Shown here: piece after piece, positions 1 through 64,000 of the stretch
How positions within the stretch are numbered: position 1 is the stretch's first letter
How the letters are laid out: each line of letters opens with the position of its first letter
NCBI RefSeq assembly: GCF_003286915.1
Contig: NZ_QMFY01000018.1
Span: forward strand, 1-64,000
Reading direction: 5' to 3'
Source of the DNA: Pseudochryseolinea flava
GTDB taxonomy: Bacteria; Bacteroidota; Bacteroidia; Cytophagales; Cyclobacteriaceae
DNA length: 64,000 nucleotides
Made by a program: the position numbers and the translations under genes
Notes under the pieces: model-generated
Seen by the model: the letters and a program-made list of their open reading frames with translations, nothing else
Databases searched by the model: none
What the model was told of the DNA's origin: nothing

Positions 1-58
1 TCGTTAACTTGTTCAGTCTGAATTGTTCGTCAAATAGACCTTTCGCCTTGTTTTTCAT
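1..58 (-). CDS. IS5-family transposase, N-terminal 19 residues (partial)
   Basis: An ATG on the minus strand at 58-56 opens a frame that reads MKNKAKGLFDEQFRLNKLT and runs off the window. The L-F-D-E-x-x-R-L-x-K-L pattern is familiar from the start of IS5-group transposases of Bacteroidota. Such enzymes catalyse DDE-type DNA cleavage and strand transfer, but no catalytic part is visible here. The start lies about 50 bp inside the presumed IS end, the usual spacing for these elements. Confidence 0.5.
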   Translation of the reverse strand, partial: MKNKAKGLFDEQFRLNKLT

Positions 59-124
59 TTCCCTTACTTTGAAAGCAAGTACGCAAATCTTTACCGCTTT
101 TCACTGAGGTTTTTAGAGATGCCC
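1..124 (-). mobile_element. End of an IS5-type insertion sequence, cut by the window edge
   Basis: The minus strand begins with GGGCATCTCTAAAAAC (complement of 109-124), which looks like an IS5-family terminal inverted repeat. About 50 bp further in, a transposase start codon opens and reads toward the left edge. Only this end of the element is inside the window, so its length and the other inverted repeat cannot be seen. The element abuts heptamer-type repeats (gttatc words from 126). The family call rests on the terminal sequence and a 19-residue N-terminus only. Confidence 0.55.
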
Positions 125-210
125 TTATCTGTTATCGGTAATGCACTTCTTTCAGACTTTTGGTCTTTATGTGTGAGTGCGATAGCAGAGGCAACCTATG
201 AGTGTTGTCG

Positions 211-877
211 GTTATCTGTTATCCGTGAACTGCGAACTGTGAACCGTTATGTGTGAGCGATAGTAGCGGCACCCCGCAGCAGCGTTGGGTTGTGTGTTGG
301 GGCGAGGAGTACAGCGGATAGCGCGACCCGAACTTGAGAGGGGCACACCCAGGTGAATGAAAGTTTAAAGTTTTAAAGTTTAAAGTTTTAAAGTGAACCT
401 GTGAACTGTGAGCTGCGAACTGTTATGTGAGCGATAGTAGCGGCACCCCGCAGCAGGGTTGGGTTGTGTGTTGGGGCGAGGAGTACAGCGGATAGCGCGA
501 CCCGAACTTGAGAGGGGCACACCCGGTGAGTAAAAAGTTGAAAGTTTAAAGTTTAAAGTTTTAAAGTGAACCTGTGAACTGTGAGCTGCGAACTGTGAAC
601 TGTTATGTGAGCGATAGTAGCGGCACCCCGCAGCAGGGTTAGGTTGTGTGTTGGGACGAGGAGTACGGCGGATAGCGCGACCCGAACGTGAGAGGGGCAC
701 ACCCGGTGAGTAAAAAGTTGAAAGTTTAAAGTTTTAAGTGAACTGTGAACTGCGAACTGTGAGCTGTGAACTGTTATGTGTGAGCGATAGTAGCGGCACC
801 CCGCAGCAGCGTTGGGTTGTGTGTTGGGGCGAGGAGTACAGCGGATAGCGCGACCCGAACTTGAGAGGGGCACACCC
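211..877. repeat. Four ~100-bp direct repeats separated by heptamer arrays
   Basis: A ~100-bp core, starting gtgagcgatagtagcggcac and ending gaggggcacaccc, occurs at about 251-350, 425-524, 605-704 and 777-877. Copies differ by only a few substitutions. The start-to-start spacing is about 172-180 bp. The spacers are themselves 7-bp periodic: AAAGTTT-type words followed by GTGAACT/GCGAACT-type words (211-252, 358-425, 530-605, 711-777). A weaker fifth trace is at 172-187. Open frames across the region translate the repeat and look non-coding. The segment lies between the IS end and the dcw cluster. Function unknown. Confidence 0.85.
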
Positions 878-968
878 CGGGACCTTTCTAAAAGCTTCAC
901 TTTCTCCCACGACGAAATCAAATCCGGCTAACCACGATTCAGTAATAAAATCGGTTTTGCATGCAACG

Positions 969-1008
969 TCAACACCTCAACACGTCAACACCTCAACACC
1001 TCAACACA
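969..1008. repeat. Octamer tandem repeat TCAACACC
   Basis: Five consecutive 8-mers (TCAACACC, TCAACACG, TCAACACC, TCAACACC, TCAACACA) lie upstream of the mraZ operator region. Similar CAACAC/GTGTTG words occur near 23520-23575, 27800 and 54782, so this word is used repeatedly in intergenic DNA of this genome. No gene is seen between 878 and 1147. Confidence 0.8.
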
Positions 1009-1041
1009 TTCTTGACCACCTTCCCGCATTTCGACGGCAAA

Positions 1042-1098
1042 GTGGGGCGATTTGGGTGAAAAAATGTAAAAAAGTGGAGTAAAGTGGTTGAAAGTGGA
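1042..1098 (+). promoter_or_regulatory. Probable MraZ operator (phased GTGG boxes)
   Basis: TGG cores lie at 1043, 1053, 1075, 1085 and 1095: two boxes 10 bp apart, a gap of 22 bp, then three boxes exactly 10 bp apart (aagtggagta, aagtggttga, aagtggagga). MraZ of other bacteria is known to bind several TGGG-like boxes with 10-bp phasing just upstream of its own gene, so it can touch one DNA face. The boxes here end 50 bp before the mraZ start codon. Autoregulation of the dcw cluster is the inference. Confidence 0.65.
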
Positions 1099-1147
1099 GG
1101 AAATTTGAATATGTTTGCTTAGGAGAAAAAGGCAACCACTACGTCTA

Positions 1148-1591
1148 ATGACTTTCTTCACCAGTGAATATGAGGCCAAGCTAGATTCCAAGGGCAGAAT
1201 TGCACTGCCTTCGCGGATAAAAGCTCAACTACCGGAAAGCGGTGGTGATGAGCTCGTTATCCGTCGTGGATTCGAACAATGCCTGATTATTTATCCAATG
1301 GTGGAGTTCAAAAAGGTCTTCTCAAAAATTTCCGGTTTGAGTGAATTCAATGAAGAATACCGCAAACTCCAGCGGAATTTCTTCTCGGGAACAGCAACAG
1401 TTGAAATGGACAACACGGGCCGTTTCCTGATCCCGAAGAATATGCTCGGCTACGCTCAGCTCGACAAGGATGTGATCCTGGTGGGGATGGGTAATAAAGT
1501 TGAGGTTTGGAATCCCTCTATCTATGAGAAGCACCTAATCCAAGACCCAGGTGAGTTGTCGAAACTAGCGGAGAAGTATTTGAATGAGTAG
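1148..1591 (+). CDS. mraZ: Transcriptional regulator MraZ
   Basis: MraZ is a ring-forming AbrB-fold DNA-binding protein that controls the division and cell-wall (dcw) cluster. The 147-aa product has the two expected half-domains: an EYEAKLDSKGRIALPSR block near the N-terminus and a second TVEMDNTGRFLIPKNM block in the middle. The ATG at 1148 is preferred over an in-frame TTG at 1115, because MraZ proteins begin only a few residues before the E-Y-E-x-K-x-D motif. A phased set of GTGG boxes upstream fits autoregulation. Downstream it is separated from rsmH by an unusual 520-bp segment carrying an S23-type gene; in most genomes these two genes are adjacent. Confidence 0.95.
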   Translation: MTFFTSEYEAKLDSKGRIALPSRIKAQLPESGGDELVIRRGFEQCLIIYPMVEFKKVFSKISGLSEFNEEYRKLQRNFFSGTATVEMDNTGRFLIPKNMLGYAQLDKDVILVGMGNKVEVWNPSIYEKHLIQDPGELSKLAEKYLNE

Positions 1592-1605
1592 CGGAGGCTG
1601 AATGC

Positions 1606-1633
1606 CTCAAGCTACAAGCTGCAAGTTTCAAGC
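1606..1633. repeat. Heptamer array, left flank of the S23-type gene
   Basis: Four heptamers in phase (CTCAAGC, TACAAGC, TGCAAGT, TTCAAGC) start 14 bp after the mraZ stop codon. Their complements reappear at 2078-2105 on the other side of the S23-type gene, so the gene sits between imperfect inverted repeats. Confidence 0.75.
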
Positions 1634-1687
1634 TGTTTACAAAACCGTTGTGTTTTTAAGAGAAGCGCTTTTGCTTCGTCCTGTTGT

Positions 1688-2050
1688 ATGAGAAATTATA
1701 AGAAGCTTTTCATCTGGCAGAAGGGGATGGTTATTGTCGAAAAGACTTACCGAATGGTCAAAAGCCTTCCTGATGAAGAGAAGTACGGATTGAGAAGTCA
1801 AGCTACAAGAGCTGCGGTTTCAATCGTGCTAAACATTGCAGAAGGCAGTGCGAAGACCCGTAAGAAGGATTATAAAAAGTATCTCGAAACATCATTGGGT
1901 TCGGCGTTTGAGTTGGAAACGTTACTCCTTGTTGTTGAAAGACTGAAGTTGGTAAATCGGGAAAGTACAGTGGATATTCTTGATGAAATTATCGAGGAGC
2001 AGCGAATGATTACCAGTTTCATAGAAAAAATAGGACGCGACAGCCAGTAG
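1688..2050 (+). CDS. Four-helix-bundle protein of the S23/IVP family
   Basis: The 120-aa product matches the four-helix-bundle family first seen inside 23S rRNA intervening sequences and related to the Avd accessory protein of diversity-generating retroelements. Visible family traits are the opening Y-K-K-L-x-I-W-Q-K-G, the central L-R-S-Q-A-T-R-A-A-V-S-I-x-x-N-I-A-E-G segment, and a lysine-rich turn before F-E-L-E-T-L-L. The role of free-standing members is not known; a basic nucleic-acid-binding surface is usual for the family. It lies between mraZ and rsmH on a segment bounded by inverted heptamer arrays, which suggests insertion into the dcw cluster. No reverse transcriptase or rRNA is nearby. 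Confidence 0.85.
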   Translation: MRNYKKLFIWQKGMVIVEKTYRMVKSLPDEEKYGLRSQATRAAVSIVLNIAEGSAKTRKKDYKKYLETSLGSAFELETLLLVVERLKLVNRESTVDILDEIIEEQRMITSFIEKIGRDSQ

Positions 2051-2077
2051 CAGCAAGTGAATGTCAGTGCATTTATG

Positions 2078-2105
2078 GCTTGCAGCTTGAGGCTTGAAAC
2101 TTGAA
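2078..2105. repeat. Heptamer array, right flank of the S23-type gene
   Basis: Four in-phase heptamers (GCTTGCA, GCTTGAG, GCTTGAA, ACTTGAA) end six bases before the rsmH start codon. They are near-complements of the words at 1606-1633 (GCTTGAG is the exact complement of CTCAAGC). Because the array takes up the ribosome-binding position of rsmH, it may affect rsmH translation. Confidence 0.75.
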
Positions 2106-2111
2106 GCCGAA

Positions 2112-3065
2112 ATGCCAAAAGAAAAAGAAGATAAGGTTGAGGCCAGTGGATATCATAAACCTGTCATGCTCCAAGAGTGCATCGCTGGTTTGCAAATCGA
2201 GCCAACAAAAGTTTACGTCGACGTAACATTCGGCGGCGGGGGACATAGTAAAGAGATCTTAAAACATCTCGAGGAAGGAAAAGGAAGATTGATTGCTTTC
2301 GATCAGGATGATGATGCTAGAAAGCAAAGTGAAAAAATAGGAAGTCGTTCTTTAACATTTTGTCAGGCCAATTTCATGTACATGAAAAAGTATTTGAAGT
2401 TGAATGGCGTAACGAAAGTCGATGGGATATTGGCAGATCTGGGGATATCGTCGCACCAGATTGATTCTCCCGAAAGAGGATTTTCGACACGTTATGATGG
2501 GCCGCTCGATATGCGCATGGATCAGCAAGCTCCGAAAACAGCGGCTGATATCTTGAATACATACACAGAAGAAAATCTCCACAAGATCTTCGGAATGTAT
2601 GGTGAACTAAAAAATGCGCGGACAGCTGCGGGACTTATCGTAAAGACGCGCGTGAATAAACCCTTTGCGCGTACAGAGGATTTGAAATTGGCACTGCAAT
2701 CCATTGCTCCACGGGGCAAGGAAAATAAATACTTCGCACAGGTGTTTCAAGCTTTGCGCATTGAAGTGAATGCTGAGATGACCGCACTTGAAAATTTTTT
2801 GCACCAGTGTGCTGAAGTAATGGAAGAAGGCGGAAGGCTCGTGATTATGTCCTATCACTCGCTGGAAGATCGGATGGTGAAGAACTTTATCAGAACTGGT
2901 AAAGTCTTCGGTGAAGTAGAGAAGGACTTTTATGGAAATGAGATCAAACCTTTTGAGGCGGTTACGCGCAAGCCGATTGAAGCTTCAGAAGAAGAGGTCG
3001 AACAAAACAACAGAGCGCGAAGCGCAAAACTTCGCGTTGCTGAAAGAGTAAAAGAGAAAAAATAA
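2112..3065 (+). CDS. rsmH: 16S rRNA (cytosine-1402 N4)-methyltransferase RsmH
   Basis: RsmH transfers a methyl group from S-adenosylmethionine to N4 of C1402 in the ribosomal P site. The 317-aa product has the SAM-binding D-V-T-F-G-G-G-G-H-S motif near residue 35, the DGILADLGISSHQ and ERGFS blocks, PLDMRMD, the R-I-E-V-N-x-E segment and the late V-I-M-S-Y-H-S-L-E-D-R motif. The ATG at 2112 is preferred over an in-frame TTG at 2094, because the upstream codons are part of a heptamer array. It is the first canonical dcw gene after mraZ, with ftsL 48 bp downstream. Confidence 0.95.
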   Translation: MPKEKEDKVEASGYHKPVMLQECIAGLQIEPTKVYVDVTFGGGGHSKEILKHLEEGKGRLIAFDQDDDARKQSEKIGSRSLTFCQANFMYMKKYLKLNGVTKVDGILADLGISSHQIDSPERGFSTRYDGPLDMRMDQQAPKTAADILNTYTEENLHKIFGMYGELKNARTAAGLIVKTRVNKPFARTEDLKLALQSIAPRGKENKYFAQVFQALRIEVNAEMTALENFLHQCAEVMEEGGRLVIMSYHSLEDRMVKNFIRTGKVFGEVEKDFYGNEIKPFEAVTRKPIEASEEEVEQNNRARSAKLRVAERVKEKK

Positions 3066-3066
3066 A

Positions 3067-3108
3067 CGTAAAGCTAAAACGCGGAGCGCGAAGCTCACAG
3101 CTCGAAGC
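3067..3108. repeat. Heptamer array between rsmH and ftsL
   Basis: Six in-phase 7-mers (CGTAAAG, CTAAAAC, GCGGAGC, GCGAAGC, TCACAGC, TCGAAGC) fill almost the whole gap between the rsmH stop and the ftsL start. The word drifts along the array while the 7-bp phase is held. Confidence 0.7.
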
Positions 3109-3113
3109 TAATT

Positions 3114-3512
3114 ATGGGAGAGAACAAGTTCAAGATTGGTCAACCGAAGGCAACGACTTCTGAAAAGAAGAGCGGGACAGGTGGGAGCATGTTTTCTGGT
3201 CTTGAGAAAAAGTTGAAGTTGGAAAGCTACTTCGAAGAAGGGTTTCCGGTACAACATCTACCAAAGATATTGTTCGTGTTGTTCTTGGGAATTCTTTATA
3301 TCAGCAACTCTCACCACGCTGAAAAAACAGTGCGTGAGATTCATAAGATTGAAGAAGAAGTAGAGGATCTGCGTGCGGATTACACTACGCTGAAATCAGA
3401 TCTGATGTTTTCAAGCAAACAGTCTGAAGTAGCGCGAAAAGTGAAAGAATTCGGTTTAAAAGAAAGTTTGACACCACCTGAAAAAATAGAAGTAGAAGAA
3501 GGTGAATATTAA
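3114..3512 (+). CDS. ftsL: FtsL-like cell division protein
   Basis: A bitopic membrane protein of 132 aa occupying the ftsL position between rsmH and ftsI. It has a long charged cytoplasmic N-terminus (1-48), one predicted membrane segment (about 50-67, PKILFVLFLGILYIS) and a heptad-rich periplasmic coiled coil (about 72-110). FtsL proteins form a complex with FtsB and FtsQ that activates septal FtsWI. Sequence similarity to proteobacterial FtsL is weak, so the call rests on topology and position. Its last 11 bases overlap the ftsI start, implying translational coupling. Confidence 0.8.
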   Translation: MGENKFKIGQPKATTSEKKSGTGGSMFSGLEKKLKLESYFEEGFPVQHLPKILFVLFLGILYISNSHHAEKTVREIHKIEEEVEDLRADYTTLKSDLMFSSKQSEVARKVKEFGLKESLTPPEKIEVEEGEY

Positions 3513-5598
3513 GCAGTCCATATTATTAAGAGTACGCGTGGCATTTTTGTTCATGCTGATTTTTGCATTGGCAGTAGTTGCGAAAATCGGTCATTTACAA
3601 TTTGTGCAGGGTGACAAGTGGGAGAAAATTGGTGAGCGCATTTCTTTTGATAACAAGCGCGTGAAAGCGACGCGTGGAAATATTTATTCTGACAACGGAA
3701 GTTTACTCGCAACGGACTTGCCTTTCTATAAAGTTGCGTTCGATGCGACACTCCCTGCCGATACTGTTTGGAAAAAAGGCATTGATAAACTTGCTAACAA
3801 TCTCTCCGCTTTTTTTAAGAATAAGTCAGCGAAAGAGTATAAGCAGATGTTAGCAGATGCGCGGTCGTCGGGCAAACGCTACATGGTGTTGAGTCGGAAA
3901 CAGATCGATTACCAGGATAAGAAAATGATGATGGAGTGGCCAATTTTTCGCGAAGGTAGACTTCGTGGCGGCGCCATCTTCGAGAAGGTGAATGTACGTT
4001 ACAGGCCCTTCTCAAATCTTAGTCGCCGTACCATTGGTTTCGTCAATGAAAATGACAAGGGTGCCGGATTGGAATACAGTTTCAATGCACAGCTCGGCGG
4101 ACAAGATGGATACGCCTACTATCAAAAGATTGCTGGTGGCGTATGGAAACCTGTATTCGATGCGAACAACGTGAAAGCTGTTGATGGTCTTGATATTCAA
4201 ACAACGTTGGATATCAACCTCCAAGACGTAGCGGAAACTGCGTTGCACAATGCGATGATGAAACACAATGCCGATGATGGCTTGGTGGTGGTGATGAAAG
4301 TGAACACCGGAGAGATCAAAGCGATTTCGAACTTGAGTAGTGATGGTAATGGTAACTTCTATGAGAAGTTCAACTTTGCTGCGGGTATGGTTTTCGAACC
4401 AGGCTCGACCTTTAAGTTGGTAACCATGATTGCCTTGCTGGAAGATAGCCCCGTCGAGTTAAACGACAGCATCGACGTAGGTAATGGTGAGTACACTTTT
4501 TACAATCGCACGGTTCGCGATCACGAAGAAGATGGTCTCGGTGTAGTGTCAGTGCAGGAAGCCTTTGAACATTCTTCGAATGTGGCGATGGCCAAACTGG
4601 TCGATAAACATTTTGGTGTACGCCCCGAGAAGTTTGTAGACTACATTGATAAACTGAAATTATCGAAACCACTCGGACTGCAAATCGCAGGTGAACCAAT
4701 GCCGAAGATCAAACGTCCGGGCGAAAAGGGATGGAGTGGTATCAGCTTACCGTGGATGGCTTATGGCTATGGATTTGAAATTACGCCGATGCATACCCTT
4801 GCACTTTACAACGCAGTAGCGAATGAAGGCAAGATGGTGAAGCCGATCATTGTGAAATCAATCCGGAAGGCAGACGAAGAGGAGGAAGAGTTTGAGACCG
4901 AAGTAATCAACAGCAAGATTTGCTCAAGCGAGACATTAGGCAAATTAAAAACACTTTTGGAAGGCGTTGTTGAACGCGGCACTGCTCAGAATATCAAGGG
5001 TACGCACTATCGAATCGCTGGAAAAACAGGGACAGCGCAGATCTTAGATAATGGCCATTACACTAAAAAATACCTGACCTCATTCGTTGGTTATTTTCCA
5101 GCGCACAACCCTCAATACAGTGCGATTGTGTTGATCAAAAATCCAAGAGGCTGGTATCAATATGGTAGCAGTGTGGCAGCGCCGGTGTTTAAAGAAATAG
5201 CGGATAATATTTACGCGCGCGATATTGATCTTCATGAGCCGATGGCGGTGAGAAAGTTTGCGCATGGTGAAGATGAAGTATTGCCAGTGATCAGAGCAGG
5301 TAATCAGCAGGAGTTAACGATGTTGTGCAATGAACTTGGAATTTCAAATCACTCACAAACGGAAGAGGAGTGGGTGAAGACATCACGAAACGGCGCAGCC
5401 GTTAATTGGAAGAAGACGACAGTTGGAAAAGATTTGGTGCCGGATGTGACGGGAATGACGTTCAGAGATGCTGTGTATCTGTTGGAAAAAAGTGGACTAC
5501 ATGTTTCTTACGAAGGTAAAGGCCGTGTGAAGCAACAATCGCTAACACCTGGCGGACGCGTAGGAAAAGGAAATAGAATTTATCTACGCTTGGGATAA
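3502..5598 (+). CDS. ftsI: Septal transpeptidase FtsI (PBP3-type) with PASTA domain
   Basis: Class B penicillin-binding protein that cross-links septal peptidoglycan with FtsW. The 698-aa product has one N-terminal membrane anchor (about 12-30), a dimerisation domain and a transpeptidase domain. The active-site motifs are S302-T-F-K, S358-S-N and K508-T-G. A C-terminal PASTA domain (about 636-698, starting LVPDVTGMTFRDAVYLL) is present, as is usual in Bacteroidota but not in proteobacterial FtsI. It starts with GTG inside the end of ftsL. murE follows after 54 bp. Confidence 0.95.
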   Translation: MNIKQSILLRVRVAFLFMLIFALAVVAKIGHLQFVQGDKWEKIGERISFDNKRVKATRGNIYSDNGSLLATDLPFYKVAFDATLPADTVWKKGIDKLANNLSAFFKNKSAKEYKQMLADARSSGKRYMVLSRKQIDYQDKKMMMEWPIFREGRLRGGAIFEKVNVRYRPFSNLSRRTIGFVNENDKGAGLEYSFNAQLGGQDGYAYYQKIAGGVWKPVFDANNVKAVDGLDIQTTLDINLQDVAETALHNAMMKHNADDGLVVVMKVNTGEIKAISNLSSDGNGNFYEKFNFAAGMVFEPGSTFKLVTMIALLEDSPVELNDSIDVGNGEYTFYNRTVRDHEEDGLGVVSVQEAFEHSSNVAMAKLVDKHFGVRPEKFVDYIDKLKLSKPLGLQIAGEPMPKIKRPGEKGWSGISLPWMAYGYGFEITPMHTLALYNAVANEGKMVKPIIVKSIRKADEEEEEFETEVINSKICSSETLGKLKTLLEGVVERGTAQNIKGTHYRIAGKTGTAQILDNGHYTKKYLTSFVGYFPAHNPQYSAIVLIKNPRGWYQYGSSVAAPVFKEIADNIYARDIDLHEPMAVRKFAHGEDEVLPVIRAGNQQELTMLCNELGISNHSQTEEEWVKTSRNGAAVNWKKTTVGKDLVPDVTGMTFRDAVYLLEKSGLHVSYEGKGRVKQQSLTPGGRVGKGNRIYLRLG

Positions 5599-5652
5599 TT
5601 ATGAGTAGCCAGCAGCTTAAATAGAAGAGGTATAATTTGACTTAAGATAGAA

Positions 5653-7116
5653 GTGCCAGAATTAAAAGACATACTTTACAAAGTTTCGCTCACATCAACT
5701 TATGGTGACATGAATGTTGATGTGAAAGGAGTATGCTCTGATTCACGTAAGGCAGCTGCAGGAACATTGTTCGTGGCTGTAAAGGGCACGCTCTCGGATG
5801 GCCATGATTACATCTCGAAAGCCGTTGACCTTGGCGCAACAGCTGTTGTTTGTGAGAAGTTACCGGAAGCCATAAACGACAAAGTAGTTTACGTAACCGT
5901 GAAGAACAGTGCTCAAGCACTTGGTATTATCGCTGCCAACTTCTTTGGTAACCCTTCAGAGAAAATGAAACTGACGGGTGTAACAGGTACGAACGGTAAG
6001 ACTACCACGGCAACACTACTGTACCAGTTGTTTACAAAACTTGGCTATGTAGTGGGTTTGATTTCGACGGTAGAAAATCGCATAGCCGATAAGGTCATCC
6101 CTTCCACGCACACCACACCTGATCCGATTCAGCTTAACGAGCTGTTAAAAAAGATGGTGGATGCAGGATGTGCATACGTATTTATGGAAGTTAGCTCCCA
6201 TGCTGTTGACCAGGATAGAATTGCTGGCTTGAAATTTATAGGTGCAATCTTTACAAACATCACGCACGATCACCTCGACTATCATAAGACATTCGAGAAT
6301 TATATCAAGGCGAAGAAAAAATACTTCGATGAACTTCCTTCTGAAGCTTTTGCCATTGTGAACGCGGATGACAAACGCGGCATGGTGATGCTTCAAAACA
6401 CGAAGGCTACTAAGTATACTTTCGGGTTAAAGAAGATGGTTGATTTCAAAGGAAAAATCATAACCAATTCTATTGAAGGACTCGAAGTGGAGATTGCAGG
6501 GAAGAACGTATGGTTTAAGATGATCGGCGACTTCAATGCTTACAATCTTCTTGGCGTTTACGGTGCAGCGGTATTGCTGGGACAAGATTCGGATGAAGTG
6601 CTTACGCAACTTTCGACCTTACAAGGAGCCCCCGGACGATTCGAGTTGGTGCTACCAGGTTCAAAAGTGATTGCTATCGTCGACTACGCGCATACGCCTG
6701 ACGCTTTACAAAATGTGCTGGATACGATCGCGCAGTTCAGAACAGGAAATGAACAAGTGATTACAGTCGTAGGATGCGGCGGTAATCGTGATAAAACAAA
6801 ACGTCCGTTGATGGCGTCGATTGCGTGCAGGCTTAGTGATAAAGTAATCCTCACGTCCGATAATCCGCGTGACGAAGATCCTATTGAGATCATCAAAGAA
6901 ATGCAAACAGGTGTAATGCCGAGTGAAGCAAGAAAGACACTCGTCATTGCTGATCGTGAAGAAGCTATAAAGACAGCGTGTATGATGGCAAAGGAGAGAG
7001 ATATTGTTTTGATAGCCGGAAAAGGACACGAAGATTATCAGGAAATAAAAGGTGTGAAGCACCCCTTTGATGATCGTAAAGTTGTGGAAAGGATGTTAAA
7101 CCTCTTTTCAAATTAA
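5653..7116 (+). CDS. murE: UDP-MurNAc-tripeptide synthetase MurE (meso-DAP type)
   Basis: MurE adds the third amino acid to UDP-MurNAc-L-Ala-D-Glu in the cytoplasm, using ATP. The 487-aa product carries the Mur-ligase P-loop [11 protein letters not shown] (109-119), the H-x-D-x-x-D block around residue 205 and the motif D-N-P-R at 403-406. D-N-P-R marks enzymes that use meso-diaminopimelate, so the peptidoglycan is predicted to be the DAP type. It starts with GTG at 5653. mraY begins two bases after its stop codon, so the two are probably co-translated. Confidence 0.95.
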
Positions 7117-7118
7117 GT

Positions 7119-8345
7119 ATGTTGTATTATTTGTTTGACTATCTCGATAAACTTGACATACCTGGAGCCGGGGTGTTTCAATATATCTCTTTCCGTGCAG
7201 GTATGGCGGCATTCGTTTCGTTGCTGATTACCATCATGTTCGGAAAGCGTTTGATTAACTACTTGCGTAAAAAACAGGTCGGTGAAGATATTCGCGATCT
7301 TGGTTTGGAAGGTCAGATACAGAAGAAGGGCACACCGACAATGGGTGGCCTTATTATCATTGCAGCGATTCTCGTTCCTACATTGCTCTTCGCAAAATTA
7401 GATAACGTCTATGTTATCTTATTAATCGTTGCGACTTGCTGGCTAGGATTGATTGGCTTCCTTGATGACTACATTAAGGTTTTCAAAAAGAATAAGGAAG
7501 GTCTTGCAGGTAGATTCAAAATTGTCGGCCAAGTAGGTTTAGGTTTAATCGTAGGTCTGGTGTTGTATTTCAATGATGCCGTTGTTGTACGCGAGGTGAA
7601 ACCATCGTCGTTGGCAAGTATTGAGATCAATGACCTTCAACAAGATGAGGTAGCGATCGACTTTAACGACGTGAAGTCGACAAAGACAACGGTTCCTTTT
7701 TTAAAGAACAACGAGCTCGACTATAGCAAGGTGCTGCCGTTTATTCCGGCAGAGTATACATGGGTGATCTATATCGTTGTGGTGATCTTGATTGTGACGT
7801 TTATCTCTAACGGTGCAAATATCACGGACGGAATAGATGGACTTGCCGCAGGGACATCAGCGATTATTGGATTGTCACTCGCAATTCTGGCGTATCTCTC
7901 GGGACGTATTGACTTCAGTAGTTATCTGAATATCATGTACATTCCAAACTTAGCTGAGCTTGTGATCTTCTGTACGGCATTCGTGGGCGCGTGCCTCGGA
8001 TTCTTGTGGTACAATGCATATCCAGCACAAGTGTTTATGGGCGATACTGGAAGTTTAACACTGGGTGGTATCATCGCGGTGTTGGCGCTTGCAGTGAGAA
8101 AAGAACTTTTATTGCCTTTGTTGTGCGGAATATTCGTGATTGAAAACCTATCGGTAATCATTCAGGTGTCGTACTTCAAATACACAAAGAAAAAATATGG
8201 TGAAGGAAGACGGATCTTCTTGATGTCTCCGCTCCATCACCATTATCAAAAGAAACAGATTCATGAGGCGAAGATTGTCTCGCGTTTTTGGATCGTTGGA
8301 ATTTTGTTGGCAATCATCACGTTGGCAACGTTGAAACTTAGATAA
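7119..8345 (+). CDS. mraY: Phospho-MurNAc-pentapeptide transferase MraY
   Basis: MraY is the integral membrane enzyme that makes lipid I from UDP-MurNAc-pentapeptide and undecaprenyl phosphate. At 408 aa it is about 45 residues longer than the E. coli enzyme. The extra length sits in a hydrophilic loop around residues 155-210, as in other Bacteroidota. Conserved blocks are GFLDDYIKV, the N-x-x-D-G-x-D-G-L-A-A-G segment, the [12 protein letters not shown] motif and the S-P-L-H-H-H-Y loop. It lies between murE and murD with gaps of 2 and 3 bp. Confidence 0.95.
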
Positions 8346-8348
8346 GGC

Positions 8349-9701
8349 ATGGCTGAGAGAATCGTCATATTAGGAGCAGGGGAGAGCGGAACTGGTGCGG
8401 CATTGCTTGCGAAAGCAAAAGGCTTCGATGTGTTTGTATCAGACCAGGCTGTTTTAAAAGATAAGTATAAGACGGAATTGCAGAACAACGGAATTCCTTT
8501 TGAAGAAGGGAAACATACCGAATCTGAAATTCTTAACGCAAACACAATTATAAAAAGCCCTGGCATTCCTGATAAAGCAGAGATCATTAAAAAAATCAAA
8601 GCTGCAGGTATCACGGTTATCGATGAATTGGAATTTGCTTCTTACTACACATCAGCAAAAGTTATTGCCATTACCGGAACTAACGGTAAAACAACTACGA
8701 CTTTGCTGACATACCACCTCATGAAGCAGGCTGGGTTCAATGTTGGACTCGCAGGCAATGTTGGTCAGAGTATGGCGCGCCAGGTCGTAGAGAAAGATTT
8801 TGATTGGTATGTACTGGAGATGAGTAGTTTTCAGCTCGATGGTACGAAGAAATTCAAACCAGAGATTTCCATACTGCTAAATATCACGCCTGATCATTTG
8901 GATCGTTATGAGTACAACATGCAAAATTATGTTGATTCAAAATTCCAGATCATCAAGAACCAGCGTGAGTCACAACACTTCATCTATTATGCAGACGATG
9001 TGCATACCGATGCGGAAATTAAGAAGCGCTCATTGGTGCCGCATCAGGTGAAGGTAACATTGAAAGCGGATGCGACGAAGAATGTTTACTGCAAGGGAAC
9101 GGAAATGTTTTTTCAGTTGAAACAGTCATTTAGCATTCAACAATCAGATACAACGTTGAAAGGTCCACATAACCTGATCAACACGATGTGTGCGGTATCG
9201 GCAGTTCAAATCGCAGGCGGAAAATTGGAACTCATTCGTGAAGGATTAAAGAGTTTTATTAACGCGCCACACCGACTCGAATCGGTGGCAACTATTAAAG
9301 GCGTTGAATTTGTAAATGATTCGAAAGCTACCAATGTCGACTCTGTAGTGTATGCATTGGGTAGCTACGAAAAACCGTTGGTGTGGATTGCTGGTGGTGT
9401 TGATAAAGGTAATGATTACAACATCATTAAGGATGAAGTAAAGAAAAAAGCGAGGGCGCTGATTTGCCTCGGCAAGGATAACGAAAAGTTGAAAAAAGCT
9501 TTCGGAGATGTTGTCCCAACCATTCGTGAAACGCAAAGTGTTGCTGAACTGGTGAAGATTGCTCTGGAGGAGGCCAAGTCTGGAGACGTTGTATTGCTTT
9601 CTCCGGCGTGTGCAAGTTTTGATCTCTTTAAGAACTATGAAGATCGTGGAGATCAGTTTAGGAAGGCTGTGTTGGAGTTGAAAAAAATAGTAGAAGCGTA
9701 A
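8349..9701 (+). CDS. murD: UDP-MurNAc-L-alanine:D-glutamate ligase MurD
   Basis: MurD adds D-glutamate to UDP-MurNAc-L-Ala with ATP hydrolysis. The 450-aa product begins with a Rossmann-like motif (IVILGAGESGTGAALLA), followed by the Mur-ligase P-loop [14 protein letters not shown] near residue 108, the I-T-P-D-H-L-D-R block and a C-terminal domain with the HRLE and N-D-S-K-A-T-N motifs. Length and motif order are those of a complete enzyme. It is separated from mraY by 3 bp and from ftsW by 4 bp, within one operon. Confidence 0.95.
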   Translation: MAERIVILGAGESGTGAALLAKAKGFDVFVSDQAVLKDKYKTELQNNGIPFEEGKHTESEILNANTIIKSPGIPDKAEIIKKIKAAGITVIDELEFASYYTSAKVIAITGTNGKTTTTLLTYHLMKQAGFNVGLAGNVGQSMARQVVEKDFDWYVLEMSSFQLDGTKKFKPEISILLNITPDHLDRYEYNMQNYVDSKFQIIKNQRESQHFIYYADDVHTDAEIKKRSLVPHQVKVTLKADATKNVYCKGTEMFFQLKQSFSIQQSDTTLKGPHNLINTMCAVSAVQIAGGKLELIREGLKSFINAPHRLESVATIKGVEFVNDSKATNVDSVVYALGSYEKPLVWIAGGVDKGNDYNIIKDEVKKKARALICLGKDNEKLKKAFGDVVPTIRETQSVAELVKIALEEAKSGDVVLLSPACASFDLFKNYEDRGDQFRKAVLELKKIVEA

Positions 9702-9705
9702 ACCG

Positions 9706-10893
9706 ATGATAAAGCTAAAAGCATGGGCCGATAAACATCTGCAAGGTGACAAAGTCATTTGGGCAGTCGTGTTCGCGTTGTCTGCGATCAGCATACTCGT
9801 GGTGTACAGCTCTGTAGGAACGTTGGCGTACAAACGCTCGAAGAGTCCAGAGTGGATTTTGATCACGCATACGGCACACGTATTCATTGGTCTTGCTGCC
9901 ATGTGGCTCGCGCATCGCGTGGACTATCGATACTACTCGAAGATCTCCCGTTTCGCATTGTTGCTTTCAATTCCGTTGTTACTCTACACATTTGTGGGTG
10001 GGGTAACCGTGAATGGTGCGGCACGATGGATCAGCTTATTCGGTGTAAGTTTTCAGCCTTCAGACTTTGCTAGTCTTGCCTTGATTGTAAACTTGGCGAG
10101 CATGCTTTCAAAACGTCAACAGAATATTGACGACATCAAAGAATCACTGATCCCCATTTTGTTCTGGTGTGGAATGATTTGCGGATTAATCGCTTTAACA
10201 AATATGTCGACAGCGATCTTGCTGCTGTTAACATGCATGATCTTGTTGTTCATCGGTCGCGTACCGACAAAATACTTGGCCATGCTATTCTTTGTCGGTG
10301 TATTGTTTGGGTCACTTGCATTCACGTTTGGTGTAAGAGGCGGTACGATGATCAGTCGTGTGAAGCAATGGATTGCGTTTACGATCAAAGGTGAAGGTGA
10401 ACCGCAGTTTCAATCAAAGCATGGTTACATCGCTGTCGCAACGGGAGGGCTAACAGGAAAAGGCCCAGGTAACAGCGATCAACGCAATATCCTTCCGAAT
10501 CCTTTCGCGGATTTTATTTTCGCGATCTACATCGAGGAGTACGGAATGATTGGCGCAATTGTGTTAATCGGATTGTATTTGCTGATTCTTCATCGTGGAA
10601 TGAAAGCAGCTTATAATAGTGAGCGAGCGTTTGGAGGACTGCTCTCGGCAGGCTTGTGTTTCGACTTTGTCTGTCAGGCGTTCACCAACATGGGCGTTGT
10701 TGTTGGACTTGGTCCCGTAACAGGACAGCCGTTACCCTTGATTTCAATGGGTGGAACCTCGATGGTATTTACAGGTCTTGCTATCGGTATTGTTTTGAGT
10801 GTGAGTCGTGGAGAGCAAGATGAGAAGTGGGGACAAAGCACATCAACAGAAGGAAAAGAAGGAAATAAAAATGTAGCGGCGCAAGCAGCATAA
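9706..10893 (+). CDS. ftsW: Septal peptidoglycan glycosyltransferase FtsW
   Basis: FtsW belongs to the SEDS family and polymerises lipid II glycan strands at the septum together with FtsI. The 395-aa product shows about ten membrane segments and the SEDS signatures N-G-A-A-R-W-I near residue 102, Q-P-S-D (about 115), the G-N-S-D-Q-x-x-x-L-P-x-x-x-x-D-F-I-F loop and a late P-L-I-S-M-G-G-T-S segment. Position between murD and murG, as in other dcw clusters, favours FtsW over RodA. A hydrophilic C-terminal tail (about 365-395) is predicted cytoplasmic. Confidence 0.93.
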   Translation: MIKLKAWADKHLQGDKVIWAVVFALSAISILVVYSSVGTLAYKRSKSPEWILITHTAHVFIGLAAMWLAHRVDYRYYSKISRFALLLSIPLLLYTFVGGVTVNGAARWISLFGVSFQPSDFASLALIVNLASMLSKRQQNIDDIKESLIPILFWCGMICGLIALTNMSTAILLLLTCMILLFIGRVPTKYLAMLFFVGVLFGSLAFTFGVRGGTMISRVKQWIAFTIKGEGEPQFQSKHGYIAVATGGLTGKGPGNSDQRNILPNPFADFIFAIYIEEYGMIGAIVLIGLYLLILHRGMKAAYNSERAFGGLLSAGLCFDFVCQAFTNMGVVVGLGPVTGQPLPLISMGGTSMVFTGLAIGIVLSVSRGEQDEKWGQSTSTEGKEGNKNVAAQAA

Positions 10894-10898
10894 TTGAA

Positions 10899-12011
10899 TT
10901 GAGTAAGAAACAACCATATCGATTGATCATAAGTGGTGGCGGAACCGGCGGACATATTTTTCCGGCGATCGCTATTGCGAATGCTTTTCGTGAACGTCAC
11001 CCAGATGCTGAAATTCTCTTTGTAGGAGCAGAAGGCAGAATGGAAATGACGCGCGTACCGGAAGCCGGATACAAGATCGTTGGGTTGTGGATCAGCGGAT
11101 TGCAACGAAAGCTTACGTGGTCTAATCTGATGTTCCCATTAAAAGTGATCGTGAGCTATTTCAAAGCAGCACGCATTGTGAAGAACTATCGCCCTGATGC
11201 CGTTATCGGAACAGGTGGCTATGCGAGCGGTCCCATCATGATGGCAGCAACGCGTTCAAATGTTCCATCACTGATTCAAGAGCAGAATTCTTTTGCCGGA
11301 CTTACCAATAAACAGGTGGGTGGAAAAGTGAGCAAAGTGTGTGTAGCCTACGAGGGAATGGAAAAATATTTTCCGAAGGATAAAATTGTCTTGACTGGGA
11401 ATCCAGTGAGAAAAGACATTTTGAGTGTAGAAGGGAAAAGGTTGCAAGCATTGTCACATTTCGGATTTGACGGTAACGTGAAAACTTTGCTGATCATCGG
11501 CGGAAGTCTTGGTGCCCGTACCATCAATGAGAGTGTTATCGCCGGCATAAGCAAACTGATTGATGCACAGATCCAGGTGATCTGGCAAACTGGCAAAGGG
11601 TATTACGATGCCTACAAAGCCAAGCTTGGTCAGTATGATTTAAAAAATATCCGTGTACAAGATTTTGTTCGCGAGATGGATCTTGCATACGCAGCTGCTG
11701 ATGTCGTGATTTCACGTTCGGGGGCGATTGCCGTTTCGGAATTGTGTATTGCTGGGAAGCCTGCGATACTGGTACCTTCTCCGAATGTGGCGGAAGATCA
11801 TCAAACGAAAAATGCCATGGCGCTGGTGAATAAAAATGCTGCGCTTATGGTAGCCGATAAAGATGCGCAAGATGTGCTTGTGGACGAAGCGTTGACATTG
11901 TTATTCGATGATCAACGCGCGAAAAAATTACGTGAGCAAATCACATTGCTTGCCAAGCCAAACGCGACGCAGGACATTGTGGTTGAAATTGAAAAAATGA
12001 TTCAAGCATGA
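10899..12011 (+). CDS. murG: Lipid II synthase MurG
   Basis: MurG adds GlcNAc from UDP-GlcNAc to lipid I on the inner face of the cytoplasmic membrane, giving lipid II. The 370-aa GT28 enzyme has the N-terminal G-G-G-T-G-G-H-I-F-P motif, the I-G-T-G-G-Y-A-S-G-P block, I-Q-E-Q-N and the UDP-sugar site S-R-S-G-A-I-A-V-S-E-L. The only start that keeps the full glycine loop is TTG at 10899, five bases after ftsW. Its stop codon overlaps the ATG of a 20-codon ORF (ATGA at 12008). Confidence 0.95.
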   Translation: MSKKQPYRLIISGGGTGGHIFPAIAIANAFRERHPDAEILFVGAEGRMEMTRVPEAGYKIVGLWISGLQRKLTWSNLMFPLKVIVSYFKAARIVKNYRPDAVIGTGGYASGPIMMAATRSNVPSLIQEQNSFAGLTNKQVGGKVSKVCVAYEGMEKYFPKDKIVLTGNPVRKDILSVEGKRLQALSHFGFDGNVKTLLIIGGSLGARTINESVIAGISKLIDAQIQVIWQTGKGYYDAYKAKLGQYDLKNIRVQDFVREMDLAYAAADVVISRSGAIAVSELCIAGKPAILVPSPNVAEDHQTKNAMALVNKNAALMVADKDAQDVLVDEALTLLFDDQRAKKLREQITLLAKPNATQDIVVEIEKMIQA

Positions 12012-12070
12012 GCAAATTTTTATCGACGCACATAAATAAACTGGAACTCAAAAGAACACGTCAAGCGTGA
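12008..12070 (+). CDS. 20-codon ORF bridging murG and murC by stop/start overlaps
   Basis: An ATG at 12008 overlaps the murG stop as ATGA, and the frame stays open for exactly 20 codons. Its TGA stop (12068-12070) then overlaps the murC GTG start (12067) as GTGA. The predicted peptide starts MSKFLSTHINK and ends KRTRQA; it is basic and has no recognised family. The double overlap would let ribosomes pass from murG to murC without a break, so the frame may act only as a coupling device. It could also be chance, since such frames are short. No other start for murC fits better. Confidence 0.45.
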   Translation: MSKFLSTHINKLELKRTRQA

Positions 12071-13461
12071 AGATTGAACACTACGATAACATTTACTTCC
12101 TCGGGATCGGTGGCATTGGTATGAGTGCGCTGGCACGTTGGTTCATGAAAAAAGGACTCAAGGTGTCGGGCTACGATAAGACTGCGACGGCATTGACCTC
12201 AGCCTTAGAGCAAGAAGGGATGAACATCCACTACATTGACAGCGTTGATGCCATTCCTGCTGAAGTAAAATCTCAAAAAGATAGAACCCTCGTTATCTTC
12301 ACGCCTGCTATTCCGAAAGATCACCAGGAGCATGCTTTCCTTAAAGAGCAAGCGTACACGATCTTAAAGCGATCTGAAGTACTAGGCCTCTTAACGAAGG
12401 GTTACAAAACGATTGGTGTTGCAGGTACGCATGGAAAGACGACCACATCATCGATGGTTGCGCATATCCTCAAAACAGCGGGTAAGCCGATGGTTGGTTT
12501 CTTGGGTGGGATTACAACGAATTACAATTCGAACCTTGTGATGCAAGGGGAGATAACAAACGATACATTAGTGGTTGTTGAAGCTGATGAATTCGATCGC
12601 TCTTTCCTGAGGTTATTCCCAGAGATTGCGATCGTTACTTCAGCCGATGCAGATCATCTTGATATTTATGGCGATCATCAAAGTGTGATTACGTCGTTTC
12701 AAGATTACATCAAACAAATTAATAGTGGTGGTACATTGATTATTCATGAAGCGTTTGCAGATATGCTCGCGGCGAATGTTAATCATGTAACCAAAATCAC
12801 TTACAGCATGAGCCGGGGACGATTTTTTGCCGGCAATATTACCGCGAGTAGCGGATTTTTTGAGTTCGACCTTCATGGATTTGAAAAAGTTGAACATGTG
12901 ACGCTCGGTGTCCCTGGTTTTCATAACATTGAAAATGCTATCGCCGCATCGGTAGCAGCGCATCAATGTGGTGTTTCTGTTGCGACCATCAAGAAAGCGC
13001 TCGAGTCTTTCTCAGGTGTGAAACGCAGATTTGAATTCATTCTCAAAGGAAAGAAGGTGATCTATGTCGATGACTATGCACACCATCCTACAGAGATTGA
13101 AGCATTCTTGAAATCGATGAAGTCGATGTATCCAAGACGTAAGGTAACGGCGATCTTTCAGCCTCACTTGTTCACCAGAACACGTGACTTTGCTGAAGGG
13201 TTTTCGAAGAGCCTCAGTCTTGCAGATGAATTGCTCCTCCTTGATATCTATCCGGCACGCGAATTACCGATCCCCGGCGTCGACTCGGATATGCTCTTCA
13301 AGGACGTTACCAGCGCTTCGAAGTTCAGGGTGAACAAAGGCAACCTGATGGAGAAGCTGGAATCCCTAGACCTTGATGTAGTGGTGACCATTGGCGCCGG
13401 CGACATCGACACCTTTATTGATCCAATTAAAAAAATGTTAGTAAAACGGTATGAAGTTTAA
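12067..13461 (+). CDS. murC: UDP-MurNAc:L-alanine ligase MurC
   Basis: MurC joins L-alanine to UDP-MurNAc, the first step of stem-peptide synthesis. The 464-aa product has the N-terminal nucleotide-fold motif F-L-G-I-G-G-I-G-M-S-A-L-A, the P-loop G-V-A-G-T-H-G-K-T-T-T-S-S (about residue 118), the E-A-D-E-F-D-R-S-F block and the D-D-Y-A-H-H-P-T-E-I motif. The start is GTG at 12067, inside the stop codon of a 20-codon ORF. Its 3' end overlaps ftsQ by 11 bp. Confidence 0.95.
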   Translation: MKIEHYDNIYFLGIGGIGMSALARWFMKKGLKVSGYDKTATALTSALEQEGMNIHYIDSVDAIPAEVKSQKDRTLVIFTPAIPKDHQEHAFLKEQAYTILKRSEVLGLLTKGYKTIGVAGTHGKTTTSSMVAHILKTAGKPMVGFLGGITTNYNSNLVMQGEITNDTLVVVEADEFDRSFLRLFPEIAIVTSADADHLDIYGDHQSVITSFQDYIKQINSGGTLIIHEAFADMLAANVNHVTKITYSMSRGRFFAGNITASSGFFEFDLHGFEKVEHVTLGVPGFHNIENAIAASVAAHQCGVSVATIKKALESFSGVKRRFEFILKGKKVIYVDDYAHHPTEIEAFLKSMKSMYPRRKVTAIFQPHLFTRTRDFAEGFSKSLSLADELLLLDIYPARELPIPGVDSDMLFKDVTSASKFRVNKGNLMEKLESLDLDVVVTIGAGDIDTFIDPIKKMLVKRYEV

Positions 13462-14233
13462 GTTTAACCTGAAGCGGGAAATTAAGATTGGTGCGGCCAT
13501 TATCGCGGTGCTCTTGCTTATTGCCTTTACAGAGCGAAGACAAGGTGCCGTGGCCATCAAGGATATTTCCGTGAAACTTGAAAATGTAAATGAAAATCAT
13601 TTCATGGACGAGTCTGATGTTTCTGAACTCATGCAGTTGAGTCAGGAAAATTTGCGCGGTGCAAACATTGAGAAAGTTAATCTTAAGTCAATCGAAAAAA
13701 AGATTAAGCAAGATCCGTTCATTCACGACGCTGAGTTGTATAGTGATCTGAAAGGGAATGTTGTGGCCCGCGTGGAACTTCGTCGCCCTGTTGCACGTAT
13801 TGTGCGCAACGATGGGCCTGATGGATATATCGCTGAAGATGGAACGTTAATGCCTGTGTCAGACAAGTTTACGTCGCGTGTGGTGCTGGTTAGCGGTGCC
13901 TATGCACGAAAACTTTTGCTTCAGGATAATGTGATGAAAGCGCACGATGGAAAAGTAAGTGAAGAAGGTGTTCAATTGATGCAACTGATCAAAACGATCC
14001 GCGAAGATGAATTCTGGAGCGCTCAGATCGCACAACTCGATATCGATTCGAAATGTAAGATCACCATTTATCCACAAGTAGGAGATGAGCAGATTGAATT
14101 CGGAACGCCTGATAACCAGGAATTAAAATTTAAGAAACTGATGATCTACTACAAAGAAATCCTTCCACGGGTAGGATGGAACAAGTATGATCGCGTGAAC
14201 TTGGAATACGAAGGACAAATAGTAACAGAGTAA
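13451..14233 (+). CDS. ftsQ: Cell division protein FtsQ
   Basis: A 260-aa bitopic protein with a short basic cytoplasmic tail, one membrane segment (about 13-26) and a periplasmic part with a POTRA-like region (about 35-110) followed by a beta-rich domain. FtsQ recruits FtsB, FtsL and FtsWI to the septum. Sequence is poorly conserved, so the call rests on topology, length and its place between murC and ftsA. It starts 11 bp inside murC. The 104-bp gap to ftsA contains a ten-unit heptamer array. Confidence 0.88.
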   Translation: MKFKFNLKREIKIGAAIIAVLLLIAFTERRQGAVAIKDISVKLENVNENHFMDESDVSELMQLSQENLRGANIEKVNLKSIEKKIKQDPFIHDAELYSDLKGNVVARVELRRPVARIVRNDGPDGYIAEDGTLMPVSDKFTSRVVLVSGAYARKLLLQDNVMKAHDGKVSEEGVQLMQLIKTIREDEFWSAQIAQLDIDSKCKITIYPQVGDEQIEFGTPDNQELKFKKLMIYYKEILPRVGWNKYDRVNLEYEGQIVTE

Positions 14234-14303
14234 GTTCACGGATAACAGTTCACGGTTTACAGCAATGCATTAACCGTCAACTGTCAACTGTGAACCGTGA
14301 ACA
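14234..14303. repeat. Ten-unit heptamer array between ftsQ and ftsA
   Basis: Ten consecutive 7-mers in phase: GTTCACG, GATAACA, GTTCACG, GTTTACA, GCAATGC, ATTAACC, GTCAACT, GTCAACT, GTGAACC, GTGAACA. The array begins immediately after the ftsQ stop codon. Its first and last units are complementary (GTTCACGG at 14234-14241, CCGTGAAC at 14295-14302), so the transcript could fold into a hairpin between ftsQ and ftsA. Confidence 0.8.
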
Positions 14304-14337
14304 AAGAGACAACAACCACTAAAAAATAGTTATCATC

Positions 14338-15648
14338 ATGGAACATGAAAAAATAGTCGTCGGGTTAGACATAGGCACAACAAAGATCTGTGCTATCGTC
14401 GGCCGTAAGAATGAATTCGGTAAGCTTGAAGTACTCGGAATGGGTAAGGCGGAGTCGGAAGGAGTAGTGAAAGGTATCGTTTTCAATATTGACAAGACTG
14501 TATATGCCATTGAGAAAGCTATTAAAGAAGCTAGTGATCAGTCTGGTATCGATATTGGCGTGGTTAACGTTGGTATTGCCGGACAGCACATTCGCAGCTT
14601 TATCCAACATGGTGGTATTACACGTTCCTCCAAAGAAGACGAGATAACAATCGACGACGTAGAACGTCTCACCCAAGATATGTATCGCATGGTTGTTCCT
14701 CCAGGAAGCCAGATCATCCACGTGATGCCGCAAGACTACATGGTTGATTATGAAGATGGTATCAAAGAACCGGTGGGAATGTCAGGTGTTAGATTGGAAG
14801 CTGACTTCCATATAATCACGGCGCAAACTAATGCGATCAACAACATCAACAAATGTATTCGACGTGGTGGTTTGGAAATTGACGACTTGATTCTGGAGCC
14901 GTTGGCGTCTAGCCTAGCCGTGTTGAACGATGAAGAGAAAGAGGCAGGTGTTTGTCTCATTGATATCGGTGGCGGTACAACAGACATCGCAATTTTTTAC
15001 GATAATATCATTCGTCATACTGCAGTTATCCCTTTCGGTGGTAATATTGTAACAAATGATATCAAGCAAGGTTTGATGGTGTTGCCGCAGCAAGCTGAAC
15101 AGTTGAAGACGCGTTTTGGAAAAGCCATCGCAGAAGAAGCATCTCCAAATGAGATCGTATCGATCCCCGGAATCCGTAACCGTGCTGCGAAAGAGATCAG
15201 CGTAAAAAATCTTTCGAACATCATCCAGGCGAGAATGGAAGAAATTGTAGAGATGGCGCACGCCGAAATCATCAGCTCTGGTTTTGAAAACAGACTTGCC
15301 GGTGGTATCGTGATCACAGGTGGCGGTGCGCAACTTGCTAACTTGAAACAACTTGTTGAATATATGACTGGTATGGATACCCGTATCGGTTACCCGAACG
15401 AACACCTTGGCAAAAGCAAGATCGAAGCAGTGAAGAGCCCGATGTATGCTACAGCAGTAGGGCTGGTGTTGTCGGGATTCCGCTCACTAGACGAAAGAGA
15501 AGATCGCTACAAGGAGGCACGTGAGGTAGTACGTACTGCCAAAGTGAAAAAGCAGCCCGTTGCTGCATCGAAAAGTTTCTTCAATGATATATTGAATAAA
15601 ACGAAGAGCTTGCTAATCGATGACTTAGACGGTAAGAACGAGTATTGA
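14338..15648 (+). CDS. ftsA: Cell division protein FtsA
   Basis: FtsA is an actin-fold ATPase that tethers FtsZ filaments to the membrane. The 436-aa product has the phosphate-1 loop VGLDIGTTKI near the N-terminus, the 1C subdomain (about 85-165), the phosphate-2 motif L-I-D-I-G-G-G-T-T-D-I and the adenosine motif G-G-I-V-I-T-G-G-G-A-Q-L. The C-terminal segment S-F-F-N-D-I-L-N-K-T-K-S-L-L matches an amphipathic membrane-targeting helix. The leader before its ATG shares the string ACAACCACTAAA with the leader of ftsZ. Confidence 0.96.
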   Translation: MEHEKIVVGLDIGTTKICAIVGRKNEFGKLEVLGMGKAESEGVVKGIVFNIDKTVYAIEKAIKEASDQSGIDIGVVNVGIAGQHIRSFIQHGGITRSSKEDEITIDDVERLTQDMYRMVVPPGSQIIHVMPQDYMVDYEDGIKEPVGMSGVRLEADFHIITAQTNAINNINKCIRRGGLEIDDLILEPLASSLAVLNDEEKEAGVCLIDIGGGTTDIAIFYDNIIRHTAVIPFGGNIVTNDIKQGLMVLPQQAEQLKTRFGKAIAEEASPNEIVSIPGIRNRAAKEISVKNLSNIIQARMEEIVEMAHAEIISSGFENRLAGGIVITGGGAQLANLKQLVEYMTGMDTRIGYPNEHLGKSKIEAVKSPMYATAVGLVLSGFRSLDEREDRYKEAREVVRTAKVKKQPVAASKSFFNDILNKTKSLLIDDLDGKNEY

Positions 15649-15688
15649 TTTTTATCCAACAGAAACAACCACTAAATAATAGATAATC

Positions 15689-17281
15689 ATGTTCGAAACT
15701 GGATCTTACAAATTTGAAGTTCCCAAACAAAGCGTGACACGCTCGATCATCAAGGTGATCGGTGTTGGCGGCGGGGGAAGCAATGCTGTAAACCATATGT
15801 ACAAGCAAGGCATCAAAGATGTTGAGTTTGTGGTTTGCAACACTGATAACCAGGCGCTCCTTGGAAGCCCGGTGCCAAATAAATTACAGATCGGAACCAA
15901 CCTCACGGAAGGTCTCGGCTGTGGTGCAAATCCTGAAGTAGGAAAGAATGCCGCGCTTGAAAGCAAAGAGCAGATTCGCGAAATGCTAACCGGTACCAAA
16001 ATGGTGTTCGTCACAGCCGGAATGGGGGGCGGAACAGGAACTGGTGCTGCACCTGTCATTGCGAAAATCGCGAAAGACATGGACATCCTCACAGTAGGTA
16101 TTGTGACGGCGCCGTTCATGTTTGAAGGAAAGAAGAAAATGAATCAGGCTGAACTCGGTATCGATGCGCTCAGAGCGAACTGCGATACTGTGCTCGTGAT
16201 TCTAAACGATAAACTCAGAGAGATCTTCGGGAACCTCTCGATCAACCAAGCTTTCGCACAAGCCGACAACATTTTAACGACAGCAGCAAAAGGAATTGCC
16301 GAAATCATTACCCTCGCAGGTTATGTAAACGTCGATTTTCAAGATGTGCGCACCGTTATGTTGAATGCAGGTGCAGCGGTAATGGGATCAGCAGAAACGC
16401 GCGGTGAAGATCGTGCGAAGAAAGCTGCGGAAGGTGCTTTGTCTTCGCCGCTGCTTGACAACCGTGATATCATGGGCGCTAAGAAAATTCTTCTCTCTAT
16501 CATCTCTGGTGTTGAAGCAGAATTGCAAATGGATGAACTCAGTGAAATCACGGAATACATCCAGGAACAAGCTGGTGATGAAGCTGAGATGATCTTTGGT
16601 CACGGTGTTGATCCTGACCTGGGCGATCGTATCCGTGTAACGGTTATCGCTACTGGTTTTCAAAGCAGCGAGTTGAAGGAAAACGCAACTGCAGCGAAGA
16701 AGAAAGAAGAGAAAAAGATTCATGACCTCGATCGTTCACAAGGATGGTTGTTTAATAGCAACGCTGATCATACGGTGAACAACACGGTTAATGAATCTCA
16801 ACGCGACATTGAACTCCGTCGCCGTATCGAAGAGGAGACCAGGAAACAACAACAGAACGATCAGAAATCATCTGAGCGTGAGGTACATTTCTCGGGGCCA
16901 TTCAACCGTACGGAACAGCAACAGCCTGTGAACACCGATGATGATGGTGAAGAAGGCTTGTTCAGAGACGATGAGTTCGACGTTACCTCAAACTACGGAG
17001 ATCAAACCATCAATGACGATGGTATGATGGAACTTCGTTCAACTAAACAAAGACTCCAGCAACAAGCTGAAGAACGCAAAGAAAAGTTGAAGAAGGCTCG
17101 TAAAGGTGAGATGACTAAAGATGAGTTCAATGAGAAATGGTCATTGCCGGCATACCTTAGAAGAGGTGTGAAGATGAATGATGTACCGCACTCATCCGAA
17201 CAGTTTATTTCGAAGTATAACCTGAATGACGATAACAATCTTTTAGGTAACAATAAGTTTCTCCACGATAACGTGGACTAG
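15689..17281 (+). CDS. ftsZ: Tubulin-like GTPase FtsZ
   Basis: FtsZ polymerises into the Z-ring. The 530-aa product has the GTPase core with the tubulin signature GGGTGTGAA at 113-121 and the N-T-D-N-Q-A-L block. A long, charged and glutamine-rich linker (about 325-485) follows, then a conserved C-terminal peptide around P-A-Y-L-R-R-G-V and a further ~40-residue tail. Linker and tail make it longer than the ~380-aa enzymes of enterobacteria, as in many Bacteroidota. It is the last dcw gene; terminator-like structures follow. Confidence 0.97.
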   Translation: MFETGSYKFEVPKQSVTRSIIKVIGVGGGGSNAVNHMYKQGIKDVEFVVCNTDNQALLGSPVPNKLQIGTNLTEGLGCGANPEVGKNAALESKEQIREMLTGTKMVFVTAGMGGGTGTGAAPVIAKIAKDMDILTVGIVTAPFMFEGKKKMNQAELGIDALRANCDTVLVILNDKLREIFGNLSINQAFAQADNILTTAAKGIAEIITLAGYVNVDFQDVRTVMLNAGAAVMGSAETRGEDRAKKAAEGALSSPLLDNRDIMGAKKILLSIISGVEAELQMDELSEITEYIQEQAGDEAEMIFGHGVDPDLGDRIRVTVIATGFQSSELKENATAAKKKEEKKIHDLDRSQGWLFNSNADHTVNNTVNESQRDIELRRRIEEETRKQQQNDQKSSEREVHFSGPFNRTEQQQPVNTDDDGEEGLFRDDEFDVTSNYGDQTINDDGMMELRSTKQRLQQQAEERKEKLKKARKGEMTKDEFNEKWSLPAYLRRGVKMNDVPHSSEQFISKYNLNDDNNLLGNNKFLHDNVD

Positions 17282-17322
17282 ACTCGTAGCACGTAACGCG
17301 TAGCTCGAGGCTTTGAAGGTAT

Positions 17323-17410
17323 GGCATTTCCGACGCGACTGGTGATTTACTCCATTCGTAGTGGTTGTTGGTTGTAAATATTTTTTGCCGGTGTCGGAAT
17401 GCCAATTTTT
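17323..17410 (+). terminator. Nested inverted repeats with T-run after ftsZ
   Basis: GGCATTTCCGAC (17323-17334) pairs with GTCGGAATGCC (17393-17403) with one bulged base. Nested inside, ATTTAC (17345-17350) pairs with GTAAAT (17374-17379). The outer stem is followed by a T-run (17406-17411). This may end the dcw transcript or be a small structured RNA. The gap 17282-17594 otherwise holds a four-unit heptamer array (17283-17310) and a second terminator, but no convincing gene. Confidence 0.45.
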
Positions 17411-17471
17411 TACAGTGAAGTAGGCGCGCCTTTTTTGTTTGCAGTTTTTTCTTCAGCAAATGCGCGCAAGT

Positions 17472-17508
17472 GATGCCGAACGTTGACCGCGTTCGGCATC
17501 TGCTTTTT
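17472..17508 (+). terminator. Strong intrinsic terminator downstream of ftsZ
   Basis: A perfect 11-bp stem, GATGCCGAACG (17472-17482) with CGTTCGGCATC (17490-17500), has a 7-base loop and is followed by TGCTTTTT. It reads on the + strand and lies 190 bp after ftsZ, so it probably ends readthrough from the dcw operon. Confidence 0.75.
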
Positions 17509-17594
17509 ACGGCGTTCAGCATTCAGGTATGGGTCTCTGCCTCGTCAGTGTTTAACTACGATAATGGATGGCAGATAATGTATGGCGCTGCGAA

Positions 17595-17835
17595 ATGTTG
17601 TACATGCCGATGCTGTTGATCAATCACTTCAAAAGAAAAATTCATTCGGCAATGTCAGAGAAAATGAAACTCGTCCTGGGTTTTATCAGCGCACTAGTAA
17701 CTGCAGCGGCAATCACTTTTTAAATGTTTATGCTTCCCGGCGCAGAAGAATTACTATTGGGGTGGTGCCGTAATTTTCAGTTTTGGATTTCTACCATTTC
17801 TGTTCTTCACGATGTACAAGAAATCCATAGCATAG
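17595..17835 (+). pseudogene. Broken small two-TM membrane protein gene
   Basis: Joined frames read like one small membrane protein. The first part (17595-17723) ends KMKLVLGFISALVTAAAITF at a TAA (17721-17723). The same frame continues at once as MFMLPGAEELLLG, and after a 1-base shift near 17758-17766 becomes AVIFSFGFLPFLFFTMYKK, ending at 17835. Two hydrophobic segments, a central P-G-A and a terminal F-L-P-x-x-F-x-x-x-Y-K-K resemble a common small Bacteroidota membrane-protein type usually reading K-x-x-H-W-P-G-A between two helices. One stop and one frameshift indicate decay. The assignment is from pattern memory only. Confidence 0.5.
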
Positions 17836-17867
17836 CTGTGTTGAAACCCATGCCTGATCTCCAACAA

Positions 17868-17922
17868 CCTAATACCTAATACCTAATACCTAATACCTAA
17901 TACCTAATACCTAATACCTAAT
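17868..17922. repeat. Tandem heptamer CCTAATA, about 8 copies
   Basis: Seven perfect copies of CCTAATA plus a partial copy occupy 17868-17922, between the decayed membrane-protein gene and the end of the convergent RES gene. This is the cleanest heptamer array in the window. Perfect short repeats of this kind are prone to slippage, so copy number may vary among cells. Confidence 0.95.
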
Positions 17923-17935
17923 CTCCAATACTCAA

Positions 17936-18391
17936 CTACTTATTCTCAATTAAAGTTAATCGCTTATCCAGCAGAATGCTTTTTGAGTCTTGTAGTTTGA
18001 TTTGATAGGCCGACTCGTGACGCGGGTTGATGATGTAGTTGTAGGCGTCAGAGATAAGCGCAGAAGGCACTTTCATCAAGAGATGCGAATTGTTTTTGGC
18101 AAACTGATCACCTACTGCCCGCGTTGCTTCTTCATCTTTATACCATGTTTTCGAGAGTTTGGGAATGTAGGGTTCGATACCGTCAGGAACTTCGATTCCC
18201 ATCATCACATAATCTTTTCCAATTTGTTCCAAAGGAATTCTGATGGCGATTTCCAATGCCGCGAGAATGTTGTTCTCTGCCGTATATACGAGAAATGTTC
18301 CCGGATTATTCCAGCGCCCGCCGTACATGGAAGCGCCGGTTCCGCTGAGATCCTTAGACCACTTCGATAAACAACAACGATAAAGAATCAT
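17936..18391 (-). CDS. RES-domain toxin
   Basis: RES-domain toxins deplete NAD+ in the cytoplasm. The 151-aa product fits the family size and has the expected landmarks: an early Y-R (residues 4-5), the G-G-R-W-N motif near residue 25, V-Y-T-A-E with a helix rich in alanine and glutamate after it, and a late N-P-x-H segment. It starts inside the stop codon of the upstream antitoxin gene (4-bp overlap), the normal layout of RES/Xre pairs. It converges on the dcw cluster across the heptamer array. Confidence 0.85.
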   Translation of the reverse strand: MILYRCCLSKWSKDLSGTGASMYGGRWNNPGTFLVYTAENNILAALEIAIRIPLEQIGKDYVMMGIEVPDGIEPYIPKLSKTWYKDEEATRAVGDQFAKNNSHLLMKVPSALISDAYNYIINPRHESAYQIKLQDSKSILLDKRLTLIENK

Positions 18392-18807
18392 GCAAGGATA
18401 CCGTGTTCGATTCTTCCAAGTGTTCGCAGTATTTCATCAATACCACGACGCGTGTTAATTAGCTCGATGGGTTTCTCTCCATGGAAATCAATGGAAGGAC
18501 GATTGAGCCATTCGTTGAAGTACTCAAGTGAATTAAAAATTTCTTTTCCTTTAGCGTATAATTCTGCAAGGTGAATTAACCGATCGCTGATATACAAACG
18601 CAAACGTTCTTTTGGTTTGTAATTGTCAAGTGTACGTTTTGTTACATCCAGGTAGTTGAACAAACGACGCTCATCGAGGTTTACTTGGGTCATAAAGAAA
18701 ACAAGGGATTGCTTTGGAAGCCCCTCTTCCGCTAGATCGTCAAGGTCTTTTGGTTTGCCGAGAACTTTACTGCCACCCAATAAATCGGTAATCTTGTTCT
18801 TTGTCAT
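18388..18807 (-). CDS. Xre/MbcA/ParS-type antitoxin (DUF2384)
   Basis: The 139-aa product is the cognate antitoxin of the RES protein. Its C-terminal toxin-binding domain reads W-L-N-R-P-S-I-D-F-H-G-E-K-P-I-E-L-I and later L-G-R-I-E-H-G, the classic DUF2384 pattern. The middle part has an Xre-like helical DNA-binding region. A longer frame reaches 18978, but the extra 57 codons overlap nth and do not look like this family, so ATG at 18807 is chosen. Autorepression of the pair is usual in the family. It overlaps the toxin gene by 4 bp. Confidence 0.85.
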   Translation of the reverse strand: MTKNKITDLLGGSKVLGKPKDLDDLAEEGLPKQSLVFFMTQVNLDERRLFNYLDVTKRTLDNYKPKERLRLYISDRLIHLAELYAKGKEIFNSLEYFNEWLNRPSIDFHGEKPIELINTRRGIDEILRTLGRIEHGILA

Positions 18808-18857
18808 AACCGGAAAATTTTCTATAAAGCTAACGAAAATTTTCCAAATATGGTTCG

Positions 18858-19502
18858 CTAGTCCCGCAGGTCTTTGCGCATGTACTTCGAACAGATTGGG
18901 CATTCCGTCCAAATATGGCCTCTGGCAGGGCAAAACGCCCTTCCAAAATAGATAATTTGTAAATGCGCTACATTCCATTTTGACTCCGGAATAAGTCTTT
19001 TCAAATCTTTTTCCGTCTGCTCAACACTTTTCCCATTGGTTAAACCCCAACGGTAAGCCAACCGATGAATGTGTGTGTCGACCGGAAAGGCAGGAATGTT
19101 AAACCATTGTGTCATCACTACCGAGGCAGTCTTGTGTCCTACAGCAGGCAGAGACTCGAGCGCTTCAAAAGTATTGGGAACTTCTCCATTGTACCGATCG
19201 ATAAGTATTTGTGACAGCCCATGTATCCCCTTAGACTTCATCGGAGACAATCCACAAGGTTTGATGATCTCTCGAATTTCCTCCACCGACAACTTTATCA
19301 TATCGTATGGATTATCGGCCATTTTGAAAAGCGACGGCGTCGTTTTGTTTACGCGCTCATCGGTACATTGTGCCGATAATAAAACAGAAATCAACAGTGT
19401 ATACGCATCCTTATGATGAAGGGGGACTTCGGGTTTAGGAAAATGTTTATCTAAAATATTTAAGATGTCGCTTACTTTTTCCGCTTTTGTCATAATGACC
19501 AA
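18858..19502 (-). CDS. nth: Endonuclease III (DNA glycosylase/AP lyase)
   Basis: Nth removes oxidised pyrimidines and cuts the abasic site. The 214-aa product has the helix-hairpin-helix L-P-A-V-G-H-K-T-A with catalytic Lys124 and the F-P-V-D-T-H-I-H-R segment with catalytic Asp142. The C-terminus normally binds a 4Fe-4S cluster through C-x6-C-x2-C-x5-C. Here only three cysteines are seen (C191, C201, C204), spaced x9 and x2, with no fourth before the end, so the cluster may be absent or altered. Translation may begin at the M of MTKAEK (19493). The toxin-antitoxin pair follows after 50 bp. Confidence 0.9.
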   Translation of the reverse strand: MVIMTKAEKVSDILNILDKHFPKPEVPLHHKDAYTLLISVLLSAQCTDERVNKTTPSLFKMADNPYDMIKLSVEEIREIIKPCGLSPMKSKGIHGLSQILIDRYNGEVPNTFEALESLPAVGHKTASVVMTQWFNIPAFPVDTHIHRLAYRWGLTNGKSVEQTEKDLKRLIPESKWNVAHLQIIYFGRAFCPARGHIWTECPICSKYMRKDLRD

Positions 19503-19508
19503 TAGGCT

Positions 19509-20711
19509 TTAAGGATACAATAAATATTTTGCGCGCATCTTTTCATATTGGGCAAGACCATCTTTCCACGAGTCGCGAATTTGTGCTTCGGTCAATCCGT
19601 CTTTCAATTGTTTTTTGAAAACATCATTTCCCATGATTTTATCAAACATTCCAATGAAGAATTTGTCTTTCTCGGGATACGCCTTATACATTTCAAAGAT
19701 GTACTGCAGATCGATTTTGTCAGTCGGCACACTGGCTTGTCGAAGGTCTAATCCATAACACAGCTTATTCTCGTGCGGAGGATTAACCGCTACACCAGGC
19801 ATATTGATCGGCGTGAATTGGAATGCATAAGATTTTAGCAGTGGGTTTCCTAGAACTTGAAAGGGGAATTCTGTTCCTCGTCCAATGCTGATCACAGTTT
19901 GTTCCAATAGACAAACGGATGGATATAGTTTGATCGACTGTTGGTTCGGAAGGTTGGGAGAAGGTTTCACCGGAAGTACATACTCGTCATGATGTTTCCA
20001 GCCGTGGACCTTGACGATCTTCAGCTCACATTTTTTTCCGCCTGCAAGCCAGCCTTCTCCGTTGATCATCTGCGCGAGCTCAGCAACGGTTAACCCATGA
20101 ACGATTGGAATAGCATGCATACCAACGAACGATTTGAATGCGGGTTGAAGAATAGGTCCGTCGAAATACCCGCCATGCGGATTAGGACGATCGAGCACAA
20201 TGAGCTGCTTATTGTTTTCAGCACAAGACTCCATCATGTAATGCATGGTGCTGATGTAAGTATAGAAACGTGCACCCACGTCTTGTATGTCGAAAATGAT
20301 TACGTCGACATCGGCAACTTGTGCAGTTGTGGGTTTTCGGTTTGCGCCATAAAGTGATACAATCGGAAGTCCCGTTTTTGTATCCACGCCATCTTTTACG
20401 TGCTCGCCGTTAGCTGCCATCCCGCGAAATCCATGCTCTGGCGCGAAGATCTTCCGTATGGTAACACCGAGACTGATCAGTGTGTCTGCGAGGTGAGTTT
20501 GATTATTGACCAACGATGTATGATTCACCACCAATGCCACATTTTTTCCCTTTGTGAGCGGCAGAATTTTGTCGAGCTGATCGGCTCCCATCAATACTTT
20601 GCTGGGCACTGTGGCAGCTCCTGAGGGCGATTCAACTGTTGGACGCGGTGGTTGGCCCGTGCATTGGCATGTCCACAGAACAAGCAGAACGAAGGTCGAT
20701 ATTCTAATCAT
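19509..20711 (-). CDS. namZ: DUF1343 protein, NamZ-type exo-beta-N-acetylmuramidase (GH171)
   Basis: A 400-aa exported protein with an N-terminal signal sequence; C15 or C17 could be a lipid-attachment cysteine, but the lipobox is imperfect. The family motifs are N-H-T-S-L near residue 64, F-A-P-E-H-G-F-R-G, V-S-L-Y-G, D-I-Q-D-V-G-A-R-F-Y-T-Y and L-D-R-P-N-P. Characterised DUF1343 proteins release terminal N-acetylmuramic acid from peptidoglycan fragments, so this is a likely cell-wall recycling enzyme. It is divergent from the permease gene at 20782. Confidence 0.85.
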   Translation of the reverse strand: MIRISTFVLLVLWTCQCTGQPPRPTVESPSGAATVPSKVLMGADQLDKILPLTKGKNVALVVNHTSLVNNQTHLADTLISLGVTIRKIFAPEHGFRGMAANGEHVKDGVDTKTGLPIVSLYGANRKPTTAQVADVDVIIFDIQDVGARFYTYISTMHYMMESCAENNKQLIVLDRPNPHGGYFDGPILQPAFKSFVGMHAIPIVHGLTVAELAQMINGEGWLAGGKKCELKIVKVHGWKHHDEYVLPVKPSPNLPNQQSIKLYPSVCLLEQTVISIGRGTEFPFQVLGNPLLKSYAFQFTPINMPGVAVNPPHENKLCYGLDLRQASVPTDKIDLQYIFEMYKAYPEKDKFFIGMFDKIMGNDVFKKQLKDGLTEAQIRDSWKDGLAQYEKMRAKYLLYP

Positions 20712-20781
20712 AAGACGGCGAGTGTTGGTTGAGACGGAATGTTATTCTATTTTGCGACAACGCCGAAAAGTTAGTAAGAAA

Positions 20782-22002
20782 TTGAACCTTTCGTATTTCA
20801 TATCCAAAAGAATCACGCGCGAACAGAAAGAGGGTTTTGCTTCAACGATTCACACCATCGCCATTGTGATTATTAGCGTTGGATTGGCAGCAGCCATCAT
20901 TTCGTTTCTGGTGATGAAAGGTTTTCAAAATACGGTGAAAGAAAAAATATTCTCCTTCACGGGACACCTCCTCATTCAGAAACAATCGCTTGAACGTTCG
21001 ATGGAAGAGGAACCGTTTAACTTTTATACACCTGCCTTTACCAATCCACAAGGCAACGATAATATTCGTCACAGCCAAGAGTATGCGCACAAAGTTGGTA
21101 TTGTAAAGGCTCAAGATGAAGTACTCGGCGTCGTGTTAAAAGGCGTTGGTAAGAGTTTCGATCAGAAGAGCTTTGAGCCGTACTTGATAGAGGGGAAGTT
21201 TATCAAATTTCCAGACTCCGCGTATTCTAATCAGGTTGTGGTAAGTAAAATAATTGCCGATAAGTTACGCGCAAAAGTAGGTGACGACTTGGGCGTTCAC
21301 TTCCTTCAAAATCCACCGCGCTTTCGGAAATTGAAAATCGCAGGCATCTATCAAACACATTTGTCTGAATACTTCGATAGTAAGATTATCATTGGCGATA
21401 TACGCTTGATCAGAAGGTTGAATGATTGGTCGGACAGTCTAGCGGGTGGTGTGGAGATTTTTTTGCATGATGTCGAAAAGGTTGACGCGACGCAGGAATG
21501 GGTAGGGGAGTCGATGGATTTCGATTTGGATGTTCAGAAGATTAGCGATCTGTATATGCAGGTATTTGAATGGCTAAATCTAGTAAGTAGGCAGGTGAAC
21601 ATGATATTGGCCATCATTCTCCTTGTGATATGTGTAAATATGGTTTCTATTGTGCTGATCTTGGTAATGGAGCGTACGCAAATGATCGGCATGCTAAAGG
21701 CGCTGGGCGCGAGTAATGGCGCCGTGCGATCTGTTTTTATTTTTCAGGGCATGAATCTGATCTTAAAGGGCCTTTTTTGGGGTAACGTTCTTGGGCTTTC
21801 ATTGTGTTTCATTCAAGATCAGTTCAAAATAGTGAAGCTGAATCCGCACGATTATTACATGGAATTCGTGCCCATTAGCTGGAATTGGGAAGTTGTAGGT
21901 TTGCTGAACCTGCTTACATTTGCAGTCGTTACGTTGGTTTTATTGTTGCCTACAATGGTTATTTCCAGGATTAACCCAATACGGGCTATTAGGTTTGATT
22001 AA
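20782..22002 (+). CDS. FtsX-family ABC transporter permease (LolC/E-like)
   Basis: The product (406 aa from TTG at 20782) has a membrane segment near the N-terminus (about 25-50), a periplasmic MacB-like domain of about 220 residues and three C-terminal membrane segments with the FtsX domain. The segment M-L-K-A-L-G-A-S-N is typical of LolC/LolE and MacB permeases. These move lipoproteins or other envelope substrates when paired with an ATPase, but no ATPase gene is nearby. The family usually begins MNLSxFIxxR, which supports 20782; an in-frame TTG at 20752 is an alternative. Confidence 0.85.
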   Translation: MNLSYFISKRITREQKEGFASTIHTIAIVIISVGLAAAIISFLVMKGFQNTVKEKIFSFTGHLLIQKQSLERSMEEEPFNFYTPAFTNPQGNDNIRHSQEYAHKVGIVKAQDEVLGVVLKGVGKSFDQKSFEPYLIEGKFIKFPDSAYSNQVVVSKIIADKLRAKVGDDLGVHFLQNPPRFRKLKIAGIYQTHLSEYFDSKIIIGDIRLIRRLNDWSDSLAGGVEIFLHDVEKVDATQEWVGESMDFDLDVQKISDLYMQVFEWLNLVSRQVNMILAIILLVICVNMVSIVLILVMERTQMIGMLKALGASNGAVRSVFIFQGMNLILKGLFWGNVLGLSLCFIQDQFKIVKLNPHDYYMEFVPISWNWEVVGLLNLLTFAVVTLVLLLPTMVISRINPIRAIRFD

Positions 22003-22028
22003 TAGCGTTTAAACTCTAATATATTTTA

Positions 22029-22036
22029 TACCTTTG
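22029..22036 (+). promoter_or_regulatory. Probable -7 box TACCTTTG
   Basis: TACCTTTG fits the Bacteroidota -7 consensus TAnnTTTG and lies 42 bp before the start codon of the unknown gene at 22078. The -33 region is A/T-rich without a clear TTTG. Confidence 0.45.
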
Positions 22037-22077
22037 TAGATGTAAGGAGCCCACCTTATATCCGAAATGTTACTGTT

Positions 22078-22635
22078 ATGCAGCTTAAATTTAAAAATCC
22101 GGTAAGACCGGACTTGACCTCTACTATCCAAAAAAGGAACCGCAGATTGCAGGCATTCTTTAACGCTAAGAATCTTGACATCCGGTTACATGGCGATGCC
22201 CAAAATCCACTGATGGTGTTGTGTGGTTGTGTTGGTTTATCCGCTTACGTTCACAATTTTGATTTGCGTATGCTCGACAAACCCAATCAAGGTGAAGTGA
22301 TGAAAATCTTCAAGCTTACCGAGATTGTGCAAGGAACCCGCGAAGAAGTTGTGGAATGGCTTCAGAAGTACCCGCAAATGCCATTGTACCGCATTCAGCA
22401 CGCTGGAAGCAAACTTTTCCTTTGTGGTTTTAACTTTGTTGACCGCGAACAAAAGCTTGGACGCTATCCTGTTTTTGCACGTGAAGACTATCATATCTAC
22501 AAGCAGAAAGAAGCTGCGGAAGATATTCTGAACATGCTGAAGGAAGATGGCTACGAAGCGGAAATCACCGAGCCAGATTTAGAACTTGTGAAGTCTCACG
22601 TAGGCCCGATCTCTTTCGTTGGTTTGGAAGACTAA
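22078..22635 (+). CDS. Conserved-looking protein of unknown function
   Basis: The 185-aa product is soluble and has no signal peptide or membrane segment. No family was recognised. Visible features are a basic N-terminus (about 1-30), a short hydrophobic strand P-L-M-V-L-C-G-C-V-G-L, and a mixed alpha/beta middle with several aromatic residues (Y-R-I-Q-H-A-G-S-K-L-F-L-C-G-F-N-F). An acidic C-terminus follows. Codon use matches the neighbours and a plausible -7 box precedes it, so it is probably a real gene with its own promoter. It converges on the glycosyltransferase gene with a 16-bp gap. Confidence 0.75.
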   Translation: MQLKFKNPVRPDLTSTIQKRNRRLQAFFNAKNLDIRLHGDAQNPLMVLCGCVGLSAYVHNFDLRMLDKPNQGEVMKIFKLTEIVQGTREEVVEWLQKYPQMPLYRIQHAGSKLFLCGFNFVDREQKLGRYPVFAREDYHIYKQKEAAEDILNMLKEDGYEAEITEPDLELVKSHVGPISFVGLED

Positions 22636-22651
22636 AAGTTTGTCAAGCAGT

Positions 22652-23398
22652 TTATCCTACCGGGATATATTTCTTGAACCAACTTTGAATGGTCATTTGC
22701 AAAACGCCGAAGAAGGCTTCTTTGAAGATGCCAGCAGACATCTTTGACTCTCCTCGTGTGCGGTCGGTGAAGATGATAGGTACCTCTTGGAGATTAAAAC
22801 CGAATTTCCAGGCTAGGAATTTCATTTCTATTTGAAATGCATAACCTACAAACTTGATCTCGTCCAGCGGGATGGTCTGCAGCACCTTCCGGCGATAGCA
22901 AACAAAACCTGCTGTCGTATCTTTTACCGGGATGCTCGTAATCAGGCGCACATAGGTACTAGCAAAATATGACAGTAGTACGCGGCCCATCGGCCAGTTC
23001 ACAACGTTCACGCCAGTCGCATATCGCGAGCCAATAGATACATCGGCTCCGCGCGCTTCACATGCGGTATGTAAATGCACCAAGTCTTTCGGATCATGCG
23101 AAAAATCCGCATCCATCTCCAAAATGTAATCGTAATTTTTTTCCAGCGCATACTTAAAGCCGGTGATGTAGGCCGTACCCAATCCAAGCTTTCCAGAACG
23201 TTTATACAGTTGAAGTCTATTCTCAGTGGTGTTGTAAACTTGCTGGAGTTCTTCAACAATCTGCCCTGTTCCGTCTGGCGAATTGTCGTCAACAATCAGT
23301 AAGTGAAATGATTTTGGTAGTGCAAAGACAGCATCAATGATCGCTCGGATATTCTCCCGCTCATTGTAGGTGGGTATAATGACAATCGCGTTTTGCAC
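22652..23398 (-). CDS. Polyprenol-phosphate mannosyltransferase-like GT2 enzyme
   Basis: A 248-aa family-2 glycosyltransferase resembling dolichol/polyprenol-phosphate mannose synthase. The N-terminal V-I-I-P-T-Y-N-E-R-E-N-I, the L-I-V-D-D-N-S-P-D-G-T-G nucleotide-binding motif and the metal site M-D-A-D-F-S-H-D-P are all present. It has no C-terminal membrane domain, like the short, peripheral enzymes. Such enzymes load a sugar from GDP- or UDP-sugar onto a lipid carrier for later transfer across the membrane. The sugar donor cannot be told from sequence. Confidence 0.87.
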   Translation of the reverse strand: MQNAIVIIPTYNERENIRAIIDAVFALPKSFHLLIVDDNSPDGTGQIVEELQQVYNTTENRLQLYKRSGKLGLGTAYITGFKYALEKNYDYILEMDADFSHDPKDLVHLHTACEARGADVSIGSRYATGVNVVNWPMGRVLLSYFASTYVRLITSIPVKDTTAGFVCYRRKVLQTIPLDEIKFVGYAFQIEMKFLAWKFGFNLQEVPIIFTDRTRGESKMSAGIFKEAFFGVLQMTIQSWFKKYIPVG

Positions 23399-23519
23399 AG
23401 CCTAATGGTTCCTAACAAAACTAGGAAAAACACCACTTTAAACAATCGTTTTCCAACGCCGAAAATGCTTTTTCGACGGTCTTTCGATCGATAGCCTGTT
23501 TTTTTAGACATCTTGGCGT

Positions 23520-23575
23520 AGTGTGTCGGCGTGTTCGTGTTGATACACTTTTGTCCGCGTCAACACGCCAACATT
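23520..23575. repeat. Inverted GTGTTG/CAACAC repeat
   Basis: GGCGTGTT and GTGTTGA on the left (from about 23527) are matched by TCAACAC and AACACGCC on the right (about 23558-23571), allowing a hairpin in the gap between the EF-G paralogue and the glycosyltransferase. The words match the octamer family seen at 969-1008. Confidence 0.6.
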
Positions 23576-23583
23576 TGCAACCA

Positions 23584-25710
23584 TCAAACTACTGCCGCCT
23601 CGTGATTCATCTTTGCTAATTTCAGTTGATGATCCGTAGGCACAGGTGCATACTCGGCAAATGTCTGTGTGAAATTGGCACGTCCCTGCGATAATGAACG
23701 CAGTGCCGTCGAATAACGATCAAGTTCTGCCAGCGGCGTTCTGGCTTTGATCACTTGAAAATTTTCGGCACCATCCATCCCCATGATCAACGATCGTCGT
23801 GTTTGCAGATCGCTCATCACTTCGCCCATCACTTCTTCCGGCAACCTGATTTCAACATCATAAATTGGTTCGAGTAATTGTGGCTCTGATTTTAAGAAGG
23901 CTTCTTTAAAGGCCATCATTCCCGCAATCTTGAATGAGATGTCATTGGAATCGACTGGATGCATCTTTCCATCGAATACCATCACGCGTACATCACGCAC
24001 ATAAGATCCTGTGATCGGACCTTCTTCCATTTTTTCCATCACACCTTTTAATATCGAGGGAATGAAACGCGCATCGATTACGCCGCCGACAATACAATTA
24101 TAGAAGACGAGTTTGCCGCCCCATTCGAGATCGATTTCCTCTTTGCCGCGCACCGAGTACTCTGTTGGTTCCGGCATGCCTTCATAGTAGGGCTCGATTT
24201 TTAGATGAACTTCACCAAATTGTCCTGCGCCTCCGGATTGTTTTTTATGCCGATACATCGCTGATGCCGACCGTCGAATAGTTTCGCGGTAAGATATTCT
24301 CGGTGTTACAAACTCGATATTCAATTTGTAAACATTTTCGAGATACCATTTGCACATCGCCAGGTGTAATTCTCCTTGTGCGGAAATGATGAGTTGCTTC
24401 AACTCCTTCGCGTAAGCAACTTCAATCGTCGGATCTTCCTGATGAATACGATGAAGAACTTCGCCGATCTTTTCATCGTCATTTTTGCTTTTGGCGACGA
24501 CTGCCGTTCGAATGCGTGGCGCCGGAAACTCAATCGGCTGAATGGTGATGTTGTGCCCTTTTGCATGAAGCGTTTGATTCGTAAAAGTATCCTTTAATTT
24601 TAACGTCGCACCGATGTCGCCAGCAACAAGTTTGTCAATAGTGTGTCGCGTCTTACCATCCATAATAAAAAGTTGATGAATTCGCTCCGCTGTACCGGAC
24701 GCACTGTTTATCAATTCATCGCCAACTGCGATTTCCCCAGTGATCACTTTAAAGAAAGATAACTTTCCTAAGTTAGGCTCAAGGTGTGTTTTGAAAATGA
24801 AAATACAAGTAGGTTGTGTTCTATCGAAAGGAACAGGTATTCCACCTGTAGACAACTCAGGTTGGGCTTCTTGTGGCGTTGGTGCTACATTGTCGATAAA
24901 ACCCATCATACGACCGCTTCCCATATTCTTTCTTGCAGACATAACAAAAACAGGAAATACATCATGTCTGACCATTCCGATCTTTAACCCTTCGCGCATT
25001 TCGTCTTCATCGAGCGTGCCTTTTTCAAAATAGTGTTCCATGAGTTTCTCATCGTTCTCGGCCGCTTTTTCGACCAACGCATTGTGTAATTCATTCGCGC
25101 GTTCTAGCTCTGCTTCTGGAATGGCTAGCTTTTCCGGTTTACCACCGCCTTCCGGAAATTTGTACATCACCATTTTCAACAAGTCAACGATCGCGCTAAA
25201 CCCTTCGCCTGTGGTGAGCGGATATTGCATTTGCGTGACGGCGCTACCAAATGTTTTTTGAAGCGACTCCAGTGCATCGTCAAAGTTTGCTTTCGGATGA
25301 TCTACCTGATTGATGGCAAAGATGGTAGGCTTTTGAAAACGGTCGACGTAATTCCAAACGAGCTCTGTGCCCACTTCTACGCCGTGTTGTGCGTTGATGA
25401 CCATCACGCAAGTGTCCGCTACGCGTACAGAAGAAATCATCTCACCAATGAAATCGTCGAAGCCAGGCGTATCGATGATGTTAATCTTGTAGTCTTTCCA
25501 TTCGGTATGGAGCGATGTTGCGAAAACAGAGTTACCTCTTTCTTGTTCAATGTCGTGATAGTCGGATACGGTGTTTTTACTTTCAATGGTGCCACGCCGA
25601 TGCGTGATACCGGCTTCAAATAGCATGTCTTCGGCCAGCAAAGTTTTGCCAGCCTTAGGCGCGCCCAACAGAACAATGTTCTTCAGATGTTTTTCATCGA
25701 ATACTTTCAT
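23584..25710 (-). CDS. EF-G-like translational GTPase paralogue, probable GTPase-impaired EF-G2
   Basis: The 708-aa product has the full EF-G domain order (G domain, then domains II-V) and acts presumably on the ribosome. The P-loop G-A-P-K-A-G-K-T (16-23) is intact, but other GTPase motifs are changed. Switch I reads E-R-G-N-S-V (57-62) where EF-G has E-R-G-I-T-I. The G3 motif is D-T-P-G-F (80-84) with Phe84 in place of the catalytic His. G4 is N-Q-V-D (134-137) instead of N-K-x-D. An EF-G2 in gut Bacteroides is known to support translocation without GTP hydrolysis during starvation, and this protein has the matching signature. It is not the housekeeping fusA, which lies outside the window. 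Confidence 0.88.
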   Translation of the reverse strand: MKVFDEKHLKNIVLLGAPKAGKTLLAEDMLFEAGITHRRGTIESKNTVSDYHDIEQERGNSVFATSLHTEWKDYKINIIDTPGFDDFIGEMISSVRVADTCVMVINAQHGVEVGTELVWNYVDRFQKPTIFAINQVDHPKANFDDALESLQKTFGSAVTQMQYPLTTGEGFSAIVDLLKMVMYKFPEGGGKPEKLAIPEAELERANELHNALVEKAAENDEKLMEHYFEKGTLDEDEMREGLKIGMVRHDVFPVFVMSARKNMGSGRMMGFIDNVAPTPQEAQPELSTGGIPVPFDRTQPTCIFIFKTHLEPNLGKLSFFKVITGEIAVGDELINSASGTAERIHQLFIMDGKTRHTIDKLVAGDIGATLKLKDTFTNQTLHAKGHNITIQPIEFPAPRIRTAVVAKSKNDDEKIGEVLHRIHQEDPTIEVAYAKELKQLIISAQGELHLAMCKWYLENVYKLNIEFVTPRISYRETIRRSASAMYRHKKQSGGAGQFGEVHLKIEPYYEGMPEPTEYSVRGKEEIDLEWGGKLVFYNCIVGGVIDARFIPSILKGVMEKMEEGPITGSYVRDVRVMVFDGKMHPVDSNDISFKIAGMMAFKEAFLKSEPQLLEPIYDVEIRLPEEVMGEVMSDLQTRRSLIMGMDGAENFQVIKARTPLAELDRYSTALRSLSQGRANFTQTFAEYAPVPTDHQLKLAKMNHEAAVV

Positions 25711-25994
25711 GGCGGTAATGTTTTGGTGGAACGATAGATTTTAAAACAGACGGATGCCAGGCTTCGGTAAGCTTCAATAAAAAGACGCTCGACTGAAGTG
25801 ATTTCATAGGCAAGCGATTAAGGAGATTGGAAAGGAAGGAAATGTGAAATGAATATACTCTAAATAATCGGATTTGACTATTTGGTTATTGCTTTTCGTC
25901 AATTCGATGAGCATGCGTTAAACAGCTGTAAACTGCTTTCGGTTTAAGTTTTCTGTTTTAAGGTTTCTCTATCTTAGCATCAAATTCAATCATC

Positions 25995-26816
25995 ATGAAA
26001 AATGTATTAACCCTCTTTGCATTTCTTTTTTGCTTCGCTTCTTACGCACAAAATTTCGAAGGTATCATTAAGTGGACTATCACCACCGAAATCACAGACC
26101 CGGAAACAAAAGCTAAAATGGAAGAAGCATCGAAGAAGATCGCCGATCCGAATAATCAAGCCAAGATGCGCGAATTGCAAACAAAAATGAATGATCCCGA
26201 ATTCAAGAAGATGATGGAGGCGAACCCTCAGATGAAAACGCAAGTGGAAGCAGCTTTGAAAATGATGCAAGGTGGAGGTCTACAGAATATGCTGCCATCA
26301 GGGTATGAGACGCATCTCAAGAAACAGGATATGCTCACGAAGATTCAAGGCGGTGTTGCCGACAAACAAACCATGTTGTATTTGAAGGATAAGGACAAAG
26401 TATACAGCATCAACCACGATGCGAAAACATTTAGTGTACTACCTAATGGAGAGAAAGGCGCAGTTGAGAAAGATGCCAAAGTGACTAAAACAACAGAGAC
26501 CAAAAAGATATTGAATTACAATTGCTCGAAGTATGTGATCGAGTCGGAGATCAATGGTAAAAAATTTAGTCACATTGTTTGGGCAACGAATGAGATCAAG
26601 AATATTGATTACAAATCTTTTTCAAAGCATCGTTATCAGGGAAGTAAGGTATTTTCATTTGAAAAGATTGATGGCGTTCCATTGCTGATGGAGATTAATT
26701 CTAAGGAGGGAAAAATGACGATGGAGGCGGTACAATTAAAAGAACAGACTTTGCCGGCAGAAGAGTTTGTGGTGCCTGCTGCCTACAAAGAAGTTCCACC
26801 TGCGTTTGGGTTTTGA
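25995..26816 (+). CDS. Secreted DUF4412-type protein
   Basis: The 273-aa product has a clear signal peptide (LFAFLFCFASYAQ) and then Q-N-F-E-G-I-I, the usual start of DUF4412 proteins. Residues 30-90 form a charged, methionine-rich helical insert. The second half is beta-rich, with the I-L-N-Y-N-C-S-K-Y-V-I-E segment and an I-x-G-V-P-L-L-M-E-I block, typical of the domain. Function is unknown; it is probably periplasmic or surface-exposed. A paralogue follows after 120 bp. The 284-bp gap upstream (25711-25994) holds no gene but has a -7-like TATCTTAG near 25970. Confidence 0.8.
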   Translation: MKNVLTLFAFLFCFASYAQNFEGIIKWTITTEITDPETKAKMEEASKKIADPNNQAKMRELQTKMNDPEFKKMMEANPQMKTQVEAALKMMQGGGLQNMLPSGYETHLKKQDMLTKIQGGVADKQTMLYLKDKDKVYSINHDAKTFSVLPNGEKGAVEKDAKVTKTTETKKILNYNCSKYVIESEINGKKFSHIVWATNEIKNIDYKSFSKHRYQGSKVFSFEKIDGVPLLMEINSKEGKMTMEAVQLKEQTLPAEEFVVPAAYKEVPPAFGF

Positions 26817-26936
26817 CCTTTTGCCTAACAATCAATGTTAACATAGATCAATAAATAACAAAACTAGAAGTACACACCGTACACACATTATTGCGGCTAC
26901 CGCGCTTCGATTATCTTCGTTGGAAAATAAACCCCT

Positions 26937-27725
26937 ATGAAGATAATCGTTTTACTGTTTCTAGTCAGTGTATCAAGTTCTCTCTACGCGCAAAATTTCG
27001 AAGGTATTGTTAAAGTCGCCGATCGTGTTCAAGTTGGTAGTGCTGAAGAAACGCAAGCCATGGAAGAACGTGTGAAAGGACCATTACGCAAAGAAATCGC
27101 GAAGAAAAAAAAGAAGCTTAATAGTAAGTCGCTTACGCCCGCGCAAAGGGCGTCGCTAGCAGCGGAAATAAAAAGTCAAGAAGAAACGATCAGCCTTCCA
27201 CTAATGTCGAATATTGTTGAAGTTTGCGTCAAGAATCGGAATTTCTGTTTAAAGTTTCGCAATGGAACTTCTGCTAACCTCATGCTCGATAGTGCCAGTA
27301 AAGTGTATGACATCTCTCATAATAGGAAGACGTTTCAGGTGGATGATACCAAGCCTTTTTCAACATTTGGCAATGCGCCCGAGGTAATAAAAACTTCTGA
27401 AATGGCTACATTCATGAATACATCATGTGTGAAGTATGTTGTTAAGAGCACCGATCAAGAGAAGAAGGCTGTCGGTACATTTTGGGTTGCGCCCGATATC
27501 AAAGACGTGGAGTGGAAGTATGTGCTCATGTTTGAAGACGAGGATAGTACGTTGTTCAGTCAAATCGTAGGCCTTCCACTAAAAGTAGAAGTCATCTCTG
27601 GGAATGTAGCTTTTTTTAAAGATGTGCTGTCGATCGAAAGAATAGCCGTTGCAGACTCAAACTTCGAAATTCCGGCTGGCTACCAAGAGATCTTGCCCAC
27701 AGCCGACACGAAGAAAGAAAAGTAG
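26937..27725 (+). CDS. Secreted DUF4412-type protein, paralogue of the preceding gene
   Basis: The 262-aa product has a signal peptide ending S-L-Y-A, then Q-N-F-E-G-I-V, nearly identical to the mature start of the gene before it. A lysine-rich helical insert (about 45-85) replaces the methionine-rich one of its neighbour. The beta-rich half keeps the T-S-C-V-K-Y-V-V block with a single cysteine and the I-V-G-L-P-L-K-V-E segment. A -7-like TATCTTCG lies about 25 bp upstream, so it may have its own promoter. Tandem duplication followed by divergence of the insert is the simplest reading. Confidence 0.78.
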   Translation: MKIIVLLFLVSVSSSLYAQNFEGIVKVADRVQVGSAEETQAMEERVKGPLRKEIAKKKKKLNSKSLTPAQRASLAAEIKSQEETISLPLMSNIVEVCVKNRNFCLKFRNGTSANLMLDSASKVYDISHNRKTFQVDDTKPFSTFGNAPEVIKTSEMATFMNTSCVKYVVKSTDQEKKAVGTFWVAPDIKDVEWKYVLMFEDEDSTLFSQIVGLPLKVEVISGNVAFFKDVLSIERIAVADSNFEIPAGYQEILPTADTKKEK

Positions 27726-27741
27726 AACGCTGATAACATTA

Positions 27742-27775
27742 AAAAAGGCAGCCTATTGAGACTGCCTTTTTATTT
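27742..27775. terminator. Bidirectional terminator
   Basis: AAAAAGGCAG (27742-27751) pairs with CTGCCTTTTT (27762-27771) around a 10-base loop. A and T runs on both sides serve the convergent DUF4412 and arginine decarboxylase genes. Confidence 0.8.
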
Positions 27776-27834
27776 TATATCTGTATCTCAATGTATTGAC
27801 ATCAGCACGTCAACACACAAACATCTTAAACACG

Positions 27835-29232
27835 TTAGGAAGAATATCCCAACACCTTCAACATACTTTCACTTGTTTGTTCTGAAGCGAAAAGTTTTGT
27901 TGTGATTTCTCCATCTTCATTGCGGTCGATAAGCACATGCTTCGGTGCAGGTACAAGGCAATGTTGAATTCCACCGTATCCACCAAGTGATTCCTGATAA
28001 GCCCCCGTGTGGAAGAAGCCAATATACAACGGCTCTTCATCGTTGATCATCGGCAAGAATACTTCGCCAGTGTGGGCTTCAGAGTTATAGTAATCCATAC
28101 TGTCGCAGGTCAAGCCACCCATGTTCACTTTGTGATATGGATCATCCCATTTGTTAAGCGCGAGCAACACATACTTTTGGTTCAATCCCCACGCATCCGG
28201 TAAGTGTGTGATGAACGATCCATCGATCATATACCACAGCTCTTTATCGTTTTGGAGTTTTTGATCGATTACGTTATACAGTACCGCGCCACTTTCACCA
28301 ACGGTATAGCTACCGAATTCGGTGAAGATGTTTGGTACAGGAACGTTGTTCTTATCACAAATCCACTTGATGTTTTCAACGATCTGTTCGATCATGTATT
28401 TGTAATCGTAGTGGAATGTCAATGATGTCTTGATTGGGAATCCACCACCAATATCGATCGAGTCGAGTGTTGGGCAGATCTTTTTCAATTCGCAATACTT
28501 GAATACAAAGCGGCTGAGTTCGCTCCAGTAGTACGCGGTGTCTTTGATACCGGTATTGATGAAGAAGTGAAGCATCTTCAGGGATGCTTTGCTGCTGGTT
28601 TCAATTTTTTCTTTGTAGAAATTGTTGATGTCGCTGTAGCGTATGCCCAGACGTGAAGTATAGAATTCGAATTTCGGTTCTTCGTCGGCCGCGACGCGAA
28701 TACCTACTTGGTAGGGGCCAGTTACGTTTTGCTCGTAGGCATCGATCTCGCCCATCTTATCAAGGATCGGAACGCAGTTTTTGAAACCGTCATTCAACAA
28801 TTCCGAAATGTACTGGGTGTAGAGTGGCATTTTGAAGCCATTGCATAGGATATAAGTATCCTTATTTATTTTTCCTTTGCTATAAAGCGATCTGACGATC
28901 GGAATATCAAAAGAAGAAGACGTTTCGATGTGAACGTCATTGTTTTTGGTAGCCTCCTCAAGGACGAAAGAAAAATGAGAAGATTTAGTACAATAGCAGT
29001 AAGTGTATTTGCCGTTGTACTTGAACTTTTCCATGGCGCTATTAAAAAGAGCCTGGACAGACCGAATATTCTCGCTAATTCTTGGGAGGTAGGTCAATTT
29101 TAGGGGGGTACCATACTCTTTTATGATCTCCATTACGGGAACATCATTAAAAAGCAATTCGTGGTCGCGGACCTTAAATTCTTTCTGAGGAAACTCAAAA
29201 GTTTGCTCAATAAGTTCGCGGTAGCTCTTCAT
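27835..29232 (-). CDS. speA: Arginine decarboxylase, short alanine-racemase-fold type
   Basis: PLP-dependent decarboxylase predicted to make agmatine from arginine, the first step of polyamine synthesis. The 465-aa product has the PLP lysine in Y-C-T-K-S-S-H (Lys83), the S-I-D-I-G-G-G-F-P phosphate loop, T-E-F-G-S-Y and the L-T-C-D-S-M-D motif with the cysteine that contacts substrate across the dimer. It is shorter than the ~630-660-aa SpeA of E. coli and Bacteroides, and of the type found in other Cytophagales and flavobacteria. Substrate could instead be ornithine or a related amino acid. It is divergent from the arginase/DHS pair. Confidence 0.8.
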   Translation of the reverse strand: MKSYRELIEQTFEFPQKEFKVRDHELLFNDVPVMEIIKEYGTPLKLTYLPRISENIRSVQALFNSAMEKFKYNGKYTYCYCTKSSHFSFVLEEATKNNDVHIETSSSFDIPIVRSLYSKGKINKDTYILCNGFKMPLYTQYISELLNDGFKNCVPILDKMGEIDAYEQNVTGPYQVGIRVAADEEPKFEFYTSRLGIRYSDINNFYKEKIETSSKASLKMLHFFINTGIKDTAYYWSELSRFVFKYCELKKICPTLDSIDIGGGFPIKTSLTFHYDYKYMIEQIVENIKWICDKNNVPVPNIFTEFGSYTVGESGAVLYNVIDQKLQNDKELWYMIDGSFITHLPDAWGLNQKYVLLALNKWDDPYHKVNMGGLTCDSMDYYNSEAHTGEVFLPMINDEEPLYIGFFHTGAYQESLGGYGGIQHCLVPAPKHVLIDRNEDGEITTKLFASEQTSESMLKVLGYSS

Positions 29233-29566
29233 CTATCGTTAAAACCTCCTTTAGCCGGCAGGCAGGCTTATCGTTTGTGTTTAAAGATGATTACTCGGCT
29301 TTTCGTTATACTCATTACCTTTTCGTTAGGTTTTTGTAAAACCGGCCAATTAGGGCGATGAATACCGTTTCGGGCTTTATAAAGGGTGCAATATTGTGAT
29401 AAATTTGCCATCTTTGCAATACACATTCAGAACCATGGTTAATCGATTTTTCTGTATCCCGTTTGTTGAGGCTCACGCCTTACCCGACTTCTAAAGGGCG
29501 GGCAGAAAGAACGTTTTTTACATCCAACGGTTAACCTATTATTCATCAACCATAATTGCATTTGTC
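29233..29566. promoter_or_regulatory. Divergent intergenic region with a likely promoter
   Basis: This 334-bp gap separates the divergent arginine decarboxylase and arginase genes. TAAATTTG at 29400-29407 fits the TAnnTTTG -7 consensus and reads toward the arginase gene, leaving a leader of about 150 bases. Two tiny frames (24 codons from 29287; 19 codons from 29435) are present but unsupported. No conserved riboswitch was recognised. Confidence 0.4.
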
Positions 29567-30529
29567 GTGAAAGAGTTAAAGATCATTGAAGTGAAGTCCG
29601 AAATCGGTGCCGGAACGCGTGGCGCCAGTCTGGGCGTAGAAGCAATGAAGATTGCCAGCCTCGACCTCAATTCCGATTTTTTTAAACAGCATGAATCCGT
29701 AGAAGTAGAGAACGTTAACGAACTCCTTTTTGATGGTGCAAAACATTCTTACGCCAAGTTTATCGACGGTGTAATGATCATGGAAGAAAGGGTATGCCTC
29801 GAAGTATACGAGCAAATCTTTGACGAATTTTTTCCGATCATCATGGCCGGCGATCATAGCACGTCATATGGAACAATTGCCGGTATCAAAAAAGCTCACC
29901 CCAAAGCAAGGCTTGGCGTGATTTGGATCGATGCCCATGCCGATATCCATACACCATTCACAACACCATCGGGTAACATGCACGGTATGGCACTTGCCAT
30001 GGCAACAGGCATGGATAACCTTGAATGTAAAGTGAATGACCCGCGCGGCGAAACTCAAGAACTATGGGAGCAACTTAAGAACGTGGGCATGCCTGGACCG
30101 AAAGTTCTTCCTGAAGATATCGTCTACATTTCCGTTCGCGACCTTGAGAAACCTGAGAACTATCTCATCAATAAATACAACATCAACTTCATTGAAACGG
30201 AAGATGTGAAAAAAGCAGGACCAGCTGCGAGTGCAAAACGCGCCCTCGAGATGCTTGACCACTGCGATTTCATTTACGTTTCATTCGATGTCGATAGCAT
30301 TGATAGCCGCGTGTCAGCTGGAACGGGTACACCTGTTCCGAATGGTCTAACCGTTGAAGAAGCTAAAATATTAAATGCTGAACTCGCCAAAGATCATAAA
30401 GTGTGCGCCTGGGAAATCGTTGAAGTAAATCCAACGCTTGACACAGAAAACCGAATGGCCGAGAGTGCCTTCGAAATTTTGGAGGCGACGGCGAAATCTA
30501 TTGTGAACCGGCCGGTATTGGCGGAATAG
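29567..30529 (+). CDS. rocF: Arginase/agmatinase-family ureohydrolase
   Basis: Binuclear manganese hydrolase of 320 aa. Metal ligands are visible in A-G-D-H-S (94-98), D-A-H-A-D (122-126) and S-F-D-V-D-S-I-D (239-246). The loop S-G-N-M-H-G after the second motif is the one arginases use to bind the alpha-amino acid part of arginine, which favours arginase. The neighbouring arginine decarboxylase would instead call for agmatinase activity, so the substrate is open. It starts with GTG at 29567, and the DHS-like gene follows on the same strand after 121 bp. Confidence 0.85.
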   Translation: MKELKIIEVKSEIGAGTRGASLGVEAMKIASLDLNSDFFKQHESVEVENVNELLFDGAKHSYAKFIDGVMIMEERVCLEVYEQIFDEFFPIIMAGDHSTSYGTIAGIKKAHPKARLGVIWIDAHADIHTPFTTPSGNMHGMALAMATGMDNLECKVNDPRGETQELWEQLKNVGMPGPKVLPEDIVYISVRDLEKPENYLINKYNINFIETEDVKKAGPAASAKRALEMLDHCDFIYVSFDVDSIDSRVSAGTGTPVPNGLTVEEAKILNAELAKDHKVCAWEIVEVNPTLDTENRMAESAFEILEATAKSIVNRPVLAE

Positions 30530-30650
30530 ACGATAGAAGGTGACATTATAAGAAAGAGGGGAGACCTGTCGACCGGAATGAAATGAAGGTTGGGGTAACT
30601 TCCCTCTTTTTATTTATTTTCGCCCCTGAATTTGAACTTATCGATAAGAC

Positions 30651-31628
30651 ATGAGCCAAAACAGACCGATTTCATCATTTATTGAGAAACACTACCTCCA
30701 CTTCAACGCAGCAGCTTTAGTGGATGCAGCAAAAGGTTATAAGAAACACCTTGCCGAAGGAAAAAAAATGATGGTCACCCTTGCCGGTGCCATGAGTACA
30801 GGCGAACTAGGGATCAGTTTTGCTGAAATGATCCGCCAAGATAAAGTGCATATCATCTCTTGTACAGGTGCAAACCTAGAAGAGGATATCATGAATCTTG
30901 TAGCGCACTCACACTATCGCCGCATTCCAAACTACCGCGATCTCACGCCAGAACAAGAGTGGGAGCTTTTGGGCAATCACCTTAACCGCGTGACCGATAC
31001 TTGTATCCCTGAAGAAGAAGCTTTCAGAAGATTGCAAGCACATCTTTTCAAAGTTTGGAAAGATGCTGAAGATAACGGCGAGCGTTTATTTCCGCACGAG
31101 TTCATGTTCCGCATGATCAACAGCGGCGACTTGAAACAATACTATGAGATCGATCCGAAGAATTCCTGGATGATCGCTGCAGCAGAAAAGAATATGCCGA
31201 TGGTCGTTCCCGGTTGGGAAGACTCAACCATGGGTAACATCTTCGCTTCTTATGTGTTGACTGGCGAATTGAAAGCAAGCACCATGAAGTCGGGTATCGA
31301 ATACATGGTATGGCTCGCAGACTGGTATACAGAAAATGCAGGCACTGAAGGTATCGGTTTCTTCCAAATTGGTGGCGGTATCGCTGGTGACTTTCCGATT
31401 TGCGTTGTTCCAATGCTTCACCAGGATCTCGAGCGTGACAACGTTCCTTTCTGGAGCTACTTCTGCCAGATCAGCGACTCTACGACAAGTTATGGTTCAT
31501 ACTCAGGCGCAGTTCCCAACGAAAAAATCACTTGGGGTAAACTGAGTATTGAAACACCGAAATACATCGTTGAATCAGATGCGACCATTGTAGCGCCACT
31601 GATCTTCGCGTATGTATTAGAGTGGTAA
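30651..31628 (+). CDS. Deoxyhypusine-synthase-like enzyme
   Basis: The 325-aa product has the DHS fold markers: T-L-A-G-A-M-S-T-G for NAD binding, C-T-G-A-N-L-E-E-D, the G-G-G-I-A-G-D-F segment, and the end block S-G-A-V-P-N-E-K-I-T-W-G-K with Lys297 in the place of the catalytic lysine of eukaryotic DHS. Eukaryotic and archaeal DHS modify eIF5A, which bacteria lack. Bacterial homologues are thought to move the aminobutyl group of spermidine to an amine, as homospermidine synthase does. Its place beside arginine decarboxylase and a ureohydrolase supports a polyamine role. Confidence 0.85.
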   Translation: MSQNRPISSFIEKHYLHFNAAALVDAAKGYKKHLAEGKKMMVTLAGAMSTGELGISFAEMIRQDKVHIISCTGANLEEDIMNLVAHSHYRRIPNYRDLTPEQEWELLGNHLNRVTDTCIPEEEAFRRLQAHLFKVWKDAEDNGERLFPHEFMFRMINSGDLKQYYEIDPKNSWMIAAAEKNMPMVVPGWEDSTMGNIFASYVLTGELKASTMKSGIEYMVWLADWYTENAGTEGIGFFQIGGGIAGDFPICVVPMLHQDLERDNVPFWSYFCQISDSTTSYGSYSGAVPNEKITWGKLSIETPKYIVESDATIVAPLIFAYVLEW

Positions 31629-31656
31629 TCCGAAATAATAGAATCAATCATTTTAG

Positions 31657-31689
31657 CTGAAGCAATTTCTCCGAACGGAATTGCTTCAG
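31657..31689 (+). terminator. Perfect 11-bp hairpin between the DHS-like gene and argS
   Basis: CTGAAGCAATT (31657-31667) pairs perfectly with AATTGCTTCAG (31679-31689) around an 11-base loop. The tail is only TCATTT, so it may be a weak terminator or an attenuator before argS rather than a full stop. Confidence 0.55.
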
Positions 31690-31704
31690 TCATTTATAAG
31701 AATC

Positions 31705-33492
31705 ATGAATCTCGATCAACTTCTTCGTTCAGAAATCCAGAAAGCTGTTACTGCAGTTTTTCAACAACAAATCGATAATCTTCAACTTCAACCTACCAAT
31801 GCAGAGTTCGAAGGATCACATACTTTGGTGTGCTTTCCGCTGACTAAAATTTCACGCAAAGGTCCTGAAGAAACTGCGCGCATGGTGGGCGACTATCTCG
31901 TGCAAAATGCGGGCATCGTAGCACGCTTCAATGTTGTAAAAGGGTTTTTGAACATCGTGTTGAATGATTCTGTTTGGGTGAATGTATTGCAGAACATCTA
32001 TGCGAATAAGCAATACGGACAACTTCCATCGAATGGTCAGGAGATCATGATCGAGTATTCTTCACCGAATACAAACAAGCCATTGCACTTAGGTCACTTG
32101 AGAAATAATTTCTTAGGATGGAGTGTAAGCGAAATCTACAAAGCGAATGGATACAATGTGCACAAAGTACAGATCATCAACGATCGGGGTATTCACATTT
32201 GTAAGTCGATGGCTGCGTGGGTTCTTTATGGTGATGGTGAAACACCGAAAAGCTCTGGCGTAAAAGGAGATCACCTCGTTGGAAAATATTATGTGGAATT
32301 CAACAAGGCATATGTTGCTCAGGTAAATGCTTTGGTGGAGAAAGGTTCTACAAAAGAAGATGCAGAGAAGAATGCGCCCATCATGCAGATGGCTTCTGAA
32401 ATGCTTCGCAAGTGGGAACAGAAAGATTCCGAGACCGTCGAGCTCTGGAAGACGATGAACGGCTGGGTATATGAAGGCTTCAATGAGACGTACAAAAAAA
32501 TGGGCGTCGATTTTGAAAAGCTTTATTATGAATCCGATACTTATCTGCTCGGGAAAGAAGAAGTGTTGAAAGGCCTTGAATCCGGTGTGTTCTTCAAGAA
32601 GGAAGACGGTTCAGTGTGGGTTGATCTTACGGGAGATGGACTCGATCAAAAAGTGCTTCTTCGTGCCGATGGTACTTCTGTTTATATGACACAGGATATT
32701 GGTACGGCGATTCTTCGCTTCAGAGATTTTCCAAACATCACCGGACAAGTATATACTGTAGGGAATGAACAGGAATATCATTTCAAAGTATTGTTCTTAA
32801 TCTTGAGCAAACTTGGATACGATTGGGCGAAACGTTGCTATCATTTGTCTTATGGCATGGTCGATCTCCCTACCGGGAAAATGAAATCGAGAGAAGGCAC
32901 TGTGGTAGATGCGGACGATCTTATTCAGGAGATGGTTACGGAAGCGGAGAAACAAACCCGTGAACTGGGCAAGCTTGATGGTGTAAGTGCTGACGATGCA
33001 CATAAGTTATTCAACATGATTGGCCTATCGGCATTGAAATTCTTCCTGCTGAAAGTTGACCCGAAGAAAAGAATGCTCTTCGATCCGAATGAGTCTATTC
33101 AATTACAAGGATTCACCGGGCCATTTATTCAATATACACATGCGCGTATCAAGGCGATTCTTCGTAAAGCAGAATCGTTGAACTTGTCGATCAGCGCTGA
33201 TGACTTGAGTGCTATAACATCGCTTGAGCCAGCGGAGCGTGATGCGTTGCAAGTATTGAATTCTTTCGAATCAAAATTGAAAGAAGCTGCAAAAGATTAT
33301 TCTCCTGCCGTAATCGCCAACTATGCATATGATCTGGCGAAACAGTACAATCAATTCTATCAGAACATTCCAATCTTCAATGAAGCAGATCAGGCGAAGC
33401 TGAAATTCAGAATAGCGTTATCGTCATCCATTGCGAATGCTGTTAAGAAAAGTATGGCGTTATTGGGGATAGAAGTGCCTGAAAGAATGTAA
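31705..33492 (+). CDS. argS: Arginyl-tRNA synthetase
   Basis: Class I synthetase of 595 aa that charges tRNA-Arg in the cytoplasm. The HIGH motif appears as H-L-G-H-L-R in S-S-P-N-T-N-K-P-L-H-L-G-H-L-R-N, and the KMSKS loop as K-M-K-S-R-E-G. An N-terminal Add-1 domain (about 1-100) and a C-terminal DALR anticodon-binding domain (about 470-595) are present. ATG at 31705 is chosen over an in-frame TTG at 31681 that lies inside a hairpin. It follows the polyamine genes, whose first enzyme also consumes arginine. Confidence 0.95.
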   Translation: MNLDQLLRSEIQKAVTAVFQQQIDNLQLQPTNAEFEGSHTLVCFPLTKISRKGPEETARMVGDYLVQNAGIVARFNVVKGFLNIVLNDSVWVNVLQNIYANKQYGQLPSNGQEIMIEYSSPNTNKPLHLGHLRNNFLGWSVSEIYKANGYNVHKVQIINDRGIHICKSMAAWVLYGDGETPKSSGVKGDHLVGKYYVEFNKAYVAQVNALVEKGSTKEDAEKNAPIMQMASEMLRKWEQKDSETVELWKTMNGWVYEGFNETYKKMGVDFEKLYYESDTYLLGKEEVLKGLESGVFFKKEDGSVWVDLTGDGLDQKVLLRADGTSVYMTQDIGTAILRFRDFPNITGQVYTVGNEQEYHFKVLFLILSKLGYDWAKRCYHLSYGMVDLPTGKMKSREGTVVDADDLIQEMVTEAEKQTRELGKLDGVSADDAHKLFNMIGLSALKFFLLKVDPKKRMLFDPNESIQLQGFTGPFIQYTHARIKAILRKAESLNLSISADDLSAITSLEPAERDALQVLNSFESKLKEAAKDYSPAVIANYAYDLAKQYNQFYQNIPIFNEADQAKLKFRIALSSSIANAVKKSMALLGIEVPERM

Positions 33493-33498
33493 GGCGAT

Positions 33499-33675
33499 AG
33501 CTGCGAATTACGAGCTACGTGCTGCGAGTTTTACGAGTTTGCTGTTCACGGTTGCGCTAAGTTGCGCCAAGGAAGAGAAAGTTTCGCGAAGAGTTTTTGC
33601 TTTGCGAAACTTTGCATCTTCGAGCAACTCGGCGGTATTGTCTGTTACGCGCTAGACGAAGTTTCGCGAAGCATT
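33499..33675. repeat. Heptamer array and GTTTCGC inverted repeats after argS
   Basis: Six heptamers (AGCTGCG, AATTACG, AGCTACG, TGCTGCG, AGTTTTA, CGAGTTT) cover 33499-33540. Then AAAGTTTCGC (33578-33587) pairs with GCGAAACTTT (33604-33613), and a third copy, GAAGTTTCGCGAAG, follows near 33659. The gap 33493-33701 between convergent genes holds only these repeats. Confidence 0.7.
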
Positions 33676-33701
33676 CAACTTGAACACTCGAACACCTGCA
33701 T

Positions 33702-34913
33702 TTAAACATAGCTCAACCACCAATGCGAATGCGTACTCTTATAACGATTGTACCATTTGCAAAGCGGATACAACGATGCTACGATCGTTATCCAAATCAG
33801 GTAAACCCACGGCAAAGAGAATCCACTGCCTGGAATCACGCCGCCGAACCCATTGTTGAAATGAAAATTCAGATCAGCGAATGACATGTCTCGCATGATC
33901 ATCATTGTCACGAGCGCCGTGAAGTGGATAAGATAAAAATGCAAGATGTAATAAAACATCGGCACACGCCCATAGATCACGAAAGGATTCGACTGTGAAA
34001 TTGGTGTTTGTCGCATTTCCATAAGCGCAAGGATAATGAGAACAGGGCCAACCGTCATTAATGTATACAGCAATGAAACTGGATATTTAGTTACATTCAG
34101 GAAGCTGAGGATGGTGAAGGTAAAATCTTTCTGCACACTCCATGGGGCAGGGTCGCCGTAGACATTAATACCTCTTAAGATTAAGAACAAGAGCACCGCG
34201 CCAGCGCCAGAGTACAATAACAGGTCGAAGCGTTTAGCGGCATTAAAAGATTTTGCGAACCATTCGCCGATACCATAGCCAAGCGCCATAATACCAAGCC
34301 ATGGAAGCAGTGGGTATGCAACAATGATTGCATGTTCTTGATCTAATGGAAGGAATCCTTGCTGTCTTAAAATAACCCAAAGCGCGTATCCGGAATCTTC
34401 TGGCTTTAAAGGGAAGAAGTCAAAGATGTTATGAAAGAAGATGAGGAATAGTCCGATTCCTAAAACGACACGTCCAGGTAAAAATACCAATCCTGCGAGA
34501 ACAACCATCGACGCACCGATCACCCATATCACTTGGAAGAACGTGAAATCGTAATAGAAGTTGAAGAACAATCCGAAACGCACCACAACAACCTCAAGGA
34601 GAATGAGCCATAGCCCACGCGTTAGCAGGAATAGCGAAAGTTCTTTTGTTGTTTTTCTTTCCGTACTAATACGAATAGCGACGCCAGAAAGGAGTACGAA
34701 CGTCGGTGCACAATAATGGGTGATCCACCGGGTGAAGAATAAAATTGGCGTTGTGGTTTCGAGGTTTGTAGGTTGATCGGTGATGCCGTAGATGTGAAAA
34801 AAATCTCGTGTATGATCTAGGGCCATGATTACCATGACAATCCCGCGGAGGATATCAATCGAAGCAATACGCGACTTCTGCGTAAGCATGCCATTGGATA
34901 GGGTGGAGGTCAT
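33702..34913 (-). CDS. DUF1624/HGSNAT-like multi-TM acyltransferase
   Basis: A 403-aa membrane protein with about ten predicted segments. The N-terminus reads S-R-I-A-S-I-D-I-L-R-G-I-V-M-V-I-M-A-L-D-H-T-R-D, the signature of the DUF1624/heparan-alpha-glucosaminide acetyltransferase-like family. The histidine in L-D-H and the later T-H-Y-C-A-P-T-F segment are typical conserved sites. These proteins are thought to pass acyl groups across the membrane onto sugars, but substrates in bacteria are mostly unknown. It is transcribed alone, with heptamer arrays on both sides. Confidence 0.8.
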   Translation of the reverse strand: MTSTLSNGMLTQKSRIASIDILRGIVMVIMALDHTRDFFHIYGITDQPTNLETTTPILFFTRWITHYCAPTFVLLSGVAIRISTERKTTKELSLFLLTRGLWLILLEVVVVRFGLFFNFYYDFTFFQVIWVIGASMVVLAGLVFLPGRVVLGIGLFLIFFHNIFDFFPLKPEDSGYALWVILRQQGFLPLDQEHAIIVAYPLLPWLGIMALGYGIGEWFAKSFNAAKRFDLLLYSGAGAVLLFLILRGINVYGDPAPWSVQKDFTFTILSFLNVTKYPVSLLYTLMTVGPVLIILALMEMRQTPISQSNPFVIYGRVPMFYYILHFYLIHFTALVTMMIMRDMSFADLNFHFNNGFGGVIPGSGFSLPWVYLIWITIVASLYPLCKWYNRYKSTHSHWWLSYV

Positions 34914-34932
34914 ACGTAAATGTAGAGTTTAA

Positions 34933-34981
34933 AGCAGAAAGCGGAAAGCTTAAAGCAGAAAGCTTACACCGGAAAGCTTGG
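34933..34981. repeat. Seven-unit heptamer array upstream of the acyltransferase gene
   Basis: Seven in-phase words: AGCAGAA, AGCGGAA, AGCTTAA, AGCAGAA, AGCTTAC, ACCGGAA, AGCTTGG. It lies 20 bp from the start codon of the minus-strand acyltransferase gene. The 318-bp gap 34914-35231 has no convincing gene: it contains this array, a second one at 35189-35216 (ACTTGAA, GCTAGCA, GCTTGTG, GCCTGCA), a terminator and a tRNA-like fragment. Confidence 0.8.
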
Positions 34982-35102
34982 ATCGAGGAGAACATCTGTT
35001 TAGATCTTTGAGGTGGTGCCTCAAAGTCTCACCAAGGAATGCAGAAAGTTTCCCCAAGGAAATCCCTGCGATGATCCGTTGTTATCTCGGCAGAAAGTAT
35101 AG

Positions 35103-35139
35103 TAAAAAAGAAAAGGCTACTTCAATAACTGAAGCAGCC
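35103..35139 (-). terminator. Terminator of the yceI transcript
   Basis: On the minus strand GGCTGCTTCA (35139-35130) pairs with TGAAGTAGCC (35124-35115), one G-T pair, five-base loop, followed by TTTTCTTTTTT (35114-35104). It stands about 90 bp beyond the yceI stop codon. Confidence 0.75.
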
Positions 35140-35140
35140 T

Positions 35141-35176
35141 TCGCGAATCGAACCCCTCTAACCGATTACGCTAAAA
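35141..35176 (-). other. tRNA-like fragment
   Basis: The minus strand reads TAGCGTAATCGGTTAGAG and then GGGGTTCGATTCGCG. The first part resembles a tRNA D-arm (TAGCTCAATCGGTTAGAG) and the second a T-arm (GGTTCGATTC). The anticodon arm is missing, so this is not a functional tRNA. It may be a deleted tRNA relic or a chance resemblance. Confidence 0.35.
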
Positions 35177-35231
35177 TTGTATGTAAAGACTTGAAGCTAG
35201 CAGCTTGTGGCCTGCAGCCATTTACAAAAGC

Positions 35232-35774
35232 TTACGCTACGATTTTCGTCAACTCGATATTGAAGTGGAGCTTCACTTCTTCTCCTACTACCATTCCACC
35301 CGCTTCTGTGAGTGCGCTCCAATTCAATCCGAAATCCTTGCGGTTAATCTTACCATTCACCTCAAATCCAGCTTTGATATTTCCCCAAGGATCTTTTGTT
35401 ACACCGCCGAAATCAACATCCAGCGTGATAGGTTTTTTAACATCTCTGATCGTCAACTCGCCGACAAGTTTATAGTCGCCATCAATTTCAAGCACACCGT
35501 TGAAGGTAATATTTGGAAATCTTTCGGCAGCAAAAAAGTCTTCTGACTTCAAGTGACCATCACGATCTGCTTGGTTCGTGTCGATGCTATTGGTCTCGAT
35601 GGTAACGTTAACCTCAGCGCCGTCAAATTTTTCGTCTTCGGCCGTTACATCGCCTTGGAACTTCTTGAAGTAGCCTGTTACTGTAGAGATTACTAAATGT
35701 TTTACTTTAAACTGAGCTTCTGAGTGTGTAGTGTCGATTGCCCATTTTGTTTTTGTTGCTATTGCAGTTGCCAT
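35232..35774 (-). CDS. YceI-family lipid-binding-like protein
   Basis: The 180-aa product is a YceI-type lipocalin-like beta-barrel, a fold that binds polyisoprenoid or other hydrophobic ligands. Motifs are W-x-I-D-T-T-H-S-E-A-x-F-x-V-K-H, the repeated beta-strand pattern and K-I-N-R-K-D-F-G-L-N-W near the end. Most YceI proteins are exported, but no signal peptide is visible here, so it is predicted cytoplasmic, as in a subgroup of Bacteroidota proteins. It has its own terminator. Confidence 0.87.
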   Translation of the reverse strand: MATAIATKTKWAIDTTHSEAQFKVKHLVISTVTGYFKKFQGDVTAEDEKFDGAEVNVTIETNSIDTNQADRDGHLKSEDFFAAERFPNITFNGVLEIDGDYKLVGELTIRDVKKPITLDVDFGGVTKDPWGNIKAGFEVNGKINRKDFGLNWSALTEAGGMVVGEEVKLHFNIELTKIVA

Positions 35775-35898
35775 AATGTTTTGTATTTAGTTCGTGTTTG
35801 ATGATACAAAGCTATGGCAAGACTGCCCCCTGGCGCTTGAACTGGATTAAGATGTATGGGGAATGTTCTTGAACTAGGTTAAGTTCTGGTTCAGTAAT

Positions 35899-36040
35899 CT
35901 GTGAGCTGTTACCGGTTGCCGGTTTCCAGTCGCCAGTTACAGCTATCCCTCAAGACGAAAAAGAATTCTTGCGATTCATCTGTATTTAAGCTTTCCGCTT
36001 TAAGCTTTCTGCTTTCCGCTTTAGGTTTTCTGCTTTCTAC
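35899..36040. repeat. Two heptamer arrays between yceI and the Crp-family gene
   Basis: Seven units at 35899-35947 (CTGTGAG, CTGTTAC, CGGTTGC, CGGTTTC, CAGTCGC, CAGTTAC, AGCTATC) are followed by eight at 35985-36040 (TTTAAGC, TTTCCGC, TTTAAGC, TTTCTGC, TTTCCGC, TTTAGGT, TTTCTGC, TTTCTAC). The second array reaches into the stop codon of the Crp-family gene. The gap 35775-36036 holds nothing else. Confidence 0.8.
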
Positions 36041-36618
36041 TTCTCCATTAGTTTCCTTCTGATCTTGCTTAAGAACTCTGGCGTAATTCCCAAGTACGAG
36101 GCAATGTATTTTAGCGGAACATATTGCTCTAGATTAGAATACTTTTCTGAAAAGTGAAGATAACGTTCTTCAGCCGTAGAAGCGTAACTATGGATGATGC
36201 GCTGCTGCGATACCACCAATGCATTTTGAAAGATGATTCGGAAGTAGCGCTCGAACTTTAAATATTTTTCTAGCACGAGCTCTAACGATACTTTGGGGAG
36301 TAATAAGATTTCGCTTTCAACGAGTGCTCTTGTGGAGTAGATGGAAGGTACCTTTTTCTGCAAGCTGTGTAAGTCGCCAGTCCACCATCCTGTAGTCGCG
36401 AACTGGATCACGTGGTCAGTTCCGTCTTTATCGGTATAGTAGGTCATGAGGCAGCCGGAGTTTACGTAGATCATAAACTTGGTCATCTCACCACTTTCTT
36501 CGATGAGTTCTCCGGGCTTGAGCTTCTTTGGTATCAGTTGCTCCGCGAGGAAATTTGCCTCAGCTTCGTCGAGGGCGACGTGTTTTTTAATGGCGGCGAG
36601 AATTACAGCTGTATTCAT
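36037..36618 (-). CDS. Crp/Fnr-family transcriptional regulator
   Basis: A 193-aa regulator with an N-terminal cyclic-nucleotide-binding-type beta-roll (about 20-120) and a C-terminal winged helix with the segment Y-L-G-I-T-P-E-F-L-S-K-I-R-R-K as recognition helix. The roll lacks the R-x-S/T phosphate-cassette of true cAMP binders, as is common in Bacteroidota members, and there are no Fnr-type N-terminal cysteines. The signal is therefore unknown. ATG at 36618 is preferred over a frame opening at 36705 that overlaps the divergent YkgJ gene. Its 3' end touches a heptamer array. Confidence 0.87.
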   Translation of the reverse strand: MNTAVILAAIKKHVALDEAEANFLAEQLIPKKLKPGELIEESGEMTKFMIYVNSGCLMTYYTDKDGTDHVIQFATTGWWTGDLHSLQKKVPSIYSTRALVESEILLLPKVSLELVLEKYLKFERYFRIIFQNALVVSQQRIIHSYASTAEERYLHFSEKYSNLEQYVPLKYIASYLGITPEFLSKIRRKLMEK

Positions 36619-36670
36619 GATCAACAAAAATAAGTTTCTTTTCTCAACCTGCGATGAATAACTTTGCAGG

Positions 36671-37156
36671 ATGGATCTGGAACGATTTCGGGAAAAGGCA
36701 CACAATCGCTCGGCTGAAAATAAGAAGTTTCTGCTAGGATTAAAGCGTAAAGACCCACGTAAAGTCGATGACGAATTTCATGCTATGCACGAAGAGGTTT
36801 TCGAAGAAATTGATTGCCTCACCTGCGCAAACTGCTGCAAAACCACCAGTCCGATTTTCTACCCGACAGACATCGAACGTGTCGCCAAAGCGCTGCGAAT
36901 GAAACCCGGCGACTTTATTGAGAAATATCTGCGCATTGACGAAGACAAGGACTATGTGCTGAAGTCATCACCGTGCCCGTTCCTCGATGCTGAGAACTAT
37001 TGTATGGTGTACGAGGATCGTCCGAAAGCATGTCGCGAGTATCCGCATACGGATCGGAAAAAGATGGTGCAAATTATGGAACTCACGTATAAAAATACAT
37101 TGGTGTGTCCGGCTGTTTTAGAAATGGTGGAAAGACTTAAGGAGTTAAAAGTTTAA
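36671..37156 (+). CDS. YkgJ-family cysteine-cluster protein
   Basis: A 161-aa cytoplasmic protein with the cysteine cluster C-L-T-C-A-N-C-C near residue 55, then C-P-F-L-D-x-E-N-Y-C and C-R-E-Y-P near residues 100-120, and a last cysteine at V-C-P-A. This is the YkgJ pattern, thought to bind zinc or an Fe-S cluster; its reaction is unknown. It is divergent from the Crp-family regulator with 52 bp between starts. The last codons (E-L-K-V-stop) are already part of a heptamer array that continues to 37255. Confidence 0.85.
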   Translation: MDLERFREKAHNRSAENKKFLLGLKRKDPRKVDDEFHAMHEEVFEEIDCLTCANCCKTTSPIFYPTDIERVAKALRMKPGDFIEKYLRIDEDKDYVLKSSPCPFLDAENYCMVYEDRPKACREYPHTDRKKMVQIMELTYKNTLVCPAVLEMVERLKELKV

Positions 37157-37255
37157 AGTTCAAAGTTGAAAGTTGAAAGTTTAAAGACTTAAATTAACGA
37201 TTAACGAATAACGAATAACGAATAACGAATAACGATTAACGATTAACGATTAACG
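37144..37255. repeat. Sixteen-unit heptamer array with a drifting word
   Basis: Sixteen 7-mers in uninterrupted phase. Five GTTnAAA-type words (GTTTAAA, GTTCAAA, GTTGAAA twice, GTTTAAA) follow an initial AGTTAAA, then GACTTAA acts as a bridge to nine ATTAACG/AATAACG words. It starts inside the last codons of the YkgJ gene and ends 18 bp before the esterase start. The change of word without a change of phase is the clearest case in the window. Confidence 0.95.
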
Positions 37256-37273
37256 ACTACAAATTCACAATAG

Positions 37274-38680
37274 ATGAGAAAAACAGTTCTCTTAATCACA
37301 TTGCTGGTGGCCACAACCACCCTCCATGCCCAGCTTCGGCTAGCGTCGCTCTTCACCGATCACATGGTGATTCAACAACAATCTCCTGTGCCGATTTGGG
37401 GTTGGTCGTATCCATCACAAGAAGTTGTAATCAAAGTAAGTTGGGATACGACGACTTATCGTGTAAAGTCATTGAACACAACCGAATGGAGAACCTTTAT
37501 CTTTAGTCCCGCCGCTGGTGGACCTCACACCATCACCATCAAAGCAGGATGGGAGGAACGTGTGCTGAAAGATGTGATGTCTGGTGAAGTTTGGTTGTGC
37601 TCCGGACAATCGAATATGGAATGGGGAATGCACATGTCTGCGGATGGGAAAGAAGTTACAGAACAAGTCAATGACCCGAACATTAGACTTTTTCAAGTGT
37701 CAAGATTTGCAGCTGATGCTCCTCAATTGCGAGGTGAAGGTGAATGGAAAGTGTGCGATAAGGAAGCTGTTCGTTATTTCAGTGCAGTGGGATATTTTTT
37801 TGCAAAACGACTGAACGGTCAATTGAATGTGCCTGTAGGAATTATCAGTTGTGCTTGGGGTGGAACACCTGCTGAAGCCTGGATACCAAAATCGATTGTT
37901 TACGGCAACCCAACGCTACGGGATGCTGCGGCAAAACTCACAGATGATAAACCATGGTGTCCAACGAAACCTGAAGTTGTTTATAACGGGATGCTTCGTC
38001 CATTAATTCCGTACAGGGTTGCCGGTGTATTATGGTATCAAGGAGAAGCGAATGTTGGATCGACAGCCTATAAGCCTTTAATGGAAGAGCTGATCAAAGA
38101 TTGGCGCCGTGAATTCCTTTACGATTTTCCTTTCTACTATGTACAAATCGCACCGTTTGCAGGGTATGGAGAATTTCCTTCCGGTGCATTGCTACGCGAA
38201 CAGCAAACAAAGATGCTAGAAATCCCAAATACAGGAATGGTCGTCGTGACAGACGTTGTTGATGACGTGAAGGACATTCACCCGAAGTATAAAAAGCCTG
38301 TAGGAGAACGTTTGGCAAATCTTGCTCTGGGGGATCGTTATGGTAAGGAAGGCATTGCGTATCGCAATCCTATCTTCAAGCAAATGAATGTTGAGAAAGG
38401 TAAAGTGAGAATTTCATTTGACTATGTGCTCACCGGCCTTGTTTCAAAAGGTGGAGAGCCTAACGAATTTATGATTGCTGGTGCTGATAAAAAATTCTAT
38501 CCAGCGAAGGCAAAGATCGAAGGAAAGACTGTTGTGGTCTCCGCGAAAGAAGTGAAAGATCCTGTAGCTGTACGTTTTGCGTTTAAGAACGGATCATTGC
38601 CGAACCTCTTTAGTACAGAGGGATTACCGGTGAATGGATTTAGAACGGATAGTTGGGGGGAAGAAGAAGTAAAGAAGTAA
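37274..38680 (+). CDS. Sialate O-acetylesterase-like SGNH hydrolase
   Basis: A 468-aa exported esterase with a signal peptide ending T-L-H-A. The catalytic serine lies in C-S-G-Q-S-N-M-E-W (Ser113). The L-W-Y-Q-G-E-A-N block and the late D-x-x-D-x-H-P segment complete the SGNH site. The opening L-F-T-D-H-M-V-I-Q-Q motif is typical of sialate 9-O-acetylesterases, which deacetylate sialic acids or, in many Bacteroidota, acetylated xylan or other glycans. No glycan-utilisation locus surrounds it. The stop codon overlaps a heptamer array. Confidence 0.88.
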   Translation: MRKTVLLITLLVATTTLHAQLRLASLFTDHMVIQQQSPVPIWGWSYPSQEVVIKVSWDTTTYRVKSLNTTEWRTFIFSPAAGGPHTITIKAGWEERVLKDVMSGEVWLCSGQSNMEWGMHMSADGKEVTEQVNDPNIRLFQVSRFAADAPQLRGEGEWKVCDKEAVRYFSAVGYFFAKRLNGQLNVPVGIISCAWGGTPAEAWIPKSIVYGNPTLRDAAAKLTDDKPWCPTKPEVVYNGMLRPLIPYRVAGVLWYQGEANVGSTAYKPLMEELIKDWRREFLYDFPFYYVQIAPFAGYGEFPSGALLREQQTKMLEIPNTGMVVVTDVVDDVKDIHPKYKKPVGERLANLALGDRYGKEGIAYRNPIFKQMNVEKGKVRISFDYVLTGLVSKGGEPNEFMIAGADKKFYPAKAKIEGKTVVVSAKEVKDPVAVRFAFKNGSLPNLFSTEGLPVNGFRTDSWGEEEVKK

Positions 38681-38755
38681 GGAGTAAGAAGTAAGTGTCT
38701 GTGGAAGAAAACAGCTTCTATTCCTATTAACTGATAACGAATAACTGATAACTAA
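38669..38755. repeat. Heptamer arrays after the esterase gene
   Basis: GTAAAGA, AGTAAGG, AGTAAGA, AGTAAGT (38669-38696) overlap the esterase stop codon. TAACTGA, TAACGAA, TAACTGA, TAACTAA (38728-38755) run directly into the terminator hairpin. Confidence 0.8.
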
Positions 38756-38756
38756 A

Positions 38757-38789
38757 AAAATGCCGGAACTGCTCCGGCATTTTTTTTAG
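38757..38789. terminator. Bidirectional terminator between esterase and trxA genes
   Basis: AATGCCGGA pairs with TCCGGCATT around the loop ACTGC (stem 38759-38781), with an A-run before and eight T after. It serves both convergent genes. Confidence 0.9.
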
Positions 38790-38807
38790 TATTAAGATCA
38801 GAAGGAC

Positions 38808-39131
38808 TTACGCTACTTGTGCAGCAAGTTTCTGAGAAAGTACTGATTTAGGTACTGCGCCAACTTGTTTGTCAACGATTTGGCCACCTTTGAAAACGAG
38901 CAAAGTAGGGATGCTGCGAACACCGAAACGCGCTGTAACCGATGGGTTCTCATCAACATTCAGTTTACCGATAACGGCTTTACCTTCGTAGTCGCCTGCA
39001 AGTTCCTCTACTACAGGTCCAATCATCTTACAAGGTCCACACCACTCAGCCCAAAAGTCTACGAGTACAGGTTTATCAGAGTTTATGATCTGATCAAAGT
39101 TAGCGTCTGTGAGTTCAATTGCTTTTCCCAT
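38808..39131 (-). CDS. trxA: Thioredoxin
   Basis: A 107-aa cytoplasmic thioredoxin with the redox site W-C-G-P-C (in [10 protein letters not shown]), the D-E-N-P stretch and the cis-proline segment R-S-I-P-T-L. It reduces protein disulphides, including those of ribonucleotide reductase, using thioredoxin reductase encoded elsewhere. Length is that of E. coli TrxA. It lies downstream of dnaE on the same strand; the 204-bp gap holds a perfect palindrome GGCTACGTAGCC at 39285-39296. Confidence 0.96.
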
Positions 39132-39335
39132 AATATTAAAGATTCAAAATTTTTATTTGCCTTAGTGTTCAATTATACAAACCCAAAGGTAGTAGTAATA
39201 GTTCAAATTTTATTTCTCGCGTTGCGATTAACTGGCGCATCCGAGATTCTTTAACATGAACGCCAATATTTATGGCCTCGCGGCGGCTACGTAGCCAATC
39301 ATCTTCGGACCTCCGCCTGATTTCAATATAAAATT

Positions 39336-42300
39336 CTATACCATTACCTCTACTTCAACTTCGCCGGTTTTCTTCATTTTCGATACCATCTCGTTAACCG
39401 GATTCACCCGGAAGCGACGCGACATAAGCTCTAAATTGATGTTTTCTTTATCATCTCTGAGCTTCAAATACAACGGTGTACTTCCGCTGTACTCTTGGCA
39501 AACCAATTCAATTTTACCGATCAAATCTGCCGTGATATCCACTGCATTGAGTCTGATCTGAACACCTTTGCTTCGTTTTAGCCCAATTTCGTTCAGCAGA
39601 TCAATATTTCTGATCTTATACTCAATGTTCATTTGCCCCCATGAATTTTTGATCACCGCGCCTTCGATGAATACAAACCACCCAACGTTCATGAAGTTCT
39701 TAAATTTCAAATAATCTTCACCGAACAGCGTGAACGTACAATTGCCGTTATAGTCTTCGAGTGTGAATTTCCCGAAAGGCTTGCCGGTCTTGGTCGTACG
39801 GTGTTCGACTGCCGATACGATGCCACCAAGTTTCAATTCGCGACCGAGCAATGGCTCAAGCTCATTAAGCTGCGAACATGTTGCTGTACAGAAACTATCA
39901 ATTTCAAAACGGAAATTGTCGAGTGGGTGACCAGAAATATAAATACCTACAACCTCTTTCTCAAGATTAAGTTTTTCTATTTCACTGAAAGGCTCAACGA
40001 CTTCAATTTTTGGTTTCGGCATTACCGTGCCGCTGCTTCCACCGAAAAGACTAGCTTGATTGCTTTGTTCTTCTTGTGTTGTTTTCGCTGCATACTTGAT
40101 TGCTTTTTCGAGCAAGCTGATGTCGCCATCTTTTGCATATACATATTGGCGACGATGCACATTGGTAAAGCAGTCGAACGCACCCGATAACGCAAGACAT
40201 TCAAACGTCTTTTTGTTGACGGCACGATTGCTAAGTCGCTTTGCAAAATCAAAAATATCTTCAAACGGACCTTTTGCTTCTCGCTCTTGAATGATGGCTT
40301 CAACAGCAGCTTCACCAGCACCTTTAATAGCGCCCAGTCCAAAGCGTATTTCACCGTTTTTGTTTACTTCAAAATAGACACCTGATTCGTTTACGTGAGG
40401 ACCGAGTACTTTCAATCCAAGGCTTCGACACTCTTCGATGTGGAAAGTAACGCTCTCTAGGTTGTTTTGCGAGTGTGTTAGTACGGCTGCCATATATTGG
40501 GCAGGGTAATTCGCTTTCAGGTATGCTGTGTGATACGCAACAAGTGAATAACACGTCGAGTGAGATTTATTGAAAGCGTATTGTGCAAATGCTTCCCAGT
40601 CGGTCCAAACTTTCTCGCAAATTTCTTTCGCATGTCCGCGTTCTCCAGCACCCTTGATGAATTTATCTTTCATCTTATCAAGGACCGCTTTCTGCTTTTT
40701 ACCCATCGCCTTACGCAGTACGTCGGCATCACCTTTACTGAAGCCCGCAAGACTCTGCGACAACAACATTACCTGCTCTTGGTACACGGTAATACCGTAC
40801 GTCTCGGCGAGGTATTCCTCCATTTGCGGGAGATCGTATTTGATTGGCTCACGTCCATGTTTACGATTAACGAACGCCGGAATGTATTCCATCGGTCCCG
40901 GGCGATACAAGGCGTTCATCGCAATCAAATCTTCAAACTTATCCGGTTTTAATTGACGCAGATATTTCTGCATCCCCGGACTTTCAAACTGGAACGTTCC
41001 TCCCGTTTCGCCGCGTTGGAAAAGTTGGTAGGTCTTTACGTCATCCAGTGGAATGTCGTCGACAACGATATCAATGCCGAAGCTTTTCTTAATGTTATTC
41101 CTCGCGGTATTGATGATTGAAAGCGTAGTCAATCCCAAGAAGTCCATCTTGAGCATACCGGCACTTTCTACAACGCTGTTGTCGAATTGCGTTACCAACA
41201 TCTCCGAATCTTTCGCCGTCGATACAGGAACAAGATTTCGAAGATCTTCTGGTGTAATGATCACGCCACAAGCGTGTGTTCCCGTACTTCTCACAGAGCC
41301 TTCAAGAATCACAGCTTGTTGAAGAACTTGTGCTTTGAGATCGCTGCCTTTTTTAATGTCGGCGAGTTCCTTCACTTCGGAGAATGCGTCGTCGAGTGAT
41401 GTACCAGGTTTCTCTGGGATCATCTTCGCGAGAATGTTCGCATCCATCAGCGGAAGTTCCATCACACGTGCGCAATCTTTAATTGACGACTTCGCCGCCA
41501 TCGTACCGTACGTGATGATCTGTGCAACCTGCGTCTTTCCGTATTTCTCGATTACATATTTTAATACACGATCGCGCCCCACGTCATCGAAGTCAATGTC
41601 AATATCGGGAAGTGATACACGGTCTGGATTTAGAAAACGCTCGAAGAGTAGGTCGTACTTAATCGGATCCACGTTGGTGATTCCGATGCAATAGGCCACG
41701 GCAGATCCTGCAGCAGATCCACGACCTGGTCCTACCGACACACCGATCTCGCGCGCTTTTGAGGTGAAATCTTGTACGATAAGGAAGTAACCCGGATATC
41801 CTGTTTTCTTGATTGTCTCTAATTCGAAGTCGAGGCGTTCGCGAATTGGATCTGTGATTTCCGCATATTTCTTTTTCGCACCTTCATACGTGAGGTAGCG
41901 CAAATAATCATCTTCTGTTTGGAAGTCAGGTGGGATGTCGAACTTGGGAAGAAGTACACTACGCTCAAGTGTGTACGATTCTATCTTGTCAAGGATCTCA
42001 CTGATGGTTTCGATCGCTTCAGGCATATCGCTGAAGATCGATTTCATTTCTTCCTGCGACTTGAAATAGTATTCTGAATTCGAGAGTCCATAGCGGTGGC
42101 CGCGTCCGTATCCGATTGGCGTGGATTTGAATTCACCTTCTTTGATACAGAGCAGAACATCGTGCGCACTTGCTTCTTCTTTGTCGATGTAGTAGCACTC
42201 GTTCGCAGCGAAATATTTTACCCCGTGTTTCTTCGCAAAGCGTAAGAGTGTCTCATTCACGTGATCTTCTTCCGGAATGCCGTGACGATTTAATTCGATG

Positions 42301-43526
42301 TAGAAGTCGTCACCGAATTGCTGATGCCACCACATGAATGCTTCCTCTGCTTGTTTTTCGCCCACGTTCAATATGAGGTGAGGTACTTCGCTGGAAAGAT
42401 TTCCGGTGGTTGCAATCAAGTCTTGCTTGAACTGCGTAACAAGTTCTTTGTCGATACGCGGATGAATGCCATACAAACCTTCAATAAATCCATAAGAACT
42501 CAACTTCGCCAAGTTGTGATAACCATTTTTGTTTTTGGCAATCAGTACCTGGTGGTAGCGTTTATCAGGATTGTCTTTCGTGAATTTGAGTTTCTTTCGT
42601 TCTTCTGCAATAAAAAATTCACAACCGACAATGGCTTTGATCTCCTGATTGTTGGCCTCGCGAACGAACTTGAAAACACCGTACATGTTACCGAGGTCTG
42701 TCATCGCTACGGCCGGCATGTTGAGTGCTTTGGCTTTGCTGACTAAACTTTTTACTTCCGGTGTGGCTTGAAGTACGGAATATTGAGAGTGCGCATGAAG
42801 ATGAACAAAAGGCTTGTCGGTCATCACGGCCTTTTCTCCTCTTAGGGAGTAGCCCGCATCTTTCTTCTTTTCTTTCTTTGCAAAGTTCGCCGCATCAAGA
42901 TTGGGTTCTTCGTAAACGATTTGGTCAAACGGTGTTTCATCGAAAGGCTTAACAACTTTGTGTGTGATCAATCCGAAGAAGCATCGTGCCGTTGCAGCAA
43001 CGTCGTACGAGGCATCGTGTGCATCACCAAAACCTTTGTTAAAAAGTTTTTCGTGAAGCTCGATCAAACGCGGCATTTTTAATCGACCACCAATACCACC
43101 GGTGAGTTGGCAGAACTCAGTAGAAGCGAGACCGGTATCAACTTTAGCAAGGTTGAGGAATTGTTCCGGCGCAAGCGATTTACGGATGAATTCTGCGCCG
43201 ATGATGTTGATATCGAACTCTATGTTATGACCGACGAGCTGTGATGTTCTCGATAAATCTTGGATGAAGTATCCAAGGACGGTCATCAAGTCATTTCCTT
43301 CTTCTAACGCACGCTTCGTTGATATTCCGTGGATCTGTTCCGCTTTGTAGGGGATGTCAAATCCTTCAGGTTTTACGATGTAGTTATGGTGGGAGATAAG
43401 TTTTCCGCCAGCATCATGAAGCTGCCAGGCAATCTGCACTAATCGAGGCCAGTTGTCAAGGTCAGTAATGGGTGCGGACTTATTGTGCGGAACGCCTGTG
43501 GTTTCCGTATCGAAAATTAAATACAT
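39336..43526 (-). CDS. dnaE: DNA polymerase III alpha subunit with fused N-terminal 3'-5' exonuclease
   Basis: The 1396-aa product fuses proofreading and polymerase parts. Residues 1 to about 190 are a DnaQ-like DEDDh exonuclease with D6-T-E-T-T-G, the G-H-N-I-E-F-D motif and H-D-A-S-Y-D. A linker leads to the PHP domain (from about 238, V-H-L-H-A-H-S-Q-Y-S), then the palm with G-P-G-R-G-S-A-A-G-S and the catalytic P-D-I-D-I-D-F, the helix-hairpin-helix region and an OB domain near the C-terminus. It is not PolC, where the exonuclease is inserted inside PHP. Similar fusions are known in Bacteroidota. Confidence 0.95.
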   Translation of the reverse strand: MYLIFDTETTGVPHNKSAPITDLDNWPRLVQIAWQLHDAGGKLISHHNYIVKPEGFDIPYKAEQIHGISTKRALEEGNDLMTVLGYFIQDLSRTSQLVGHNIEFDINIIGAEFIRKSLAPEQFLNLAKVDTGLASTEFCQLTGGIGGRLKMPRLIELHEKLFNKGFGDAHDASYDVAATARCFFGLITHKVVKPFDETPFDQIVYEEPNLDAANFAKKEKKKDAGYSLRGEKAVMTDKPFVHLHAHSQYSVLQATPEVKSLVSKAKALNMPAVAMTDLGNMYGVFKFVREANNQEIKAIVGCEFFIAEERKKLKFTKDNPDKRYHQVLIAKNKNGYHNLAKLSSYGFIEGLYGIHPRIDKELVTQFKQDLIATTGNLSSEVPHLILNVGEKQAEEAFMWWHQQFGDDFYIELNRHGIPEEDHVNETLLRFAKKHGVKYFAANECYYIDKEEASAHDVLLCIKEGEFKSTPIGYGRGHRYGLSNSEYYFKSQEEMKSIFSDMPEAIETISEILDKIESYTLERSVLLPKFDIPPDFQTEDDYLRYLTYEGAKKKYAEITDPIRERLDFELETIKKTGYPGYFLIVQDFTSKAREIGVSVGPGRGSAAGSAVAYCIGITNVDPIKYDLLFERFLNPDRVSLPDIDIDFDDVGRDRVLKYVIEKYGKTQVAQIITYGTMAAKSSIKDCARVMELPLMDANILAKMIPEKPGTSLDDAFSEVKELADIKKGSDLKAQVLQQAVILEGSVRSTGTHACGVIITPEDLRNLVPVSTAKDSEMLVTQFDNSVVESAGMLKMDFLGLTTLSIINTARNNIKKSFGIDIVVDDIPLDDVKTYQLFQRGETGGTFQFESPGMQKYLRQLKPDKFEDLIAMNALYRPGPMEYIPAFVNRKHGREPIKYDLPQMEEYLAETYGITVYQEQVMLLSQSLAGFSKGDADVLRKAMGKKQKAVLDKMKDKFIKGAGERGHAKEICEKVWTDWEAFAQYAFNKSHSTCYSLVAYHTAYLKANYPAQYMAAVLTHSQNNLESVTFHIEECRSLGLKVLGPHVNESGVYFEVNKNGEIRFGLGAIKGAGEAAVEAIIQEREAKGPFEDIFDFAKRLSNRAVNKKTFECLALSGAFDCFTNVHRRQYVYAKDGDISLLEKAIKYAAKTTQEEQSNQASLFGGSSGTVMPKPKIEVVEPFSEIEKLNLEKEVVGIYISGHPLDNFRFEIDSFCTATCSQLNELEPLLGRELKLGGIVSAVEHRTTKTGKPFGKFTLEDYNGNCTFTLFGEDYLKFKNFMNVGWFVFIEGAVIKNSWGQMNIEYKIRNIDLLNEIGLKRSKGVQIRLNAVDITADLIGKIELVCQEYSGSTPLYLKLRDDKENINLELMSRRFRVNPVNEMVSKMKKTGEVEVEVMV

Positions 43527-43619
43527 CCGGTAAGTTCAGTGGTTGTGAAGCCGTAAAATTAAGGGAAGCAGCGGTTTGGTAAAGCTTTCGTCAGACGTAA
43601 ATCGCATAATTAATTTTTC

Positions 43620-43642
43620 ATTTTGGGAAATATTACCAAAAT
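43620..43642. promoter_or_regulatory. Palindrome ATTTTGG-n9-CCAAAAT
   Basis: ATTTTGG (43620-43626) and CCAAAAT (43636-43642) form an inverted repeat around an A/T-rich centre. It lies in the gap between the divergent dnaE and sdh-side genes, and could be an operator. The 236-bp gap 43527-43762 has no other clear feature. Confidence 0.4.
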
Positions 43643-43762
43643 AGAATCTTAAATCTGTCCTGTCGCTTGCTATCGACTTTCGTAATCATTTGAATGATAG
43701 ATATTTAGTTCTTTAGGCCTGATTATTGGGATTAGCGTTCGAAATTGAATTCGAAGAGTTTT

Positions 43763-43870
43763 ATGAAAACCGTGATGAAGTTCCTAAAAGAGTTTTTACG
43801 CAAAGAATGGTTCCTGCTAATTGCAGTCGGATCGATTGCTTTGATTATTCTCCTCTTCGAATTTCTGTAA
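43763..43870 (+). CDS. 35-residue single-pass membrane peptide
   Basis: A short frame encodes 35 residues: a basic start (M-K-T-V-M-K-F-L-K-E-F-L-R-K-E) and a single hydrophobic helix (W-F-L-L-I-A-V-G-S-I-A-L-I-I-L-L-F-E-F-L) ending at the stop codon. This amphipathic-then-hydrophobic layout is that of a real small membrane protein, probably N-in. No function is known. It precedes sdhC by 110 bp and might be an accessory peptide of the respiratory complex, but that is only positional inference. Confidence 0.6.
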   Translation: MKTVMKFLKEFLRKEWFLLIAVGSIALIILLFEFL

Positions 43871-43980
43871 GTCAACAGTCGATTGCGCTCGGGTTATTTA
43901 GAATTTTTATAAAGTAAACTTAGCCTTGGTGAAATAGGCTTTGGGGAGTATTTTTCGCAAAAATTTTCCAAACGCCATAT

Positions 43981-44658
43981 ATGAATTGGTTCACCAAACT
44001 TCTGTCGAGTACTTTAGGCAGAAAAGTTCTCATGGCCCTTACGGGGCTCTTTCTCATTCTGTTTCTCGTGGTTCACTTGATCGGGAATCTGCAGTTGTTG
44101 CACAGCGACCAGGGACAGGCTTTCAACATCTATGCAAGGTTCATGACCACCAATCCCCTGATCAAGACGGTCAGCTACGTAAACTATGCGATCATCCTCG
44201 TTCACATCGTGTGGGCATTGTTGCTTACGATTCACAATCGCAAGTCACGCGGCCCTGAAGGTTATGCTGTCACCAATGGTTCATCAGCATGGACGTCACG
44301 CAACATGGGAATTCTCGGTACATTGATCCTCATCTTTTTGGTAATCCACTTGAAAGGATTTTGGGCTGAGATGCATTGGGGTGGTATCAGTACTGTTACG
44401 TACGACAACGAAGTGTACAAAGACCTTTATACTGTAGTTGATAAAGCTTACACGATGGAATGGTATGTGGCGATCTACGTAGTGAGCATGATTGCTTTGG
44501 CCTTCCACTTATGGCACGGCTTCATCAGTGCATTTCAAACACTCGGTTTGAATCACTCGAAGTACAATGGCCTCATCAGATTCGTTGGAAGAGCTTTCGC
44601 GATCATCGTGCCTGCACTTTTCGCACTCATTCCAATTTGGATGTATCTCGATAAATAA
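43981..44658 (+). CDS. sdhC: Succinate dehydrogenase cytochrome b subunit (B-type)
   Basis: A 225-aa membrane subunit with five predicted segments and histidines in V-V-H-L-I-G-N, I-L-V-H-I-V-W, L-V-I-H-L-K-G-F-W and L-W-H-G positions that can bind two hemes. This single-subunit, diheme anchor is the type found in Bacteroidota and Epsilonproteobacteria. It passes electrons between quinone and SdhB. sdhA follows after 40 bp. Confidence 0.92.
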   Translation: MNWFTKLLSSTLGRKVLMALTGLFLILFLVVHLIGNLQLLHSDQGQAFNIYARFMTTNPLIKTVSYVNYAIILVHIVWALLLTIHNRKSRGPEGYAVTNGSSAWTSRNMGILGTLILIFLVIHLKGFWAEMHWGGISTVTYDNEVYKDLYTVVDKAYTMEWYVAIYVVSMIALAFHLWHGFISAFQTLGLNHSKYNGLIRFVGRAFAIIVPALFALIPIWMYLDK

Positions 44659-44698
44659 TTGTTAAATCCCTCGCATTCGCGTAATCATATTATCTCAT

Positions 44699-46621
44699 AT
44701 GAAACTAGATTCAAAAATTCCTGAAGGACCGCTGGCAGAGAAATGGACCAAACACAAGTTCAATCTTAAACTCGTCAACCCGGCCAATAAGCGTAAGTAC
44801 GATGTTATTGTTGTCGGAACTGGTCTTGCGGGTGCTTCAGCAGCAGCATCTTTAGCTGAACTTGGTTACAATGTAAAAGCATTCTGCTTCCAGGATAGTC
44901 CTCGTCGTGCACACAGCATTGCAGCACAAGGGGGTATCAACGCAGCAAAGAATTATCAGAACGATGGTGATAGCGTTTATCGCCTTTTCTACGATACCAT
45001 TAAAGGTGGTGACTATCGCGCACGCGAATCTAATGTGCACCGTCTTGCTGAAGTAAGCGTGAACATTATCGATCAGTGTGTTGCGCAAGGTGTACCTTTT
45101 GCCCGCGAATATGGCGGACTTCTCGCGAACCGCTCTTTCGGTGGTGCGCAGGTTTCCAGAACGTTCTACGCACGCGGTCAGACCGGACAACAACTTCTGC
45201 TCGGTGCATATTCTGCTTTGAACCGTCAGATTGCCAATGGTAAAGTGAAGATGTATACCCGCACAGAGATGCTCGACGTGGTACTCGTCGATGGCAAAGC
45301 GAGAGGTATCATCACACGTGACCTTGTAACCGGTAAACTCGAATCGCATAGCGGACACGCTGTACTGCTTTGTACGGGTGGATACGGTAACGTATTCTTC
45401 TTGTCTACAAATGCGAAAGGCTCAAACGTAACGGCATCGTGGAGAGCGCACAAGAAAGGTGCATTGTTCGGCAATCCTTGCTATACACAAATTCACCCGA
45501 CTTGTATCCCTGTATCCGGAGATCATCAGTCGAAGCTGACGTTGATGTCAGAATCACTTCGTAACGATGGTCGCGTCTGGGTTCCAAAAGTTGCCAAGCC
45601 AGGACTTACCGCGAAAGAAGCGAAAAATATTCCTGAAGCAGATCGTGATTACTTCCTCGAAAGAAAATATCCATCGTTCGGTAACCTCGTGCCACGCGAC
45701 GTTGCTTCACGCAATGCCAAGATGATGTGTGATGAAGGGAGAGGAGTTGGTAAAACAGGTCTCGCGGTGTTCCTTGATTTCACCGATGCGATTAAACGCG
45801 ATGGGAAGAAAGCCGTAGAAGCTAAATACGGAAACCTCTTCGATATGTATGCGCAGATCACTGGCGATAATCCATACGAAGGTCCAATGATGATCTATCC
45901 TGCAGTTCACTATACAATGGGTGGCCTCTGGGTCGATTATAACCTCATGACTACTGTTCCTGGTCTTTATGCGTTGGGTGAAGCGAACTTCTCTGATCAC
46001 GGCGCTAACCGTCTTGGTGCGAGTGCCTTGATGCAAGGTTTGGCCGACGGATACTTCGTGATTCCTTATACAATCGGGGATTACCTTGCGGGAATCTCGC
46101 AAGAGAAAGTATCGACTGATCGCCCTGAATTTAAAGAGGCGATGGATAAAGTGAATAACACGATCAATACCATTCTGAATATTAAGGGTAAGCGCACGGT
46201 TGATGAACTTCACCGCGAGCTTGGCTTGATCATGTGGAACTACTGCGGTATGTCGCGTACAGATGCCGGACTTCGTGAAGCGAAAGGCAAGATCCAACAA
46301 CTTAAGAAAGAATTCTGGTCGAACGTTGCTGTGCTGGGAAGCAATAATGAATTGAATCAAGAACTTGAGAAGGCGATGCGTGTTGCTGATTTCATCGAGC
46401 TTGGTGAATTGATGGTAGATGATGCTTTGAACCGTACAGAATCTTGCGGCGGTCACTTCCGTGAAGAATCACAAACGCCAGACGGCGAAGCGCTGCGCAA
46501 CGACGATGATTTCTCTTATGTGGCTGCATGGGAATTCAAGGGTGAAAATCAGCCTGAAGTTCTTCATAAGGAAGAGCTCAATTATGAATTTATTAAACGG
46601 ACTCAAAGAAGCTACAAATAA
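44699..46621 (+). CDS. sdhA: Succinate dehydrogenase flavoprotein subunit
   Basis: The 640-aa FAD subunit oxidises succinate to fumarate in the TCA cycle. It shows the FAD-binding [15 protein letters not shown] motif, [12 protein letters not shown] with the flavin-linked region (R-R-A-H-S), the H-x-x-x-G-G capping block ([10 protein letters not shown]) and [10 protein letters not shown]. It is complete. The sdhB start lies one base beyond its stop. Confidence 0.96.
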
Positions 46622-46622
46622 T

Positions 46623-47390
46623 ATGAAGATCACGCTGAAAGTTTGGCGCCAGAAAAATAACGCTACCAAGGGTGGCTTCAAGGTATATCCGATCGAACAT
46701 GTATCGACCGATATGTCATTTCTGGAAATGCTCGATGTATTGAACAATGATCTTGTTCGCAAAGGTGAGGACGCTGTAGCCTTTGATCACGATTGTCGTG
46801 AAGGTATCTGCGGAATGTGCAGTCTCTATATCAATGGAAAACCACACGGACCTCAGCAAACAACTACATGTCAGTTACACATGCGCTCTTTCAAGGATGG
46901 CGACACTATTACGGTAGAACCATGGAGAGCAAAAGCATTCCCTGTAATCCGCGACCTCGTGGTCGACAGAACTGCTTTCGATAGAATTCAACAAGCCGGT
47001 GGATATGTATCCATCAACACGGGTGGTGTTCCTGATGCGAACGAGATTCCGATTCCGAAGAAGATCGCTGACGAAGCTTTCGATGCAGCGGTATGTATCG
47101 GATGTGGTGCCTGTGTAGCAGCATGTAAGAATGCGTCTGCCATGTTGTTCGTGAGTGCTAAAGTTTCTCAGCTTGCTTTGTTACCACAAGGTAAACCGGA
47201 ACGTAAAGAGCGTGCAGAGAAAATGGTAGCGCAAATGGATGCTGAAGGTTTTGGTGCATGTACGAACACTGGCGCATGCGAAGCAGAATGTCCGAAAGGT
47301 ATTAGCTTGACAAACATCGCGCGACTTAACCGTGAGTATTTGTCGGCATCGCTTACCTCTTATGAAGTCGAAGTAAAAGGCGGCGACTAA
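46623..47390 (+). CDS. sdhB: Succinate dehydrogenase iron-sulfur subunit
   Basis: The 255-aa subunit carries electrons from FAD to heme/quinone. The 2Fe-2S site is C-R-E-G-I-C-G-M-C with a later C at T-T-C-Q. The 4Fe-4S site is [11 protein letters not shown], and further cysteines ([14 protein letters not shown]) serve the 3Fe-4S cluster. ATG at 46623 follows directly on sdhA; an in-frame ATG at 46584 inside sdhA is less likely. A terminator follows. Confidence 0.95.
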
Positions 47391-47414
47391 GCCTCTTGTT
47401 ACGAAAATATGAAG

Positions 47415-47445
47415 AGCCGTCTCAAATTTGGGGCGGCTTTTTTTG
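47415..47445 (+). terminator. Terminator of the sdhCAB operon
   Basis: AGCCGTC (47415-47421) pairs with GGCGGCT (47432-47438) with one G-T pair, followed by seven or eight T. It begins 25 bp after the sdhB stop. Confidence 0.8.
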
Positions 47446-47487
47446 TGCTGCTTGGTGTCAATTTGATTAGCTTAAGTTACCTTAAAA

Positions 47488-47501
47488 TAACAACGTTGTT
47501 A
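47488..47501. promoter_or_regulatory. Perfect 14-bp palindrome TAACAACGTTGTTA
   Basis: A perfect inverted repeat lies 21 bp before the start of the TAA-interrupted gene at 47522 and overlaps its likely promoter area. It could be the operator of a dimeric regulator. Confidence 0.45.
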
Positions 47502-47521
47502 AACAAACCAATACCGTCACC

Positions 47522-48160
47522 ATGGGACTAGACATGAGACCAATGGGGAAACCCAAGCCAGGATTCGAAGATCGATTTGAGGAAATTTATAAGATGCTAT
47601 CAAGCAATAAGATTCCTCCATCGTCATCCAAAGAAGATTTATTGAAGGAATGGTTTACAGGACAAATTAAGACCTAAGATACCATCAACGCTCCAAGAGT
47701 CGGGCGAGACAAAGAAGCCGACGATTGGATTAAGATGAAATATGATCAACTCGAACAGAAGCCACCGTTCGATGAGGTGATGCGACAATACAATGGCTTC
47801 TATGTGATCGAGCTTGCAAAAGAACAAGACGGTGTTCCTGTTTACAGGGCGATGGGGCAAGATGAGAATGTGTTTAGAGGGCAATTTATGTCAGATTGTG
47901 TTGACTTAATTGGTGACGAATTGGTGAGTGAAGCTTGGCAAACGAAGCTGGCAAAAGAAACGCTAGACTATGGCAACAGGCTCATGCGTGTGGCAGATGA
48001 AATCGCGAAGGACCAGAACTTGGAATATCTCAAGTCGCAACGCCAACCACCTGACACTGCCCAAGAATTAGTAGCGAGTAAATTACACATCGTCTATTCA
48101 TTGGCGCGGTGGTTGATTTTCTATGGCAAAAATGGGCACGGTTACGAGGCGGATTTTTAG
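47522..48160 (+). pseudogene. Unknown gene interrupted by one in-frame TAA
   Basis: A frame opening at ATG 47522 (MGLDMRPMGKPKPGFEDRFE) runs 51 codons to TAA at 47675-47677. The same frame, without any shift, continues open for another 160 codons to 48160. The joint reads G-Q-I-K-T-stop-D-T-I-N-A-P-R-V-G-R-D-K-E-A-D, which looks like one continuous protein of about 212 aa. The simplest reading is a single substitution in a tyrosine codon (TAC or TAT to TAA). The second part could also be translated from ATG 47735 as a 141-aa protein. No domain was recognised; the family looks soluble and acidic. Confidence 0.65.
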
Positions 48161-48198
48161 TATGTCTTAGGCGTAGATAGTGGCAATGCAAATCGAAA

Positions 48199-48228
48199 AG
48201 CCATCTTAAAATGTAAGGTGGCTTTTTT
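48199..48228 (+). terminator. Terminator after the interrupted gene
   Basis: AGCCATCTTA (48199-48208) pairs with TAAGGTGGCT (48214-48223) with one G-T pair, followed by TTTTTG. Confidence 0.8.
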
Positions 48229-48275
48229 GTTGCCCGCCCATTCTATGCATACATTGCAATGATCAAATCACATTC

Positions 48276-48854
48276 GTGAAAAAAGATCTCAGAACAATTG
48301 CGCATACAGCAAGTTTGGATTTGAAAATCGTAAACGAAACAATGAAAGTCAGCGCTAAGTTCAGCCTTCGCAATAGATTTAATATTGGAATGTTGTTGAT
48401 TTTCGTTGTCAGTATTACTGTTTTGTATTTCTTGATTGATCGGGTTAACAACATCGATTGGGCTTTCGTCGTGATGATGCTTCTTGTCACCGTTCTTCTG
48501 ATGCTTTCGTTACTTTCCCTGATTAAACAATGCACCGATTTTTTGCTCATCACGGGAAAAGAAATTGTATTCAGAAACAGTTTGCGTACGCGTGTAATTA
48601 AAGTTGAGCCAGCGTTGAAAGTGAACACGTCAATACAGAGAATATTTACAAGAACGCAATATGCATCGCGTGGCTCATATTCTTGGCAAGTTGAAATCAC
48701 GATTGAGAAGCGTGAAGCGAAAATCAGGATCTTGGATTTTAGTGTAGACCACGATTATTTCGATGGAGCAGATTATCTGCGAAAAACCATTGAACGATTT
48801 TTAACACAGAAGATAGAAGCCACTCACGCCGGCAACTTGCCGCACAAGAACTAA
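48276..48854 (+). CDS. Hypothetical protein with two membrane segments
   Basis: The 192-aa product, starting with GTG at 48276, has a basic N-terminus, two adjacent membrane segments (about 40-57 and 64-88) and a basic, beta-rich C-terminal half (about 95-192). That layout resembles bacterial PH-like or YcxB-type membrane proteins, but no family motif was found. ATG in the stretch E-T-M-K-V is an alternative start about 22 codons in. A hairpin with AAAGGCC/GGCCTTT arms (48860-48890) ends the transcript and also faces the convergent lipoprotein gene. Confidence 0.65.
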   Translation: MKKDLRTIAHTASLDLKIVNETMKVSAKFSLRNRFNIGMLLIFVVSITVLYFLIDRVNNIDWAFVVMMLLVTVLLMLSLLSLIKQCTDFLLITGKEIVFRNSLRTRVIKVEPALKVNTSIQRIFTRTQYASRGSYSWQVEITIEKREAKIRILDFSVDHDYFDGADYLRKTIERFLTQKIEATHAGNLPHKN

Positions 48855-48859
48855 AAAGA

Positions 48860-48890
48860 AAAGGCCATCTTCATCTTAAAGACGGCCTTT
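48860..48890. terminator. Bidirectional terminator
   Basis: AAAGGCC (48860-48866) pairs with GGCCTTT (48884-48890); an A-rich stretch precedes the stem. It lies between convergent genes. Confidence 0.6.
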
Positions 48891-48911
48891 AATGTTATAC
48901 CTGGAGATTTG

Positions 48912-49424
48912 CTAGTTAGAGCGACAGGTGCTGAATCCGAGACGTCCGGCGGCACCATCATTGGCAAACGCCTTACCGATATTTCCACCAGCTAAAACAA
49001 TATCCTTATCAGGGCCAGATGCTGCTAAATGCACTTTAATACAAGCATCAAGGCCGATGATATCGTTGTATGTAATTTTTGATTCGTCGGCGAGCTGCGA
49101 CAAAATTGTTTCGCTTTTACCATTGCTGCCTTCGACCGGCATGAGTTGAGCTGCTACATCCGCATCGGGGGTGCCGATATTGCCGAGGTGCAGGTGAACA
49201 GGATGCTGAAGCTTACCTTCGGTTCCCGTAAGCTGTAAGGTTACGAGTATCGTGCCGTCCACCTTTTCCTGAAAGGTAACGGCGCCTTGAACAGCGTATT
49301 CTGAGCCTGGTTTCAATGCGTAAGTCGCCTCATTTCCGGTGAAATCATTCTTCTTCACAGATTCGTTTTCTTGGCAAGCAACAAGGGCCAACGAGATCAA
49401 GCCGATTATCATGAGATATTTCAT
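48912..49424 (-). CDS. Lipoprotein, possibly CHRD-like
   Basis: A 170-aa exported protein with a good lipobox (L-A-L-V-A-C) in the first 17 residues, so it is predicted membrane-anchored. The mature part is beta-rich with V-T-F-Q-E-K-V-D-G-T, the H-P-V-H-L-H-L-G-N-I segment and a late C-I-K-V-H-L. The H-x-H-x-G pattern in a beta context resembles CHRD and Cu/Zn-SOD-like folds, but metal ligands are too few to be sure. Function unknown. Confidence 0.65.
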   Translation of the reverse strand: MKYLMIIGLISLALVACQENESVKKNDFTGNEATYALKPGSEYAVQGAVTFQEKVDGTILVTLQLTGTEGKLQHPVHLHLGNIGTPDADVAAQLMPVEGSNGKSETILSQLADESKITYNDIIGLDACIKVHLAASGPDKDIVLAGGNIGKAFANDGAAGRLGFSTCRSN

Positions 49425-49561
49425 AAAACACCTTTATTTATGATAAAATTAGAAAATTCGCTGATTAAAAAGCTAAATTTCCTGCCAGAACCTTATGTGA
49501 TTCCTGATGATTTGGCACGGATGTAGCAAGCATAGGAACGGAAAAGCGTAATATTTATTTT

Positions 49562-50929
49562 GTGAAGCGACTTTACACACTCCTCTTCGTGATCGCGGCC
49601 GGATGCAGCCCAAAAGTCCAACCGCCCGACCCAGAATCGCTCAAACCAGCGTGGTTGAAAACCGAACCTTATCAGGACGGTTACTACACCGGTATTGGCC
49701 ATTCCGTCAAAGATGGCACGAATAACTACATTCAAGCCGCCAAGAAAAGTGCGCTCGATGACCTTATCTCCGATATCAAAGTCAATATTTCGTCGACATC
49801 CATTTTAAGTCAGTTCGAAGCCGATAAAAGTGTATCGGAGCAATACGAACAAATTATTAAAACCACTGCAGCCGACGAAATTGAAGAGTTCGAACTTGTT
49901 GATGCATGGGAAGATCCAAACAACTATTGGGTATACTATCGCCTCTCCATCTCGCGCTACAGGCAAATTAAAGAAGAGCAAAAACGAAACGCGACATTAC
50001 TTGCTACCGACTACCTGCAAAAAGCGAAAGATGCAGAGCGCGCTTCGGAAAGATTGCAAGCCATCAGTTTCTACTTCCAAGCATTTAGAAGTATTGAAAA
50101 GTATTTGGGTGAAGCCATTCGCGTGCAAGTCGATGGTAAAGAGGTACTGTTGGTGAATGAAATTTATGCGTCAATTCAAACTACGCTCGACAAGGTTTTT
50201 CTAAAAGTAGATCCGCCGGCATTGAACATTAATCGACGACTTCAGCAGAGTGGTCAGTCGGTCGTAGCGAAGGCCAATTACAAGGACAATAGCAAACTGG
50301 TTGCAGACCTTCCTTTGTTTGCTGCGTTCGAAAAAGGCGCTGGCGACGTGTTTCCCAATTATAAAACCGATGAACATGGTCAAGCAAAAATTCTGTTGAC
50401 CAAAATCGGTTCGCGTGATCTTGAGCAAACGCTGAATGTAAAAGTTGATATTGACATGTTGAGCGGAAACTCCAGTTCGCCAATATTCAAATTGATTGCA
50501 AAAACTTTCCATGTTCCGCAATCACAGGCAATGCTTCGTGTGCAACGTCCGGTGGTTTACATGACATCGCTAGAAAAAAGTTTAGGCCAAAACAAAGCCA
50601 GTATTCAAATCAGCAACAAGCTCCGGAATTTACTGGCGAACAACGGATTTGAATTTACCGATTCGAAAGGTACCGCAGACCTTTGGTTCGATGTGCAATC
50701 AGATTCGGAGCGCGGTTCGATTACGGGTAGCATCTACATTACCTATCTTACGAGCAATATCAAGGTGATGGCGGTAAAAGAAAATAAAGAGATCTATGCG
50801 ACGACATTAGACCGCGTTCGTGGTTATGGATTGGATTATGATAAATCAAGTATCGACGCCTACAGTAAAGCCTTGGAAACGCTTGAAAAGGAGCGTATGA
50901 GTGAATTACTGAATACAATTTTGCAGTAG
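49562..50929 (+). CDS. LPP20-type lipoprotein
   Basis: A 455-aa lipoprotein starting with GTG at 49562; its lipobox is V-I-A-A-G-C. Residues about 25-140 form an LPP20-like domain: P-A-W-L-K-T, G-Y-Y-T-G-I-G, then A-A-K-K-S-A-L-D-D-L and a late Y-W-V-Y-Y-R-L. The rest (about 140-455) is mixed and ends in a Tol-like alpha/beta domain. Such proteins sit at the outer membrane; function is unknown. The next gene encodes a shorter protein with the same domain, so the pair probably works together. Confidence 0.75.
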   Translation: MKRLYTLLFVIAAGCSPKVQPPDPESLKPAWLKTEPYQDGYYTGIGHSVKDGTNNYIQAAKKSALDDLISDIKVNISSTSILSQFEADKSVSEQYEQIIKTTAADEIEEFELVDAWEDPNNYWVYYRLSISRYRQIKEEQKRNATLLATDYLQKAKDAERASERLQAISFYFQAFRSIEKYLGEAIRVQVDGKEVLLVNEIYASIQTTLDKVFLKVDPPALNINRRLQQSGQSVVAKANYKDNSKLVADLPLFAAFEKGAGDVFPNYKTDEHGQAKILLTKIGSRDLEQTLNVKVDIDMLSGNSSSPIFKLIAKTFHVPQSQAMLRVQRPVVYMTSLEKSLGQNKASIQISNKLRNLLANNGFEFTDSKGTADLWFDVQSDSERGSITGSIYITYLTSNIKVMAVKENKEIYATTLDRVRGYGLDYDKSSIDAYSKALETLEKERMSELLNTILQ

Positions 50930-51021
50930 GTTGAACTAAAAATCAACTTTTTCGCAGAATCATCAGGTTTGGTATTTGATTTGCCTAAGTATAACTTGTA
51001 AACTAAATTTTCAATTGACAT

Positions 51022-51594
51022 ATGAAAAAACTTGCCCTATCTGCACTGACGATGATTGCCCTTGGGACTGTCTTTGTAACAGGCTGTAAAAGCAAAAAAG
51101 AAGTAAAGGCTCCTAAAGGTGAAGTTGAGGTTTCTGTTCCATGTTCAGGTCCTGATTTCTTTACGACCAATAAATTTTTCCGCGCGAATTCAATTGGTGA
51201 AAGTGAAGATCAGGTAGTATCAAAGAAGAAAGCGTTAACAAACGCACGCAATGAACTCGCACAAGCAATTCAAACTACCGTTAAGACCGTAACCGACAAC
51301 TATGTAAACTCTCGCGAAATGAATAACCGCGAAGAAGTGGAGGAGCGTTTTGAAAGTCTTAACCGCGAAGTAGTAGACCAAACTATTTCTGGTGTGCGTA
51401 CCATTTGCGAGAAATTAATGAAGACTGCAGAAGGTAGATATAAAACATATATCGCAATTGAATTGTCTGCCGATGAACTGGTGTCGAAGTATAACGAACG
51501 CATCTCTAAAGATGAGCGTTTGAAAATCGATTACGACTACGAAAAGTTCAAGGAGACTTTTGAGAAAGAAATGGAGAAAATGGGTAATAACTAA
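51022..51594 (+). CDS. Small LPP20-type lipoprotein
   Basis: A 190-aa lipoprotein with lipobox F-V-T-G-C. The mature protein has the S-x-G-E-S-E-D-Q-V-V-S-K-K-K-A-L-T-N-A-R-N-E-L-A stretch (about 60-85) typical of LPP20 domains, then Y-K-T-Y-I-A-I-E-L and a long charged C-terminal helix. It lies 92 bp after the larger LPP20-type gene and ends at a strong terminator, so the two may form one unit. Confidence 0.78.
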   Translation: MKKLALSALTMIALGTVFVTGCKSKKEVKAPKGEVEVSVPCSGPDFFTTNKFFRANSIGESEDQVVSKKKALTNARNELAQAIQTTVKTVTDNYVNSREMNNREEVEERFESLNREVVDQTISGVRTICEKLMKTAEGRYKTYIAIELSADELVSKYNERISKDERLKIDYDYEKFKETFEKEMEKMGNN

Positions 51595-51618
51595 TACCAT
51601 CCTCCTAAAAACAATATT

Positions 51619-51657
51619 GCAGAAGCCCGGATATTTCGCCGGGCTTCTGTATTTTTG
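51619..51657 (+). terminator. Terminator with an overlapping -7-like box
   Basis: AGAAGCCCGG (51621-51630) pairs perfectly with CCGGGCTTCT (51639-51648), 8-base loop. The tail GTATTTTTG also contains TATTTTTG (about 51650-51657), which fits the TAnnTTTG promoter box, so the next transcript may start just after this terminator. Confidence 0.8.
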
Positions 51658-51679
51658 TGAAGTCCCCAATCCATCTCGT

Positions 51680-51844
51680 ATGGAAACGCCACATCAAATA
51701 AAACTCGGTATCAAGCCGAGCCAACAAATTTACCCCTATCAGGCTTCCGCCGAATATTTCACCTGCCTTTCGCCATTGTCTTTGAATGTTACTATCGATG
51801 ACAATATCACCTGCCATTACCGGTTAGAAATAGGTGTCAGATGA
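51680..51844 (+). CDS. 54-residue ORF coupled to a J-domain gene
   Basis: The frame [10 protein letters not shown] to L-E-I-G-V-R-stop encodes 54 residues. Its stop overlaps the ATG of the following J-domain gene (ATGA at 51841), which suggests coupled translation. It has no membrane segment or signal. Codons look normal for the genome. An upstream extension to 51560 crosses the terminator and is rejected. No family was recognised. Confidence 0.55.
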
Positions 51845-52605
51845 AAGATTATTATGCAATTTTAGGCGTGAGTGATCACGCGCATTCATCTGAGATCAAG
51901 CGTGCTTATCGAAGACTAGCTATTCAGTATCATCCCGACAAAAATCCGTCACCAGAAGCGCAGACACTCTTCGTGGAGATCAATGAAGCATACGATGTCT
52001 TGATCGATCCGCAAGAAAGACGTGCTTATGACCTTCGCCGGTATAAACCTTTTGCTGAATTTGTTCAAGAGGAACAGCTTCCGAAACATCGAGATCCTCG
52101 ATATCGACCAAAGCCGAACTACAAAAGAGAAAAGTCGCAACAGCTACGCTTCATGGAACGCATGGCGCAACCCGCGCGCATGTTGAATATTGTCGGGCTT
52201 GTTCTTGTTCTCCTATTTACTGTAGACTACATCATGCCTTATCGTCAAACTTCAGAAGTGATCACCAATGGCCCTGAAATTGAATTACAGCGTCGCGGTG
52301 CGCCTTATTATTTGACGACAGCTTCTCATAAAACGGTTAAAGTGTACCGAAAGCTCAGTGAGTTTGGTGGACGCATAAAGCTTACGCAGACACGTATTTT
52401 TGGAATCACGATGTCGGTGAGTGATCTGTCAGGGTTTAATCAAGTAACAATGGGCTACATGTATCGCGGGTATATCATCTTTCCGTTATTTCTGTTGATT
52501 GCTTCCGTAGTGGGTGTAATCAACCGAAGGAACATTATTATTAATTTTAATTTTGCTGTGGGTACGGGCCTCATGTTGATCATTAACTATTTCCTGGTAT
52601 TCTAA
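51841..52605 (+). CDS. Membrane-anchored J-domain protein 1
   Basis: The 254-aa product opens with a complete J-domain (3-65): Y-Y-A-I-L-G-V, the H-P-D tripeptide at 31-33 and F[10 protein letters not shown]. A proline/arginine linker (R-D-P-R-Y-R) follows, then a membrane segment near 115-135, a ~75-residue outside domain and two C-terminal membrane segments. There is no G/F-rich or zinc-finger region, so it is not DnaJ. J-domains stimulate the ATPase of DnaK, here presumably at the inner membrane. A paralogue follows after 12 bp. Confidence 0.85.
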
Positions 52606-52617
52606 CTAATTGAAGAG

Positions 52618-53397
52618 ATGAAAGACTACTATGCAATTCTCGGTGTCCGCGAAGCGGCAAGTTCTGCAGAGATTAAGCGCGCTTATCGTTTGCTGGCCGT
52701 GCAATATCACCCCGACAAAAATCCGAGTGCAGAAGCAGAGTCATTGTTCAAGGAAATAAACGAAGCATATGATGTGCTGAGCGATGTAAATAAAAAGTTT
52801 TTCTATGATCAACGACGGTATAAGTCGCTGCACGAAGTGTTGGCCGAAGAGCCGGTAAAAACGCACCGAGATCCGCGCTATCGAGCAAAAACAGCAACAA
52901 CGAATCGAACAGGGAAACCTAGAAAGCCACCGGAGTATTTGTTGATGGAGAAGTTGAACAAGTATGTGTTATGGATAAATATTGCAGGTGCGGCGATTGT
53001 TGTATTCTTTTTATTTGATTATGTCATTCCATACAAAACAACTCAGGAGGCAGTCTATTCCATTCGTGAGGTACGGAATGTAAGATCCCGAGGTATTGTG
53101 TATTATATGATCACGACGGAATCAGATAAAAAAATAAAAGTTTATGATCTCGTTCCAGGAATAGCCGATGGATTTACGCTAGACTCAAGTCGCATTTACG
53201 GTATGCCAATGGCGATTTCAACGAGTAGGGGAGAGTTCAAGCTTGCCTACATGTATAGTGCACTAATCTTTGTTCCTTTGTTGTTGTTGCTTATTGCCAG
53301 CATCGGAATCTTGATCAAGAAAAATATCACAGGGGCTTTTAACTGTGGTATTGTAACAACAGTACTAATAATCATAACTTTGGTGTTGATCTACTAA
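52618..53397 (+). CDS. Membrane-anchored J-domain protein 2
   Basis: The 259-aa product has the same layout as its upstream neighbour: J-domain with H-P-D at 31-33, linker with T-H-R-D-P-R-Y-R, a membrane segment (about 120-140), an external domain and two late membrane segments. The J-domains are very similar, while the external domains are divergent, so the tandem copies may serve different clients. Both genes probably belong to one operon with the SUI1 gene 10 bp downstream. Confidence 0.85.
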
Positions 53398-53407
53398 CTC
53401 ACAAGCC

Positions 53408-53755
53408 ATGGCAAAGAAAAACGATTGGAAAAATAGGGAAGGCGTTGTTTACTCCACCAATTCTGATTTTGATTACGCCTATCAACAGCAAGAGGAGGCA
53501 ACAACGCTATCGCCGCAGCAACAACAGCTCCGTGTTCAGTTGGACAAAAGCATGCGTGCAGGGAAGCAAGTTACGTTGGTAACGGGGTTCGTTGGAGCGT
53601 CGACAGATCTTGAGGCGCTCGGAAAAATGCTCAAGTCGAAATGTGGTGTTGGCGGATCTGTGAAAGATGGCGAAGTACTCATTCAAGGCGATCATCGCGA
53701 TAAAGTCGTCCAAGTCTTGATCAAAGAAGGTTATAAAGCAAAACGCACCGGCTAA
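53408..53755 (+). CDS. SUI1/eIF1-family translation factor (YciH-like)
   Basis: A 115-aa SUI1-domain protein. The N-terminal 40 residues are polar and glutamine-rich; the rest is the eIF1-like fold with K-Q-V-T-L-V-T-G-F, L-G-K-M-L-K-S-K-C-G-V-G-G-S-V-K and I-Q-G-D-H-R-D-K-V. The C-G-x-G-G-S segment is the family hallmark. Bacterial members can bind the 30S subunit and affect start-site fidelity; their normal role is unsettled. It follows the J-domain pair by 10 bp. Confidence 0.9.
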   Translation: MAKKNDWKNREGVVYSTNSDFDYAYQQQEEATTLSPQQQQLRVQLDKSMRAGKQVTLVTGFVGASTDLEALGKMLKSKCGVGGSVKDGEVLIQGDHRDKVVQVLIKEGYKAKRTG

Positions 53756-53868
53756 CCTTTAATACCGTTTTAATCGACATATCTTTTATTTCAATAGAGA
53801 TTCATATATGTTTCTCGCCTGGTAGCGGACGCTCATGTATTGCCGCTAGATTTGATTATTTTTAACAC

Positions 53869-54780
53869 ATGTCTACCCAACAAAGATTTGTAGAGCTTCA
53901 GGCTATTCGACTGAGAAGAATTAACCTGTGGCGCTGGATTAAAGATATTGCTTTTATATGTCTGGGCGTAGCCGCCGCCACCTTTGGACTAAAAGGTTTT
54001 TTATTGCCAAACGAATTTCTCGATGGTGGTGTCGTCGGGATCTCCCTATTAATCAATGTACTGACAAAACTCGATTTATCAATTTTGTTGGTGGTGATCA
54101 ACATTCCATTCATGATCATCGGTTATACGCAGATATCAAAAGTGTTTGCGCTCAAAACATTTGCCGCCATCATTACCCTCGCGATATGTCTTGAGTTTAT
54201 TGAGGTGCCTTTTATCACGCACGATAAATTGTTGGTCTCTTTCTTCGGCGGATTCTTTCTCGGCCTAGGAATTGGTCTTTCAATTAGAGGTGGGTGTGTG
54301 ATTGATGGAACCGAAGTGCTGGCGATTTATACGAGTCGAAAGACTGCGCTCACGGTAGGCGATATTATTCTCATTTTGAACATCATCATTTTCGCCGTTG
54401 CGGGCTATTATCTCAAAATTGAGATTGCACTATATGCTATTCTCACCTATCTCGTTGCTTCTAAAACCGTCGACTTTGTTGTGCATGGTATTGAGGAGTA
54501 TACAAGCGTGATGATTGTGTCACAAAAAAGCAATGAGATTATGCATGCCATTAGTGATCATATGGGTAGGGGAGTAACGATCTTAAAAGGCAAGCGTGGT
54601 TTCGGAAAACACGGCCATCGCGATGATGATATCGATGTTTTATTCTCAGTAATTACACGTCTCGAACTTCAGAAACTGAAAACAGAAATCGCAAAAATCG
54701 ACGAAGAAGCTTTTGTTGTCGAAAATAGCGTCAATGATATTAAAGGCGGAATGATCAAGAAAAGACCGTTACATGATTGA
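53869..54780 (+). CDS. YitT-family membrane protein (DUF161/DUF2179)
   Basis: A 303-aa membrane protein with five or six segments in its first 215 residues (DUF161 repeats, including G-F-L-L-P-N-E-F-L-D-G-G-V-V-G-I-S and R-G-G-C-V-I-D-G-T-E) and a C-terminal cytosolic DUF2179 domain (about 220-300). The family is widespread, and substrates are not established. A -7-like TATCTTTTA lies about 90 bp upstream. The 232-bp gap downstream starts with GTGTTGG/CGTGTTG repeats. Confidence 0.87.
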   Translation: MSTQQRFVELQAIRLRRINLWRWIKDIAFICLGVAAATFGLKGFLLPNEFLDGGVVGISLLINVLTKLDLSILLVVINIPFMIIGYTQISKVFALKTFAAIITLAICLEFIEVPFITHDKLLVSFFGGFFLGLGIGLSIRGGCVIDGTEVLAIYTSRKTALTVGDIILILNIIIFAVAGYYLKIEIALYAILTYLVASKTVDFVVHGIEEYTSVMIVSQKSNEIMHAISDHMGRGVTILKGKRGFGKHGHRDDDIDVLFSVITRLELQKLKTEIAKIDEEAFVVENSVNDIKGGMIKKRPLHD

Positions 54781-54995
54781 TGTGTTGGCGTGTTGATGTT
54801 TGGCATGTTGAGCGTTAAAGGGTCTTCCGCCGGAATTGGATGTCGGTTAGTGAGGGCTTTTTCCTAACGGTCATTGGTGATCATCGTATCATAGGGCCGT
54901 GATTGTTAATCCAGCTTAAAATCATTCCTACGCAGTGGTCAATCGAAAATGTTGAGCGTGTAACTAAACAGGGTTTCACAATCCACTTCAATGCT

Positions 54996-55003
54996 TATCT
55001 TTG
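54996..55003 (+). promoter_or_regulatory. Consensus -7 box TATCTTTG before nuoA
   Basis: TATCTTTG is a perfect match to TAnnTTTG and ends nine bases before the nuoA start codon. A TTTC motif about 20 bp upstream could be the -33 element. Transcription would then start almost at the start codon, giving a very short or missing leader. The rest of the gap 54781-55012 contains GTGTTG repeats at its left and no gene. Confidence 0.55.
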
Positions 55004-55012
55004 ATTCCGATT

Positions 55013-55513
55013 ATGAAGCAAAGTCTGTCAGCATTCGGAGAAGTATTATTGTTTATCGCCGGCGGCACGATCTTTATTCTAGTCACATTCCTGGTGTCGC
55101 GCCTCATTCGCCCTGCGAGACCCAATCCTGAGAAGTTATCGACCTACGAGAGTGGTGAAGAGCCAACCAGCGAAGCGTGGTCGCAATTCAATACACGGTT
55201 TTATATTGTTGCCCTCATCTTTTTACTTTTTGAAGTGGAGATTGTGTTTCTTTTTCCTTGGACAACAATCTTCGCTAAAAGCGATTTGATTAAAGCAACA
55301 GACGGTCAATGGGGATGGTTTACCCTCCTGGAGATGATAATCTTTATTGTGATTCTTGCCTTAGGCCTTGTGTATGCGTGGGTGAATGGACATCTCGATT
55401 GGATCAAGCCTGATCCGAAACCGACTCAGATCGATTCGCCAGTACCGCATGCGTTGTACGAGAAGCTTAACGAAAAATTCAAGAACTATCGAAAAGAAGG
55501 AGAACGCTTATGA
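55013..55513 (+). CDS. nuoA: NADH-quinone oxidoreductase subunit A
   Basis: NuoA is a membrane subunit at the junction of the two arms of complex I. The 166-aa product has three membrane segments (about 10-30, 62-82, 98-120), with the conserved Y-E-S-G-E-E-P motif and [14 protein letters not shown] at 55013 is preferred over a TTG at 55001 that lies within the promoter box. The last ~45 residues extend beyond the normal subunit length. It overlaps nuoB by 4 bp. Confidence 0.92.
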
Positions 55514-56052
55514 AAGGGTTGCTGGATCAACAATTTGCGCAGGGAGGTGTAATGGTGACGCGATTGGAAGACTTGCTTAACTGGGCAAGACTTTCTTCCA
55601 TGTTCCCGATGACCTTTGGTATTGCATGTTGCGCAATAGAGTTTATGAGTACGGGAACAACCGTTTACGACATGGATCGTTTCGGAATGGCACCACGCGC
55701 AACACCGCGACAAGCCGATGTGATGATCGTCGCCGGAACAGTAACATTTAAAATGGCGGATCGCATTAAGCGTTTATATGAACAGATGGCCGAGCCTCGC
55801 TATGTGATCTCGATGGGCTCGTGCTCGAATTGTGGTGGTCCTTACTGGCAGCATGGTTATCATGTGGTGAAAGGCGTTGATCGCATCGTGCCGGTTGACG
55901 TATACGTGCCAGGGTGCCCACCAAGACCCGAAGCATTGATCGGCGGATTTTTGAAACTTCAGGAGAAAATCCGTGCCGAATCGCTGGTGGCACCAACTGC
56001 TATTGAAAATCTGTTGAAAAAAGAAAATGTTGATCACACTGTTGCATCATGA
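55510..56052 (+). CDS. nuoB: NADH-quinone oxidoreductase subunit B
   Basis: NuoB holds iron-sulfur cluster N2, the last electron carrier before quinone. The 180-aa product has the adjacent cysteines of I-A-C-C-A-I-E, a third in G-S-C-S-N-C-G-G-P and the fourth in [10 protein letters not shown], so the cluster site is complete. It overlaps nuoA and nuoC by 4 bp each, showing tight coupling. Confidence 0.95.
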
Positions 56053-56531
56053 GCTTAGATGAATTCAAAAATATCATTGAATCGACTTCACTAAAACAAG
56101 AAGTGAAGTTTGATATGAATGCTCGTCCTCATGCAATAATTCTTGCTGCCGAAGATTTGCTCGCTGTTTGTGAAATACTTCAACGTAATCCTGCAACCTA
56201 TTTCGATATGCTTTCATGCATCACAGGAATAGATAATGGCGCTGAAGCAAATACGATGGAGGTAGTTTATAATTTGTATTCAATACCATTCAACTTACAC
56301 TTGATGTTGAAAGTGGTATTGCCACGTGAAAATCCGCGGGTCGAATCAGTCAGTGGCATTTGGAAAACTGCAGATTGGCTTGAACGCGAGGTGTTCGATA
56401 TGTATGGAATTCAATTCTTGAACCATCCAGACTTACGCCGAATTTTGATGCCTGCTGACTGGGAAGGATATCCTCTGCGCAAGGATTACAAGCATCAGGA
56501 TTATTACAGAAATATCAAGGTGGAGTATTAA
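56049..56531 (+). CDS. nuoC: NADH-quinone oxidoreductase subunit C
   Basis: NuoC is the 30-kDa peripheral-arm subunit. The 160-aa product has the late signature [14 protein letters not shown][10 protein letters not shown] and ends Y-P-L-R-K-D-Y. It is a separate gene, not fused to nuoD as in enterobacteria. It starts inside the nuoB stop codon. Confidence 0.94.
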
Positions 56532-56541
56532 AGCGAGTACA

Positions 56542-57759
56542 TTGTCAAAGGGCATTCAATATCAATATAAGGAAGGAAATCTTTCAGCGTCAGAACCTAA
56601 CAAGTTAAAGGCGGAGAATCTTCATTCAGAAGAGATGATCTTAAACTTGGGGCCGCAGCACCCGTCCACGCACGGTGTGCTAAGACTTGAGGTACTCATG
56701 GAAGGTGAAATCGTAAAAGAAGTTGTTCCTCACATTGGATATCTGCACCGTTGTTTCGAAAAACACGCAGAGAATCTTCCCTATAATCAAATCATTCCGT
56801 TTGTCGACAGACTCGACTACGTGGCAGCCATGAACAACGAGCATGTGTATGCGATGGGCGTGGAGCGTATGCTTGGTATTGAAGAGCAAATTCCCAAGCG
56901 TGTTGAATATGCAAGAGTATTGGTAGCGGAACTTAATAGGATTGCTTCTCATTTTATTGCGATCGGCACGTATGGAATGGACATCGGGGCGTTCACACCG
57001 TTCTTTTGGATCATGCGCGATCGCGAACATATCATGCGGCTGCTAGAATGGGCATCGGGTGCGCGATTGCTCTACAACTACATTTGGATTGGCGGACTAT
57101 TTTATGATTTGCCGATTGGGTTTGAAGAGAAGTGCGAAGAATTTGTTCGTTACATTAAACCGAAGTTTCAAGAACTCGAAGAGATTCTTATCAATAATAA
57201 AATTTTTATTGACCGTACAGCGAATGTGGGTGTGTTACCGCTTGATTTAGCGATCAACTGCGGTGTAACGGGACCGATGTTAAGGGCCTCGGGCCTTCGC
57301 TACGACCTGCGACGCGTTGACGGTTATTCTGTATACCCTGCGTTAGACTTCGAAGTCCCTATCGGCGAAGGGAAAATGGGCAAGGTCGGCGATTGCTGGG
57401 ACCGGACGTATGTGCGTTATCTCGAATTACACGAATCAATCAAGATCATTGAGCAATGCTTGGTTCAATTAAAAGGAGATCATAAACGCACGCGTGATTT
57501 TGATCCACAAGCGCTTGTGCCAAAGAAGATTCGCCCGAAGATGCAAGACCTTTATGTGAGAGGTGAGATTCCAAAGGGCGAGCTTGGTTTCTTCTTCCGT
57601 GCCGACGGTCGCAATGATTTTCCTTTTCGCTGCAAGTGTAGGTCATGCAGTTTTGTAAACTTGTCTGTACTCCCAGAAATTTCAAAGGGAATTCTTGTTG
57701 CCGATCTAATCGCCATTATCGGTTCGTTGGATGTGGTAATGGGCGAAGTAGACCGCTAG
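56542..57759 (+). CDS. nuoD: NADH-quinone oxidoreductase subunit D
   Basis: NuoD is the 49-kDa subunit that forms the quinone pocket with NuoB. The 405-aa product has the N-L-G-P-Q-H-P-S-T-H-G-V-L-R motif, G-Y-L-H-R-C-F-E-K, the P-F-V-D-R-L-D-Y segment and the C-terminal I-x-G-S-L-D-x-V-x-G-E-V-D-R. The start used is TTG at 56542. Remaining nuo genes (E to N) do not follow, so complex I genes are split in this genome. Confidence 0.95.
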   Translation: MSKGIQYQYKEGNLSASEPNKLKAENLHSEEMILNLGPQHPSTHGVLRLEVLMEGEIVKEVVPHIGYLHRCFEKHAENLPYNQIIPFVDRLDYVAAMNNEHVYAMGVERMLGIEEQIPKRVEYARVLVAELNRIASHFIAIGTYGMDIGAFTPFFWIMRDREHIMRLLEWASGARLLYNYIWIGGLFYDLPIGFEEKCEEFVRYIKPKFQELEEILINNKIFIDRTANVGVLPLDLAINCGVTGPMLRASGLRYDLRRVDGYSVYPALDFEVPIGEGKMGKVGDCWDRTYVRYLELHESIKIIEQCLVQLKGDHKRTRDFDPQALVPKKIRPKMQDLYVRGEIPKGELGFFFRADGRNDFPFRCKCRSCSFVNLSVLPEISKGILVADLIAIIGSLDVVMGEVDR

Positions 57760-57785
57760 TGATTTTAATCGTCTGGATATAAATT

Positions 57786-59288
57786 ATGACAAAGATCCTG
57801 ACTGTAAAACAAATCAAAGCCTTGGATGAATACACCATTCAACATGAACCCATTGCTTCGATAGAACTCATGGAACGTGCTTGCCGCGCTTTTACGACGT
57901 GGTTCACCGAAAGATTTCATGCTCTCAACAAAGTGGGGATCGTGTGCGGCACTGGCAATAATGGTGGCGATGGTCTCGGTATTGCACGTCAGTTGAAAGC
58001 GTGGGGATACCCTGTGAAAGTTTGGGTGGTTCGCGGTAATATGAAGGAGTCCGATGACTTTAAAGAAAACTTCAAGCGACTTGCAGGCTATGTTGTCGAT
58101 CTCGTGAACATTTCGTCCGAAGCTGATAAAGGATTGTTTGTTGAATGTGATGTGTTGATTGACGCCATTTTCGGTTCTGGATTGTCGCGGAAACCTGAGG
58201 GAATTTATGCACAAGTGATTCAGTGTTTTAATCAAGCAACGGCAACCAAGATTGCAGTAGACATTCCTTCAGGATTAATGGCTGATCAAAAATCGGAGGA
58301 GCCCATTGCGCGCGTTACTTATACATTAACATTTCAACTTCCTAAACTTGCCTTCCTATTACCACAGTCGCAACAATACATTGGCGAGTGGACAGTTCTC
58401 GATATCGGATTGAGTAAGAAGTTTATCAAAGAAGTAGACACGACTAATTATTTACTCACGCAAAAAGATATCAAACGCTTAATCAAACCGCGATCAAAGT
58501 TTGATCACAAGGGAACATTTGGTCATGCGTTGTTGATTAGCGGAAGCTTCGGAAAAATGGGCGCTGCAATACTGTCTGCGAAAGCTGCGTTGCGCAGTGG
58601 CGTAGGATTGCTCACGACACATGTTCCCCAGTGTGGTTACTCAATCATGCAAAGTTCTGTTCCTGAAGCCATGGCACAAGTTGACGATGATGACAATCGT
58701 TTCACAGCTTACAGTAATCTTGAGTCTTACAACGCGCTGGGTATTGGTCCTGGGATAGGAACACACGAGACATCGGTTAAAGCGTTTATATCGGTACTGA
58801 AATCTTTTGCAAAACCTGTTGTGATCGACGCCGATGGATTGAATATTCTTTCGGCACACTCAAATAAATATGAGGTTGTGCCACCGGGAAGTATTTTAAC
58901 ACCACATGTAAAGGAATTTAAAAGACTAGTCGGTGAGTGGAGCGATGATTTTGAACGGTTAGAAAAACAAAAGGAGTTGGCGCTGCAACTGCGTAGTGTC
59001 GTTCTCGTGAAAGGGGCGCATTCAACCGTGGCAACGCCAGAAGGTAAATTGTATTTTAATGGAACTGGAAATCCAGGGATGGCAACAGGAGGCACGGGTG
59101 ATGTACTCACGGGAATTCTAACGGCCCTATTGGCGCAAGGATATACGGCAGAAGACGCCGCGCGCATCGGCGTATACGTCCATGGCTTTGCGGGTGATCT
59201 TGCAGCGTCAGACAAAGGGATGATTTCGCTGATTGCGTCTGACTTGATCGAATACCTTCCGGCCGCTTTTAAATTATTGTCTAGATAG
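57786..59288 (+). CDS. nnr: Bifunctional NAD(P)HX epimerase/dehydratase
   Basis: This 500-aa enzyme repairs hydrated NADH and NADPH. The N-terminal epimerase half (about 1-215) has G-T-G-N-N-G-G-D-G. The C-terminal ribokinase-like dehydratase half (about 225-500) has H-K-G-T-F-G-H, G-P-G-I-G and G-T-G-D-V-L-T-G-I. Both halves look intact. It lies 26 bp downstream of nuoD on the same strand, so repair of NADHX may be co-expressed with complex I. Confidence 0.94.
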   Translation: MTKILTVKQIKALDEYTIQHEPIASIELMERACRAFTTWFTERFHALNKVGIVCGTGNNGGDGLGIARQLKAWGYPVKVWVVRGNMKESDDFKENFKRLAGYVVDLVNISSEADKGLFVECDVLIDAIFGSGLSRKPEGIYAQVIQCFNQATATKIAVDIPSGLMADQKSEEPIARVTYTLTFQLPKLAFLLPQSQQYIGEWTVLDIGLSKKFIKEVDTTNYLLTQKDIKRLIKPRSKFDHKGTFGHALLISGSFGKMGAAILSAKAALRSGVGLLTTHVPQCGYSIMQSSVPEAMAQVDDDDNRFTAYSNLESYNALGIGPGIGTHETSVKAFISVLKSFAKPVVIDADGLNILSAHSNKYEVVPPGSILTPHVKEFKRLVGEWSDDFERLEKQKELALQLRSVVLVKGAHSTVATPEGKLYFNGTGNPGMATGGTGDVLTGILTALLAQGYTAEDAARIGVYVHGFAGDLAASDKGMISLIASDLIEYLPAAFKLLSR

Positions 59289-59308
59289 TTATCAGAAAAT
59301 AAAATAGT

Positions 59309-59842
59309 ATGTCTCTACAAGAGCAAATAAAAAGTACGATCCGCGATATAAATGACTACCCCAAGGCTGGCATCGTATTCAAAGACATCACGCCCGTGTT
59401 AGCAACGCCGAAATTGGTAAAGGCAATTGCTTCAGAACTACGCGCACAATTTGAAAATGAAAAGATCGATGCGATCGCAGCTACAGAAGCACGCGGTTTT
59501 ATTTTCGGATCTATTCTCGCATTAGAACTCGGTTGTGCCTTCATACCGATTAGAAAAAAGGGCAAGCTCCCGTACGCCACGCGGTCTCAAGAATACCAAT
59601 TAGAATATGGCACCGCTTCGGTCGAAATTCATACGGATGCTGTTAAGCCAGGTGCGAGGGTATTAATTCACGACGACCTACTGGCTACCGGTGGTACTGC
59701 GGGTGCAGCTGCCGACTTGATTAAAAGTTTCGACGGCGTTGTTGCAGGATTTTCATTTATCATCAACTTAAGTTTTTTACCCGGTGAAGAAAACCTTATG
59801 CAGCGCTACGGTGTTAAACCCCATTATCTCGTGAAGTATTAA
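59309..59842 (+). CDS. apt: Adenine phosphoribosyltransferase
   Basis: Apt salvages adenine to AMP with PRPP in the cytoplasm. The 177-aa product has the early F-K-D-I-T-P motif, E-A-R-G-F-I-F-G, and the PRPP site V-L-I-H-D-D-L-L-A-T-G-G-T. Length is that of the family. It lies 20 bp after nnr, and the LON-domain gene follows after 14 bp. Confidence 0.95.
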   Translation: MSLQEQIKSTIRDINDYPKAGIVFKDITPVLATPKLVKAIASELRAQFENEKIDAIAATEARGFIFGSILALELGCAFIPIRKKGKLPYATRSQEYQLEYGTASVEIHTDAVKPGARVLIHDDLLATGGTAGAAADLIKSFDGVVAGFSFIINLSFLPGEENLMQRYGVKPHYLVKY

Positions 59843-59856
59843 ATGATTTAACAGCG

Positions 59857-60444
59857 ATGGCAGGCTTTGTGAATATTCCTATGTTTCCCTTGTCGATCTT
59901 ACCTATGCCTGGTGAGTTGGTACCACTGCACATCTTCGAGCCTCGCTACAAACAATTGCTTCACGATTTAGAAGTAGAAGATATACGCTTCGGCATTTAT
60001 TTCGCCAGTGATTTGAACGAAGAAAAAATCGGCTCGCTCATGCGCTTGGAAAGCATCATTAAGCGCCATCATACTGGCGAATGCGATATCATCGTTAAGT
60101 GTGAGGATATTCTAAGTTTGGGTCAACTGTTCCGTACCTACCAAAATAAATCATATCCTGGCGGCGACGTTCGGTTTCATCAGGTTGATGGTTCACGATT
60201 GCCGAGTACACCGTTGCATGAAATGTTTGTGGAATATATGCGGCTGCGAAAAATCACAAAGATGGAGGAGCCGATTTCTATATATAGTGTGGCGCAAGAA
60301 CTTAGTTTGGATCTTCAAGATCGTTATAAGTTTCTGTTGTTGTCAGACGATCGAAAGGATAGTTTTCTCATCAGCCGCGTGCGCTACCAAACCGATATCT
60401 TCAAGCAAGAAGATAAGAGTCGTGACCTCTATCACCTAAATTAG
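59857..60444 (+). CDS. LON substrate-binding-domain protein
   Basis: The 195-aa product is a stand-alone N-terminal LON domain, with the opening I-P-M-F-P-L-S-I-L-P-M-P-G-E and L-H-I-F-E-P-R-Y-K-Q-L. It has no AAA or protease part. Such proteins are widespread; some act as adaptors or regulators, but the role is not established. It is the last gene of the nuo-nnr-apt run. The following 333 bp (60445-60777) hold no gene. Confidence 0.88.
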   Translation: MAGFVNIPMFPLSILPMPGELVPLHIFEPRYKQLLHDLEVEDIRFGIYFASDLNEEKIGSLMRLESIIKRHHTGECDIIVKCEDILSLGQLFRTYQNKSYPGGDVRFHQVDGSRLPSTPLHEMFVEYMRLRKITKMEEPISIYSVAQELSLDLQDRYKFLLLSDDRKDSFLISRVRYQTDIFKQEDKSRDLYHLN

Positions 60445-60709
60445 GGGAGTACCCCTGTTCATTCTTGAATTTCGACTGTACAGTTTTGAACGAATTGTTA
60501 TCAGCGCGTGAGTTTTACGCTTGATGTATCAATAATTTTTTTCGAGTCATTGATGTTCAGTTGTGTGAATTCATTGTACGCTTTCGAACGAAACGAAAAA
60601 TGTTACTGATTTTTTTATCGGAATAGTAACCTGAATGACAACGCATCGTTTGAGCGACCTTTCTTATGTGAAGCCAATTTTATCACCGCGAAAAAAATCT
60701 TAACAATAA

Positions 60710-60742
60710 TTAACGATTGCGCTGCAACATTTAACGATTGCG
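60710..60742 (+). promoter_or_regulatory. Direct repeat TTAACGATTGCG, 21-bp spacing
   Basis: TTAACGATTGCG occurs at 60710-60721 and again at 60731-60742, start to start 21 bp, equal to two helical turns. The pair ends 35 bp before the start of the secreted protein gene, so it may be a binding site for a dimer. The rest of the gap 60445-60777 is A/T-rich with no clear gene or structure. Confidence 0.55.
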
Positions 60743-60777
60743 TGGCGTCTTAGAGTTGTAAATAAAACAACAGCGAT

Positions 60778-61359
60778 ATGAAAAAGATCTTATCAATGAT
60801 AGTAGCGATTGCAATAAGTGGTGCAGTGTTCGCTAACAATTCAGCTCGTGTTTCCGGTACAGATGCAATCGTTACGAACAACGGTGCAAATGTTAAACTC
60901 TACTACAAGTCACAGACAACTTCTAAAGTTGTTGTTTCAATCTATAACGAATCACATAAGCTAGTCTTCTCAGAAACTGTTCATCAAGAGAATGGTTTTG
61001 CGAGACCTTATAATTTTTCTAACCTTGAAGAAGGGACTTATACCATTGATGTAAACGACGGCGGTGCACATTACGCAAAACAAGTAACATACAAGAAAGA
61101 GAAGCGTGAGAAGAGTGAGATGCATGCGCGACTCACGCAAGTAGTTGGAGAAACAGGAAAGTATATCTTATCTATTCCAAAGAGTGCATACAAGACTGTA
61201 ACGGTGAAAATTTACAACGAGAGCAATCGTCTTACGTACAGCGCGGAAGAGCAATTGGATGGCGATTTTGCAAAAGTGTATAACATTGGTCGTTTTGGAA
61301 GTAAAGTTTCGTTTGAGGTGCAAGATGCCAAAGGAAATGTTATCACTGTTCTGAATTAA
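60778..61359 (+). CDS. Secreted protein with two beta-sandwich repeats, paralogue 1
   Basis: The 193-aa product has a signal peptide ending A-V-F-A. The mature part contains two similar ~75-residue units: one with V-V-V-S-I-Y-N-E-S-H-K-L-V-F-S-E-T-V and F-A-R-P-Y-N-F-S-N-L, and one with V-T-V-K-I-Y-N-E-S-N-R-L-T-Y-S and F-A-K-V-Y-N-I. This strand pattern resembles the beta-sandwich of type IX sorting domains and DUF3244-like proteins. It could be a periplasmic or surface protein. A paralogue follows at 61656. Confidence 0.78.
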   Translation: MKKILSMIVAIAISGAVFANNSARVSGTDAIVTNNGANVKLYYKSQTTSKVVVSIYNESHKLVFSETVHQENGFARPYNFSNLEEGTYTIDVNDGGAHYAKQVTYKKEKREKSEMHARLTQVVGETGKYILSIPKSAYKTVTVKIYNESNRLTYSAEEQLDGDFAKVYNIGRFGSKVSFEVQDAKGNVITVLN

Positions 61360-61403
61360 TTAAATACGATTCGTTTTTACGGTATAAAAGCGAATAAAAT
61401 GAA

Positions 61404-61438
61404 AGGTAATCTCTGGTAGCGGAGGTTGCCTTTTTTTG
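61404..61438 (+). terminator. Terminator after paralogue 1
   Basis: AGGTAATCTC (61404-61413) pairs with GAGGTTGCCT (61422-61431) with two G-T pairs, followed by seven T. Confidence 0.75.
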
Positions 61439-61452
61439 TTTGATTTCGTTAT

Positions 61453-61561
61453 GCAAACGTTTCATGCAAACGATTTATAATTTTTCTGAGCACCGAATGC
61501 GTTTGCACTGCACGTTTCACTCTGTTTGAATCGTATTTCGGATTAGAAATTTACGCAAACG
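61453..61561. promoter_or_regulatory. Cluster of GCAAACG sites upstream of paralogue 2
   Basis: GCAAACG occurs at 61453-61459, 61466-61472 and 61555-61561, and its complement CGTTTGC at 61500-61506. Four copies of a 7-mer within 110 bp of intergenic DNA suggest binding sites for a regulator. They lie upstream of the promoter of the gene at 61656. Confidence 0.55.
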
Positions 61562-61621
61562 TTATTTATAGAATTAAAACATGTTTCCTTACAACTTTCG
61601 TTGTTGCATGATGCAAGCCCG

Positions 61622-61629
61622 TACATTTG
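61622..61629 (+). promoter_or_regulatory. -7 box TACATTTG of paralogue 2
   Basis: TACATTTG fits the TAnnTTTG consensus and lies 26 bp before the start codon at 61656. TTG at 61601-61603 is a possible -33 element. Confidence 0.6.
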
Positions 61630-61655
61630 TATCGTAAACAAAACGAAAAAGAAAT

Positions 61656-62234
61656 ATGAAAACGAAATCTCTGTTCATCGCAGCTGTTGCCATGGTTGTA
61701 GCCCTGTCAGCATTCGGAGAAGAGCCATCGAACAGCAAAGGTTTAGCTGTTGTGCCTGTTAAAGGAAGCGAAGTATTCAAAGTCATCTACAAAGGTGAGA
61801 ACACTGGAAAAATCAAATTGAATATATACAACGAACAAGCTCAGCTTGTTTTCTCAGAAAGCATCAGCGGTCTTGATGGATTCATCCGTCCGTTGAACTT
61901 CAATGGTCTTGCAGCTGGTCAATATACGTTCGAAATCATCGACGCTACTGGCAAGAAGACTGAGAAAGTTGATTACAAACCATTCACAGCGAAAGCTAGC
62001 AACGTACACGTTACGAAGTTAAGCGGCGAAGGGAAGTTCCTTCTTGCGATTGCAGCTTCTGGAAAAGAAACGGTTAACGTAAAAATCTATGACGCAGCAA
62101 ATACACTTGTTCACAGCGAAAGCAAATCAGTTGACGGTGCATATGCGCAGATCTATACTGTAAAGAACGTAAAAGGTGCTCTTACTTTCGAAGTAACTGA
62201 CGCCAATGGAACAACTAAAACAGTTCGGTTTTAA
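61656..62234 (+). CDS. Secreted protein with two beta-sandwich repeats, paralogue 2
   Basis: The 192-aa product has a signal peptide ending A-L-S-A-F-G. Two repeat units follow: I-K-L-N-I-Y-N-E-Q-A-Q-L-V-F-S-E with F-I-R-P-L-N-F-N-G-L, and V-N-V-K-I-Y-D-A-A-N-T-L-V-H-S-E with Y-A-Q-I-Y-T-V. The same pattern is in the gene at 60778, so the two are tandem paralogues with separate promoters and terminators. Codon use is rich in preferred codons, which hints at high expression. Function unknown. Confidence 0.78.
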   Translation: MKTKSLFIAAVAMVVALSAFGEEPSNSKGLAVVPVKGSEVFKVIYKGENTGKIKLNIYNEQAQLVFSESISGLDGFIRPLNFNGLAAGQYTFEIIDATGKKTEKVDYKPFTAKASNVHVTKLSGEGKFLLAIAASGKETVNVKIYDAANTLVHSESKSVDGAYAQIYTVKNVKGALTFEVTDANGTTKTVRF

Positions 62235-62259
62235 TCTATAAGTTTCCAAGTCTTAAGAG

Positions 62260-62287
62260 AGCCCTTCTATCCGGAGGGCTTTTTTTA
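62260..62287 (+). terminator. Terminator after paralogue 2
   Basis: AGCCCTTC pairs with GGAGGGCT (62260-62280) around a short loop, followed by seven T. Confidence 0.85.
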
Positions 62288-62382
62288 TGATGTTTATCAG
62301 CCCCATAGCTGAATTTTGACATTTTGATTTTTAAGGTAAATGGTTACTTTTACCTCGCTACAAAGCTTAAAAATCAAGATTT

Positions 62383-63240
62383 ATGAAAAGAATTCTCGTT
62401 CCGACAGACTTCTCTAAACCAGCACAACTTGCAACGGATGTTGCAGCTGATATCGCCCGAAAATCTGGCGCTGAACTCATTTTGCTTCACGTCGTTGAAG
62501 GCGCCAGCGAAGGCTCATTCAATATTGAAGGCGAGGCTACCTACAGTGGCAATTGGGAGGATAAAATCTTTACCCTCAAGCTGATCGAAAAAGCAAAGAA
62601 GCAAATGGCGAGGTTTTCTGATGATTCCAAATACGGCGATATCAAAATCCGCCAGGAATTGAAACTTGGAAGCCCTTACCACGGTATGAATTCAATCATC
62701 ACAGAAAAAAAGGTCGACCTGGTAGTAATGGGAACATCTGGAAAGTCGGAATTGGAGCATATGATCATCGGTTCCAATACGGAAAAGGTGGTTCGTCATG
62801 CACATTGCCCGGTGCTTACCGTTCATAACAAACCTGCTCGCAAAGATTTTAAAAATATCGTTTACGCAACCTCTATGGATAAAGACGAGGAAGTGTTCTC
62901 GAAAATCATTCGTCGTACTCAGCAAGTTTATGATTCAACCATTCACCTGGTAAGAATCAATACGCCTGGTAACTTCCAACGCGATGCTGTTGTAAAGAAA
63001 TACATGCAGGATTTTGCGAAGAAGCTTCAGTTGAAGAACTACACGATCAATGTATTTAACGATTTGTCGGAAGAGGAGGGAATTGTATACTTCGCCGATA
63101 GCATCGACGCCGACCTCATTGGTATGGCAACGCATGGTCGTACCGGTTTTGCGCACGTTTTGGCAGGTAGTATTGCCGAAGACGTTGTAAGCCACTCACG
63201 TCGCCCTGTGCTGACCTTCGTAACGAAACATAGAAACTAA
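62383..63240 (+). CDS. Universal stress protein with two Usp domains
   Basis: The 285-aa product contains two Usp domains (about 1-147 and 155-282). Both keep the nucleotide-binding glycine motif: M-G-T-S-G-K-S-E-x-x-x-x-x-I-G-S-N in the first and M-A-T-H-G-R-T-G-x-x-x-x-x-A-G-S in the second. Tandem Usp proteins usually bind ATP and take part in stress or growth-arrest responses. It is monocistronic. Confidence 0.9.
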   Translation: MKRILVPTDFSKPAQLATDVAADIARKSGAELILLHVVEGASEGSFNIEGEATYSGNWEDKIFTLKLIEKAKKQMARFSDDSKYGDIKIRQELKLGSPYHGMNSIITEKKVDLVVMGTSGKSELEHMIIGSNTEKVVRHAHCPVLTVHNKPARKDFKNIVYATSMDKDEEVFSKIIRRTQQVYDSTIHLVRINTPGNFQRDAVVKKYMQDFAKKLQLKNYTINVFNDLSEEEGIVYFADSIDADLIGMATHGRTGFAHVLAGSIAEDVVSHSRRPVLTFVTKHRN

Positions 63241-63266
63241 GTTCGACACGAAGGATTGTCGTCATA

Positions 63267-63305
63267 AAAAAGCCAGCTTGGTAGTTACCATAGCTGGCTT
63301 TTCTT
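63267..63305. terminator. Bidirectional terminator after the usp gene
   Basis: AAAAGCCAGCT pairs with AGCTGGCTTTT around an inner TGGTA/TACCA pair (63268-63303), flanked by A and T runs. It lies between convergent genes. Confidence 0.85.
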
Positions 63306-63320
63306 TTGCGATCGCGTCGC

Positions 63321-64000
63321 CTATTCCAAGCCAATAATCATAAAGGCACCCCAGTAAATCGGTTCTGGTCGCTCAGCGCGGAGCTCAATTTTTGCCTCTG
63401 TAAAGCTTTGTCGGAAATTTCCGGAATTCAACCATTTCTGATAGAATTTCAGCATCAATTTCTGAGTGGCATCGTCATCTACTTTGAACATACTCATCAC
63501 CAAGAATTTCGCGCCAGCAACCATAAAGGCACGTTGTAGACCCATAACGCCTTCGCCTGCCTCCAAATCGCCTAGCCCTGTCTCGCACGCGCTAAGCACC
63601 ACCATATCGGTTTTATCCAAGTTTAAGCTCATCGCTTCTTGTGCTGTGAGGATGCCACTTTCCATGTTGTAATTAAAATCTGTTTTCTCCATCAAATCTC
63701 CAGCACCTTTTAAAAGGAGTCCATTACGCATAAAAGGATTTTGTGTTAGAATCGCTTCGTTACCTTGAATTTCTTCATCTAACGTTACAGGCACAGATGG
63801 TTTGTAAAATCCGTGTGTCGCCAAGTGTACAACTCTCACGTTGTTGATCTCTTTAATCTTCTCTTCAGAAGCTGTATTGTCAACAAAAACCGTCGTGAGC
63901 CAAGCTTTCTGCTTCAACATGAAATCAAGCTGGTTAATCTCTTTTTCAGTTCCTGGTAGTTGAGAAATAGAATTGTCGGCGGAAGCCGTTTTGTAGAATG
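63321..64000 (-). CDS. CHAT-domain protease, C-terminal part (cut by the window edge)
   Basis: The minus-strand frame is open from the right edge to its stop at 63321, giving at least 226 residues; an internal ATG at 63920 is not the start. The caspase-like CHAT signature is present: catalytic His in H-L-A-T-H-G-F-Y and catalytic Cys in V-L-S-A-C-E-T-G-L-G. It also has the L-P-G-T-E-K-E-I block near the edge, G-V-M-G-L-Q-R-A-F and a late Y-W-G-A-F-M-I-I-G. CHAT proteins usually carry N-terminal TPR repeats, which would lie outside the window. Family members act in peptidase-based signalling or defence; a bystander role is also possible. Confidence 0.85.
   Translation of the reverse strand, partial: FYKTASADNSISQLPGTEKEINQLDFMLKQKAWLTTVFVDNTASEEKIKEINNVRVVHLATHGFYKPSVPVTLDEEIQGNEAILTQNPFMRNGLLLKGAGDLMEKTDFNYNMESGILTAQEAMSLNLDKTDMVVLSACETGLGDLEAGEGVMGLQRAFMVAGAKFLVMSMFKVDDDATQKLMLKFYQKWLNSGNFRQSFTEAKIELRAERPEPIYWGAFMIIGLE

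Follow-up and report, generated by a model that had tools for sequence, protein, structure and literature searches.

Heptad and octad arrays of Pseudochryseolinea flava and their association with genes of the 23S rRNA IVP family (PF05635)

Genes and arrays of the window

The window, meaning the whole 64,000-nucleotide stretch of Pseudochryseolinea flava DNA that was analysed, carries many short arrays of seven-base units. Between positions 37143 and 37259 two such arrays lie one after the other, both without a gene of the 23S_rRNA_IVP family (PF05635, hereafter IVP). An AGTTNAA array on the plus strand (37143-37186; score 29) overlaps the end of the open reading frame (ORF) at 36671-37156 and uses the word of the resident IVP element L026 (similarity 28 to its arm). 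The CGTTAAT/CGTTATT array beyond it (37193-37259; score 54) is read on the minus strand and uses the word of another resident element, L027 (similarity 35 to its arm). The original prediction saw at 37144-37255 a single word drifting into another; what lies there is instead a junction of two arrays of opposite polarity, each with the word of a different resident element. This composite is missing from all four congeners in which the locus is syntenic (G001, G004, G005 and G006), and in the other two congeners only distant paralogues of the adjoining gene were found. The encoded protein ends in VERLKELKV here and in VERLKKVF or VERLKKIF in the four array-less congeners, which bears out at this site the claim that arrays run into the last codons of the preceding gene. 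At about 1500-1590 of the locus L002, an array does change in phase on one strand, its units turning from CGTTAAT into AGTTAAA, which are the words of two resident IVP elements.

The IVP gene of the window lies at 1688-2050 on the plus strand and encodes 120 amino acids. It belongs to PF05635, a family of four-helix proteins, by profile match (107.2 bits with a cut-off of 33.8; E 6.2e-31) and resembles the solved structure 2gsc (E 1.1e-17). The single-sequence structure model of the protein was poor (mean pLDDT 66) and its best Foldseek hit, 2gsc at E 0.046, did not reach the cut-off of E ≤0.001; the identity of the protein therefore rests on the sequence matches. Upstream is a MraZ gene (1115-1591), and downstream is the ORF at 2094-3065, which we take to be an rsmH/mraW-like gene of the cell-division cluster. 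Two arrays in inverted orientation enclose the IVP gene. The 5' arm (1608-1634, plus strand, lag-7 score 12) reads inward as AGCTACA, AGCTGCA, AGTTTCA and AGC, and the 3' arm (2078-2106, minus strand) matches it in reverse-complement words and overlaps the start of the next ORF. The predicted fold of the element pairs both arms, and is mildly better than that of shuffled sequences (z -1.86; 3 of 100 shuffles as good). An Rfam scan of the window at gathering thresholds gave no match; given this and its MraZ and rsmH/mraW-like flanks, the element lies outside any 23S rRNA gene.

Read by eye, the mraZ-rsmH gap holds an IVP gene with arms in G000, G001 and G005. The words differ by genome (AGCTNCA, AGCTTCA-type and GCTGGCT-type) and are alike at both ends within each. 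A remnant resembling the end of an IVP gene together with a 3' arm fills the gap in G004 and G006, and only two bases, with no IVP, separate the genes in G002 and G003. Within the genus, then, this one site can be filled, partly deleted or empty. The rsmH/mraW-like gene of congeners has its start codon a short way into the 3' arm (L084 1499-1540; L087 and L088 1504-1540; L090 1450-1485), and translation would make an N-terminal extension of the arm.

Most of the other arrays were placed by the array listing and by word match. Near the left end, an array with an L030-type word (204-247, minus strand) is followed by three composites. The first joins an AGTTTAA array (L026 word, plus strand) to a CTGTGAA array (L030 word, minus strand) at 360-425, and the L026 word on the plus strand and L030 word on the minus strand recur at 529-605 and 709-781. 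The region 204-890 contains several tandem copies of a repeat of about 150-180 bases (GTGAGCGATAGTAGCGGCACCCCGCAGCAG...), with heptad arrays of two resident words between the copies. At 966-1007 lies an array of octads, GTGTTGAC/GTGTTGAG, read on the minus strand (lag-8 score 28), whose word is that of the octad IVP element L032 (similarity 26). A near-perfect array at 17867-17929 (score 50) reads ATTAGGT on the minus strand, the word of L031 (similarity 26). At 14234-14303 there is a short inverted pair without an IVP, with GTTCACG-type arms and a loop of about 10 bases; its best resident match is L030, with a score of 19.

An AGCNNAA arm at 34931-34981 (plus strand) has its inverted partner at 35985-36042 (minus strand; inverted similarity 27 and 36), and no resident IVP word matches the first of the two arms at 14 or above. 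This IVP-less pair (34931-36042) encloses a YceI gene at 35232-35774, identified by profile match. An NGTTNCC array (35891-35947, plus strand) also has no resident word at 14 or above. Further on, an AGTAAGA/AGTAAGG array (38672-38695, plus strand) is nearest to the L028 word (similarity 14), and a TAACTGA/TAACGAA array (38728-38758, minus strand) has no resident match at 14 or above; the latter is a split set, with two copies of TAACTGA and one related heptamer between them, and the other arrays of the window use other words. The remaining arrays are weak: 3067-3108 has no clear word match and 17283-17310 none at all, 33499-33540 is nearest to the L029 word at a similarity of 13, and 35189-35216 has an L029-type word on the minus strand. 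The last three score below 11 in the array listing.

Extent of the arrays and association with IVP genes

In all 18 segments listed in the original prediction, lag 7 gave the highest self-identity among lags 4-10, and at most 1 in 1000 same-letter shuffles reached the observed lag-7 score of each; the segments were hand-picked, and this comparison is not a genome-wide test. An unbiased scan with an array cut-off of at least 12 covered 864,000 bases of the P. flava genome, made up of the window and 40 stretches of 20 kb. It found 64 arrays at lag 7 and 16 at lag 8, compared with 0, 9, 3, 2, 6, 12 and 3 at the control lags 5, 6, 9, 10, 11, 12 and 13. By proportion, about 480 heptad arrays would be expected in the genome of 6.54 Mb. 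The first 464 kb contained 36 lag-7 arrays against 1 in a second-order Markov null. The autocorrelation of non-ORF sequence peaks at 7, 14, 21 and 28, and coding sequence has no such peaks. The arrays are thus periodic, present genome-wide beyond chance, and largely intergenic and fixed in phase, as first proposed. The period of seven holds for the listed segments and fails as a universal rule, since octad arrays also exist, including the one at 966-1007 that the first list did not contain.

The P. flava genome has eight PF05635 genes. Heptad arrays lie on both sides of six of them, the right-hand word being the reverse complement of the left-hand one, with one word per element (AGTTNAA, CGTTAAT, AGTCAGG, AGCTACA, GTTCACG and GGGTATT/AGGACTT). 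A seventh element, L032, has octads (GTGTTGAN), and the eighth gene, L033, shows no flanking arrays. In L031, the arms alternate two heptads (GGGTATT AGGACTT), which amounts to a 14-base super-repeat.

PF05635 is present in 47 of the 59 genomes searched. Among 97 loci (the eight resident ones and 89 from relatives, picked among the matches listed), scores of at least 9 on both flanks were reached by 55 at lag 7, by 13 at lag 8, and by none at lags 4-6 and 9-13. The two ends were similar (at least 16) in inverted orientation at 72 of the 97 loci and in direct orientation at 11, compared with 18 of 477 mismatched pairs. A further 80 named loci, the best 80 among the matches listed, are mostly from Bacteroidota and include records titled Geobacter, Treponema, Fibrobacter, Planctomycetaceae, Omnitrophica and Ignavibacteriales. 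There, 51 of 80 had scores of at least 9 on both flanks at lag 7, 4 had them at lag 8, and no more than 1 at any other lag, and the ends matched in inverted orientation in 57 and in direct orientation in 18 (mismatched pairs, 30 of 314). When both flanks at 9 or more and an inverted match of at least 16 were required together, heptads alone qualified 6 of 8 resident, 42 of 89 related and 39 of 79 named loci. Counting octads, these became 7 of 8, 52 of 89 and 43 of 79, or 95 of 168 outside the P. flava genome; about four in ten IVP loci fail this strict two-sided criterion. Among 671 non-IVP genes of the P. flava genome, with flanks set at simple ORF ends rather than at the domain ends used for the IVP set, 7 had arrays on both flanks and 1 passed the full heptad criterion. 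That sole control gene, L012 1012-1742, presumably encodes a phosphoribosylglycinamide formyltransferase.

Of 26 IVP-bearing plasmid records, 16 were examined (14 cyanobacterial, Gemmatirosa and Azospirillum), and, taking the better of periods 7 and 8, arrays scoring at least 9 were found on both sides of all 16 IVPs. Three cyanobacterial plasmids (L281, L290 and L291) carry array-flanked IVP elements inside cas operons, twice in the order cas6-IVP-cas4 and once between cas10 and a cmr3-type gene. Only the IVP gene was found between the arms of the elements inspected, and the elements have terminal inverted repeats, as MITEs and insertion sequences do. By this association, the arrays almost certainly represent the paired inverted arms of IVP elements, together with IVP-less derivatives of them. 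The reading of the arrays shifts from a drifting microsatellite to the arms of IVP elements, which appear to be a widespread but little-studied type of small bacterial gene element.

Five cores, sense placement and shared words

The arms have a regular internal architecture. A search of 176 loci for a dinucleotide repeating at a fixed period in both arms found at least four cores in each arm at period 7 in 111 loci and at period 8 in 20, and at periods 5, 6, 9 and 10 in none of the 176. On the strand that reads inward, AG is the core most often found. Cores were counted in 143 elements with at least three per arm and at least eight in all. Five is the commonest number in heptad arms (115 of 242; four in 42, six in 36) and in octad arms (23 of 44; four in 6, six in 3), and 37 elements have five in both arms. 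A falling distribution is disfavoured because five would not then exceed four (binomial p 2e-9 for heptads, 0.001 for octads). The detected span peaks at 30-31 nucleotides for heptads and at 34 for octads, that is, at four periods plus the core; at equal count the octad arms are longer, which indicates that count and not length is kept, and a fixed arm length was rejected on the same ground. The solved relatives 2gsc and 2rld contain five chains each. That five is a selected number is strongly supported, and we regard it as very probable.

The original prediction had offered slippage plus mutation, or an active copying process, as the source of the arrays. Heptamers are described as the commonest class of long repeats in many genomes, for which slippage has been suggested (Mrazek 2007, as described in PMC4679880), and some arrays here are long and near-perfect (L015, at least 17 units); slippage has probably lengthened some of the latter. 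A slippage microsatellite should fall steadily in copy number with no preferred number, and a mode at exactly five was observed. Slippage does not predict inverted pairing around one gene family, encountered once in the 671 controls, and as the sole source it leaves unexplained both the mode at five and the way in which period and word follow the protein clade. Plain polymerase slippage at heptamers with point mutation is for these reasons a most improbable account of the whole. Copying as the whole explanation is not supported either; the order of units is not carried from one arm to the other.

The elements have a preferred orientation. Of 129 elements with at least four cores per arm, 117 have a neighbouring gene no more than 400 bases away on either side. 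In 108 of these the two neighbours share the direction of the IVP gene and in 3 they oppose it, while 282 of 560 ordinary genes of the P. flava genome are co-directional with both neighbours; several of the loci are orthologous, which puts the effective number below 117. Annotated plasmid IVPs behave similarly (10 of 14 in sense on both sides, 3 antisense and 1 with mixed neighbours). According to the ORFs as called, an arm overlaps the upstream ORF in 30 of the 117 and the downstream ORF in 29.

Such placement would suit arms that are kept solely as a stem for RNA pairing and RNase III cutting, their repeats having no protein reader and the IVP doing something else. The 23S element of Coxiella, with inverted ends cut by RNase III and heptamers upstream of its ORF, is a reported precedent (PMC4990558), and the sense bias and the inverted similarity of 72 of 97 loci agree with it. 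However, a stem requires neither a fixed period of 7 or 8 nor five units, and the two arms do not mirror each other at the level of single units: spacers of the 37 five-and-five elements are 0.658 identical between arms when compared in order and 0.645 when compared off order (permutation fraction 0.18). Together with the modest fold score of the window element, this weakens a pure stem and makes it rather unlikely. It also led to the rejection of unit-by-unit copying and of strict hairpin matching between arms, and implies that the arms share a vocabulary and not a sequence.

The same inverted arms could be the ends of a DNA element, that is, terminal inverted repeats to which the IVP, or some host factor, would bind for transposition, the IVP-less pairs being MITE-like. 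Symmetric inverted ends, empty sites, short IVP-less inverted pairs and solo arrays with resident words all speak for this, as does the scatter of related proteins: of 246 pairs of IVPs that are 60-70 percent identical, 79 have a homologous flanking gene in common and for 167 none was found. Symmetric ends would not be expected to yield 108 sense and 3 antisense placements without later selection, and we consider this explanation unlikely. The empty sites and differing contexts nevertheless support the view that the IVP unit probably is, or was, mobile.

Period and word follow the protein. A tree of the IVPs of 81 clear elements implies 8 changes of period; over 300 sets of shuffled labels the mean is 16.5 and the lowest value 10. 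The clades by arm type include one with AGNNNNN heptads and one with GTGTTTAN octads, and GTGTTTA/GTGTTGA octads belong to a single clade spanning six genus codes. Protein identity and word similarity are weakly correlated (Mantel r 0.125 with the frame of L027 uncorrected; null standard deviation 0.040, null maximum 0.133 of 2000), and the mean word cosine grows with identity, being about 0.12 for proteins 25-35 percent identical and 0.51 for those above 60 percent. These results show joint transmission of arms and gene and a lasting constraint on the arms. They are no proof of recognition, and word and period may track the protein through joint inheritance of arms and gene alone. If the arrays were instead sites for host RNA-binding proteins such as S1, Csp or Csr, as MacGregor proposed for TAACTGA repeats just upstream of start codons (PMC4679880), IVP elements would be mere passengers. 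Words that differ within one genome and track the IVP clade, five sites and inverted arms all argue against it, and we hold it to be very unlikely.

Most arrays of the P. flava sample stand apart from any IVP gene. Of its 78 heptad or octad arrays, 72 are solo, lying more than 300 bases from an IVP, and 57 of these resemble (at least 14) an arm of one of the seven resident elements; seven foreign elements drawn at random gave 19.3 such matches on average and at most 40 over 300 draws. The other 15 have no resident word at 14 or above. The core run of solo arrays also peaks at five (26 of 72). Short inverted pairs without an IVP occur at 14234-14303 of the window, at L024 14143-14295 and 15555-15658, at L074 8085-8248 and at L080 17234-17444. 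In other genomes the picture varies: at lag 7 the number of arrays per 200 kb is just 3 in G033, which has eight IVPs, and 11 in G056, which has five; one of the 11 is a run of N, and other lags are equally frequent in G056. IVPs are thus not always accompanied by many solo arrays. The IVP-free genomes G018 and G050 have 1 and 2 per 200 kb. At L251 19628-19775, in G050, where PF05635 gave no match, there is a close inverted heptad pair (AGGTATG / CCCCATA) that may be a relic. The exact word TTAACGATTAACGATTAACG was discarded as too word-specific a marker for comparing relatives (114 places in the P. flava genome and 0 in 38 relatives), and AGYTNNN was used instead. The latter was counted in 30 of 47 IVP-bearing and 2 of 12 IVP-free genomes (Fisher p 0.007), a tally that includes G026 and G055, whose counts are uninformative since AGYTNNN matches there are no more frequent than those of the reversed control pattern.

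A proposed model and comparison with known systems

A model of the element can be proposed from these data. An intact element would consist of a 5' arm, the IVP gene and a 3' arm, inserted in sense between co-directional genes. Each arm would be a series of short sites at a spacing of 7 or 8 bases, mostly five in number, with a fixed core (mostly AG on the inward strand) and looser spacers. A ring of five IVP subunits would then bind one arm, one site per subunit, in a manner similar to TRAP. Such binding would keep the count, the spacing and the core while the letters of the spacers drift. We see the binding of five sites by a pentamer as having about equal prospects of being right or wrong. 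The ring protein TRAP binds evenly spaced RNA triplets; the likeness would lie in one repeat per ring subunit and is an analogy only, the fold and the repeat being unrelated.

The near-constant sense placement suggests that the main action of the element is on RNA, as for the 23S element. Once transcribed, the arms might pair or be bound by IVP, and the insert would be processed or tolerated inside a polycistronic message. For action on RNA rather than on DNA, we find the balance to be even. The arms may also serve the spread of the element, a means of spread that we infer. Taken from end to end, up to and including pentamer binding, the model has in our judgement an even chance of holding. 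A still wider generalization can be put forward tentatively, and we think it somewhat likelier to fail than to hold: IVPs would be programmable five-subunit rings, each reading a clade-specific word of 7 or 8 bases at five sites per arm, the arm words would form a genome lexicon shared in trans with hundreds of IVP-less arrays, and the heptamer excess of Bacteroidota, cyanobacteria, Xanthomonas and Beggiatoaceae would largely be the footprint of one element class.

The association ties together three strands, namely the excess of heptamer repeats in bacteria, a very common family without an assigned function (PF05635), and isolated descriptions of heptamers from Coxiella, Beggiatoaceae, Xanthomonas and Nostoc. 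It also makes the function of IVPs directly testable, the genome itself giving the predicted ligand, its number of units, its spacing and its clade-specific word. A pentamer that does read five words would amount to a small ring protein whose nucleic-acid code can change, for which nature offers many word-protein pairs. A full-text search, conducted outside most subscription journals, found no published link between PF05635 genes in general and flanking heptad arrays, which does not prove its absence.

Related repeats have been reported piecemeal. TAACTGA direct repeats are described in Beggiatoaceae, cyanobacteria and five Bacteroidetes (PMC4679880). Like the arrays here, they are intergenic and sometimes split by related 7-mers, and TAACTGA itself is found in the window at 38728-38758. 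Unlike the present analysis, that study treats one word and finds related words rare, and the text searched does not mention the IVP family (PMC4679880). The GGGAATC repeats of Xanthomonas and the GGGGA(T/C)T repeats of Nostoc are likewise intergenic heptamer arrays, and two sites converge on opposite strands close together in 70 and 75 cases (PMC4692102). In these features they resemble the arrays described here; they were explained as G-quadruplex formers, and 23S is not mentioned in the text searched (PMC4692102). The solved IVP 2gsc comes from Xanthomonas campestris. As for the protein, the Avd of diversity-generating retroelements is reported to be homologous to PF05635, and shares with IVPs that reported homology (4DWL, 2GSC; PMC10053308). 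A survey of cas genes lists IVP genes within cas loci as a cas-associated function, which the array-flanked elements of cas operons may explain (PMC3936711).

The closest known system is the intervening element (IVS) of the Coxiella burnetii 23S rRNA gene, whose inverted ends are reported to form a stem cut by RNase III, and in which three tandem GACAGAT heptamers, variable in copy number among strains, precede the S23 ORF (PMC4990558). These published heptamers are taken as independent support for the association. Both systems share a protein family, inverted ends around the ORF, and heptamers. In contrast to the Coxiella element as reported, those described here lie between protein genes, carry heptad or octad arms at both ends, each with its own word and five cores, and have left plentiful IVP-less derivatives in the genome of P. 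flava.
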